A stretch of 47,655 nucleotides of DNA, taken from NCBI GenBank assembly GCA_013373015.1, contig JABXIQ010000034.1, positions 1 through 47,655 on the forward strand. Reading direction: 5' to 3'. Shown here piece by piece: positions 1 through 47,655 of the stretch; within the stretch, counting starts at the first letter, position 1; each line of letters opens with the position of its first letter. Under the pieces are notes generated by a model. That model did no database searches, was not told where the DNA came from, and saw nothing but the letters and a program-made list of their open reading frames with translations. Origin of the DNA: Kangiellaceae bacterium (lineage in GTDB: Bacteria; Pseudomonadota; Gammaproteobacteria; Enterobacterales; Kangiellaceae). The translations under genes were made by a program, and so were the position numbers.

Positions 1-521
1 AAATCGAAGTAACGTTTGATATTGATGCTAACGGTATTATGCACGTTTCTGCTAAAGACAAAGCCACGGGTAAAGAGCAATCGATTCAGATTAAAGCATC
101 TTCTGGTTTGTCGGATGAAGAAATCGAGCAAATGGTACGTGATGCGGAAGCCCATGCGGAAGAAGATAAAAAATTCCAAGAGCTTGTTGAAGCGCGTAAT
201 CAAGCTGATGGCCTAGTTCATGCAACTCGCAAAACGTTGAAAGATGAAAGCATGACCTTTGAAGATGGTGAAAAAGAAGCCATTGAAGCAGCGGCAAACG
301 AGCTAGAAGAAGTGATTAAAGGTGATGACATCGAAGCCATCAAAGCTAAAACTGAAGCATTAAGTCAAGCATCTGCAAAGATGGCTGAGCGTATGTATGC
401 ACAAGCTCAGGCACAAGCAGAAGCAGGTGCAGGCCAACAACCAGGCGGTGAACAAGCTCAAGCTGGCGATGATGTTGTTGATGCGGAGTTTGAAGAGGTT
501 AAAGAAGACAAAAATTCGTAA
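1..521 (+). CDS. dnaK: DnaK (Hsp70) chaperone, C-terminal part only
   Basis: The reading frame is open from the window edge (first full codon at base 3), so the N-terminal ATPase domain lies outside. The visible 172 or so residues start at the end of the beta-sandwich substrate-binding domain ([20 protein letters not shown]), continue through the helical lid, and finish in a Gln/Ala/Gly-rich linker and an acidic tail ending [13 protein letters not shown], close to the EEVKD-type tail of bacterial DnaK. DnaK is the cytosolic ATP-driven chaperone that works with DnaJ and GrpE. dnaJ follows 191 bp downstream, as in most Proteobacteria. Identity is certain; only the truncation by the window edge limits the description. 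Confidence 0.97.
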
Positions 522-644
522 TTAAAGCGACTATTTGTCTCGATAGCTTTGTTGCTGAGTTTTCTGCGAGTGCTCATTTACCTTAGTAAACTGCGCTTCT
601 CGAAAACTCAGCGCCGCGCTCTCAAACCAAATATTGCGCTTTAA
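522..644. repeat. Compound imperfect palindrome in the dnaK-dnaJ gap
   Basis: Nested inverted repeats fill the gap: 522-529 (TTAAAGCG) pairs with 637-644; 532-537 with 628-633; 554-564 (GCTGAGTTTTC) with 602-612, a perfect 11-bp arm; 577-581 with 586-590 at the centre. Together they could fold into one long bulged hairpin covering almost the whole spacer between the two genes. There is no ORF and no T-run, so it is not a simple terminator. It looks like an intergenic repetitive palindrome or an mRNA processing/stability element; which one cannot be told from a single copy. Confidence 0.6.
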
Positions 645-660
645 GCGAAGATAGTTTTAA

Positions 661-685
661 CGCAGGAGTAACTTCCTGCGTTTCT
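661..685 (+). terminator. Hairpin upstream of dnaJ, weak terminator or attenuator
   Basis: CGCAGGA (661-667) pairs with TCCTGCG (674-680) around a 6-nt loop and is followed by TTTCT. It lies 28 bp before the dnaJ start. The T-run is short, so partial termination that sets the DnaK:DnaJ ratio is more plausible than a full stop. Confidence 0.4.
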
Positions 686-712
686 GGTTAAGAAATCTAA
701 AGAAGAATTACT

Positions 713-1840
713 ATGTCAAAACGTGATTATTATGAAGTGTTAGGTGTTAGCAAAGGTGCTGAAAAAGCGGAGCTGAAAAAGGCTTACCGTCGTTTGGCTA
801 TGAAATATCATCCTGACCGTAATCCTGATGACAAAGAAGCGGAAGCAAAATTCAAGGAAGCTAAAGAAGCTTTTGAAGTTCTTAATGACCCTCAGAAGCG
901 TCAAGCTTATGATCAGTATGGTCATGCAGGTGTAGATCCAAACATGGGTGGCGGCCAAGGTGGTTTCCATGGTGCGGATTTTGGTGATATTTTTGGCGAT
1001 ATGTTCGGCGATATTTTTGGTGGTGGCCGTCGCGGTGGTGGGCGTCGCCAAGCTCGAGGTTCCGATCTGCAATACAACATGGAAGTAACGCTGGAAGAAG
1101 CGGTTTCTGGTGTCAGCAAAACTATTAAAGTACCCACTTATGTAGATTGTGGTACCTGCGATGGTAGTGGAGCAAAGCCTGGTTCAGGCTCGACAACCTG
1201 CTCAACCTGTCATGGGCATGGCGCTGTTAATATGCGTCAAGGACCTTTCACTGTTCAGCAAACCTGTCCAGAATGTCGCGGTACAGGGCAAATGATCAAA
1301 GATCCTTGTGGTGATTGCTCAGGGCAAGGACGAGTTCATAAAACTAAAACATTATCAGTGAAAATTCCAGCAGGCGTGGATAATGGTGATCGCATACGCC
1401 TATCAGGTGAAGGCGAAGCTGGTGGCCCTGGTGCAGTAGCCGGTGATTTGTATGTGCAAATTCACGTTAAAGAACATCCGATTTTTGTTCGCGATGGTGC
1501 TAATCTTTATTGCGAAGTGCCAGTAAATTTTGCTACAGCAGCATTAGGCGGTGAAATTCAAGTGCCAACCCTCGATGGTAAAGTTGTGCTAAAAGTACCT
1601 GCTGAAACTCAGACTGGTAAAATGTTCCGCTTAAAAGGCAAAGGTGTTAAAGCCATGCGCAGTGGTTACGTCGGTGATTTAATGTGTCGTGTAATCATTG
1701 AAACCCCTGTAAACTTGAGTAAAGAACAAAAAGACTTACTCAAGCAGCTTCAAGACAGTTTGGCTGATGGCAAGAATAGTCCAAAAGAAAAAAGCTGGTT
1801 CGATGGAGTGAAAAATTTCTGGGAAAACATGACCAGTTAA
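713..1840 (+). CDS. dnaJ: DnaJ (Hsp40) co-chaperone
   Basis: A full-length type I J-protein of 375 aa (E. coli DnaJ is 376). Residues 1-70 are the J domain with the HPD motif at 33-35, which stimulates DnaK ATP hydrolysis. A Gly/Phe-rich linker follows ([20 protein letters not shown] region), then four zinc-binding CxxCxGxG repeats ([32 protein letters not shown]), then the C-terminal substrate-binding beta domains. It acts in the cytoplasm with DnaK and GrpE. The start is an ATG preceded by AAAGAAGAA. It is the last gene of the dnaK-dnaJ unit: a strong terminator begins 21 bp after its stop. Confidence 0.98.
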
Positions 1841-1860
1841 TTTTGAAAAGAGTAAAAAAG

Positions 1861-1885
1861 AAGCCCGCTTTTGCGGGCTTTTTTT
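1861..1885 (+). terminator. Rho-independent terminator after dnaJ, shared with purK
   Basis: AAGCCCGC (1861-1868) pairs with GCGGGCTT (1873-1880) over a TTTT loop and is followed by a T-run to 1885. The upstream A-rich tract (AAAAAAG) gives U's on the other strand, so it can also end purK transcripts, whose stop codon overlaps the T-run. Confidence 0.9.
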
Positions 1886-3053
1886 ATGACGCTTTAAGTT
1901 GATTATCTTGGGGTTGATATAAATCAGCGATCAGTTGTTGAGTTTTTGCTGTGAGGCTATGGGCATTGGGGTGCGACAAATTAATATGTCCTACTTTTTG
2001 GTTCTCTTGCATTTCTTTGTTATACCAATGCAGTTGCAATGATTCGTCCTGCAGTATTTCCTGATTAACAGGAACTCCTAATAAATTAACCATGGAAGCT
2101 GGTGCTGTTGCGCTGGTGTTTCCGATGGGCAGGCCAATAATAGTCCGAACATGATTGGTAAATTGTGAGTTTTGACACGCAATTTGTGTCCAGTGTCCGC
2201 TGTTGTGAACGCGCGGTATTAATTCGTTGATTAACAAGGCGTCACCGATTTGGAAGAACTCAATGGCTAAAATACCAACATAATCTATTTTTTTCAAAAT
2301 AGCTTCGGCTGCTTGTTGCGCTTGTTCTATTAGTTGTGGCTGTAAGTGATCTGCCGGAGCAATGCTTGATAGTAGGACGCCAGCAGGATGAAAGTTTTCA
2401 GCGATATCGTAGTGTTTAATATTTCCATAAATGTCACGACCACTAATTAAAGACAGTTCTCTATCAAAAGCAACTAGCTGTTCAGCGATATAACTGTGCT
2501 GAGGTTTCAGTTCGTGGGTCAGCTCATAAATTGCTTTACTGTTATTTATTAACCACTGGCTTTTGCCTTGACTCGTTGTTTGACAACTCTTGATCACCAG
2601 TGGCCAGCCAATATCCATGCCTGCATGAGCGATGGCTTCAACATTATCTGCTGGTTGCCACTTGGCGGTTTCAAGTCCTAACTTGTTGAGAAGTGTTTTT
2701 TCCAGTTTACGATTTTGGCAAATTTCAATTGCTTGCGGAGATGGGTACACTTTGCAAAATTGATTGAGTTGTTTGAGCAATCTCACCGACACGTTTTCCT
2801 TATCGATGGTGATCACATCGGGTTTGCCAAGCAAGAGGTAAAGCTCTTGTGCGTTGTATTCCTGATGGTCGGCTTTGAGAATATAACCTAAATCTTTTAC
2901 TGGCGCAGGGTCATCTTGTGGTTCTGCTAGGAAAGAAAATGATATTCCCATTGGCATTCCTGCTAAAGCCATCATGCGCGCTAATTGACCGCAGCCTATG
3001 ATGGCAACACGTTTACTTTTGCTGTTAATGAAATGTATAACTTCATGGTTCAT
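1884..3053 (-). CDS. purK: N5-carboxyaminoimidazole ribonucleotide synthase
   Basis: PurK is an ATP-grasp enzyme that carboxylates aminoimidazole ribonucleotide with ATP and bicarbonate in de novo purine synthesis. Seen here are an N-terminal dinucleotide-type loop (IIGCGQLARMM), a central ATP-grasp region, and the diagnostic C-terminal stretch NELIPRVHNSGHWT followed by SQF and MVNLLG. Two starts are possible. The ATG at 3065 overlaps the upstream stop (TAATG) but has no Shine-Dalgarno; the ATG at 3053 has GGAG six bases before it, so I chose 3053. The usual glycine-rich ATP loop (GGYDGKGQ-like in the family) reads SCQTTSQGKSQ here, so catalysis may be altered. No purE is adjacent. It is coupled to a bicarbonate transporter gene. 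Confidence 0.88.
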   Translation of the reverse strand: MNHEVIHFINSKSKRVAIIGCGQLARMMALAGMPMGISFSFLAEPQDDPAPVKDLGYILKADHQEYNAQELYLLLGKPDVITIDKENVSVRLLKQLNQFCKVYPSPQAIEICQNRKLEKTLLNKLGLETAKWQPADNVEAIAHAGMDIGWPLVIKSCQTTSQGKSQWLINNSKAIYELTHELKPQHSYIAEQLVAFDRELSLISGRDIYGNIKHYDIAENFHPAGVLLSSIAPADHLQPQLIEQAQQAAEAILKKIDYVGILAIEFFQIGDALLINELIPRVHNSGHWTQIACQNSQFTNHVRTIIGLPIGNTSATAPASMVNLLGVPVNQEILQDESLQLHWYNKEMQENQKVGHINLSHPNAHSLTAKTQQLIADLYQPQDNQLKAS

Positions 3054-3064
3054 GATGGTCTCCA

Positions 3065-3997
3065 TTAGAATAAAAAGTGGCTAATTAAGTTGTGGTATAA
3101 GGGGATCCCGACAATGACATTGAAAGGAAAGGTTACCCCAAGCGAAGCGGTTATAGCTAAACCATGGTTGGCTTTTGGCAAGGCGACTGACATGGCTGCT
3201 GGCACAGCAATATAAGAGCAGCTTGCTCCGAGGGTTGCCATAAGTATGGTTCCGCCTTGACTCATACCCAGTAACACAGCAAGTCCAGTGCCTAGTAGCG
3301 CTCCGATTAAAGGCATTAATATTCCAAAACAAGCAATAAAAGTGCCATTATTGAGTAGTTGGCGTGCTTGTTTGGCTGCAATTTGTCCCATCGCTAACAA
3401 GAACAAAGCAAGGCCGCCATGGAATAAGTTTAAGAAAACAGGAGCAATGCTGCTTACTCTTGGGCCAGCCCAATAGCCAATTAATAAGCCGCCAATCAGT
3501 AAGAGCACTCCAGGGTTTAGTAAAGATTCATGCAAAAGCTGGCCAACTTTTATGTCACTGGCACTGCGATTGGCGAGCCAGATGCCTACTGCAATCGCTG
3601 GGGCTTCTAAAATCGCAACAAATAAAGGAAAGTAGGCTTCGTATTCAATATTTAAAGTTTCTAAAAATGCTACCGCCACAGCATAAGTGGCTACGCTTAC
3701 TGAACCATAGTGAGCTGCGATATTGGCGGCATTGGTTCGATCAAAATCACCAATGCTACGTAAGATCGGATAAGCAATGAGTGGCAATATGAAGCCAAAA
3801 GCAAGAACGCCAATAACTTGCGGAAGAATTTTCAGTGAAGCATGCTCTTGCAGGGCGATACCGCCTTTAAGGCCTATCGCAAGCAGTAAAAATAAAATAA
3901 GACCTTTGTAGAAACCTTGGGGTATATCAATGTTAGAGCGAACCAAGGTGGCAACAAACCCAAGGATAAAAAAAGCGACGACAATATCGAGTTGCAT
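3065..3997 (-). CDS. SbtA-family sodium-dependent bicarbonate transporter
   Basis: This 310-aa protein is almost entirely hydrophobic, with about ten membrane segments. Motifs match the SbtA (DUF897) family: LLLAIGLKGG near residue 40, NIAAHYGSVSVATYAVA near 93-110, and SLGVTFPFNVIVGIPLY near the C terminus. In cyanobacteria SbtA takes up HCO3- with Na+ and is regulated by the PII-like protein SbtB; no SbtB gene is present here. The stop codon overlaps a possible ATG of purK, and a 65-aa membrane protein gene ends 6 bp upstream, so the three probably form one operon. Family assignment is strong; substrate specificity in this organism is inferred from family and context. Confidence 0.88.
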   Translation of the reverse strand: MQLDIVVAFFILGFVATLVRSNIDIPQGFYKGLILFLLLAIGLKGGIALQEHASLKILPQVIGVLAFGFILPLIAYPILRSIGDFDRTNAANIAAHYGSVSVATYAVAVAFLETLNIEYEAYFPLFVAILEAPAIAVGIWLANRSASDIKVGQLLHESLLNPGVLLLIGGLLIGYWAGPRVSSIAPVFLNLFHGGLALFLLAMGQIAAKQARQLLNNGTFIACFGILMPLIGALLGTGLAVLLGMSQGGTILMATLGASCSYIAVPAAMSVALPKANHGLAITASLGVTFPFNVIVGIPLYHNLISHFLF

Positions 3998-4003
3998 CTA
4001 GTG

Positions 4004-4201
4004 CTACCTATAGTTTGTGACCGCTTGGCGGGTTTGAGAAGAAGACGTTTTTTGCTTGCGGCTCATTACGAAAGATGTAATGAATAAAGCGCTCGCTAAA
4101 AAGCTCAAATGCCAGTTGGCTAAATCGTAAAAGGCTAAAAGGGTGCCTAGTACGATGAGTATCCCCGAAAATACTAATTCAAAAATCTGAGTTTTATTCA
4201 T
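4004..4201 (-). CDS. Small two-helix membrane protein, unknown function
   Basis: A 65-aa protein with two predicted membrane helices (about residues 8-25 and 30-47) and a basic, Ser/Thr/Gln-rich tail (SRKQKTSSSQTRQ). I do not recognise a family. It is the first gene of the minus-strand unit, ends 6 bp before the SbtA-like gene, and starts at the edge of the divergent promoter region. Being first in a bicarbonate-transporter operon makes a small accessory subunit or regulator of the transporter a reasonable guess, but it is not a PII-like protein and nothing in the sequence proves a role. Confidence 0.65.
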   Translation of the reverse strand: MNKTQIFELVFSGILIVLGTLLAFYDLANWHLSFLASALFITSFVMSRKQKTSSSQTRQAVTNYR

Positions 4202-4368
4202 TGTGTCCTCTATGAAAGTCTTGAGTTACTTGGTGTGACACTATTATCTTAAAACTTACAAATGGTGTATAATCGATAATTATTTTGTTTAATATAGATA
4301 TTTATCTATCTATGCATTGATTTGTATCATTCTGATGATTGCTACCTTAATAAAGGCCTAGATGCGTT
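4202..4368. promoter_or_regulatory. Divergent promoter/operator between the SbtA-like operon and the lysR gene
   Basis: This AT-rich 167-bp spacer carries a perfect TATAAT on the plus strand (4268-4273) with a poor -35, as expected of an activator-dependent promoter. Three candidate LysR sites are visible: TTA-N7-TGA at 4226-4238, TTA-N7-TAA at 4280-4292 (the spacing described for CmpR/CbbR sites), and the dyad ATAGATA-TT-TATCTAT at 4294-4309. The A/T richness makes chance matches likely, so these are candidates only. Confidence 0.5.
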
Positions 4369-5301
4369 ATGTCCCAGATCGCAACTTTACGACAGCTACA
4401 GATTTTATTGGCCTTAAAGCAGCATGGTTCAATTACGGCTGCTTCAGAAGCTCTGTATTTAACTCAGCCGACGGTTTCCATGCAGCTTAAGAGTCTCGCA
4501 GACAAGGTGGGTTTACCTTTATATCAGCAAACTAATAAAGTGCTGACTTTTACAGATGCTGGCTTAGAGTTGCTGAAAACGGCGCAAGAAGTGGTTAATA
4601 GTTTTGAGCGTTTAGAGATGAATCTGGCGGGGTTAAAAGGCTTAACTGCGGGTACCCTGAAGATTGCAGTAGTCAGCACTGCAAAATATTTTATCCCGCA
4701 TTTGCTGGGTGAATTCTGTAAGTTATATCCCGATGTAGATGTAAATTTTAGTGTGGGTAATCGTCAGCAAATTATTGATCGCTTTAATGATAATCGTGAT
4801 GACTTTTATGTATTTACTTATCCACCACGTCAGGCTCCTATTAAAACCCATAAGTTTTTGCAAAACCCGTTGGTAGCCATTGCCCACCCAGAGCATGAGT
4901 TATTCAAAAAGGAAAAAGTTACTTTACAAGAGTTTGCCAAGCAGCCGTATTTAATGCGTGAACGAGGATCTGGCACCCGTTATGCGATTGAGAACTTTAT
5001 GCGCGAGCATGATATTCAGCTTAATATTCGCATGATAATCGAGAGTAATGAGGCCATTCGCCATTCGGTGATGTCAGAATTAGGGGTGACTATTTTGTCG
5101 GCATATACCTTGGCTTATGGAGAAGATACTGGCTTGAAAGTATTACCTGTTGAAGGGCTACCAATCCAATCGCAATGGTATTTAGCGCACTATCGTGGCA
5201 AAAAATTATCTCCTATCGCTGAGCGATTTTTACAGTGGGTGTTAGAAGAAGGTAGTCAGCAGTTAGAGCTTGAATCAAAAAGGGTATTGGGAAGGCAGTA
5301 A
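4369..5301 (+). CDS. LysR-family transcriptional regulator, CbbR/CmpR type
   Basis: A 310-aa LysR regulator. Residues 1-65 are the winged helix-turn-helix (LRQLQILLALKQHGSITAAS, then LTQPTVSMQLKSL). The effector domain carries signatures of the CbbR/CmpR branch: AVVSTAKYFIPHLLGEFCKL, VGNRQQIIDRFNDNRDDFYV, and RERGSGTRYAIENFM. Regulators of that branch sense carbon or redox metabolites and control CO2 fixation or bicarbonate uptake genes. No RuBisCO genes are seen; instead the gene is divergent from an SbtA-like transporter and purK, which are its likely targets (inference). Its stop overlaps the start of the GDSL lipoprotein gene (TAATG), so the two are translated from one message. Confidence 0.9.
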   Translation: MSQIATLRQLQILLALKQHGSITAASEALYLTQPTVSMQLKSLADKVGLPLYQQTNKVLTFTDAGLELLKTAQEVVNSFERLEMNLAGLKGLTAGTLKIAVVSTAKYFIPHLLGEFCKLYPDVDVNFSVGNRQQIIDRFNDNRDDFYVFTYPPRQAPIKTHKFLQNPLVAIAHPEHELFKKEKVTLQEFAKQPYLMRERGSGTRYAIENFMREHDIQLNIRMIIESNEAIRHSVMSELGVTILSAYTLAYGEDTGLKVLPVEGLPIQSQWYLAHYRGKKLSPIAERFLQWVLEEGSQQLELESKRVLGRQ

Positions 5302-5921
5302 TGATGAATATGTTAAAAGTAGCGAGTGTTTTTGTAATTGGAGCAGTAATGCTTTTATTAACGGCTTGCTCTGACAAAAGTAAACTCTCGCGTTTAGATT
5401 CGAATGCGAGAATTTTAGCCTTTGGCGATAGTTTAACGGATGGGGTAGGGGTTGGGCGGGAAGATAGTTATCCCAGTGTTTTGTCTCGATTAACAGGGTT
5501 AGACGTCATCAATGCGGGTATTTCTGGCGAAACAACCGAACAAGGCGTTGCGCGATTTGCTTCGTTACTTGATCAGCATCAGCCGCAACTGGTAATTGTG
5601 CTTGAAGGTGGTAACGATATTTTACGCAACAAGGATTTGTTACAAACCAAAGATAATTTGGCAACGATGATCGAGCAAGCTCAAGCTCTGCACATTCAAG
5701 TTCTATTGTTGGGTGTACCAGAAAAAAGTTTATTTTCTGATTCGGCGCCTTTATACCAAGAGCTGGCCGAACAATATAATTTAGCCTTTGACGGTGAGAT
5801 AATTGCCAGCATGTTAAAGAAGCAAAAATATAAATCGGATCCGATCCATTTTAATCAACTAGGTTATCAGGTTCTGGCGCAAGAAGTGTATCAGCTGTTG
5901 CAAGATAATGGAGCTTTATAA
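5301..5921 (+). CDS. GDSL/SGNH-family lipoprotein esterase (TesA-like)
   Basis: A 206-aa SGNH hydrolase with a lipoprotein signal: a hydrophobic segment then LTAC with the lipidated Cys at 23. Ser at +2 predicts outer-membrane sorting. Catalytic blocks are all present: FGDSLTDG (Ser44), NAGISGET, EGGND, and DPIHFN (Asp180, His183). TesA-type members hydrolyse acyl esters, lysophospholipids or thioesters in the periplasm; the substrate here is unknown. The start ATG shares its A with the lysR stop (TAATG), with GGAAGG just upstream. Most relatives are soluble periplasmic proteins; lipid anchoring is the notable feature. It may share control with the bicarbonate block only because of its position. 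Confidence 0.88.
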   Translation: MMNMLKVASVFVIGAVMLLLTACSDKSKLSRLDSNARILAFGDSLTDGVGVGREDSYPSVLSRLTGLDVINAGISGETTEQGVARFASLLDQHQPQLVIVLEGGNDILRNKDLLQTKDNLATMIEQAQALHIQVLLLGVPEKSLFSDSAPLYQELAEQYNLAFDGEIIASMLKKQKYKSDPIHFNQLGYQVLAQEVYQLLQDNGAL

Positions 5922-6021
5922 TCACTGCTACTATAGCGACAAACTCTTTCGTCCGCTGGCTTGACTATGCTAAGGTGAAGCCAACTACTTAAACTATAAA
6001 TAAAGATAAGCAAAATTACTT

Positions 6022-6843
6022 ATGTCGGAATATATTACCCCTTTAATCATCAACGCTTGTACAGGCCGTATGGGCAAGGAACTGTTAAAGGCTGCAATTA
6101 GTGATCCGGGTACTGATGTTACCGCAGCGATTGCGCGTGAAACTCATCCTTTACTGGGCACAGATATTGGTTACTTAATTGGAGCGAACCCACAAGGCGT
6201 GTTTGTTGGATCGGATGTCATGGCTAGTTTGAATGGTCAATACACCAATCGTAGAGTATTGGTTGACTTTAGTTTGCCTGATCACTCGATGGAAACTTTA
6301 CAAAAAGCGTTGGTCAATTTGACGCCTATCGTGATTGGAACTACTGGCTTTAATGAAACGCAACAAATTGAAATCGAAAAAGCCGCCCAATATATTCCGA
6401 TTGTTTATGCTGCAAATTATAGTGTGGGGGTAAACAGTTTGATTTGTTTGGTTAAACAAGCCACCAAGCTTTTGGGGCAAGAATCAGACATCGAGATATT
6501 CGAAGCGCATCATAAATACAAGAAAGATGCTCCCTCTGGAACCGCTTTGGCTTTAGCTCATGCTGCTGCAGAAACTATGGGCAAGCCATTGTCTGAGATT
6601 GCTGTTGAAAATAGGCAAGGTGAGCGTAAATCGGGAGATATAGGCTTTTCTGTGATGCGAGCTGGTGACATTGTTGGAACTCACGAAGTGGTATTTGCAT
6701 TGAATGGCGAAATGGTCACTTTGCGTCACGAAGCACAATCTCGTCAATGTTTTGCTCAAGGTGCTATTAACGCTGCTAAATGGCTTTGTGATAAAAAAGC
6801 AGGTCTTTATAACATGCAAGATGTTCTTGGAATTAAGTCCTAA
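6022..6843 (+). CDS. dapB: 4-hydroxy-tetrahydrodipicolinate reductase
   Basis: DapB reduces hydroxy-tetrahydrodipicolinate with NAD(P)H in the lysine/diaminopimelate pathway. The length, 273 aa, equals that of E. coli DapB. Visible motifs are GRMG (15-18) of the Rossmann loop, IGTTGF, ANYSVGVN, the catalytic EAHHKYKKDAPSGTAL with His163-His164 and Lys167/168, and the C-terminal RAGDIVGTHEV. An oddity is that the first Gly of the usual GxxGRMG loop is Ala12 (NACTGRMG). dapB commonly sits between dnaJ and carA, and here the accessory block has been placed between dnaJ and dapB. No strong Shine-Dalgarno precedes the ATG (AAGCAAAATTACTT). Confidence 0.97.
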   Translation: MSEYITPLIINACTGRMGKELLKAAISDPGTDVTAAIARETHPLLGTDIGYLIGANPQGVFVGSDVMASLNGQYTNRRVLVDFSLPDHSMETLQKALVNLTPIVIGTTGFNETQQIEIEKAAQYIPIVYAANYSVGVNSLICLVKQATKLLGQESDIEIFEAHHKYKKDAPSGTALALAHAAAETMGKPLSEIAVENRQGERKSGDIGFSVMRAGDIVGTHEVVFALNGEMVTLRHEAQSRQCFAQGAINAAKWLCDKKAGLYNMQDVLGIKS

Positions 6844-7090
6844 GGGATAATTTGGCTAGATCTGAAGCAAAGCGGTTTTCAAATGTGACTTAAATGTAAG
6901 ATATTGTCCATTGTGGTTGTAGGAAATCTCTTAAGCAATTGTAATCTGGCGCGCTTTGATCAATCAGTTTTTATTCATTTTGCATGGTATTTTTTCGCTA
7001 AGCTATTGTTTATTAAGGTTATTTAACAATTGATGCAATACTGCATTAATAAAAAATACTATTGTGAAAAAACATAAAAGGCGTAGATTA
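6844..7090 (+). promoter_or_regulatory. Upstream control region of the putative small RNA, with a GacA/LetA-like box
   Basis: No ORF is present. TGTAGG-AAATCT-CTTAAG at 6918-6935 matches the GacA upstream activating sequence TGTAAG-N2-AT-N2-CTTACA at 11 of 14 defined positions. The inner 6920-6933 matches the Legionella LetA box TNAGAAATTTCTNA at 10 of 12. An IHF-like GATCAATCAGTTT lies at 6958-6970. A possible promoter is TTGTGA (7062-7067) with TAGATT (7084-7089) at 16-bp spacing. The box is about 165 bp before the likely RNA start, similar to the long UAS-promoter distance known for rsmY/rsmZ genes. Motif matches are mine by eye. Confidence 0.5.
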
Positions 7091-7221
7091 ACACTTGTGC
7101 AAAGGATGCACACAAGGAAGAAAAAAGCCGAAGGATATGGTGCGACACGGAAGTAGCAGGGAGCAACATATTAGCATGAAGCTAACTGAAAATGGGCACG
7201 TTTAGTGCCCTTTTTCTTTTT
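7091..7221 (+). ncRNA. Putative CsrB/RsmZ-type CsrA-sequestering small RNA
   Basis: Five GGA motifs occur within 60 bases (7104-7106, 7116-7118, 7133-7135, 7149-7151, 7160-7162) in a non-coding stretch that ends in a strong intrinsic terminator. The first lies in the 7-nt loop AAAGGAT of a 5-bp hairpin (TGTGC 7096-7100 / GCACA 7108-7112). The second is ACAAGGA. The fourth, ACACGGAAGT at 7145-7154, fits the CsrA SELEX consensus ACANGGANGT exactly. A further hairpin (TTAGC/GCTAA, 7171-7185) precedes the terminator. Known CsrB/RsmY/RsmZ RNAs bind and titrate CsrA through such loops. The 5' end is approximate. Alternatively it is a leader of carA, but the terminator separates the two. Confidence 0.6.
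7194..7221 (+). terminator. Strong rho-independent terminator between the small RNA and carA
   Basis: GGGCAC (7194-7199) pairs with GTGCCC (7205-7210) over GTTTA and is followed by TTTTTCTTTTT. It ends whatever is transcribed from the dapB-carA gap, about 200 bp before the carA start. Confidence 0.92.
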
Positions 7222-7424
7222 GTGATCTCTAATATTCTTGAAGATAGCTTTTTGAGAATTTGATGAGTCATTTTCTTATCAAAACTTTCCCAACCTTAAT
7301 AGACTTCCGACCAGCGATCCCGTAAAATACCGCGAATTTGCCAAAAATTTCGATAAAGCACAGATTTTTACGGACTCATTTTCCTTGAGCCCGAGTTTGT
7401 TGCACCCTAAAGATGGAGGTTTCT
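7222..7424 (+). promoter_or_regulatory. carA leader and promoter region
   Basis: About 200 bp without an ORF. It must hold the carAB promoter because a terminator closes its upstream side. I see no convincing -35/-10 pair and no clear ARG box. The only firm element is the Shine-Dalgarno GGAGG at 7415-7419, five bases before a TTG codon, which decides the carA start. Confidence 0.45.
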
Positions 7425-8591
7425 TTGGACAACACAGCGTTCAATTCAGAGTTAACTCAAGCACTCCAGCCAGCCGTTCTTGTTCTTGAAGATGGTAGTG
7501 TATTCCGTGGTATTTCAATAGGTTATGAAGGTCAAGCCGTTGGTGAGGTGGTATTCAACACTTCAATGACTGGCTATCAAGAAATCTTAACAGATCCCTC
7601 TTACGCCAAACAAATGGTGACTTTAACCTATCCACATATTGGTAACACTGGTACCAATGATGAAGACGAAGAGTCTTCCGCGGTTTGGGCTGAAGGATTA
7701 ATTATTCGCGATTTACCATTACTGCATAGTAATTTCCGAGCGCAGGAATCTCTATCAGAGTATTTGATACGCCATAAAAAAGTGGCTATTGCGGATATTG
7801 ATACACGACGTTTAACGCGAATTTTACGCGATAAAGGTGCGCAAAATGGTTGTATCCTTGCAGGAACAGATCTTGATGAAGATAAAGCGTTAGAACTTGC
7901 TAAGTCATTCCCGGGCTTGAAGGGCATGGATTTAGCAAAAGAAGTTTGTACTAAAGAAACCTATCAATGGAATGCAACTTCTTGGCAATTAGGTCAAGGT
8001 CACGGTCAGCTTCAAGATAAGAAATTCAAAGTTGTGGCTTATGACTACGGTGTAAAACGTAATATTTTAAGAATGTTAGCAGATCGCGGTTGTGATTTGA
8101 CAGTCGTTCCTGCGCAAACGCCAGCTAGCCAAGTGCTAGCGATGAATCCTGACGGTGTTTTCTTATCCAATGGCCCAGGCGATCCAGAACCATGTGATTA
8201 CGCCATTGAAGCAATTAAAGAGATTGTTGCTACTGGAATACCAACTTTTGGAATTTGTTTAGGTCATCAATTATTAGCATTAGCCAGTGGCGGTAAAACG
8301 GTAAAAATGAAGTTTGGTCATCATGGAGCCAACCATCCAGTGCAAAACTTAGACGATAAAACCGTATTGATCACCAGCCAGAATCATGGCTTTGCTGCTG
8401 ACGAAGACACATTACCTGTTAATTTGCGTGCTACTCACCGCTCATTATTCGATGGTTCATTGCAAGGTATTCATCGCACAGATAAGCCAGCGTTTAGCTT
8501 CCAAGGACATCCAGAAGCAAGTCCTGGTCCACATGATGCTGCGCCATTATTTGACCACTTCATTGAACTGATGACTCAACACAAAGCATAG
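7425..8591 (+). CDS. carA: Carbamoyl-phosphate synthase small (glutaminase) subunit
   Basis: CarA hydrolyses glutamine and channels ammonia to CarB, supplying carbamoyl phosphate for pyrimidines and arginine. The N-terminal CarA domain ([30 protein letters not shown]) is followed by a class I glutamine amidotransferase domain with GICLGHQ (nucleophile Cys278) and GHPEASPGP (His362, Glu364). The frame is also open from an ATG at 7413, but the ideal GGAGG lies inside those first codons and five bases before TTG 7425, so I take TTG as the start; E. coli carA also uses TTG. carB begins 11 bp after the stop. The enzyme uses bicarbonate, as PurK does. Confidence 0.96.
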
Positions 8592-8602
8592 GTAAAATTA
8601 AG

Positions 8603-11600
8603 ATGCCAAAACGTACTGACATAAAAAGTATTTTGATTTTAGGTGCTGGCCCGATCATTATCGGTCAAGCGTGTGAGTTCGATTATTCTGGAGCACAGGC
8701 TTGTAAGGCACTACGTGAAGAAGGTTATCGAGTTATTTTGGTTAACTCGAATCCAGCGACCATTATGACTGATCCAAACATGGCTGATGCGACTTACATC
8801 GAGCCAATTCATTGGGAAGTGGTGGCTAAAATTATTGAGAAAGAGCGTCCTGATGCCATTCTTCCGACAATGGGTGGGCAAACCGCATTAAACTGTGCGC
8901 TAGACTTGGCTTCGCGCGGCGTTCTTGAAATTTATGGCGTGGAAATGATTGGCGCGACACGTGAAGCGATTGATAAAGCTGAAGATCGTGAATTGTTCGC
9001 TAAAGCCATGTCAAAAATTGGCTTAGATCAGCCAAAGCAAGACGTTGCTCATAGCATGGAAGAAGCTTGGAAAGTGCAAAAAGAAGTAGGCTTTCCTTGT
9101 ATCATTCGCCCATCATTTACAATGGGTGGTACTGGCGGCGGTATCGCTTATAACAAAGAAGAATTTGAAGAAATTTGTGCTCGTGGTTTAGACCTATCAC
9201 CAACTAGTGAATTATTGATTGATGAATCGTTAATTGGTTGGAAAGAGTATGAGATGGAAGTGGTGCGTGACAAAAACGACAACTGTATCATCATTTGCTC
9301 GATTGAAAATTTTGATCCAATGGGCGTACATACCGGTGATTCGATCACGGTTGCACCAGCACAGACCTTAACTGACAAAGAATATCAGATCATGCGTGAT
9401 GCTTCATTGGCGGTTTTGCGTGAGATCGGTGTTGAAACTGGTGGTTCAAACGTACAGTTTGCGGTAAATCCAAAGAATGGTCGTATGACCATTATCGAAA
9501 TGAATCCTCGTGTATCACGCTCATCGGCTTTAGCCTCAAAAGCGACAGGTTTCCCTATTGCTAAAGTCGCTGCTAAATTAGCCGTTGGCTACACCTTAGA
9601 TGAGCTGCAAAACGATATTACTGGTGGCGCGACTCCAGCATCTTTTGAGCCAACAATTGATTATGTGGTAACTAAAATCCCACGTTTCAACTTTGAGAAG
9701 TTCCCGAATTCTGACGCCACTTTAACAACTCAAATGAAATCAGTGGGTGAAGTCATGGCGATTGGCCGTAACTTCCAAGAGTCATTGCAAAAAGCCTTAC
9801 GTGGATTAGAAGTGGGTTCAGCAGGCTTTGAGCCGCAACTTGATGCGGCTGATGAAAATTTAACTGACACTTTACGCCAAAGATTACGCGTTCCAGGCGC
9901 TGATCGAATTTGGTACGTAGCTGACGCTTTCCGTCACGGCTGGTCATTGGATGAAGTGTTTGAGTACACCAATATTGATCGCTGGTTTTTAGTGCAAATT
10001 GAAGAATTAATCTCGATTGAAAAGTCTCTACAAGAGATGTCTTTATCTGAGCTTAACGAAAACATTTTACGCACGTTAAAACGCAAAGGTTTTTCAGATA
10101 AGCGCTTAGCGGATATTTTTGCGGCCAGTGAAAAAGAAATCCGCAAGATGCGCAAAAAACTGGGTGTCTTGCCAGTGTATAAGCGTGTCGATACTTGTGC
10201 AGCGGAGTTTTCAACTTCTACTGCATATATGTATTCCAGCTATGACGAAGAATGTGAATCACTACCATCTGATAAAGAAAAAATCATGATTTTGGGTGGT
10301 GGCCCTAACCGTATTGGTCAAGGTATTGAGTTTGACTATTGCTGTGTACATGCGGCGTTTGCGATGCGTGAAGATGGCTATGAAACTATTATGGTTAACT
10401 GTAATCCTGAGACGGTTTCAACGGATTATGATACTTCAGATCGTTTGTATTTTGAGCCAGTAACCCTTGAAGATGTGTTAGCCATTGTTGACGTTGAAAA
10501 ACCAAAAGGCGTGATCGTGCATTATGGTGGTCAAACGCCATTAAAATTAGCTCGTGAATTAGAAGCTGCAGGGGTTCCGATTATTGGTACATCTCCTGAT
10601 GCGATTGACCGTGCCGAAGATCGTGAACGTTTCCAACGTGCTATAGAGCGCTTGAATTTATTACAACCGCCAAATAGAACTGCGCGTAATATTGAAGAAG
10701 GTGTTCGTCTGGCAGAAGAAATCGGTTATCCACTAGTGGTTCGTCCTTCCTATGTATTAGGTGGTCGAGCTATGGAAATTGTTTATAACGAAGATGAATT
10801 ACGCCGTTATATGAACGAAGCGGTGAGTGTTTCAAATGAATCTCCAGTGCTTCTTGACCGTTTCTTAGATGACGCAATCGAAGTTGATGTGGACGCCATT
10901 TTTGACGGTGAAGATATCTTGATTGGTGGTATCATGGAGCATATTGAGCAAGCAGGTGTTCACTCAGGTGATTCAGCATGTTCAATTCCTCCATTTAGTT
11001 TAAGCCAAGAAGTGCAAGATGAGTTGCGCCGTCAAATGTTAGTGATGGCTAAAGAGCTACAGGTGCGTGGCTTGATGAATGCGCAGTTTGCAATTCAGGG
11101 CGATAGAATTTTCATTCTTGAAGTTAATCCGCGTGCATCACGCACAGTTCCATTTGTTTCTAAAGCAACAAGCACACCTTTAGCGAAAGTTGCCGCTAGT
11201 GTTATGGCAGGGAAGACGCTTAAAGAAACAGGCTATACGCAAGAAATTATACCGAAATATTATTCGGTTAAAGAGCCTGTTTTCCCATTCAATAAATTCC
11301 CAGGCTCCGATCCAATTTTGACCCCAGAGATGAAGTCAACAGGCGAAGCGATGGGTGTTGGGCAAACCTTTGGCGATGCTTTTTACAAAGCCAAGTTAGG
11401 TGGCGGTCAAGCAGTTCCAATGTCTGGGCAAGTTATTATCAGTGTCCGTGAAGCTGATCGAGCGGGTTTACCAGCAGTTGCTCGTTCATTAGTAGAGCAA
11501 GGTTTTGAGCTGATGGCGACAGGCGGCACTGCAAGAACTATTCGTGAGGCAGGTATTCCTTGTCAACGTATTAATAAAATGTTCGAGGGTCGTCCGCACA

Positions 11601-11827
11601 TTGTTGATTACATCAAAAATGGTGAAGTGGATTACATTATTAATACTACAGAAGGTAAGCAGGCGATTGCGGACTCTTATTTGATCCGACGTAGCGCTTT
11701 GCAACACAAGATCCCCTATACCACAACGTTAGCGGGTGCTGTGGCCTCTTGTGCAGCAATGACAGATCATTCTCGTAGCCAAATTAATTCAGTTCAAGAG
11801 TTGCATAAGCAGGTAGAAAAAGTATGA
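8603..11827 (+). CDS. carB: Carbamoyl-phosphate synthase large subunit
   Basis: A 1074-aa protein (E. coli CarB is 1073). It has two homologous ATP-grasp halves: the first starts [20 protein letters not shown], the second [20 protein letters not shown], each with NPRxSR-type metal/ATP motifs ([34 protein letters not shown]). Between them lies the oligomerisation region, and at the C terminus the MGS-like allosteric domain ([19 protein letters not shown]). It makes carbamoyl phosphate from bicarbonate, ammonia and 2 ATP in complex with CarA. The ATG follows carA by 11 bp. The stop TGA overlaps the greA start (ATGA), which couples translation of the two. Confidence 0.98.
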
Positions 11828-12306
11828 ATAGAGTTCCTATGACTGCCCAAGGGGCGGCGGCTTTGCAAGCAGAGTTGGAAGAGCTTAAAAAAGTGACTCG
11901 TCCTAAAATTGTTGCGGCAATTGCTGAAGCGCGTGAGCATGGCGATTTGAAAGAAAATGCGGAATATCATGCTGCGCGTGAGCAACAAGGTTTTGTGGAA
12001 GGTCGTATCCAAGATATTGAAGCTAAACTATCTAATGCACAGGTCATTGATGTCAAAACGATTACAAATAATGGCAAAGTGATTTTCGGTGCTACCGTTA
12101 TTTTGATTAATCTTGATGATAGCAAGGCTGATGAAGTGCAATATCAGATTGTGGGCGATGATGAAGCGAATTTGAAAGAAGGTAAAATTTCGATTAATTC
12201 ACCAATAGCCCGTGGTTTGATTGGTAAGGAAGAGGGTGATATCGCTAATATTCAAACGCCAGGAGGCACAGTTGAATACGAAATTGCTGAAGTGCTTTAC
12301 CTCTAA
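11824..12306 (+). CDS. greA: Transcript cleavage factor GreA
   Basis: A 160-aa protein of standard GreA length. The N-terminal antiparallel coiled coil carries the acidic tip DLKENAEY (Asp41, Glu44), which coordinates catalytic Mg2+ in the RNA polymerase secondary channel. The C-terminal FKBP-like domain includes [14 protein letters not shown]. GreA rescues backtracked RNA polymerase by stimulating cleavage of the nascent RNA. The ATG at 11824 overlaps the carB stop (ATGA); an internal ATG at codon 6 (MTAQGAAAL) is an alternative closer to the usual family N terminus. carAB-greA is a common order in Proteobacteria. A terminator follows 34 bp after the stop. Confidence 0.97.
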
Positions 12307-12340
12307 CCTTTTATTGCTGGTTTATTTACAACAGTATTAA

Positions 12341-12365
12341 AAAGGCCTCTATTGAGGCCTTTTTT
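12341..12365. terminator. Bidirectional terminator between greA and yhbY
   Basis: AAAGGCCTC (12341-12349) pairs with GAGGCCTTT (12354-12362) over TATT, with T's after it on the plus strand and an A-tract before it that gives U's on the minus strand. It serves the converging greA and yhbY genes. Confidence 0.9.
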
Positions 12366-12381
12366 GTTACAAGCGGAAAAG

Positions 12382-12681
12382 TTATTTTTTCGGTAAGATG
12401 ATTTTCGGTTGTGATGATTTACGGTAAATTGATAAGTTATGGCCAATCACCTGCACTTTTGCGGCTTGGGTTTTTTGGCAGATAGTGTCAATCATTTCTG
12501 CTTTATCTTCACGATCTTCCGCACGTACTTTAATTTTAATAAGCTCATGATGATTTAAGGCGTTATTAATTTCTTCTAATACGCTTTCAGAGACACCATT
12601 GGCGCCAATCATGACTACAGGGCGGAGGTCATGGGCTTTGCCGCGTAAAAATTTGAGTTGGCTTTTGCTTATTTGAGTCAT
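12382..12681 (-). CDS. yhbY: YhbY/CRM-domain RNA-binding protein, ribosome assembly
   Basis: A single CRM domain of about 99 aa. Family motifs are KFLRGKAHDLRPVVMIGANG with the GxxG loop (GANG), LNHHELIKIKV, and VQVIGHNLSIYR. E. coli YhbY associates with 50S precursors, and the family binds RNA. The frame is also open from a GTG at 12693, but the ATG at 12681 (MTQISKSQLKF) aligns with the normal family N terminus, so I prefer it. It is divergent from rlmE, the usual arrangement of this pair. Confidence 0.95.
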   Translation of the reverse strand: MTQISKSQLKFLRGKAHDLRPVVMIGANGVSESVLEEINNALNHHELIKIKVRAEDREDKAEMIDTICQKTQAAKVQVIGHNLSIYRKSSQPKIILPKK

Positions 12682-12800
12682 GGTTATAAACACTCTATCT
12701 GGGTGATAGTGATAATTAGCGGTTATTTTACCTTAAAAAAGGTACAATAGAGATAGATTTATACAACTTTTATGATCAGAAAGTGGAAATACGGTAATTC

Positions 12801-13427
12801 ATGGGAAAAGCACGAAGTAAAAGTAGTCATCGTTGGATGAAAGAGCATTTTGATGATCCCTATGTGAAACGTTCGCAGAAGGATGGCTATCGCTCGCGAG
12901 CAGTTTATAAGCTGGAAGAGTTAGACTTAAAATACAATTTACTCAAAAAAGGCATCACTGTGGTTGACCTCGGTGCTGCTCCAGGTGGTTGGTCGCAATA
13001 CTGCGCCTATAAAATTGGGGATAAAGGCAGTATTTTTGCCTTAGATATTTTGCCTATGGATCCATTACCAGATGTGGAGTTTATTCAAGGTGATTTTCGA
13101 GAAGAGGCGGTTCTTGAGCAATTGCTTGAAATGATTGGTGATAAAAAAGCAGACCTTGTTTTATCCGATATGGCCCCCAATATGAGTGGAGTAGATGCTG
13201 TAGATTTACCGCGCTCGATGTATTTAACCGAATTAGCACTCGAGTTGGCACAAACGGTGCTGGCTAAGGGTGGTAGTTATGTTGTGAAAGTCTTCCAAGG
13301 AGAAGGTTTTGATGACTATGTGCGCCAATGTAGAAACTTGTTTAGTAAGGTAATGATTCGCAAACCTGATGCGTCTAGACCGCGCTCAAGAGAAGTTTAT
13401 ATTCTCGGACAAGGCTTTAAGGGGTAA
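12801..13427 (+). CDS. rlmE: 23S rRNA 2'-O-ribose methyltransferase (U2552)
   Basis: RlmE (FtsJ/RrmJ) methylates U2552 in the A loop of 23S rRNA on the 50S subunit. The length of 208 aa fits. The SAM-binding motif is [14 protein letters not shown], and the catalytic K-D-K-E tetrad is complete: Lys37, Asp123 ([10 protein letters not shown]), Lys163 ([10 protein letters not shown]), and Glu198 (RSREVY), each offset by one from E. coli. Upstream, TACAAT at 12743-12748 is a possible -10. ftsH follows 160 bp downstream in the classic rlmE-ftsH order. Confidence 0.97.
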
Positions 13428-13587
13428 TAACCCTTTAATATCTAAGGTTTTATTTTTTGTCGATACGGTAAAAAACGGTAAATTTGTTACGTTTTGTTAA
13501 ACTCTAAGACTTTCGTTAGCTGTAAAGCGTGGCATAATGTACGGTCACAGTTAAGGACAGAACACTGTCAAAATTGAGGTTCAACCT

Positions 13588-15534
13588 TTGAACGATTTAG
13601 TAAAAAATATTTTATTCTGGGCAATTGCTGCCGTCATTTTGTTTGTTGTTATTGACACTATTCAAGAGCGTCAGTTGGACGATAGTAAAGTTTCATTCTC
13701 TGAATTTGTACAAAAAATTGAGAGCAAGGAAGTTCAAGATGTTGTTATTAATCCAAATAATGGCTTGGTAACTGGCAAACTTGCTGGTGACATGACGCGT
13801 GAAATTCGTGCTGAAATTCCAGTAGGTGGTGCAGAAAAGCTGAATGAACTGCTGTTGGATAACAAAGTGAGTTATTCAGGCGCCAAGCGTGAAAGCGGTG
13901 GTCTAGGCAGTATCTTGTTGAGCTTTGGTCCGATTTTATTACTGATCGCTGTTTGGATTTATTTCATGCGCCAAATGCAAGGCGGTGGTAAAGGTGGCGG
14001 TGCCTTGTCATTTGGTAAGTCTAAAGCTCGCATGTTGTCTGAAGATCAAGTTAAAACTACTTTTGCAGATGTTGCAGGTGTTGAAGAAGCAAAAGAAGAA
14101 GTTGGTGAGTTAGTAGATTTCTTACGTGATCCCCGCAAATACCAACGCTTAGGCGGAACTATTCCGCGTGGGGTCTTGATGGTTGGTCCTCCAGGAACAG
14201 GTAAAACCTTATTGGCAAGAGCTATTGCGGGTGAAGCGAAAGTACCATTTTTTACCATTTCAGGTTCTGACTTCGTTGAAATGTTCGTCGGTGTGGGCGC
14301 GTCGCGTGTGCGTGATATGTTCGATCAAGCCAAAAAACATGCCCCATGTATTATTTTCATTGATGAGATTGACGCTGTGGGTCGTCATCGTGGCGCTGGT
14401 ATGGGCGGTGGTCATGATGAGCGTGAACAAACCCTAAACCAATTACTCGTTGAAATGGATGGTTTTGAAGGTGGTGAAGGCGTAATTGTTATCGCAGCAA
14501 CCAACCGTCCTGATGTGCTAGATCCTGCCTTATTACGTCCTGGACGTTTTGACCGTCAAGTGGTGGTTGGATTGCCTGATGTTCAAGGACGAGAAAAGAT
14601 TCTACAAGTACATATGCGTAAAGTGCCTGCGGATGATGATGTCCGTCCTGAGTTGATTGCGCGTGGTACACCAGGCTTTTCAGGCGCAGATCTAGCTAAT
14701 TTGGTTAATGAGGCTGCGTTATTTGCAGCGCGTGAAAATAAGCGCACTGTGACCATGCATCATTTTGAAAAAGCCAAAGATAAGATCATGATGGGTGCAG
14801 AGCGCCGTTCTATGGTTATGACTGAAGAAGAAAAACTTAATACTGCTTATCATGAAGCTGGTCATGCCATTGTTGGATTAAAAGTACCAAGCCATGATCC
14901 TGTTTATAAGGTGAGCATTATTCCACGTGGACGAGCACTTGGTGTGACTATGTACCTGCCAGAGCGTGACCGCTACTCGATGTCTAAAGAGCAGCTTGAA
15001 AGTCAACTCTCATCATTATTCGGTGGTCGCATTGCAGAAGAAATCCTAAATGGAGCGGATAAGATCACAACGGGTGCATCGAATGATATTGAGCGTGCAA
15101 CAGAAATCGCTCGTAATATGGTCACTAAGTGGGGCTTATCGGAAAAACTAGGTCCTTTATCATATGCCCAAGATGAAGGAGAAGTGTTCTTAGGGCGCTC
15201 AGTAACTCAACATAAAAATATTGCTGATGATACTGCGCGTGCAATTGATGAAGAAATTCGCGATATTATTGATAGAAATTATCAACGCGCTGAAACAATC
15301 TTGAAAGAACATTTGGAGCAGCTGCATGCTATGTCTGCGGCATTGATGAAGTATGAAACTATTGATGCCAAACAGATTGATCAGATCATGAAAGGTGATG
15401 AGCCTACGCCGCCTTCAGGTTGGACAGATAAGCCACAGTCGCCGAATGAAGGTGGTGGCGCAGGATCATCCGGTTCTAATGTTGAAAAAGGACCTGACGC
15501 TGATTCAGCTGTGGCCATTAAATCTGTTGAGTAG
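13588..15534 (+). CDS. ftsH: ATP-dependent zinc metalloprotease FtsH
   Basis: A membrane-bound AAA+ protease of 648 aa that extracts and degrades membrane proteins and regulators such as LpxC and RpoH in E. coli. Two membrane helices (about 8-25 and 107-127) flank a periplasmic domain. Walker A GPPGTGKT is at 200-207, Walker B IIFIDE at 255-260, the second region of homology is [20 protein letters not shown], and zinc-binding HEAGH is at 422-426. The last 45 residues are low-complexity Gly/Ser/Pro. Translation starts at TTG, with GAGG eight bases upstream and no better ATG. A terminator separates it from folP. Confidence 0.98.
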
Positions 15535-15560
15535 TGTGCTACATCATAATGATTGGAAAG

Positions 15561-15583
15561 AGGGGCTGTAAGGCCCCTTTTTA
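15561..15583 (+). terminator. Rho-independent terminator after ftsH
   Basis: AGGGGC (15561-15566) pairs with GCCCCT (15573-15578) over TGTAAG and is followed by TTTTTA. It lies 43 bp before the folP start, so folP-glmM is fed by read-through or by its own promoter. Confidence 0.75.
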
Positions 15584-15625
15584 TATATGGAACTTGCTGT
15601 AGTGTTAGGGGGAAGTTAAACCTGA

Positions 15626-16465
15626 ATGAAAAGTATTTTACGAGACTTATTACCGCAAAAATCTCCATTGGTTATGGGGATATTAAATGCTACACCAGAC
15701 TCTTTCTCTGATGGTGGGCGTTTTGTGCAAAGAGGCAATGCGTTAACACAAGCGCAAGCGATGATTGAGCAAGGTGCAGATATTATTGATATTGGTGGCG
15801 AATCGACGCGACCTGGAGCTGCTGAGGTCTCTGTGCAACAGGAGCTTGATCGAGTCATCCCCTTGATAGAAGCTATAGTCGATACACAAATTGCTATCTC
15901 TATTGACACCAGCAAAGCTGAAGTAATGCGCGAGGCGATTAAAGCTGGAGCGGTTATGGTTAATGATGTTAGAGCTTTGCAAGAAGAGGGCGCTTTAGAA
16001 GTTGTTGCTGAAACAGATGTAGATGTGTGTTTAATGCATATGCAAGGGCAACCGCGAACTATGCAACAAGCGCCTCATTATCGTAATGTAACGCAAGAGG
16101 TTCTGGATTTTCTCCTGCAGAGAATAAAAGTTTGTAATAAAGCAGGTATTTCATCCGATAGAATTTGTCTTGATCCTGGTTTTGGGTTTGGTAAAACTTT
16201 GCAAAATAACTGTCAGCTGATGAATGATTTGCAAGAATTTCGTAAATTTAAGTTACCCTTATTGATAGGTGTTTCACGTAAAAGTATGATCGGTCAAATC
16301 TTAGCATGTGAAGTTGATGAGCGTTTGATTGGGAGTTTGGCTGCTGCGCAATATGCGGTGCAAAAAGGGGCTAAAATTCTGCGTGTTCACGATGTAAAAG
16401 AGACGGTGCAAATGGTTAAGGTTTTCAATGCCTTTGAAAATGGTTTTAGTCATAATAACCCATAA
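15626..16465 (+). CDS. folP: Dihydropteroate synthase
   Basis: A 279-aa TIM-barrel enzyme that joins pterin pyrophosphate and p-aminobenzoate to make dihydropteroate in folate synthesis; the family is the sulfonamide target. Motifs: MGILNATPDSFSDGG, DIIDIGGESTRPGA, SIDTSKAEVMREAI, MVNDVRAL, LMHMQG, DPGFGFGKT, and GVSRKSMIG. Each is in the canonical position for pterin or phosphate binding. It is followed 26 bp later by glmM, the usual folP-glmM order downstream of ftsH. Confidence 0.97.
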   Translation: MKSILRDLLPQKSPLVMGILNATPDSFSDGGRFVQRGNALTQAQAMIEQGADIIDIGGESTRPGAAEVSVQQELDRVIPLIEAIVDTQIAISIDTSKAEVMREAIKAGAVMVNDVRALQEEGALEVVAETDVDVCLMHMQGQPRTMQQAPHYRNVTQEVLDFLLQRIKVCNKAGISSDRICLDPGFGFGKTLQNNCQLMNDLQEFRKFKLPLLIGVSRKSMIGQILACEVDERLIGSLAAAQYAVQKGAKILRVHDVKETVQMVKVFNAFENGFSHNNP

Positions 16466-16491
16466 GCTAGCGATAATTATTTGGAAAAAGC

Positions 16492-17832
16492 ATGAGCGAT
16501 AGAAAATATTTTGGAACGGACGGTATTAGAGGGAAAGTTGGGCAGTTTCCAATAACTCCTGAATTTGTGTTAAAGCTAGGCTGGGCGGCTGGTAAGGTCT
16601 TGGCTCGAAACAACGGTGCGAAACGCAGCAAAATAGTGATTGGTAAGGATACTCGGATTTCGGGCTATATGTTTGAGTCTGTGCTTGAAGCGGGATTAAC
16701 TGCGGCTGGGGTCGATAGTTTTTTGGTTGGTCCTATGCCGACACCTGCAATTGCTTATTTAACCCGTACTTTTAGAGCAGATGCTGGTATTGTAATTAGT
16801 GCATCCCACAATGCTTTTCATGATAATGGGATTAAGTTTTTTTCAGCTGATGGCACGAAATTGCCTGATGAAGTAGAGCTCGCTATTGAAGAAATGCTTG
16901 AGCAAGAGATGGAAACGTTGCCATCGGAGCAGTTAGGTAAGGCCTTTAGAATTGATGATGCGGCCGCACGTTATGTTGAGTTTTGTAAAGCCAGTGTGCC
17001 TAATAATTTCTCATTAAAGGGAATGAAGATCGTATTGGATTGCGCAAATGGAGCAACCTATAAAATTGCCCCTTTTGTATTCAAAGAGCTTGGTGCAGAA
17101 GTTATATCAATTTTCAACAATCCTGATGGTTTAAATATTAATAAAAACTGTGGCGCGACACATTTAGGGCCATTAGGTAAAGTTGTATTGGGTGAAGAAG
17201 CTGACCTTGGAATTGCTTTCGATGGTGATGGTGATCGGGTGATGATGGTTGACCATTTAGGCAATCAGATTAATGGTGATCAGTTGATATTGATTATTGC
17301 TAAGCATCTTCATCAATTAGGCAAGTTAAATGGTGGGGTTGTCGGAACCTTGATGACTAATATGGCGGTTGAAACCACTTTACAGCGGATGCAAATACCC
17401 TTTGTGCGAAGTAAAGTAGGTGATCGTTATGTAATGGAAGAGCTTAAAGCTAATCAATGGAATATTGGAGGCGAATCTTCAGGCCATGTGATTTGTTTAG
17501 AGCATAATTCAACGGGTGACGGTGTGGTAGCCGCTTTGCAAGTACTAAAAGCACTGAAAGAAACAGAGCGTAATTTACACCAAGCGGTTACAGAAGATGA
17601 GTTATTTCCGCAAGTGTTGATAAATGTGCGTGTTGATGATGCCAAAATGAGCTTAAAATCAGAGACTTTACATAAAGCTGTTGCACAAAAAGAACAAGAA
17701 TTGGCGGGTTTGGGACGGGTTTTAATCAGAGCATCGGGAACTGAACCTGTGATTAGAGTCATGGTAGAAGCGCAAAAACTTGATCTAGCGCAACAAACTG
17801 CACAACAATTAGCCAATATAATAGAAATATAA
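16492..17832 (+). CDS. glmM: Phosphoglucosamine mutase
   Basis: A 446-aa member of the alpha-D-phosphohexomutase family (E. coli 445). It interconverts glucosamine-6-P and glucosamine-1-P for UDP-GlcNAc, and so for peptidoglycan and LPS. Seen: FGTDGIRGK at the N terminus; the phosphoserine loop [12 protein letters not shown] with Ser105; the Mg2+ loop DGDGD (244-248); the sugar loop GGESSGH; and the phosphate loop [12 protein letters not shown]. It starts ATG after GGAAAAAGC. In many relatives tpiA-secG follow directly; here about 9.4 kb with ompA, a CBS gene and the nqr cluster lie in between. Confidence 0.98.
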
Positions 17833-17873
17833 GGGTTGTTTAATTGTAAAATTCTTTAAATACAGGCAAATTT

Positions 17874-17903
17874 TTGTATATAAGTCATTGTTTCATGTAT
17901 AAT
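17874..17903 (+). promoter_or_regulatory. Probable promoter of the OmpA-family gene
   Basis: A perfect TATAAT at 17898-17903, preceded at 18 bp by a weak -35 (TTGTAT, 17874-17879). It lies 57 bp before the ATG, with GAGAGGG as ribosome-binding site. This fits a highly expressed porin. Confidence 0.6.
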
Positions 17904-17959
17904 GACGAAGATTTCGCAATAATTTTAATGGAAAACTTCTAAATAGAGAGGGCAATACA

Positions 17960-19093
17960 ATGAAGAAGTTAGTTACTGCAGCAGTATTGTTGGGCTTAAG
18001 CGCAACAGGTTTTGCTGGTGAAGGTGAAGTTACAGATCGTAGCGGTGCTTATGGGACGATTGGTTGGTATAACCTAGATTTGGATGTATCACGTTCGACG
18101 AATGAAACTCAAGATGGTGGTATTGGTTTTGGTTGGTTGTTCAATAAAAACTGGGCAATTGAAGGAACTTACAACTACTTCAACGATGTGCCTGTTAGCG
18201 TTGGTGGAATTACAGTCGCAACTCCTGATTTGGCGACATACAGCTTAGATGTTCTTTATAATGATACATCTTGGTTGGGTAATTCAACGACGTATCCATT
18301 TCTAAAAGTTGGCTACGGCCAGCATGATGACAAATATGGTTACTGGCATCCAGATATTGAAGATGAATTCTACAAAGTAGGTATCGGTATTCAACATTTT
18401 GCTACAGATCATTATTTCATGCGAGCAGGTTATGATTTTTTAGATAATGGGGCGCGTGGTGATGATAAAATATGGTATGTAGCTTTCGGTTACTTCTTCG
18501 GTTCTACTCATCATGGTGCTTCTGCAGCTCCAGTAGCTCCAACTCAAGAAGCTAAAGACTCAGACGGTGACGGCGTATTAGACGCTGACGATCGTTGTCC
18601 AGGTACTCCAGCTGGTGCAGCTGTTGATGCTTATGGCTGTCCTTTAGATTCAGACGGTGACGGCGTTGCTGATTACATGGATGCATGTCCAGGTACTCCA
18701 GCTGGCGTTCAAGTTGACGAAAAAGGCTGTGAAGTTAAAGTAGCTGAGAACGTAGTTGTTGATATGCGTTTGAACTTCGACACTAACAAATATGCAATCA
18801 AGCCAGAAATGGTTTCTGAAATTGCTAAAGTTGCTGAGTTCTTACGTCAATACCCTAATGTGAATGCTCAAATCCAAGGTCACACTGATAGCGTTGGTTC
18901 TAACTCTTACAACCAAGGCTTATCAGAGCGTCGTGCAAACTCAGTTAAGAACTACTTAGTTGAGAACTTTGGTATTGATGCTTCTCGCTTATCAGCTGTA
19001 GGTTACGGCGAAGAGCGTCCAATCGCAGACAATTCTACTGATGAAGGTCGTGCATTGAACCGTCGTGCTGAAGCACATGCAGAAACTAAGTAA
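17960..19093 (+). CDS. OmpA-family outer membrane protein with thrombospondin type 3 repeats
   Basis: A 377-aa protein with a signal peptide (MKKLVTAAVLLGLSATGFA, cleavage near residue 19). The N-terminal region of about 170 residues has alternating aromatic strands of an 8-stranded beta barrel. Next come two 30-residue calcium-binding type 3 repeats (DSDGDGVxD...CPGTPAG...GC). The C-terminal OmpA domain has MRLNFDTNKYAIKPE, IQGHTDSVGS and LSERRANSVKNYL, the peptidoglycan-binding signature. Such proteins link the outer membrane to peptidoglycan. It has its own promoter and terminator, so it is monocistronic. It resembles OprF/OmpA proteins of marine Gammaproteobacteria; pore function is inferred. 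Confidence 0.93.
   Translation: MKKLVTAAVLLGLSATGFAGEGEVTDRSGAYGTIGWYNLDLDVSRSTNETQDGGIGFGWLFNKNWAIEGTYNYFNDVPVSVGGITVATPDLATYSLDVLYNDTSWLGNSTTYPFLKVGYGQHDDKYGYWHPDIEDEFYKVGIGIQHFATDHYFMRAGYDFLDNGARGDDKIWYVAFGYFFGSTHHGASAAPVAPTQEAKDSDGDGVLDADDRCPGTPAGAAVDAYGCPLDSDGDGVADYMDACPGTPAGVQVDEKGCEVKVAENVVVDMRLNFDTNKYAIKPEMVSEIAKVAEFLRQYPNVNAQIQGHTDSVGSNSYNQGLSERRANSVKNYLVENFGIDASRLSAVGYGEERPIADNSTDEGRALNRRAEAHAETK
18560..18739 (+). repeat. Two tandem 90-bp repeats coding thrombospondin type 3 units
   Basis: Two units with a 90-bp period inside the OmpA-family gene. TCAGACGGTGACGGCGT occurs at 18560-18576 and 18650-18666, and TGTCCAGGTACTCCAGCTGG at 18596-18615 and 18686-18705. The near-identical DNA points to recent duplication or strong codon selection, and could allow repeat-number change by recombination. 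Confidence 0.8.
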
Positions 19094-19124
19094 TACTTTT
19101 TAGAGTTACTTATCTCTGTTAAAC

Positions 19125-19154
19125 AAGCCCAGCTTTTGCTGGGCTTTGTTTTTT
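19125..19154 (+). terminator. Rho-independent terminator after the OmpA-family gene
   Basis: AAGCCCAGC (19125-19133) pairs with GCTGGGCTT (19138-19146) over a TTTT loop, followed by TGTTTTTT. Confidence 0.92.
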
Positions 19155-19225
19155 CTGACAAATAAGCTACTATCAAGTTAAGGCTCTACAATTAGTGCCA
19201 CATTAAAATAACAAAAGGAGTAGCT

Positions 19226-19636
19226 ATGCTAAATTCTCTTCATGTTCGTGACTATATGACTTCAGCCATGATCACTCTAAAACCAGAGACAGATGTTGTT
19301 GAGGCCGCTCAAACTATGCTTGAGTATCGTCTAACAGGAGCTCCTGTACTTGATGATCATAATCGTTTGGTGGGTTATATTTCTGAGAAGGATTGCTTAC
19401 ACACTGTTTTAAGTGCGATCTATCATGGTGATCTTGGTGACAGGGTTATGGACCGCATGAGCAAGGATGTGCGAACGGTTCATCCTGATGATAGTATTGC
19501 TGATGTTGCTGAGCGTTTCTTAAAAGATAATTGCCGCATGTACCCAGTTGTCGAAAAAAGTCAGTTAGTGGGTATGATTTCAAGACAAAGTATCTTAAAG
19601 GCATTGCAGTTTATTGGTAAGGATTGGAGTTTTTAA
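19226..19636 (+). CDS. CBS-domain pair protein
   Basis: A 136-aa protein made only of two CBS motifs (a Bateman module). CBS1 covers about residues 5-60 (VRDYMTSAMITLKPETDVVE ... GAPVLDDHNRLVGYISEKD) and CBS2 about 73-130 (VMDRMSKDVRTVHPDDSIAD ... YPVVEKSQLVGMISRQSIL). Such modules bind adenine nucleotides and act as energy or ligand sensors, but the partner here is unknown. AAAGGAG eight bases before the ATG is a strong ribosome-binding site. It converges on nqrM; no functional link to its neighbours can be shown. Confidence 0.9.
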   Translation: MLNSLHVRDYMTSAMITLKPETDVVEAAQTMLEYRLTGAPVLDDHNRLVGYISEKDCLHTVLSAIYHGDLGDRVMDRMSKDVRTVHPDDSIADVAERFLKDNCRMYPVVEKSQLVGMISRQSILKALQFIGKDWSF

Positions 19637-19652
19637 GATATTTATAAGATGA

Positions 19653-19693
19653 AAGAGTAGCTTGATGTTTGCTTGTAAATGAAAGCTACTCTT
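19653..19693. terminator. Long stem between the convergent CBS gene and nqrM
   Basis: AAGAGTAGCTT (19653-19663) pairs with AAGCTACTCTT (19683-19693), an 11-bp stem with a 19-nt loop. No good T-run follows on either strand, so it may be a weak bidirectional terminator or a 3'-end stabiliser. It overlaps the last codons of nqrM. Confidence 0.4.
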
Positions 19694-19901
19694 CAATAAT
19701 TTGAACATTAAGGCGGCGCTCATTTCGTAAGCGTGCACGTTTTTTCGCACAAGGCTTTTCACAGTCGCAAGCCTTCTCAATTCCTAAGGCATCGAGTCCA
19801 CCACAGCTTCCGCTGATACGCTTTTGTTGAAAAATATAACCTACCGCCATAATAACAATGACAAATAGAAAGGCTGAAAAAGCTAAAATAAAAGTGCTCA
19901 T
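19686..19901 (-). CDS. nqrM: Na+-NQR maturation protein NqrM
   Basis: A 71-aa protein with one N-terminal membrane helix (about residues 4-24), then the conserved cysteine pattern GSCGGLDALGIEKACDCEKPC (Cys33, Cys45, Cys47, Cys51) of the NqrM/DUF539 family. NqrM is required for Na+-NQR assembly, probably by delivering iron to the membrane-embedded Fe site between NqrD and NqrE. It lies 45 bp after apbE in the usual nqrA-F-apbE-nqrM order, which supports the call. The tail after Cys51 is basic (KKRARLRNERR). Confidence 0.93.
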   Translation of the reverse strand: MSTFILAFSAFLFVIVIMAVGYIFQQKRISGSCGGLDALGIEKACDCEKPCAKKRARLRNERRLNVQIIEE

Positions 19902-19946
19902 AATGATCGGTTATCGCTGAACTAACAGTATTTTACCATAGAATGT

Positions 19947-20966
19947 CTATTGACTAATATACTTATCAAACCATTGATTGGATTGAGTTGATAGTTTTTG
20001 TCCATCGCGGGTAATGATAAATACAGGTATCTGTTGTTGCTGTGCAAATGCTAAGGCACGCTTAGAGCCCATGACTGTCATCGCAGTGGCATATGCATCA
20101 GCATACATATTGCTTGGAAAAATAACAGAAATAGAAGCTAAGTTATGGGTTATAGGAAAACCTGTGGCTGGGTCAATGGTATGGGAAAAACGCTTGCCAT
20201 TGGCAACGAAATAATTTCGGTAATCACCTGAAGTAGCGATAGAAGTGTTATTTAGGCTTACGGTAACGGCTTGTTGCCTTTGTAAGTCAATAGGCTTTTC
20301 AATTGCTATACGCCAAGTGGCACCAGTAGGATTAACACCCAATGATTTACTCTCGCCACCGATATCCACTAAATAGTTACTAATACCAAGATCAGATAAT
20401 AAGTTAGAGATTTGATCTACTGCATAGCCTTTGGCGATAGCAGACAAGTTGATACTAATGTTGGGGGCGGATTTCTGGATACATTGTTGAGCAAAGTTAA
20501 ACTTGAGTTTATCAGTACCGACTTGGGATAAGAGTTGGCTGATCTCTTCTGAGCTAGGAACTTTTTGTTGATATTCTTCGGCGTTAAAACCCCAGCGAGA
20601 AATGAGAGGCCCCAGTGTTATGTCGAAAGCTCCGTTAGTCTGATGATAAACATCATTTGCAGCAAGAAGAACCTGCCAAGTTTTATCGGAAAATTTGAAG
20701 CATTGGTTATTATCAAGACTGTTAAAACGATTGATCTCACTATCGGCAATATAGGTAGACATCAATTGGTTGATATCATTTAACTCAGCTTGAATTTGTT
20801 GTTTAACCTTTTCACTATCAATAGAATCAGATTGGTAGGTAACAGAAAACTGTGTACCCATGGTTGGGCCTGATATTTTGCTGTATTGCGGAGATTTGTT
20901 ACAGGCTGTCAGTGCAACAGTAATAATGATAAGTATTAAAGGTTGAATAAAAGAGAATATTTTCAT
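19947..20966 (-). CDS. apbE: FAD:protein FMN transferase (flavinylation of NqrB/NqrC)
   Basis: A 339-aa lipoprotein (LTAC with Cys22) of the ApbE family. Motifs: GPTMGTQFSVTYQ, SEINRFNS, FDITLGPLISRWGF, NLSAIAKGYAVDQI, YLVDIGGESKS, HTIDPATGFPI, and YADAYATAMTVMG. ApbE transfers FMN from FAD to a Thr in an SGAT-type motif of its targets, here NqrB and NqrC, on the periplasmic side. It is separated from nqrF by an intrinsic terminator whose T-run ends 5 bp before its ATG, and no Shine-Dalgarno is visible. Expression is therefore probably well below that of the Nqr subunits (inference). Confidence 0.95.
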   Translation of the reverse strand: MKIFSFIQPLILIIITVALTACNKSPQYSKISGPTMGTQFSVTYQSDSIDSEKVKQQIQAELNDINQLMSTYIADSEINRFNSLDNNQCFKFSDKTWQVLLAANDVYHQTNGAFDITLGPLISRWGFNAEEYQQKVPSSEEISQLLSQVGTDKLKFNFAQQCIQKSAPNISINLSAIAKGYAVDQISNLLSDLGISNYLVDIGGESKSLGVNPTGATWRIAIEKPIDLQRQQAVTVSLNNTSIATSGDYRNYFVANGKRFSHTIDPATGFPITHNLASISVIFPSNMYADAYATAMTVMGSKRALAFAQQQQIPVFIITRDGQKLSTQSNQWFDKYISQ

Positions 20967-20970
20967 CAGG

Positions 20971-21004
20971 AAAAAAAATAGGCAATCGAAAGACTGCCTA
21001 TTTT
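20971..21004 (-). terminator. Rho-independent terminator between nqrF and apbE
   Basis: Reading the minus strand, AAAATAGGCA (21004-20995) pairs with TGCCTATTTT (20984-20975) around a 10-nt loop and runs into eight T's (20978-20971). It ends the nqrABCDEF transcript just before apbE. Confidence 0.85.
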
Positions 21005-21032
21005 ATAGTAACTTGAAGTGATATGTTAGTGT

Positions 21033-22259
21033 TTAGCCACCGAAGTCATCAAGCATGATGTTTTCGCGCTCTACGCCTAGGTCTTCAAGCATTTGAATCA
21101 CTGCTGCGTTCATCATCGGAGGTCCACACATGTAGAACTCACAATCTTCTGGTGCAGGGTGATCTTTGAGATAATTCTCAAGAAGAACATTGTGAATAAA
21201 GCCAGTATAGCCTTCCCAATTATCTTCTGGTTGAGGATCTGAAAGCGCTACATGCCATTCGAAGTTTTCATTTTCTTCTGCAAGCATATCGAAATCTTCT
21301 ACGTAGAACATTTCGCGGACTGAGCGAGCTCCATACCAGAAACTGATTTTACGATCAGATTTAAGACGACGAAGTTGGTCAAATATGTGTGAGCGCATTG
21401 GCGCCATACCAGCACCACCACCAACAAATACCATTTCAGCATTTGTATCTTTAGCAAAGAACTCACCATAAGGACCAGAAATCGTAACCTTATCACCTGG
21501 CTTCAAATTAAAGATATAAGATGACATTTTACCCGCAGGCAATGACATATCACGTGGTGGAGGCGTAGCAATACGCACGTTCAACATGATAATACCTTCT
21601 TCTAATGGGTAGTTTGCCATTGAGTAAGCACGAATGGTTTCTTCTTTGGTTTCAGCTTCAATATCGAACAACTTAAAGCGGTTCCAATCTTCGTGATACT
21701 CTTCTTCAATATCGAACTCAGAGTACTTTAATTTGTACGGAGGACATTCGATCTGAATATAACCACCGGCACGGAAAGGTACACTTTCACCATTAGGAAT
21801 TTTAAGTTTTAACTCTTTAATGAATGTTGCTTTATTTTCATTAGAGATAACTTCACATTCCCATTTCTTAGTGCCAAATACTTCCTCAGGTACTTCGATT
21901 TTCATGTCTTGTTTTACTGCAACCTGACACGATAAACGATAGCCTTCCGCAGCTTCACGCTTGTTAATGTGACTCTCTTCTGTTGGCAGAATAGAACCGC
22001 CGCCTTCCGTGACTTTACAGATACACTGGCCGCAAGTACCACCGCCACCGCAGGCAGAAGATACGAAAATACCCGAGTCTGCTAAAGCACCTAACAATTT
22101 ACCACCCGCAGGTACAGTAATTGCTTTGTCAGTATCACCATTGATATCAATGGTGACGTCACCAGAGCTAACCAGTTGCTTACGTGCTACTAGAATGATC
22201 AAAACTAACGCCAAGATCACCGCTGTAAACAAAGCAACACCTAAAATAATTTCACTCAT
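21033..22259 (-). CDS. nqrF: Na+-NQR subunit F (NADH dehydrogenase module)
   Basis: A 408-aa protein that takes electrons from NADH. An N-terminal membrane helix (about 5-25) is followed by a ferredoxin domain with the 2Fe-2S ligands Cys70, Cys76, Cys79 and Cys111, the same numbers as in Vibrio. Then come the FAD-binding domain ([13 protein letters not shown]) and the NADH-binding domain ([17 protein letters not shown] ... [19 protein letters not shown]). It ends the nqrA-F run; nqrE lies 15 bp upstream and a terminator follows. Confidence 0.98.
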
Positions 22260-22274
22260 TAGTCGTTTCCTCGT

Positions 22275-22883
22275 TTACAGTTTAATACCGGTAAATGACA
22301 TAAAACCAAGCGCCATTAGACCTACCGTGATAAAGGTGATACCTAAACCGCGTAAACCATCTGGTACATCAGAGTATTTCATTTTTTCGCGAATACCCGC
22401 TAAAGCAGCAATCGCTAAAGCCCAGCCGACGCCAGAACCTAAACCGAACACTACCGATTCGCTAAAGTTGTAATCGCGTTCTACCATGAACAATGAACCA
22501 CCCATGATTGCGCAATTCACCGTAATCAATGGTAAGAAAATACCTAACGATTGATACAAAGCTGGGAAAAACTTATCTAAAGTCATCTCAAGGATTTGTA
22601 CCACCGCTGCGATAACGCCAATGTAAACGATCAAACCTAAGAAACTTAAGTCGGCTTCCGGGAAGCCTGCCCAAGAAAGAGCACCTTCAGCCAATAAGTT
22701 ATTTAGTAGTAAGTTATTCACTGGAACCGTAATCGTTTGCACAACTACAACCGCAATACCTAAACCGATTGCCGTTTGAATTTTCTTGGACACCGCCAAG
22801 AAAGTACACATTCCAAGTAGGAATGATAATGCTAAGTTTTCAACAAAAACGGCGCGGATAAATAATGATAAATAATGTTCCAT
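22275..22883 (-). CDS. nqrE: Na+-NQR subunit E
   Basis: A 202-aa integral membrane subunit with six helices, homologous to NqrD in inverted topology. Recognisable stretches are [18 protein letters not shown] with the Fe-binding Cys region and [16 protein letters not shown]. With NqrD it holds the intramembrane iron centre. Its ATG shares an A with the nqrD stop (TAATG), so translation is coupled. Confidence 0.97.
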
Positions 22884-23518
22884 TATTCTTTATCCTCCAC
22901 TTGATTAGTTTTCCAGGTACGCAATGCCCAGATCAATAAACCAATAATAAAGAATGAGCTAGCAGGAAGTAACAACAAACCGTTAGTTTGATACCAGCCG
23001 CCATCAGATACAGGATTTAATATGGTGTAACCCAATAATTTACCTGAGCCAAATAACTCACGAACGATAGCTACGGCAATTAATAATACCGAGTAACCTA
23101 AACCGTTACCGATACCATCAAGGAAGCTCATCACTGGGCCATTTTTCATAGCATAGGCTTCTGCACGACCCATCACGATACAGTTGGTAATAATCAAACC
23201 AACGAATACCGAAAGCTGCTTAGAGACTTCATAAGCATAGGCTTTTAATATTTGGTCAACCAGGATTACCAATGATGCGATAATGGTCATCTGTACGATA
23301 ATACGAATGCTTGAAGGAATATGCTTACGAATCAAACTGATAAGTAGGTTAGAAAAAGCTGTTACAACGGTGAGTGCTAAACTCATCACCAGTGCAGTTT
23401 CTAACTTAACCGTTACCGCTAACGCAGAACAAATCCCTAATACTTGTAAAGCAATCGGGTTGTTAGTAAAGATCGGTGATAATAAAACCGATTTGGCTTC
23501 TTGTTTATCAAAGGCCAT
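22883..23518 (-). CDS. nqrD: Na+-NQR subunit D
   Basis: A 211-aa membrane subunit with six helices. It has [20 protein letters not shown] near the N terminus and the mirrored [17 protein letters not shown], the same Asn-Cys pattern as in NqrE. It starts one base after the nqrC stop (TAAGATG). Residues around the two Cys-containing half-helices form the Fe site with NqrE in known structures. Confidence 0.97.
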
Positions 23519-23519
23519 C

Positions 23520-24278
23520 TTATAGTCCTCCCGCTCTTACTTTATCAAGGAATGGGCCAAAGCCATTATCGCCAAGCCAGAAATGAAGCATGTTTTGAAC
23601 CCCGTTGCTGGTCCATGTAGCGCCCGATAAAGCGTCAACTTCAGTCGTTTCGTCAGCACCATTTTTTACTAAAGTGATGATTGGTTCACCGTTGTCGTTT
23701 AAGGCTTCTTTGCCAGGCCATTTTGCTAACCAAAGAGGGTTTTCAACTTCACCGCCCAAGCCAGGAGTTTCGCCATGTTCGTAATACTTAATACCTTTGA
23801 TGGTTTTAAGATCTGAATCTAGCGCAACGAAACCGTAAAGGGTTGAGAACAAGCCTTTGCCGTGCATTGGTAAGATTAAAGTATCGAATTTACCGTCTTT
23901 TCTGACAATATAAACACTAGCCAATTTTGAACGAGAGCCGATACCACCTAAATCTACTTCACTATCTAATTTGATGCTGGTTGCAGCGTTTTTAGCGAAC
24001 TCACGTTGATCAAAACCTTCAGGGGCTTCAACAAACTCACCTGATGCTAAATCAACTACACGCGCTTCAACTTGCTCAAATAAGCTAGCAACATCAGCCG
24101 CCACGGGATTTTCAACCATACCCGCAGCCATCAAGATGTTTAGCTTCTTGTCCAAAGCTTTGTTCATTTGTTGCTGAGGTTTCAGTTTAATTGCTGCGTA
24201 AGATACGACGATCGAGCACACTAAACTCAATAAAACAGCAACAACAATGGTTTTAATAGGACTTTCTTTATTAGCCAT
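23520..24278 (-). CDS. nqrC: Na+-NQR subunit C (covalent FMN)
   Basis: A 252-aa protein with one N-terminal helix and a periplasmic FMN domain. The flavinylation motif is [10 protein letters not shown] with Thr221 as the expected FMN acceptor of ApbE. The frame is open further upstream, to 24326, but the ATG at 24278 has GGAGGG nine bases before it and matches the family start ([10 protein letters not shown]). The longer version would overlap nqrB by 56 bp. With the chosen start the overlap with nqrB is 8 bp. Confidence 0.96.
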
Positions 24279-25476
24279 GACGACGAGCCCTCCGTTTAAT
24301 GTTCGCTTGAACCACGAAATGGTCAATCAATGGTGCAAATAAGTTGGCGAATAAGATGGCTAACATCATGCCTTCTGGGAATGCAGGGTTAATCACACGA
24401 ATAACCACAGCCATAAAGCCGATTAAAGCACCGAATATCCATTTACCTTTGTTGGTCAAAGCAGCTGATACAGGGTCTGTTGCCATGAAGAACATACCAA
24501 AGGCAAAACCACCTGTTACCAAATGCCATTGCCAAGTCATGGCAAACATTGGATTCGTGTCGCTACCGATAGTGTTTAGTAACAGTGATGTCGCAACCAT
24601 GCCAATCATTACACCCAGCACAATACGCCATGAAGCGATGCGTGCAGCGATGATGAATAGACCACCAATTAAAATCATTAAGGTTGATACTTCACCAATA
24701 GAACCCGGGATACGACCCATAAAGGCATCCCACCAGTTATTGTTGATGGTGTATTCAGTGATTTGACCTGCGGCAGCGGCAGCTAAAGGAGTAGCGCCTG
24801 AGAAGCCGTCAGCAGCAGCCCATACTGAAGTACCTGAAATATCACCTGGATACGCGAAGAATAGGAACGCACGACCTGCTAACGCTGGGTTCATGAAGTT
24901 CTTACCTGTACCACCAAAGATTTCTTTAGCAACTACAACGCCGAATGAAATACCTAAGGCTACCTGCCACAATGGAATTTGTGGAGGTAAGATCAAGGCG
25001 AATAGGATCGAAGTGACGAAGAATCCTTCGTTGATCTCGTGACCACGGATACTGGCAAACAACACTTCCCAGAAACCACCGACGATAAAGGCCGTGGCAT
25101 AAATTGGTAGGAACCAACAAGCGCCATAGAACATTAAGCCGAAGATACCCGTTTCAGGTGTAATTGCACCACCAAAGAACTGGAAGAAGTCGACTTGCCA
25201 AGCATCGGGTAAGCTAAGGCCTGAACCTAGAGCCATTTGTGCTTGAAAGCCCACGTTCCACATACCCCAGAACATGGCAGGGAAGGTCGCGAACCACACC
25301 ATGATCATAATACGCTTCAAATCGATATTGTCGCGCACATGAGAGTTATTGTGAGTTACATGACCAGGAGTATAGAAAATGGTCGCTGCTGCTTCATACA
25401 GTGCATACCACTTTTCCCACTTACCGCCTTTCTCAAAATGCGGTTCGTACTTTTCAATTAATTTCTTTAAACCCAT
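24271..25476 (-). CDS. nqrB: Na+-NQR subunit B (covalent FMN, riboflavin, Na+ channel)
   Basis: A 401-aa, roughly ten-helix membrane subunit that carries covalent FMN and riboflavin and forms the sodium path. The FMN attachment motif is [13 protein letters not shown] with Thr229 as acceptor. Other conserved stretches are [22 protein letters not shown] and [20 protein letters not shown]. It lies 14 bp after nqrA and overlaps nqrC by 8 bp, so it is within the polycistronic unit. Confidence 0.98.
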
Positions 25477-25490
25477 GATTTGCCTTCCCC

Positions 25491-26837
25491 TTAGCCTTCT
25501 TTTTCAATCTTAGTCAGGCTTTCACGAAGAATTGGGCCATACTCGTATTTGCCAGGGCAAACAAAAGTACATAAAGCTAAATCTTCTTCGTCTAGCTCTA
25601 AACAGCCTAATTGCTGAGCCAAATCAGTATCGCCAGTCACCAAGGCGCGCAATAATTGCGTCGCTAAAATATCAAGTGGCATCACACGCTCATAGTTGCC
25701 GATTGGCATCATGGCGCGCTCAGAGCCACCCGTTGTGGTGGTCATAGCAAACTTTTTGTTTGGCATGAAAGCAGAGATGAAAGCACGAGTGATAGAGAAT
25801 TTATCCGAGCCAGGCATTGCCCAACCGAAGAATTCTTTTTCACGACCTTCACGGATAACAGTGACTTGGTTATGGTAACGACCCAAGAACGCACGGCTAT
25901 CAATGGCATGGAAACCACTTAATACAGAACCTGAAATATGACGGTTATCAGCATCATTTTCTTCGCTGATCAATAACTCATCAATATTGGCACCAACACG
26001 AGTACGTGCTAAGTGCGGTTCTCTAATCATGGTTCCGCCAATGGCTACCACGCGATCAGTGAATAATTCACCGTCAGTGAATAGCTTGCCCAATGCGATA
26101 ACATCTTGGTAACCCATGTGCCAAACCATATTGTCTGCTGATGCAGGGAATACGAAATGGATATGAGTGCCGACAAGACCTGCTGGGTGAGGACCAGAGA
26201 ACTCTTCGTATTGAACTTTTGCATGATCCGCTTTGGCGATTTCTGAGTTTGGCTTGGTGCCAACGAAAACTTTGCCAGAAGATAATTGGCTTAATAAGGT
26301 TAAACCATTGTTGAAGTCATCGTTGCGCTCTTTGATGATAACTTCTGGATCGGCTGCTAATGGATTGGTATCCATAGCTGATACGAAGATAGCTTTGGTT
26401 TCACTATCAATGGCAGGAACTTTTGAATAAGGACGCGTACGTAGTGCAGTCCACATACCCGATTGAACCATTTGATCCACGATCGCTTGGCGATCCAATG
26501 AAGCTAATTGGTCAACAGAATGCTTACCAAAGTCGATAGCTTCTTCTTGAGCATCAACTTCAATCACTACTGAAAGCAATTTACGCTTAGCACCACGGTT
26601 AATAGCCGAAATTGTGCCTGCTGCTGGAGCGGTGTATTGAACTCCCGCAGTCTTCTTATCTTCGAAGAGTGGTTGGCCTTTCTTTACCTTGTCGCCTTCT
26701 TGAACGAACATGGTAGGTTTCATGCCAACATAATCTTCGCCTAAGATGGCGACGGTCTTTACCGTAGCAGCGTCAGAGATTGTTTGCGCTGGCTGACCTT
26801 CAAGAGGTAGATCCAGGCCTTTTTTAATCTTAATCAT
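25491..26837 (-). CDS. nqrA: Na+-NQR subunit A
   Basis: A 448-aa cytosolic/peripheral subunit and first gene of the nqr operon. It starts [20 protein letters not shown], with [20 protein letters not shown] and [20 protein letters not shown] typical of the family. In Vibrio it sits under NqrB and contributes to ubiquinone and inhibitor binding. Its leader (26838-27056) carries terminator-like structures on the same strand. Confidence 0.97.
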
Positions 26838-26905
26838 AGGTTGCTACTTTTATTACCTAATAGTTGTCACTTCACTACTGGCTCAAGATTCTGCAAAAGC
26901 TGCAA

Positions 26906-26962
26906 AAATAACAAAAAACCTGGCCTGTAGCGGGCTACAACCAGTGAGATTTCTTGTTATTT
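26906..26962 (-). terminator. Terminator-like palindrome in the nqr leader
   Basis: AAATAACAA (26906-26914) pairs with TTGTTATTT (26954-26962), CTGG (26920-26923) with CCAG (26941-26944), and TGTAG (26926-26930) with CTACA (26935-26939). Read on the minus strand, the inner GC hairpin is followed by GTTTTTTGTTATTTTT, a good intrinsic terminator 70 bp before the nqrA start. It is either an attenuator of nqr or the end of a short upstream RNA. Confidence 0.55.
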
Positions 26963-27025
26963 AGAATTTTAAGCGCAATAGTTCCTAAAATAGAGCAAAA
27001 GCGATCAAAAAATAACCGTTTTTTA

Positions 27026-27045
27026 CTCTAAACGGCGCGTATTAT
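27026..27045 (-). terminator. Small hairpin with U-tract upstream in the nqr leader
   Basis: On the minus strand CCGTTT (27045-27040) pairs with AAACGG (27031-27026) and is followed by TTATTTTTTG. The stem is short (6 bp), so this may be a weak terminator or pause site immediately after the possible TATAAT. Confidence 0.3.
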
Positions 27046-27248
27046 ACTTGGATCAAGGCGGTAAAATCCATGCTTTTTCTGTGGAAATCCAGTCCGATCG
27101 AGCAAAATATCTTGATCTGACGCAACAGAACTTGTTTTCGGGCTTGCGCTCGGTTAATATTTGCGCCCTTTTGTAAAAAGGGCAGCTTATAGCCGCTGAA
27201 AATAGTAGCTATAAATCGCTAAAAGACTTAATTTGCGAGGAGTGCACC

Positions 27249-28001
27249 ATGCGAAGAACGTTAATTGCTGGAAATTGGAAAATGCACGGCCAAATGAACT
27301 CGATCCGAGAGCTCATGTCAGGTATTAGTGAACAGTTACAAAGCGATTGGCGTTGTGAAGTATTGGTTTGTCCGCCAGCAGTTTATATCTCAACGGTCAA
27401 GCAATTGATTGGTGATAAAACTGTATCGCTAGGTGCGCAAAACGTCAGCGAGCAAGTTCAAGGCGCTTTTACGGGTGAAGTGAGCGCTGATATGTTGACT
27501 GATATTGGTTGCCAATATGTCTTAGTGGGGCATTCAGAGCGTCGTAGTTTGTATGGCGAAAGCGATGAATTAGTGGCTGACAAATTTGCCGCAGCGCTAA
27601 AAGCAGGCTTAAAACCGGTTCTTTGTATTGGTGAAACCCTTGAACAGCGTGAAAATGGCACCACAATGAATGTTGTGAAGCAACAAATTGATGCCGTAAT
27701 TAACTTGCTGGGTATTGATGGTTTGGCAAAAGGCGTCATCGCATACGAGCCAGTTTGGGCGATTGGTACTGGGGTTACAGCAAGCCCAGAGCAAGCACAA
27801 GAAGTACATGCAGCAATCCGTGAGCATTTAAAGCAATCATGTACCAGTGCTGCACAAAACACACAAATTTTGTATGGCGGAAGCATGAAAGCTGCTAACG
27901 CGGAACAATTATTAGCTCAACCTGATATTGACGGTGGTCTTATTGGTGGAGCTTCTCTTAAAGCAGATGAATTTATTGCGATTTGTAAGGTCGCAGGTTA
28001 A
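27249..28001 (+). CDS. tpiA: Triosephosphate isomerase
   Basis: A 250-aa TIM-barrel enzyme that interconverts dihydroxyacetone phosphate and glyceraldehyde-3-phosphate. The catalytic residues are in place: Asn9/Lys11 in AGNWKMHG, His95 in LVGHSERR, and Glu167 in AYEPVWAIGTG. The phosphate loops are ILYGGSMKAANA and DGGLIGGASLKADEF. GCGAGGAG eight bases before the ATG is a strong ribosome-binding site. secG starts 14 bp after the stop, the standard tpiA-secG pair. Confidence 0.98.
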   Translation: MRRTLIAGNWKMHGQMNSIRELMSGISEQLQSDWRCEVLVCPPAVYISTVKQLIGDKTVSLGAQNVSEQVQGAFTGEVSADMLTDIGCQYVLVGHSERRSLYGESDELVADKFAAALKAGLKPVLCIGETLEQRENGTTMNVVKQQIDAVINLLGIDGLAKGVIAYEPVWAIGTGVTASPEQAQEVHAAIREHLKQSCTSAAQNTQILYGGSMKAANAEQLLAQPDIDGGLIGGASLKADEFIAICKVAG

Positions 28002-28015
28002 AGCAGGAAAAAAAA

Positions 28016-28561
28016 ATGCAATTATTTTTAATGATCAGTTTGTTAATCGTAGCGCTATTGTTAGTGGGCGTTATCTTGATTCAACAAGGCAAAGGCGCTG
28101 AAATGGGCGCTTCATTCGGTTCAGGCGCTTCTAACACTGTATTCGGTGCACCAGGCGCGGGTAACTTTTTAACCAAAAGCACAACCATTTTAGCAATTAT
28201 TTTCTTTGCTTTGGCTTTAGCCATCGGTTATGTAAATTCTAATAAAAGTATCGAAGAATCGAGCTTGTTGGATGATGCCGCGCAAACTTCAGAAACGACT
28301 CAAGAAGGCGCACAAGCAGCTCCAACTGAAATCCCAAGCGAAGCGAGTGAAACAATTTCTACAGAAATTCCAACAGAAGTTGAACAACAAGCTGAAGCTA
28401 TTGCTGAGTCAATTGACCAAGCAGCAGAGCAAGCAAAAGACGCAACAGTTGATGCTGTAGAGCAAGCTGCTGATGCAACTCAGGACGTTATCAATGACGC
28501 TGCTGCTACGGTAGAAGAAAAAGTTGAAGAAATTAAAGACGCAACTGACGATAACCAGTAA
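28016..28561 (+). CDS. secG: SecG preprotein translocase subunit with a long C-terminal tail
   Basis: SecG assists SecYE/SecA in protein export. Residues 1-75 are the family core: two membrane helices around the motif QQGKGAEMGASFGSGASNTV and GAPGAGNFLTK. The protein is 181 aa, about 70 longer than E. coli SecG (110). Residues 85-181 are an acidic Ala/Glu/Gln-rich tail with quasi-repeats (QAADATQDVINDAAATVEEK), predicted helical or amphipathic. The tail could be cytoplasmic or periplasmic depending on topology; its role is unknown. It is followed 25 bp later by tRNA-Leu, the common secG-tRNA-Leu junction. Confidence 0.95.
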   Translation: MQLFLMISLLIVALLLVGVILIQQGKGAEMGASFGSGASNTVFGAPGAGNFLTKSTTILAIIFFALALAIGYVNSNKSIEESSLLDDAAQTSETTQEGAQAAPTEIPSEASETISTEIPTEVEQQAEAIAESIDQAAEQAKDATVDAVEQAADATQDVINDAAATVEEKVEEIKDATDDNQ

Positions 28562-28586
28562 GTTTTAAATTTGTAATAGCTTTATA

Positions 28587-28672
28587 GCTCAGGTGGTGGA
28601 ATTGGTAGACACGCTATCTTGAGGGGGTAGTGGCCGTAGGCCGTGCGGGTTCAAGTCCCGCTCTGAGCACCA
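28587..28672 (+). tRNA. tRNA-Leu (anticodon GAG)
   Basis: An 86-nt class II tRNA. Acceptor GCTCAGG pairs with TCTGAGC (one G-U pair), with discriminator A and encoded CCA at 28670-28672. The anticodon stem CTATC/GGTAG holds loop TTGAGGG with GAG at 28621-28623. There is a long variable arm (TGGCCGTAGGCCG), and the T arm GCGGGTTCAAGTCCCGC is perfect. It decodes CUU/CUC. It probably shares the tpiA-secG transcript. Confidence 0.97.
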
Positions 28673-28694
28673 AAGTTAACAAGTTAATTATAAG

Positions 28695-28722
28695 AAGCCG
28701 CTTATAAATAAGCGGCTTTTTT
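28695..28722 (+). terminator. Rho-independent terminator after tRNA-Leu
   Basis: AAGCCGCTTA (28695-28704) pairs with TAAGCGGCTT (28709-28718), a 10-bp stem with a TAAA loop, followed by T's to 28722. It closes tpiA-secG-tRNA-Leu; the convergent hydrolase gene ends 5 bp further on. Confidence 0.92.
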
Positions 28723-28726
28723 GTCT

Positions 28727-29710
28727 TTATACATTTATATTTTGCAGTATAAACTCATCCAGCCAGCTATGAAGTTTTATATTTTTTATAAAACCGCAGT
28801 GGCCACCATGCTCTGATGCATAGAGTTTAAGATTTTCGTGATCAGGTAATGTATGAATGGCTGAATAGTCGATAATGGGGTCGTCTTTAGCAACTAGTAT
28901 TTCGCAGGGTGTTTGCATGTTTAGCAGTCGATTGCCTGTAATATTGTAGCCAGAGAAATAGTCGTTTATATCTTCATAGTCACCATAGTGCTGGATTAAT
29001 TTCCAAGTTAATTGGCGCATAGAGTCGGATTGTAAATCGTTGTCAAAATCATACAGTTCGGGGAAATGTTGTTGTTTCTTTCGTAAAGAACGTCGCCACT
29101 TTAGCATAAAGTATTTGATGTAAATCGATAGACTATTTTCTAATTTCACAAGAATGTCAGCTGGATCAAGAGCTGGGCAAATAGCTATAACTTTTTCTAA
29201 TTTTATGTCGCGCTGTGGTGCTTGATGGGCAACGCGTAAGGCAAAATTACCGCCGAGTGAAAAGCCGCAAAGAAACATTTTTTGCGGTTGATATGTTGCC
29301 TGAATTTGTTGCACCGCATCGACAACCTCATCTAACCGATTTGAATGAAACAGCTCAGGATTGAGATGATGACTATCGCCGTGATCACGCAAGTTTAAGC
29401 GTACAACATGATAGCCTGCTTGATACAAACTGTGCGCTGTTGATAACAAATACAATGATTCGTGACTTCCTTCCCAGCCATGAATTAAGATGACTAAAGG
29501 TGCTTTGGAGTCGGTGTTGGCGGTATAAAAGCTTTGCAACTTAACGCCATCAGAACACTCGATGATGACTTCTTTTGAATGAGTAATCAGTGCTTGAGCA
29601 CGTTTTTTCACAAAGGATTTGCGCAGTTTGAAAGTGGCGAGTAATGACTGCGTATGTTTATTTCGACACCAAAAAGGTGCTTTATAATCAACAGTAGTGA
29701 TGTGCGGCAT
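28727..29710 (-). CDS. YheT-like alpha/beta hydrolase
   Basis: A 327-aa alpha/beta-hydrolase of the YheT/COG0429 group. The N-terminal family signature is YKAPFWCRNKHTQSLLATF, the oxyanion segment LIHGWEGSHES, and the nucleophile elbow GFSLGGN with Ser151. A likely acid is in EILVAKDDPIIDY and the His in EHGGHCGFI. YheT-like proteins are annotated as esterases of unknown physiological substrate. It is separated by 76 bp from the HD-GYP gene upstream on the same strand. A function in lipid or ester metabolism is only a family-level guess. Confidence 0.88.
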   Translation of the reverse strand: MPHITTVDYKAPFWCRNKHTQSLLATFKLRKSFVKKRAQALITHSKEVIIECSDGVKLQSFYTANTDSKAPLVILIHGWEGSHESLYLLSTAHSLYQAGYHVVRLNLRDHGDSHHLNPELFHSNRLDEVVDAVQQIQATYQPQKMFLCGFSLGGNFALRVAHQAPQRDIKLEKVIAICPALDPADILVKLENSLSIYIKYFMLKWRRSLRKKQQHFPELYDFDNDLQSDSMRQLTWKLIQHYGDYEDINDYFSGYNITGNRLLNMQTPCEILVAKDDPIIDYSAIHTLPDHENLKLYASEHGGHCGFIKNIKLHSWLDEFILQNINV

Positions 29711-29786
29711 TGAGTTTATTGATTGTTATTATGACTGTGATTTAGCACTGTAAAGAAATTGTAATATAAATTCAATGTTGGCGGTT

Positions 29787-31097
29787 TTAGGCTGCGTTAT
29801 GGACGTAATCTTCTAGATCAAAATCAATTTCATTATCAGCCAAGGCACGTTTAATTTTCAGGTAATTGCCTTTACTATTTTGTTGATGTTTAGATAGGTC
29901 TACAGCAATCGGTTTTATTAATTTATGATTGGCATCGGTTATGATTTCTACCACAGGCTCCAGCTTGTGATCTTCGTTAACCGCTAAGACTATTGCAATT
30001 TGGCCATCGTTAAGCTCTACCATACTGCCGACAGGATAAATTCCAACCATTTGTATAAATTCTTGTACTAGATTGGCATCATAATGATTGCCTTGTTCTT
30101 TATACAAAATAGAGAGGGCTTGCGAGGGCGGCATGCCTTTACGATAGCAGCGGTCACTGGTCATAGCATCATAACTGTCTACGATGCCTATGATGCGATC
30201 AAATGCAGTTAATAATGGAGCTTCAATATGTCGCGGATAGCCGTCGCCATTCATACGCTCATGATGATTATAGGCTGCTGTACACACGGCTTCGTCAATA
30301 CCACCATGATTGCGCAAAAAAACATAACCCAAAATGGTGTGTTCTTTAACAATTTGATATTCATCTTCTGTTAAAGCGCCTTCTTTGTTGAGGATATGTT
30401 GCGGTACTTTCATCTTGCCCACATCGTGCAACATTCCGCATAAGCCCAACAATTCCAATTCGTCACGAGGCATTTGTAAGTATTTACCAAAAGCAATGGC
30501 TAGAATTCCCACACGCACACAGTGCTCAGAAGTGTATTCATCTTTATGTTTGATTTTGGAAAGCCAAAACATTGCGGTTTCATTGCTGAGAATGCTGTCA
30601 ACACAAGAAGAAACCAATTCTTTAGAGCTATTGATGTCAATATGACTATCGCGCTCCACATCTTTCATCAATTGATTAATATGCTTGTGCGATTTATCAA
30701 AGGCTTTTCTTGCCCGTGGCATTTCTTCACGTAAATTTTGACTGGCTTGTTTTGGTGTTAAATCAGGTTTTTTGTAGATGACATTGCGTTTGCGATTGGC
30801 CAAAGCATCAGCATAAATCGTACGATAAGAATAGGCGTCGATATACACATGCTGACAATATTTTTGCAGCATATCTATTTCTTTTTGTTTTACGATAGTG
30901 ATTTCTTGAAACAGTACAGGAAGGTCAGTCCAAGGACGATCTAACTCGATAACAGTCATGCCTATTTGCAGCCGTGCAACAGGAATCTTTTTTTTCTCCA
31001 AGCTCTGAATTTTTGTAACTTTGGTCTGCGAGGCTAATTTTGTTCTAGCCTTTGGCTTGGAACTAAAAATGCTGGTTATTTTTTCCAATATGCCCAT
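29787..31097 (-). CDS. HD-GYP domain protein, putative c-di-GMP phosphodiesterase (copy 1)
   Basis: A 436-aa protein. The N-terminal 130 residues match the DUF3391 type that often precedes HD-GYP domains (IPVARLQIGMTVIELDRPWT ... PVLFQ). The HD-GYP domain follows with all key residues: His192 (YTSEHCVRV), His224-Asp225 with Lys228 (MLHDVGKMKVP), His253, His278-His279, and the GYP signature (NHHERMNGDGYPR). A C-terminal extension of about 90 residues follows (GIYPVGSMVELNDGQIAIVL). Active HD-GYP enzymes hydrolyse c-di-GMP. AAGGAG eight bases before the ATG supports the start. It is a tandem paralogue of the next upstream gene. Confidence 0.92.
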   Translation of the reverse strand: MGILEKITSIFSSKPKARTKLASQTKVTKIQSLEKKKIPVARLQIGMTVIELDRPWTDLPVLFQEITIVKQKEIDMLQKYCQHVYIDAYSYRTIYADALANRKRNVIYKKPDLTPKQASQNLREEMPRARKAFDKSHKHINQLMKDVERDSHIDINSSKELVSSCVDSILSNETAMFWLSKIKHKDEYTSEHCVRVGILAIAFGKYLQMPRDELELLGLCGMLHDVGKMKVPQHILNKEGALTEDEYQIVKEHTILGYVFLRNHGGIDEAVCTAAYNHHERMNGDGYPRHIEAPLLTAFDRIIGIVDSYDAMTSDRCYRKGMPPSQALSILYKEQGNHYDANLVQEFIQMVGIYPVGSMVELNDGQIAIVLAVNEDHKLEPVVEIITDANHKLIKPIAVDLSKHQQNSKGNYLKIKRALADNEIDFDLEDYVHNAA

Positions 31098-31266
31098 AGT
31101 CGTCTCCTTATATCTATACTAGACCTATTGGGGGAAAATTCAACAAAGATCGTTATCGGCTGATATCTTGTATTAGCATCTAATTATTTACACTAAATCT
31201 ATGAAATGATTGACAAATTTTGTCAGTTTACAATTAGCGCTAAGTCATATTTGCATTAAAAAGAGG

Positions 31267-32547
31267 TTAATCTAAGGTTTTAACGAAGTAGTTTAAATCA
31301 ATATCTTTTGCACTATCTCGTAATGGTTTCTTAATAGCGTAAAGATTATTGTCGCTATCATATTGTTCTTTAGTGAGGTCAATGACTATGGGGCGTCTAA
31401 AGTTGCCTTCAGCATCTAATATGATTTCGATTTTTGGTTTGAGCTTTTGATCGGTATTGGCGGCTAAAATAATGCCAGTTTCCCCGTTGGTCATTTCAAC
31501 TAAGCTGCCAGGGGGATAAATACCTACCATTTGAATAAATTTCTCAACTAACTCGCGATCAAAGTGAGAATCTCGCTCTTTAAATAAAATGCCGAGCGCT
31601 TCCAAGGGTGTTAACCCTTTTTTATAAACGCGATCACTAGTAATGGCGTCATAAGCATCGACAATGGCAATAACTTTTGAGAATAGGGTGATTGCCGAAG
31701 CATTGAGTTGGCGAGGATAGCCTTTGCCATCAATACGCTCATGGTGCGAGTGAGCAACATCGCATACAGCATCTTCTATGCCGCCATGTTGCTTCAAGAA
31801 GATATAGCCTAAAACGGAATGTTCTTGCATCAGTTTGAATTCGTCTGGGGTCAAACGATCTGGCTTGTTTAAGATGGAGTTAGGCACTTTCATTTTGCCA
31901 ACGTCATGCAACATGCCTGCTAAGCCAATAAGCTCAAGTTCGGCTTGAGTAAAGTTCAAAACCTTACCAAAAGCGATGGCCATAATACTAACGCGTAAGC
32001 AATGCTCAGCGGTGTATTCATCTTGGCTTTTAATTCTGGATAACCAGAACATAGCATTGGGATTGGCTAAAATACTGGTCACACACTGAGAGACTAATGC
32101 ACGAGACTCTTCAAGATCGATGGCAGTATCATTTTTAACCGCATCCATTACTCTGGTTAGATGCTGGTGTGATGCTTCGTAAATCTTCTTAGCGCGTGGT
32201 AATTCGTTATGCAAACTTTCGCTTTCTAATTCAGCGGCAGTTTTCGGTTTTGCAAGTTCCGATTTAGGATAATTGTGTTTAATGCTTTCCCAATAGGCTT
32301 CATCGACTTCGATATAAATATGGTTGCAGTAAACAGATAAGGTTTCTAAATCTTCAGGATCTTGTAGTGGAAAACCTTGGAACAAAACAGGGACATCAGT
32401 CCAAGGGCGATCAAGCTCAGCAATCTGCATCCCAAGTGTAATTTCTTCAATAGGAATTTTTACTTTAATTAAATGGCTGCGCTTGTTCTCATCTTCTCTT
32501 GAAGATTTTTTTGAGCCATTTTTGGGTAGTTTGCGCTTGAAAACCAT
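31267..32547 (-). CDS. HD-GYP domain protein, putative c-di-GMP phosphodiesterase (copy 2)
   Basis: A 426-aa protein with the same layout as its neighbour: a basic N-terminal tail, a DUF3391-like domain (IPIEEITLGMQIAELDRPWT), then HD-GYP with His214-Asp215 (MLHDVGKMKVP), His268-His269 and GYP (SHHERIDGKGYPR), then the shared C-terminal extension (GIYPPGSLVEMTNGETGIIL). The two align end to end, so they arose by tandem duplication. No clear Shine-Dalgarno is seen before the ATG. A 169-bp spacer separates it from copy 1, so separate promoters are possible. It is divergent from nuoA. Confidence 0.92.
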   Translation of the reverse strand: MVFKRKLPKNGSKKSSREDENKRSHLIKVKIPIEEITLGMQIAELDRPWTDVPVLFQGFPLQDPEDLETLSVYCNHIYIEVDEAYWESIKHNYPKSELAKPKTAAELESESLHNELPRAKKIYEASHQHLTRVMDAVKNDTAIDLEESRALVSQCVTSILANPNAMFWLSRIKSQDEYTAEHCLRVSIMAIAFGKVLNFTQAELELIGLAGMLHDVGKMKVPNSILNKPDRLTPDEFKLMQEHSVLGYIFLKQHGGIEDAVCDVAHSHHERIDGKGYPRQLNASAITLFSKVIAIVDAYDAITSDRVYKKGLTPLEALGILFKERDSHFDRELVEKFIQMVGIYPPGSLVEMTNGETGIILAANTDQKLKPKIEIILDAEGNFRRPIVIDLTKEQYDSDNNLYAIKKPLRDSAKDIDLNYFVKTLD

Positions 32548-32802
32548 TTATAAAATCAGTCAATTAACCACAATATTAAGTATTACACATATTAGAATAT
32601 TTGGTCAAAATAGCAATCTATTTCATAAAATATGACATTTTGGTTAACCCTATCTCGAATTCTCAATTTGCCAAACAACTTGGCAGCATCAAATACTAGC
32701 CAAATTGATAATCTGCTGGTAAGGTAAGTGCATAATAAATAAGAACCTATTGATAAATAAGGAAACTGGTTTGCGCCATAAGACGCAATAGCTTGTAAAC
32801 CT

Positions 32803-33159
32803 ATGATAGAGCAATACGCCCCAATTCTAGTGTTTATCCTTATTGGCCTGCTGTTTGGAGGCGGCCTGTTATTTTTAGGTTATTTTGCCAGTCCTACCAA
32901 TCCCAATCCTGAAAAAGAAAAGCCTTTTGAGTGTGGTTTTGATGCCTTTGAAGATTCACGCATGAAGTTTGACGTGCGTTTTTATCTGGTCGCCATCTTA
33001 TTCATCATCTTTGATTTAGAAATTGCATTCCTGTTTCCTTGGGCGGTTGTGTTTGACGAAATCGGCTGGTTTGGCATTATCACCATGGCTATTTTCCTAT
33101 TATTGCTACTGATTGGCTTTGCTTATGAGTGGAAAAAAGGCGCTTTAGAGTGGGAGTAA
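32803..33159 (+). CDS. nuoA: NADH-quinone oxidoreductase subunit A
   Basis: A 118-aa membrane subunit of NDH-1 (ND3 homologue) with three helices. The conserved loop [22 protein letters not shown] contains the Cys of the active/deactive loop in complex I. The following helix starts [19 protein letters not shown] with membrane acidic residues. It is the first gene of the nuo operon. The upstream 255 bp hold the operon promoter, but I find no convincing -35/-10 pair. Confidence 0.97.
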
Positions 33160-33164
33160 GGTAT

Positions 33165-33221
33165 ATGGCAAAAGTGAATGGTCATAAAACGCATGCTGGT
33201 AAATTTTTAGGTATCCGCTAA
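33165..33221 (+). CDS. 18-codon ORF between nuoA and nuoB
   Basis: ATG at 33165 begins [18 protein letters not shown] and stops at TAA 33219-33221. It sits 5 bp after the nuoA stop, with GGGAGTAAGG upstream. It lies in a different frame from nuoB. It could be a translated leader that couples nuoA to nuoB, a remnant of a longer NuoB N terminus after a frameshift, or chance. I do not recognise it. Confidence 0.3.
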
Positions 33222-33234
33222 TGGGTTTTTGCTA

Positions 33235-33780
33235 ATGGGTATTGAAGAGAAATTAAGCCAAGACGGTTTCTTCACCACCAGCGTGCAAGATTTGTTTGAT
33301 TGGGCGCGAACCGGCTCTATGTGGCCGATGACATTCGGTTTGGCTTGCTGTGCGGTTGAAATGATGCACGCAGGGGCTTCGCGCTATGACTTAGATCGCT
33401 TTGGCGTGGTTTTTCGCCCCAGTCCAAGACAGTCTGATGTGATGATTGTGGCTGGAACCTTGACCAACAAAATGGCACCAGCGCTACGCCGAGTGTATGA
33501 CCAGATGCCTGATCCAAAGTGGGTGATTTCGATGGGTTCATGTGCCAATGGCGGCGGTTATTATCATTATTCGTATTCTGTGGTGCGCGGCTGCGATCGT
33601 ATCGTACCGGTTGATATCTATGTTCCAGGCTGCCCGCCAACAGCCGAAGCCTTGTTGTATGGCATTATCCAATTACAAAATAAAATTAAACGCAGTACCG
33701 TGATTTCGCGCAATAAAGTAGCTGCCGCTGGCTCAGATAAAGTGACGGCAAACCAATCACAAGAGGCTTCCATTGGCTAA
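33235..33780 (+). CDS. nuoB: NADH-quinone oxidoreductase subunit B
   Basis: NuoB carries cluster N2 next to the quinone site. Ligands are Cys38 and Cys39 ([10 protein letters not shown]), Cys103 ([17 protein letters not shown]) and Cys133 ([11 protein letters not shown]). The frame is also open from a TTG at 33229, but the ATG at 33235 ([12 protein letters not shown]) fits relatives. The sequence resembles the beta-/alphaproteobacterial and mitochondrial form more than the enterobacterial form. A GCTAATGGGT duplication (33217-33226 and 33231-33240) surrounds the start. Its last 8 bp overlap nuoC. Confidence 0.97.
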
Positions 33781-34510
33781 CTTATCCGTTAACTCGCTTA
33801 TTGAAAAGCTGGGTCAAGTTTTTGGCGACAGCCTCAATCGTTGTGAGCAGGATTTTGGCGAAGTCACCATTGAAATCAATAAAGATGATCTGTTGACTGT
33901 GGCAACCCAATTACGCGATCACGATGATCTCAAGTTTGAACAATTGATGGATGTCACGGTGGTGGACTATTCCACATACGGACAGGATGAATGGAGCACT
34001 GACGAAGCATCAAGCGCGGGCTTCAGTCGCGGTCGAGAGAACCTTGATCCTTTGGATGCTAGAAAAGCATGGTCAAGAGAACGTTTTGCAGTGGTTTATC
34101 ATTTGCAATCAATCATTTATAACCAGCGCTTGAGAGTCAAATGCTTTGTTAAAGAGAATCGCCCAACCATTGATAGTGTGCTCAATGTTTGGAATTCAGC
34201 TAACTGGTTTGAGCGAGAAGCCTTTGATTTATTTGGTATTTTGTTCGTTGGTCATCCCGATTTAAGACGTATTTTGACGGATTATGGCTTTATTGGTCAT
34301 CCTTTCCGCAAAGACTTCCCACTGATTGGTAATGTTGAATTACGTTATGACGCTAAACAAAAGCGCTGTGTTTACGAGCCCGTATCCATCGAACCAAGAG
34401 TGTTGGTGCCGCGTGTGATCCGTGCTGAGAAAGAAGAAATTGTTTATGTGGGATCTGCTGACAAAGTCGATGGTTCTGCGAAAAGTGGGCAAAAAGGAAA
34501 GGCAAGCTAA
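33773..34510 (+). CDS. nuoC: NADH-quinone oxidoreductase subunit C
   Basis: A 245-aa peripheral-arm subunit (30 kDa type). The signature is [41 protein letters not shown]. It is a separate protein, not fused to NuoD as in E. coli. It starts at TTG 33773, with GAGG six bases before it, inside the end of nuoB; no in-frame ATG offers a plausible alternative. The last 25 residues are low-complexity Lys/Ser/Gly. Its stop overlaps the nuoD ATG (TAATG). Confidence 0.96.
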
Positions 34511-35763
34511 TGGCTGAAATTCGTAATTACACCGTAAACTTTGGTCCGCAACATCCTGCGGCTCACGGTGTTTTGCGTCTGATTTTAGAAATGGACGGTG
34601 AAACAGTGGTGCGCGCCGATCCGCATATTGGTTTGTTACATCGAGCTACCGAGAAACTCGCTGAAAGTAAGCCCTTTAATCAAAGCATTGGTTATATGGA
34701 TAGGCTCGATTATGTGTCGATGATGTGTAATGAGCACGCTTATGTGATGGCGATTGAGAAATTGATGGGGATTGAGCCGCCCGTGCGAGCACAATATATT
34801 CGGGTAATGTTTGCCGAAGTGACCCGTGTTCTTAATCACCTCATGTGGCTGGGTGCTCATGCCCTTGATATTGGCGCAATGACGGTGTTTTTGTATGCTT
34901 TCCGTGAGCGTGAAGCCTTGATGGATTGCTATGAAGCTGTCAGCGGCGCGCGAATGCATGCGACCTATTTCCGTCCAGGCGGTGTTTATCGTGATCTGCC
35001 GGATAGTATGCCTAAGTATCAAGTATCAAAATTTAGTAACCAGAAAAAAGTTGATGAATTAAACGCTAATCGTCAGGGTTCTTTATTGGATTTCTTATGG
35101 GATTTTACTGAAAGTTTCCCAGATCGAATTGATGAGTATGAAACATTATTAACTGACAACCGTATCTGGAAACAGCGCACGGTTAATGTCGGCGTGGTTA
35201 GTCCCGACCGAGCACTACAACTCGGTTTTAGTGGGCCTATGTTGCGTGGTTCGGGTATTGCTTGGGACTTGCGCAAGAAACAACCTTACGAAGTTTATGA
35301 CCAAATGGATTTTGATATTCCAATTGGCAAAAGTGGCGATTGTTATGACCGTTATTTGGTGCGTATCGAAGAAATGCGTCAATCGAACAAAATTATTCGC
35401 CAATGTATTGAATGGCTGCGCGATAATCCTGGCTCTGTGATGCTGGATAATCATAAAGTTACGCCGCCTAATCGTGAAACCATGAAGCATGATATGGAAG
35501 CCTTGATCCACCATTTTAAGTTGTTTACTGAAGGCTACTGTGTACCAGAAGGTGAGGTGTATAGTGCAGTTGAGCATCCTAAAGGCGAGTTCGGGATCTA
35601 CTTGGTTTCCGATGGCGCTAATAAACCATACCGTTTGAAAATTCGTGCGCCAGGTTTTGCGCATTTGGCTGCAATGGATGAAATGGTCAAAGGCCATATG
35701 CTGGCCGATGTGGTGGCCATTATTGGCACTCAAGATATTGTATTTGGCGAGATTGATCGTTAA
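34510..35763 (+). CDS. nuoD: NADH-quinone oxidoreductase subunit D
   Basis: A 417-aa 49-kDa-type subunit that forms the quinone pocket with NuoB. N-terminal [22 protein letters not shown] has the quinone-contacting His of the GPQHPAAHG motif. Then come [31 protein letters not shown] with the Tyr of the quinone site region, and the end [14 protein letters not shown], which is typical. It starts on the shared A of TAATG after nuoC and stops 32 bp before nuoE. Confidence 0.98.
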
Positions 35764-35795
35764 CAGGTGACTCGAACTAATGAGCAGGAATAAGC

Positions 35796-36290
35796 ATGAG
35801 TAAGAAGCAATTACCAAAGCTGCTAAGCGAGACCACAATGACTAAAGTCAATGAGTGGATCGCGAAATACCCTGCTAGTCGCAAGCGAGCAGCGATTATT
35901 CCTGTGTTAACACTAGCTCAAGATGAGCTTGGGCACTTAGCGAACGAAACACTGGACGCGGTGGCTGATTATTTAGAAGTGCCGCACATCGCAGCTTATG
36001 AAGTGGCTAGCTTTTATTCCATGTTTCGATTAGAGCCTACGGGTAAGCATGTGGTGTCCTTGTGTACCAATGTATCTTGTATGTTGGCGGGTAGCGAGCA
36101 GTTAAAACAGTGGTTTAAGGATGAGCTGGGTATTGAGCCCGGTCAAACAACCGCTGACGGTAACATTACCTTGAAAGAGGTGGAATGTTTAGCGGCTTGC
36201 GGTGGTGCTCCGATGCTTGAAGTTGATAAGCAGTACCACGAACATTTGACCGTGGATAAGATGGCGCATCTTATTCGCGAATTAACTTAG
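35796..36290 (+). CDS. nuoE: NADH-quinone oxidoreductase subunit E
   Basis: A 164-aa thioredoxin-like ferredoxin subunit holding 2Fe-2S cluster N1a. Its ligands are Cys90 and Cys95 (SLCTNVSCMLAGS) and Cys131 and Cys135 (ECLAACGGAPML). It forms the NADH-oxidising module with NuoF and NuoG. GCAGGAATAAGC precedes the ATG as ribosome-binding site. Confidence 0.97.
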   Translation: MSKKQLPKLLSETTMTKVNEWIAKYPASRKRAAIIPVLTLAQDELGHLANETLDAVADYLEVPHIAAYEVASFYSMFRLEPTGKHVVSLCTNVSCMLAGSEQLKQWFKDELGIEPGQTTADGNITLKEVECLAACGGAPMLEVDKQYHEHLTVDKMAHLIRELT

Positions 36291-36340
36291 GTTTTTTAAC
36301 CTAGTGACATTGAAGAAAAAATATTAAAGAAGCATAACCG

Positions 36341-37654
36341 ATGGCCAATGAAGTTTGTTTTAGAACATTAAATTTGGATAAGCCATGGACGCTGCAGACC
36401 TATCAGTCGGCGGGTGGTTATGCGGTATGGCGTAAAATTTTAGCCGAACAAACTCCAGCAGAAGATATTATCGAAGAGTTGAAGTTGTCTGCCTTGCGCG
36501 GTCGCGGTGGGGCGGGTTTCCCTACTGGTTTGAAGTGGAGTTTTATGCCACGCCATGCGCCTGGGCAAAAGTATGTTGTCTGTAATTCAGATGAAGGCGA
36601 ACCAGGGACTTTTAAGGATCGCGATATTTTGCGTTATAACCCGCATCAAGTGATCGAAGGGATGGCGATTGCGGGTTATGTCACTGGTGCGACAGTTGGC
36701 TATAACTATATGCGCGGTGAGTTTTATGAGCCGATTGAGCGTTTTGAACAGGCGCTACAAGAAGCTTATGCCGCAGGACTGTTGGGTAAGAATATTTTGC
36801 AATCGGGGGTGGATTTCGATTTGCATAGCCATATTGGTGCTGGCGCTTATATTTGTGGCGAGGAAACGGCCTTGATCGAATCCCTTGAGGGTAAAAAAGG
36901 TCAGCCTCGATTTAAACCGCCTTTCCCAGCGAATTATGGCTTATTTGGTCGTCCGACTAATGTCAATAACACCGAAAGTTTTGCTTCAGTGCCCGTGATT
37001 TTAGATAAAGGTGGCCAATGGTTCCTTGATTTAGGTATTCCCAATAATGGTGGCACCAAGATATTTTCGGTATCTGGCCATGTGAATAAGCCGGGTAATT
37101 ATGAAATTGGGCTGGGCACACCGTTCAAAGATTTATTGGAAATGGCTGGTGGTGTAAAAGACGGCAAGAAACTGAAAGCTGTAATCCCGGGCGGTTCAAG
37201 CGCACCAGTATTGCCCGCAGATGTGATGATGAACTTAACCATGGATTATGACGCAATTGGCAAAGCAGGTTCAATGTTGGGTTCTGGTGCTGTTGTGATC
37301 ATGGACGAAGATACTGATATGGTGGAAGTGTTGGCACGCATTGCGCACTTTTATTATGAAGAATCTTGTGGTCAATGTACTCCATGCCGTGAAGGAACAG
37401 GCTGGATGTCGCGTATGCTCCAACGTATTGCGCATGGTCAGGGTAAAGCTGAAGATCTAGCGCAATTAGATGAAGTGGCGGGCAATATCATGGGGCGCAC
37501 GATTTGTGCTCTAGGTGACGCAGCAGCGATGCCTGTGCAAAGTTTTATTAAGCATTTTAGACATGAGTTTGAGGCCAAAATTGAGCAGGCTCAAGTCGAA
37601 AAAAAAACAATACAATCAACACGTTGTAAACGAATAATCAGTAGTAATAGGTAG
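36341..37654 (+). CDS. nuoF: NADH-quinone oxidoreductase subunit F (NADH/FMN site)
   Basis: A 437-aa catalytic subunit. The NADH/FMN glycine-rich loop is [15 protein letters not shown] (about 52-66), followed by [31 protein letters not shown], and the 4Fe-4S N3 ligands Cys343, Cys346, Cys349 ([12 protein letters not shown]) and Cys389. The C-terminal 20 or so residues are basic and unlike the family. nuoG starts 8 bp after its stop. Confidence 0.97.
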
Positions 37655-37662
37655 ATATAAGA

Positions 37663-39897
37663 ATGGTAACCATCGAAATCAATGGTCAACAAATCGAAGC
37701 CGAACCAGGCTCGATGATTATTGAAGTGGCTGATGCTCATGGCATTACCATTCCGCGTTTTTGTTATCACAAGAAACTGTCGGTAGCGGCTAATTGCCGT
37801 ATGTGTTTGGTTGAAGTGGAAGGTATGCGTAAGCCCCTGCCAGCCTGTGCGACACCGATTGCTGACGGTATGAATATTAAAACTGGCTCTAATATGGCCA
37901 AGGATGCGCAGAAGTCAGTAATGGAATTTTTACTGATCAACCATCCCTTAGATTGCCCCATTTGTGATCAAGGTGGTGAATGTGAGCTACAAGATTTAGC
38001 TCTTGGCTATGGTCGTGATGTATCACGCTTTAGCGAAGATAAGCGGGTAGTGGCTGATAAAGATATTGGCCCGTTGATTGAAACTGAAATGACCCGCTGT
38101 ATCCACTGCACCCGTTGTGTGCGTTTCGGTCGCGAAATTGCAGGAATTCGTGAGATGGGAGCGGTTGGCCGTGGTGAACACATGCAGATCAGCACCTTTA
38201 TCGAAAAGTCGGTAGATTCGGAAGTATCGGGCAATATTATTGATTTGTGTCCTGTTGGAGCTTTGACTGCTAAGCCATCACGCTATCAAGCGCGAGCTTG
38301 GGAGATGACCCAGTATGATTCTGTTTCACCGCATGATTGTATCGGTTCAAACTTGCATGTGCATGTGCGTCGTAATCAGGTGATCAGGGTTGCTCCAAAA
38401 GAGAATGAAGCCGCCAATGAAGTCTGGTTATCAGATCGTGATCGTTTTAGTTATGAGTCATTGACTAAAAGTAAGCGCTTACTCGCTCCAATGATAAAAC
38501 AAAATGGGGAATGGGTTGAAACCGATTGGGAAACCGCACTTGAGCGCGCTGCCAGTAAATTGAATATGCTTGCTCAAACTGACGGAGCTGAGCATATTGG
38601 CGCATTAACCAGTCCAAGTGCTACAACAGAAGAGATGTATTTGTTGCAAAAGGTGATGCGTGGCTTAGGTTCAAATAATGTGGATCATCGCTTACGCAAT
38701 ACCGATTTTTCTTGGCAACATAACGAAGCTCTGTACCCAGAATTAGGCATTGAGCTGTCTGAGCTGGAAGAAGTAGATGCTTGTTTATTAATTGGCGCTA
38801 ATTTGCGCAAACAACAACCCTTAGCCGCTTTGCGTATTCGTAAAGCGACACGTCATGGCTCTATCGCTTCTATCGGTGTGCGTAAAATTTATAATAATTT
38901 CCGTCTCAAGCATGAAATCGTTGCTGAACAAGAGCAATGGTTGGAGCAAATTGCCGGAGTCGCCAAATATTTGTTGAATAAGGCTGAGCAAGCAGAAGAT
39001 ATTGATACTTCGGATAACCTTGGCTTTGAAGGATTGGATGCATTATTAAGTTCTGTAAACATCGACCAAAAACATGCAGACATTGGTGAAATGTTGCTAA
39101 ATGGTGATAAATCCAGTGTTGTGCTTGGTTTACATGCGGTGGAATTTAATCATGCGGCGCATATTCGTATGTTGGCCAAAGTGATCGCTAAATTATCTGA
39201 CTCCAGTTACGGTTTAATGTCGCATGGTGGTAATAGTGCAGGTGCTTATTTGGCGGGAGCTATTCCGCATCGAGCAACCGCTGGCGCTGATGTGCAGGAA
39301 GTTGGAGCCGATGCTTATCAAATGCTCGATCAAGGTAAGCGCGCTTTTGTGTTACTGAAAACCGAGCCAGGCAAGGATTCAGTGTTAGCCGATAAAGCCA
39401 AACAAAGCTTAGTGAACGCAGAATTTGTGGTTGCACTATCCTGTTTTGCTGATGATGAGGCTTTTGAATACGCTGATGTAGTGCTACCCATTGCCAGTTT
39501 CCTCGAAACTGCTGGCTCATACGTTAATGTTAACGGTTTGTGGCAAGACTTTACCGCCAGCGTTACTGCTCCCGGTCAGGCTAAACCGGCTTGGAAAGTG
39601 TTACGAGTTCTTGGTAACTTATTGAATTTGAAGAATTTTGACTATGTCTCTGCACAAGATGTCATGCAAGAAGTCAAAGGTCGTATGAGTGCCGTAGGTG
39701 ATAAAGTTAAGCCAAAATGGCAATGTGCCGATAACCTGCCAACTGATGGTTGGTCACCAGAACCGATCACTATATACCAAATTGATGCCTGGACTCGTCG
39801 CTCGCCTTCGTTGCAAGCTACCGCTATGGGGCAAGGGCGTGAAGAGCTGAAGCGTCCGCCACTCAGTCCATTCCATAATATTATAGGTGGTGTTTAG
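37663..39897 (+). CDS. nuoG: NADH-quinone oxidoreductase subunit G
   Basis: A 744-aa iron-sulfur subunit. N1b ligands are Cys34, Cys45, Cys48 and Cys62; N5 has His94, Cys98, Cys101 and Cys107; N4 has Cys146, Cys149, Cys152 and Cys196. A molybdopterin-oxidoreductase-like domain follows. The CxxC...C set of the extra N7 cluster of E. coli NuoG is missing: that region reads [18 protein letters not shown], as in the mitochondrial 75-kDa type. It is also shorter than E. coli NuoG (908 aa). The stop TAG shares its G with the nuoH GTG start. Confidence 0.97.
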
Positions 39898-40937
39898 TGA
39901 TTGATTTGCTACTGAATACGTTGTTCATTGTGCTCAAGATTGCGTTGATCTTGTTGCCTTTGATCTTGGCAGTAGCTTATACCACTTATGCGGAACGTAA
40001 ATTAATTGGCTATATGCAACTACGGATTGGCCCCAATCGCGTAGGGCCTAAAGGTTGGTTGCAGCCGATAGCCGATGTGGTCAAATTATTGATGAAGGAA
40101 GTGATTATTCCTTCTGGCGCTAATAAAGTTTTATTCTTACTTGCCCCGATCTTATTTATTGCCCCTTCTTTTGCCGCTTGGGCGGTAGTGCCCTTTGATG
40201 CGGAGTTAGTGCTTGCTAACACAGATGTAGGCTTATTGTATATTTTGGCAATGACCTCTATTGGTGTTTATGGAGTCATTATTGCTGGTTGGGCTTCAAA
40301 CTCTAAATACGCGTTATTGGGTTCTTTGCGCTCAGCATCGCAGATTGTGTCTTATGAGATTGCAATGGGTTTTGCACTGGTTGCTGTTTTAATGGCCTCT
40401 GGCAGTATGAATTTAGGCGAGATTGTCGAAGCACAAAGTGGCGGTTTTTGGACCTGGTTCTTTATTCCATTATTGCCTATTTTGGTGGTTTACTGGATTT
40501 CAGGCGTTGCGGAAACCAATCGAGCGCCTTTTGATGTACCAGAAGGTGAGTCAGAAATTGTTGCTGGTTTCCATGTTGAATATGCTGGTATGGCTTTTGC
40601 TTTATTCTTCTTAGCCGAATACGCCAATATGATTTTGATTTCAGTGCTTACCGCTTTGTTCTTCTTTGGTGGTTGGCTCAATCCTTTCCAAGGAATTCCC
40701 TATTTAGAAGCTGTAACCGATTGGATCCCCGGTACTTTATGGTTATTGCTTAAAGCTGCATTTTTCTTGTTTGGCATGATTTGGTTAAGGGCTACTTTCC
40801 CACGTTACCGCTACGATCAAATTATGCGCTTGGGTTGGAAGGTGTTTATTCCTGTGACCGTGATATGGTTGATTGTATTGGCATTGATGATCAAAGGTGG
40901 CGTTGGCCCTTGGTTTAGTGGGCGAGGTGGTTTTTAA
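39897..40937 (+). CDS. nuoH: NADH-quinone oxidoreductase subunit H
   Basis: A 346-aa membrane subunit (ND1) with about eight helices joining the peripheral arm to the proton pump. Conserved stretches are [33 protein letters not shown], and [20 protein letters not shown] with acidic residues at the quinone entry. It starts at GTG, with AGGTGG eight bases upstream, overlapping the nuoG stop by one base. Its stop overlaps the nuoI ATG (TAATG). Confidence 0.97.
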
Positions 40938-41428
40938 TGAGCCGTATTAAACGTTTCTTTAGAACCTACTTTTTAACTGAACTATTGGGCGGATTGCGTT
41001 TAACTTGGGCACATCTTTGGAAGCGTAAAGTAACGGTTCAATACCCAGAAGAAAGAACTCCACAATCGCCACGTTTTAGGGGCTTACATGCTTTGCGCCG
41101 TTATCCAAATGGTGAAGAGCGTTGTATTGCTTGTAAATTATGCGAAGCAGTGTGTCCCGCAGCGGCAATTACCATTGAAGCTGGCCCAAGAGAAGATGAT
41201 GGTTCGCGCCGAACCACGCGCTATGAAATTGATATGTTTAAGTGTATCTACTGCGGTTTTTGTGAAGAATCATGCCCTGTAGATTCAATTGTAGAAACCC
41301 GTATTTTTGATTATCACTTTGAAAAACGCGGAGACAATATTTTAACGAAAGAGCAATTATTGGCGATTGGTGATCGTTATGAGGCCATGATTGCTGAAGA
41401 TAAAGCCGCTGATGCGCCTTATCGATAA
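40937..41428 (+). CDS. nuoI: NADH-quinone oxidoreductase subunit I
   Basis: A 163-aa ferredoxin-like subunit with two 4Fe-4S clusters (N6a, N6b). The ligand sets are Cys63/66/69/73 ([12 protein letters not shown]) and Cys103/106/109/113 ([12 protein letters not shown]). It passes electrons to N2 in NuoB. An amphipathic N-terminal helix ([16 protein letters not shown]) lies on the membrane. It is coupled to nuoH by a one-base overlap. Confidence 0.98.
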
Positions 41429-41455
41429 GCGGATCTGTACAGGAAACAACTTTAT

Positions 41456-42118
41456 ATGAACGTTGAGCAGATTGTATTTTACTTTTTTGCAGCCTTGACC
41501 ATCATCGCTGCGATAGGAGTAATTACTGTCAAAAATGCCGTGCAGGCCGTATTGTGCTTAGTGCTGACGTTCTTCAGTGCGGCAGTGTTGTGGATGCTGC
41601 TCGAAGCAGAGTTTTTAGCCATCACCTTGATCTTGGTTTATGTCGGGGCTGTGATGGTGTTGTTCTTGTTCGTGGTAATGATGCTGGATGTGGATTATGC
41701 CGCTCTAAAACAAGGATTTACGCGTTATTTGCCGTTAGGTTTGTTTACTGCATTAGCATTGTTTGCAGTAATTTATTGGGTGGTGCGCAGTAAATACTTT
41801 GGCAGTGATGTGATACCTGAGCCGGCAAAGCATGGCGCAGAATACAGTAATGTTAAAGAGTTAGGTCGCTTGCTGTACACCGAATATTTTTATGCCTTTG
41901 AAATTGCGGGAGTGATTTTATTGGTCGCTATTGTCGCGGCTATTAGTTTGACCTTCCGTGGCCGTCGTGAACGTCGCGGTCAATCGGTACCAGGTCAACA
42001 CAAAGTTAGTAAAGAGGATCGTTTGCGAGTGATTAAGATGGATGCTGAAAAAGCACCATCGGATGAACTAGAACAAACCGCAGATCAAAATGATGAACAG
42101 CAAAGGGGTAATTCATGA
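41456..42118 (+). CDS. nuoJ: NADH-quinone oxidoreductase subunit J
   Basis: A 220-aa membrane subunit (ND6) with five helices. The conserved third helix is [20 protein letters not shown], with [15 protein letters not shown] after it. A hydrophilic tail of about 55 residues ([19 protein letters not shown] ... [11 protein letters not shown]) extends past the last helix. The stop TGA overlaps the nuoK start (ATGA). Confidence 0.96.
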
Positions 42119-42417
42119 GTTTGAGTCATTACCTAACCGTTAGCGCTATCCTGTTTGCAATTAGCATTGTTGGTATTGTGATCAATCGCAAAAACGTTAT
42201 TACATTATTAATGTGTATAGAGTTGATGTTGTTGGCTGTAAACACCAATTTTATTGCTTTTTCCCGTTATTTGGGTGATGAAGTGGGGCAAATTTTCGTA
42301 TTCTTTATTCTCACGGTAGCCGCAGCAGAAGCTGCCATCGGTTTGGCAATTCTAGTCGTCTTATTCCGTACCCATCGCGCGATTGATGTTGAGCAACTAG
42401 AGGAGTTAAAAGGCTGA
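42115..42417 (+). CDS. nuoK: NADH-quinone oxidoreductase subunit K
   Basis: A 100-aa membrane subunit (ND4L) with three helices. Family residues include [20 protein letters not shown] with the conserved membrane Glu and [20 protein letters not shown] with the second. ATGA overlap with nuoJ upstream and TGATG overlap with nuoL downstream show coupled translation. Confidence 0.97.
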
Positions 42418-44447
42418 TGAGTATGCAAAGCCAATTACTGCTGGTAGTGCTAGCGCCTTTGTTTGGCGCCTTGTTGGCTGGCTTGCTGGGTAAAAAACTC
42501 GGCAAGAAAAATACTCATCGTTTGACCATCTTAGGGGTGGCGATTGCCTTTGCTATTTCCTTAAAGGTGTTTTTTAGCTATTTGTACGGTGGTGCACAAC
42601 CACTGAATATTACGGTGTATAACTGGGCTAGCTTTGCCGATCTGACCATACAGGTAGGTTTTTTACTGGATAGTCTAACCGCCATGATGATGGTGGTGGT
42701 GACCTTTGTCAGTTTGATGGTGCATATTTATTCGATTGGCTATATGCAGGATGACAATGGTTATCAACGTTTCTTTAGTTATATCTCGCTGTTTACCTTT
42801 TCCATGTTGATGCTGGTCATGTCCAATAACTTCTTGCAGTTGTTTTTTGGTTGGGAAGCGGTTGGCGTTGTGTCATATTTACTGATTGGTTTCTGGTTCC
42901 AAAAGGAAACGGCAATCTTTGCCAATATGAAAGCTTTTTTAGTGAATCGTGTGGGTGACTTTGGTTTTATTCTAGGTATTGGCGCCATATTTATGCTGTT
43001 CGGTACTTTAGATTATGCACCAGTATTTAGTAAGTTAAATTCTGCTGAAGTGTTGATTGGTAATATCAATACTGACGAAATCAGCCCACTGGCGGTTGTT
43101 GGATTAGATAAAACCATTAGCGTCTGGGGTGAAGGTTCTGAGACGGTTCAATGGTCATTAATTAGTTTTATTTGTATTTGTTTGTTTATTGGTGCAATGG
43201 GCAAGTCAGCACAGGTGCCATTGCATGTTTGGCTTCCAGACTCGATGGAAGGCCCAACACCCATTTCGGCTTTGATCCATGCCGCGACTATGGTTACTGC
43301 GGGTGTGTTTATGGTTGCCCGTATGTCACCATTGTTTGAGTTCTCCGAAACTGCTTTGGCGATGGTGACAATAATCGGTGCCATAACAGCATTATTCATG
43401 GGCTTGGTGGGGATCGTTCAAAACGATATCAAGCGCATAGTAGCATATTCAACCTTGTCGCAGCTTGGTTACATGGTGGTGGCATTAGGTGTTTCAGCTT
43501 ACTCAGCAGCCGTGTTCCATTTATTTACACATGCATTTTTCAAAGCATTGTTATTCTTAGCAGCTGGTTCGGTAATTGTTGCGCTGCATCATGAACAAGA
43601 TATTCGCAAAATGGGCGGTTTGTACAAGAAACTACCGATTACATATTGGTGTTCATTGATCGGTACTTTGGCACTTATAGGCACTCCGTTTTTTGCAGGT
43701 TTTTATTCGAAAGACGCAATTATTGCAGCAGTCGGTGAAGCACAAGGCTTTGCTAGCGGTTTTGCACAATTTGCTGTGCTCGCAGGCGTGGTGGTAACAG
43801 CTTTGTACAGTATTCGTATGCTGTTAATTGTGTTCCATGGTCCAAGCCGAGTTGATGCGCATACCGCAGCACATTTGCATGAATCGCCCAAAGTGATCAC
43901 TTGGCCATTGATTCTACTGGCCATTCCATCGTTAGCTATCGGTTGGCTGATGGCGGAACCTATGTTGGTTGGTGACTATTTCAAAGATGCGATTGTGGTG
44001 CATGATGGACATGATACCCTGCAAGCTTTGCGCGAACATTTTGGTAATGCTTTTAGCTTTGCGCTGCATGGTTTTGTCACACCAGTATTTTGGTTAATGC
44101 TGTTGGGCGTGGTTGCAGCGATAGGCATATTCTGGTGGAAACCAGCGTTAGCAGATACTTTGAGCAAGTTATTAACGCCAGTTCGTAAACTGGTTGAAAA
44201 TAAATACTATTTTGATGAATTTAATCAAAAAGTTTTCGCCAAAGGTGCTGTTAGTTTGGGCAATGTATTTTGGCGTTATGGTGACAAAGCGGTGATTGAT
44301 GAAGGTGTGATTGATGGTGGTTCGCAAACGGTTGTAAAAATCGCACAAAAAGCACGTAAATTACAAACAGGCTATTTATATCATTATGCATTGATTATGG
44401 TGTTAGGACTGTTGGCATTATTAGCGTGGCTATTATTTGTTGCTTAA
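42417..44447 (+). CDS. nuoL: NADH-quinone oxidoreductase subunit L
   Basis: A 676-aa antiporter-like proton-pumping subunit (ND5) with many helices plus the long lateral helix near the C terminus. Conserved segments are FFGWEAVGVVSYLLIGFW, QVPLHVWLPDSMEGPTPISALIHAATMVTAG with the pumping Lys/His region, and HLFTHAFFKALLFLAAGSVI. nuoM starts 44 bp after the stop, the largest gap in the nuoG-N run. Confidence 0.98.
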   Translation: MSMQSQLLLVVLAPLFGALLAGLLGKKLGKKNTHRLTILGVAIAFAISLKVFFSYLYGGAQPLNITVYNWASFADLTIQVGFLLDSLTAMMMVVVTFVSLMVHIYSIGYMQDDNGYQRFFSYISLFTFSMLMLVMSNNFLQLFFGWEAVGVVSYLLIGFWFQKETAIFANMKAFLVNRVGDFGFILGIGAIFMLFGTLDYAPVFSKLNSAEVLIGNINTDEISPLAVVGLDKTISVWGEGSETVQWSLISFICICLFIGAMGKSAQVPLHVWLPDSMEGPTPISALIHAATMVTAGVFMVARMSPLFEFSETALAMVTIIGAITALFMGLVGIVQNDIKRIVAYSTLSQLGYMVVALGVSAYSAAVFHLFTHAFFKALLFLAAGSVIVALHHEQDIRKMGGLYKKLPITYWCSLIGTLALIGTPFFAGFYSKDAIIAAVGEAQGFASGFAQFAVLAGVVVTALYSIRMLLIVFHGPSRVDAHTAAHLHESPKVITWPLILLAIPSLAIGWLMAEPMLVGDYFKDAIVVHDGHDTLQALREHFGNAFSFALHGFVTPVFWLMLLGVVAAIGIFWWKPALADTLSKLLTPVRKLVENKYYFDEFNQKVFAKGAVSLGNVFWRYGDKAVIDEGVIDGGSQTVVKIAQKARKLQTGYLYHYALIMVLGLLALLAWLLFVA

Positions 44448-44491
44448 CCATACAAAAAATTAACTGAAAAAATAAGGCATAAACAAATTAG

Positions 44492-46012
44492 ATGTTAGAA
44501 CAATTACCAATTTTAAGCTTATTGATATGGCTACCCATTCTCGGTGGCTTTTTGGTGTTGTTTGGCCCTGGCGATAAGTTATTAGTGTGGAGCCAGCGCA
44601 TCAGTATTGTGATATCAGTGCTTACCTTATTATTAACAGGTTGGTTATTGTGGGTCTATCAAAATGGTAGCGCCGAATATCAGTTAGTTGAACAGGCCGA
44701 TTGGATCCCAAGTTTCAATATTCAATATGCGCTAGGTGTTGATGGCATCGCAGTACCATTAATTGCATTAACAGGGCTAATTAATTTGTTGGTGGTGGTT
44801 GGTGCTATCGGCAGTGTCAAATTTAGGCGTGCGCAATATTTTTCTGCGGCCTTAATGATGACCGGTTTGATGAATGGTGTGTTTGCCGCAACCGATGCAA
44901 TTTTATTTTATGTCTTCTGGGAAGCCATGCTGATCCCGATGTTTCTTATGATCGGCGTTTGGGGTGGGCCAAACCGAATTTACGCAACAATTAAGTTTTT
45001 CTTATACACCTTCTTCGGCTCAATTTTTATGTTAGTTGCCTTAATTTACATGGGGCGTGAATTAGGTAGCTTCGCGATTAGTGATATGCAGCAGATGTCA
45101 TTGAGTTTGAGCGAACAAAAATGGATCTTCGTTGCGTTCTTGGCTGCTTTTGCAGTAAAAATTCCGATGGTGCCCGTGCATACTTGGTTGCCTGATGCGC
45201 ACGTTGAAGCACCTACTGGTGGCTCAGTCATCTTGGCTGCGATCATGTTGAAAATGGGCGGCTATGGTTTCTTGCGTTTTAGTTTGCCTATAACACCAGA
45301 TGGAGCGGATGCTTTCTCTTGGTGGTTAATACTATTTTCCTTGATTGCGATTGCCTATATCGGCTTTGTCGCACTGGCGCAGCAGGACATGAAAAAATTA
45401 ATCGCCTATTCATCGATTGCTCATATGGGCTTTGTGACTTTAGGAATCTTTGTGATTTTGATGTTAGCGGGAGCTGCTAAAGCACAATCAATGGCACTGC
45501 AAGGTGCTATGGTGCAAATGATTTCTCATGGCTTAATATCGGGCGCATTATTCTTTTCCATTGGCGTTTTATATGATCGTGTTCATAGCCGTGAGATTTC
45601 TGATTATGGCGGTGTGGTTAATAGTATGCCTGTTTTTGCCAGTCTCTTGATGTTATTTGTGATGGCTAATGCAGGCTTGCCAGGAACCTCAGGTTTTATT
45701 GGTGAATTTTTTGTTATTTTGTCATCTTTCCAAGCCGATTGGCGAATCGCTTTAGTGGCAGGCACAACATTAGTGTTGGGCGCAGCATACAGCTTGTGGA
45801 TGTATAAGCGAGTGATTTTCGGTAAAGCTGCAAGTGACAAAATTTCACGACTGGAAGATATTAATGGACGTGAAAAATTTATTTTAATGACTTTGGCTCT
45901 ATTGATTTTAGCTTTGGGTCTGTATCCACAACCATTAATCGAAATGATGCAGCCGAGCATCGAAAATATTATACAGCTCGCGACCAGTAGCAAGTTGGGA
46001 GGGCAAGGATAA
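44492..46012 (+). CDS. nuoM: NADH-quinone oxidoreductase subunit M
   Basis: A 506-aa antiporter-like subunit (ND4). Segments of the family: GVDGIAVPLIALTG, FWEAMLIPMFLMIGVWGG, VPVHTWLPDAHVEAPTGGSVILAAIMLKMGGYG, and KKLIAYSSIAHMGFVTLG. The Glu in FWEAMLIP and the Lys residues in the broken helices are the proton-path residues known in complex I. nuoN starts 2 bp after its stop. Confidence 0.98.
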   Translation: MLEQLPILSLLIWLPILGGFLVLFGPGDKLLVWSQRISIVISVLTLLLTGWLLWVYQNGSAEYQLVEQADWIPSFNIQYALGVDGIAVPLIALTGLINLLVVVGAIGSVKFRRAQYFSAALMMTGLMNGVFAATDAILFYVFWEAMLIPMFLMIGVWGGPNRIYATIKFFLYTFFGSIFMLVALIYMGRELGSFAISDMQQMSLSLSEQKWIFVAFLAAFAVKIPMVPVHTWLPDAHVEAPTGGSVILAAIMLKMGGYGFLRFSLPITPDGADAFSWWLILFSLIAIAYIGFVALAQQDMKKLIAYSSIAHMGFVTLGIFVILMLAGAAKAQSMALQGAMVQMISHGLISGALFFSIGVLYDRVHSREISDYGGVVNSMPVFASLLMLFVMANAGLPGTSGFIGEFFVILSSFQADWRIALVAGTTLVLGAAYSLWMYKRVIFGKAASDKISRLEDINGREKFILMTLALLILALGLYPQPLIEMMQPSIENIIQLATSSKLGGQG

Positions 46013-46014
46013 GT

Positions 46015-47442
46015 ATGCCAAACTTAATTCATTTATCGCCTGAAATCTTTTTGCTTTGTGCTGCTTGCGTGGTGTTATTGGTTGATGTGTTTTCAAATGA
46101 CTTTGATCGCAAGCTGACTTACAAACTGACTCAACTGAGTTTATTGGCAACAGCAATTATTGTGATTAGCCAATTTCCAACGGTGCAATACTATTTATAT
46201 GATCGCCATTTTGTTTTAGATCCTATGGCTGCAACGATCAAGGTGTCGGTTCTTTTACTGACTATGTTGGCGCTGCTTTATGCGCGGCCGTATATTATGC
46301 AGCGCCGAATCTTACGCGGCGAATACTTTATCCTGTACCTGTTTGCCGTGCTTGGTATGATGGTGTTGGTCAGTGGCGCAAGTATGTTGACCCTATATCT
46401 GGGCTTAGAATTATTATCATTGAGTTTGTATGCGCTAGTGGCTATGCAGCGTCACTCAACTTTGGCTGCTGAAGCCGCAGTAAAATATTTTGTGATGGGC
46501 GCTATCGCCAGTGGATTTATTTTATATGGCGTTTCATTGGTTTATGGCGTTACCGCTAAAATCCATATGACAGATATTGCCGAATTTATTGCCATAAATG
46601 AAAGTAATCTGACTTTACGCTTTGCGCTGGTCTTTATTGTGGTGGGCTTAGCCTTTAAGTTTGGTGCAGTGCCTTTCCAAATGTGGGTACCAGATGTTTA
46701 TCATGGTGCGCCAACGTCTGCTACGGCTTTTATTGCTTCAGCACCAAAGATAGCTGCGTTTGGTTTCGCTATTCGAATTTTTGCTTATGGTTTCCAAGGT
46801 TTGCTGGCTGATTGGCAAGGTTTATTAATTATCGTTGCTGTCCTATCCATGGTGGTTGGCAATCTAGTGGCGCTCGCACAAACAAATATCAAACGGCTTT
46901 TGGCATATTCGGCCATTGCTCACGTGGGATATTTCTTACTAGGACTGATAGCTGGCAACGGACAGGGTTATTCAGCATCATTCTTTTATATTATTACCTA
47001 CGCCATTATGTCACTTGGTGGTTTTGGCTGCCTAATTTATTTAACCAAAGGCACCCAAGAAGTTGAGCAGATCAACGATCTTAAAGGTCTTGGTCAACGC
47101 AATCCATGGGCAGGCTTGTTGATCAGTTTCTTGTTCTTATCAATGGCTGGTTTACCACCTTTTGTCGGCTTCTGGGCAAAGTTTGAAGTGATTGACGCAG
47201 TTCTTAATGCGGGCTTTGTGTGGTTAGCCTTGGTAGCAGCCTTTATGTCTATTATTGGATTATTCTATTATTTACGAGTCGTCAAAGTGATTTTCTTCGA
47301 TGCACCAGATAATGACAGTCGTATTAGAGCAGAACGAGGTTTACGCTTAGCGTTAGGGTTGTCAGGAACAGCAGTTATCGTATTAGGATTTTTTCCCTCA
47401 CAATTGATTGAGATCTGTCAAAAAGCCTTTCAGTATTTGTAG
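46015..47442 (+). CDS. nuoN: NADH-quinone oxidoreductase subunit N
   Basis: A 475-aa antiporter-like subunit (ND2) and last gene of nuo. Conserved: LYLGLELLSLSLYALVAM with the membrane Glu, KYFVMGAIASGFILYG, AFKFGAVPFQMWVPDVYHGAPTSATAFIASAPKIA (shown as one motif family, key Lys after APK), NIKRLLAYSAIAHVGYFLLG, and AGLPPFVGFWAKFEV. GGGAGGGCAAGG before the ATG is a good ribosome-binding site. No strong intrinsic terminator follows; an AT-only hairpin at 47474-47488 is the only candidate before the tRNA promoter. Confidence 0.97.
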   Translation: MPNLIHLSPEIFLLCAACVVLLVDVFSNDFDRKLTYKLTQLSLLATAIIVISQFPTVQYYLYDRHFVLDPMAATIKVSVLLLTMLALLYARPYIMQRRILRGEYFILYLFAVLGMMVLVSGASMLTLYLGLELLSLSLYALVAMQRHSTLAAEAAVKYFVMGAIASGFILYGVSLVYGVTAKIHMTDIAEFIAINESNLTLRFALVFIVVGLAFKFGAVPFQMWVPDVYHGAPTSATAFIASAPKIAAFGFAIRIFAYGFQGLLADWQGLLIIVAVLSMVVGNLVALAQTNIKRLLAYSAIAHVGYFLLGLIAGNGQGYSASFFYIITYAIMSLGGFGCLIYLTKGTQEVEQINDLKGLGQRNPWAGLLISFLFLSMAGLPPFVGFWAKFEVIDAVLNAGFVWLALVAAFMSIIGLFYYLRVVKVIFFDAPDNDSRIRAERGLRLALGLSGTAVIVLGFFPSQLIEICQKAFQYL

Positions 47443-47489
47443 TAATAGGTTAGGCCAATTAGCATGTTAAAAAAGATATTTTATATCTC

Positions 47490-47517
47490 TTGTCAAATCA
47501 TATGAAATCCGTATAAT
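47490..47517 (+). promoter_or_regulatory. Promoter of initiator tRNA-Met
   Basis: TTGTCA (47490-47495), 16 bp, then TATAAT (47512-47517), followed by a GC-rich start region (GCCACCTCG) of the kind found at stable-RNA promoters. The tRNA begins 100 bp downstream, so a leader is processed off. AATGCA...TGCATT could form a hairpin in that leader. Confidence 0.75.
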
Positions 47518-47616
47518 GCCACCTCGTCCAATGCAATTGATGCTCTTACTGCATTGAGACTTAGGCAAAAGCCTTTGATTTTTAAGTTGTTTTTACTAAA
47601 AATCATAAATCATGGA

Positions 47617-47655
47617 CGCGGGGTGGAGCAGCCTGGTAGCTCGTCGGGCTCATAA
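47617..47655 (+). tRNA. Initiator tRNA-fMet (anticodon CAT), 5' part cut by the window edge
   Basis: Starts CGCGGGGTGGAGCAGCCTGG, almost identical to bacterial initiator tRNA. It has the diagnostic unpaired C1, the D arm, and the GGG of the anticodon stem (TCGGGCTCATAA) with CAT at 47651-47653. The 3' half is outside the window. In many Gammaproteobacteria rimP-nusA-infB follow. Confidence 0.95.

Follow-up and report, generated by a model that had tools for sequence, protein, structure and literature searches.

The question raised by this locus is what the gap between dapB and carA (6844-7412) encodes in the stretch of DNA analysed here (47,655 nucleotides, called the window below), which belongs to a genome, probably of the genus Kangiella, of 2.58 Mb in 62 contigs. 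A preliminary description made from the letters alone had proposed a CsrB/RsmZ-type small RNA, and this proposal is supported by the GGA sites, the conservation, our covariance model R1 and the presence of the partner genes. The gap holds what is apparently a complete small-RNA gene with promoter, GGA sites and terminator, and we consider it highly likely that 7095-7218 is a CsrB/RsmZ-type sRNA gene that would be switched by UvrY/BarA and would titrate CsrA. It is very probably a new member of the CsrB/RsmZ RNAs, missed by standard RNA annotation, and likely the RNA arm of BarA-UvrY-CsrA in Kangiella. In the open-access literature we found no relevant match for Kangiella with CsrA or with GacA; among the matches listed, none joined Kangiella with a Csr RNA and nothing evident joined dapB and carA with Csr RNAs.

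Gene anatomy of the dapB-carA gap

The flanking genes and the elements of the predicted transcription unit are as follows.

6022-6843 (+): dapB, upstream flanking gene (NCBIfam TIGR00036, 262 bits, cut-off 122)
7062-7067 (+): -35 element TTGTGA (TTG kept in all 21 copies, with a 16-bp spacer)
7084-7089 (+): -10 element TAGATT (TA in 21 of 21 copies)
7095-7218 (+): predicted Csr-type sRNA of ~124 nt (125.3 bits to R1, whose source sequences include this copy; fold z -2.82 for 7085-7222; CsrB 20.6 bits)
7194-7219 (+): intrinsic terminator (stem 7194-7210 plus T run)
7300-7328 (+): separate promoter-like element TAGACT-17-TAAAAT before carA (9/12 in the scan, in a conserved block)
7413-8591 (+): carA, downstream flanking gene (NCBIfam TIGR01368, 493 bits, cut-off 307)

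The core promoter TTGTGA-16-TAGATT (7062-7089) was absent from the preliminary description and is also passed over by a generic promoter scan, and its pattern TTG-16-TA is kept in all 21 copies when both copies of genome G020 are counted. The predicted 5′ end at 7095 is derived from the -10 element, and the same rule set the start of every aligned copy. The strong terminator that had been described earlier was located to the stem at 7194-7210, whose helix is 99% paired in the alignment of 20 copies. With a promoter and a terminator of its own, the sRNA would thus form an independent intergenic unit. It may be noted that the scan which gave TAGACT-17-TAAAAT returned fewer promoters than the average of the shuffles.

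GGA sites, structure and conservation

The five GGA motifs claimed within 60 bases are present, starting at 7104, 7116, 7133, 7149 and 7160 and spanning 59 bases. This is the maximum per 60 bases in the gap, a density that 16 of 2000 dinucleotide-shuffled versions attain, and on scanning both strands nowhere else in the window are five or more A(N)GGA packed into 70 bases. Elsewhere in the window, the only other cluster of five GGA in 60 bases (33936-34008, + strand) lies inside an ORF (33773-34510).

The sites are distributed over the predicted structure as follows.

7096-7112 (+): hairpin 1, loop GGA at 7104 (compensatory change in two pairs)
7116-7118 (+): second GGA, unpaired in the consensus (alignment of 20 copies)
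7127-7141 (+): hairpin 2, loop GGA at 7133 (100% of cells paired, compensatory change in one pair)
7149-7151 (+): fourth GGA, within ACACGGAAGT (7145-7154), unpaired in the consensus (invariant in 20 aligned copies)
7156-7164 (+): short hairpin 3, GC-AGGGA-GC, GGA at 7160 (two invariant pairs; CsrB alignment)
7171-7185 (+): hairpin 4, TTAGC-ATGAA-GCTAA (three pairs in the consensus structure, compensatory change in two pairs)

The motif AAAGGAT at 7101-7107 does lie in a hairpin loop as had been described, being that of hairpin 1. The CsrA SELEX consensus is ACARGGAUGU, and the exact match to it that had been claimed did not hold, since ACACGGAAGT agrees in 8 of 10 positions. The pairs of hairpin 3 never vary and therefore give no covariation evidence, and its context GCAGGGAGCA is also present in the Rfam CsrB consensus.

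The structure alignment comprises 20 sequences (19 from Kangiella plus a single one of the G020 pair), and its consensus fold has five helices. Exactly five A(N)GGA are found in 20 of 20 aligned copies and three of the five lie in consensus loops, so that the RNA has multiple GGA sites with several in hairpin loops. Among the columns that never vary are those of four GGA sites out of the five, together with their stems. In the consensus structure 98.7% of cells pair as against 38-54% in slid controls, a score that is favoured by the structure being derived from the same alignment, and compensatory change on both sides is seen in 6 of 24 pairs as against 0-2 in the slid controls, the copies inside the genus not being independent of each other. 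The region 7085-7222 folds better than 200 of 200 shuffles (z -2.82).

Conservation across relatives, proposed earlier as a check, strongly favours the description, as the GGA sites, the upstream sites and the synteny are all kept in the genus. A DNA search found the sRNA in 19 of 20 Kangiella genomes (own included), the sole miss being a genome that is 55% complete (G002). Of the 19 loci, 18 have dapB on one side of it and carA on the other; the remaining one (L009) starts at a contig end with carA only, and was left out of the conservation comparison because its upstream sequence is missing. Over the 18 loci the conserved islands are ~6890-6944 (the upstream sites), a weaker one at ~7000-7014, the promoter with the RNA, and ~7300-7345 before carA. 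A pattern scan matched 18 stretches, of which 13 are labelled Kangiella or Kangiellaceae. In one Kangiella locus (L014) there is ~1 kb extra between the RNA and carA, which looks coding-like by eye.

Upstream control region

We scored the upstream 18-mers against the published UvrY sites of E. coli csrB, Salmonella csrC and E. coli csrC. The putative control elements are listed below.

6895-6912 (+): putative UvrY/GacA-type site 1, TGTAAGATATTGTCCATT, centred ~-192 from the predicted RNA start (15/18 to the Salmonella csrC UvrY site)
6918-6935 (+): putative UvrY/GacA-type site 2, TGTAGGAAATCTCTTAAG, starting 5 bp after site 1 (9/12 to TGTAAG-N6-CTTACA; position conserved in relatives)
6940-6946 (+): TGTAATC, possibly a third half-site, 22 bp downstream of where site 2 starts (partly conserved)
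6999-7011 (-): IHF-like site AAACAATAGCTTA (8/9 to WATCAANNNNTTR, p 0.38 alone)

Site 1 is the best 18-mer of the window, its 15/18 is reached by 0 of 200 shuffles, and it lies inside a conserved block, which points to a UvrY/GacA-type site upstream of the sRNA at a conserved position. The preliminary description had proposed the sequence at 6918-6935 as the upstream activating sequence. This position is conserved in relatives and is the second of a pair; the principal site is 6895-6912, and the 9/12 of site 2 is reached by 12.7% of 300 shuffles of the upstream stretch, and therefore site 2 alone is not significant. With the same 12-position consensus most upstream regions are not significant either, and the published 18-mers did better. 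The mean UvrY-box score over 20 upstream regions of 260 bases is 14.55; for the downstream controls, of 190 bases each, it is 11.85. In 5 of the 18 Kangiella loci the best match is weak (p 0.38 in L016, 0.33 in L015, 0.07 in L007, 0.055 in L019 and 0.05 in L017). Loci L004 and L011 reach 18/18 to the Salmonella csrC site and L006 reaches 17/18; with two Kangiella genomes matching it letter for letter, the UvrY site is common to distant families.

The IHF consensus used is WATCAANNNNTTR. An IHF-like site had also been described, for which no coordinates were given; a match at a conserved position does exist at 6999-7011 on the minus strand, and its 8/9 has a p of 0.38 when taken alone. The best IHF-like match falls at -95/-96 in 11 of the 18 Kangiella loci, in four of which it is 9/9.

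In an excerpt of the published work on the E. coli csrB and csrC and Salmonella csrC control regions (PMC4682653), UvrY 18-mers lie far upstream, as they would here. According to that excerpt the E. coli csrB site is TGTGAGAGATCTCTTACA, centred at -183/-182 with TGTAGGAGA 5 bp downstream and IHF-dependent, and the Salmonella csrC site is TGTGAGACATTGACCATT (PMC4682653). As far as the excerpt goes, the E. coli csrB layout is echoed in the window, where TGTAGGAAA, with which site 2 begins, follows site 1 at a distance of 5 bp, whereas both window sites are putative and imperfect palindromes.

Relation to known RNA families

Rfam at gathering, run over the whole window, reports solely a tRNA and misses the sRNA. 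The Rfam comparison proposed in the preliminary description leans weakly towards it: a full-length alignment of the CsrB model (RF00018) to 7043-7220 scores 20.6 bits (E 0.0011 for the 581 bases searched), which is below the gathering score of 71, and a search of the window's whole genome with RF00018 and RF00166 gave no match at E 0.001. Gathering is passed by no Kangiella genome with either model, and for RF00166 (PrrB_RsmZ, gathering 44) by none of the 41 genomes. Among relatives RF00166 scores 38.1 bits in one G020 copy and 29.4 in L002, and weak matches of this model also appear in Deinobacterium and Thermotoga controls. An RsmZ-like hit in another genome (G011, locus L133) was dropped as a terminator after a gene with no GGA cluster.

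The covariance model R1 was built from 20 sequences only (19 Kangiella and one G020 copy) and run over 41 and then 295 genomes, with 12 candidates per genome scored in the latter run. The window's genome gives one R1 match. Outside Kangiellaceae R1 matched in 14 genomes in the two runs together, and the comparison with Rfam covered 13 of these (G076 left out). In 10 of the 13 the R1 match coincides with an RF00018 match, either above gathering (7 cases: G032, G033, G035, G112, G163, G175 and G197) or below it (3 cases: G037, G038 and G200), so that the independent model R1 would relate the sRNA to CsrB genes. In G027, G029 and G030 the R1 hit is not on an RF00018 match; that in G027 shows five GGA together with a UvrY-like box of 15/18, and those in G029 and G030 look terminator-like only. 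In other genera of Kangiellaceae R1 matched in 9 of 20 genomes (0 of 5 in genus g5), and 6 of 8 further R1 loci examined there have 5-8 GGA with a 14-16/18 UvrY-like box upstream. Four hits (L050, L051, L061 and L062, of which L061 and L062 belong to the nine genomes of other genera in the family) resemble terminators and were discarded, having 0-3 GGA and a best box of 11/18, and the E-values of R1 are unsafe, as terminator-like false hits go down to 7.5e-5 (L050, L051). An extra short match, L021, was seen in G010.

The window RNA shares with CsrB/RsmB (RF00018) the repeated loop GGA, GCAGGGAGCA near the 3′ end, the terminator and an upstream UvrY-type site, and in other members of the order R1 hits coincide with RF00018 matches. 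It differs in having ~124 nt and five sites, whereas the RF00018 model has 356 positions; E. coli CsrB has 22 GGA in the part of the source consulted (PMC11882849). Its size is similar to that of PrrB/RsmZ (RF00166, model of 133 positions), but the window's genome gives no match to that model. Rfam thresholds thus miss the short Csr RNA, and a genus-level model such as R1 detects it.

Protein partners, proposed mechanism and alternative explanations

The preliminary description had asked for csrA and a gacA/letA homologue, and this check speaks strongly for it. The window's genome encodes CsrA (119.9 bits, cut-off 73), the UvrY/SirA/GacA regulator (318 bits, cut-off 280) and BarA (918.7 bits, cut-off 890) by NCBIfam models, so that all three partners occur together in one genome. 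Of the 41 genomes, 33 have a UvrY above cut-off, among them 18 of the 20 of genus Kangiella; none over cut-off was found in G002, G003, G020, G021, G026, G028, G031 and G040.

The DNA itself shows how the gene is built, that it is conserved, and that csrA, uvrY and barA are present; from this we infer transcription, binding of UvrY and IHF, CsrA binding and titration. In the proposed mechanism the kinase BarA would activate UvrY, and phosphorylated UvrY would bind the two sites ~170-190 bp upstream, possibly assisted by IHF bending, and would switch on the sigma-70 promoter at 7062-7089. The resulting RNA of ~124 nt would end at its own terminator, and its five GGA sites would titrate CsrA dimers off mRNAs. 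Among the points against this reading are that the window RNA has only five CsrA sites, and that G003 (86% complete) and G020 (73%) carry the sRNA without a UvrY over cut-off.

Four other explanations were weighed. A cis-acting carA leader or attenuator in place of a free RNA would agree with the RNA being on the carA strand and with the terminator ending ~190 bases before the carA start, but within that interval there is a promoter-like element of its own, which is conserved, the R1-type RNAs of L047 and L020/L063 lie after dapB and the stretch examined shows no carA, carA points away from the RNA in L056, and the conserved bases are those of the GGA sites and stems; we regard this as improbable. 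About equally improbable is that UvrY controls an RNA whose main mode of action is base-pairing, CsrA binding being secondary; the invariance of four GGA sites with their stems argues against this.

Less credible still is that the GGA motifs are ribosome-binding sites of a small protein. GGA does resemble the Shine-Dalgarno core and short ATG frames are present, but these frames vary in start, frame and length over the 20 copies with none common to all, and both the indels and the compensatory changes in pairs agree with an RNA. An equally slight chance is given to a mere dapB terminator with chance GGA motifs, for which the position after dapB and the terminator-driven false hits of R1 (L050, L051, L061, L062 and an antisense hit in G005) might speak; against it are the promoter pattern of its own, the five conserved A(N)GGA sites, the UvrY-type sites and a CsrB similarity that extends outside the terminator. 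The CsrA-titrating sRNA is the reading that we retain.

A second Csr-like RNA and the dapB neighbourhood

In five Kangiella genomes the RF00018 search also gave a match elsewhere (25.7-35.6 bits); at this place, 3′ of a glutaminase gene, 7 of the 20 Kangiella genomes have a second Csr-like RNA.

L096:2548-2720 (+): second Csr-like RNA (homologues L093, L097, L098, L099, L100 and L104)

Within limits that we chose, this RNA has 173-192 nt and 10-12 GGA, with a UvrY-type site near -72 (14-17/18); a T-tract terminator is not evident by eye. It is like the window RNA in its repeated GGA hairpins, its CsrB-likeness and its upstream UvrY-type site, and differs from it in being longer, with more GGA, at another locus and with the UvrY-type site nearer, at -72. 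Model R2, for which the 3′ part of the seven copies was used, matches the same seven of 41 genomes; as these are just its source genomes, no new member is shown. The second RNA was not detected in the window's genome, where no glutaminase, small ORF, R2, RF00018 or RF00166 match was found. Directly 3′ of it in 6 of the 7 genomes lies a 76-aa ORF (MAIKLIQ..., L096:2787-3014, + strand), which was not found in G018, and the RNA might also serve as the leader of this ORF.

Beyond the genus, G024 of the same family has an R1 RNA between dapB and carA, G020 and G037 have two Csr-type RNAs after dapB, and G027 has the R1 hit and a second GGA-rich stretch (by eye) between dapB and a carA that points away. 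This suggests, from few genomes, that the dapB neighbourhood is an old address for Csr RNAs. That it is an old chromosomal address, often with tandem RNAs and UvrY boxes (G020, G037, G027), and that the Kangiella clade of the window has cut the system down to a single Csr RNA, a minimal one with five sites, is a tentative idea that we hold to be somewhat doubtful.

As a separate observation, tandem GGA-rich Csr-type RNAs with UvrY-like boxes are seen beside dapB in three other genera (L047:1290-2160; L056:1260-1960, where the second RNA of the pair was read by eye only; and L020:960-1600).
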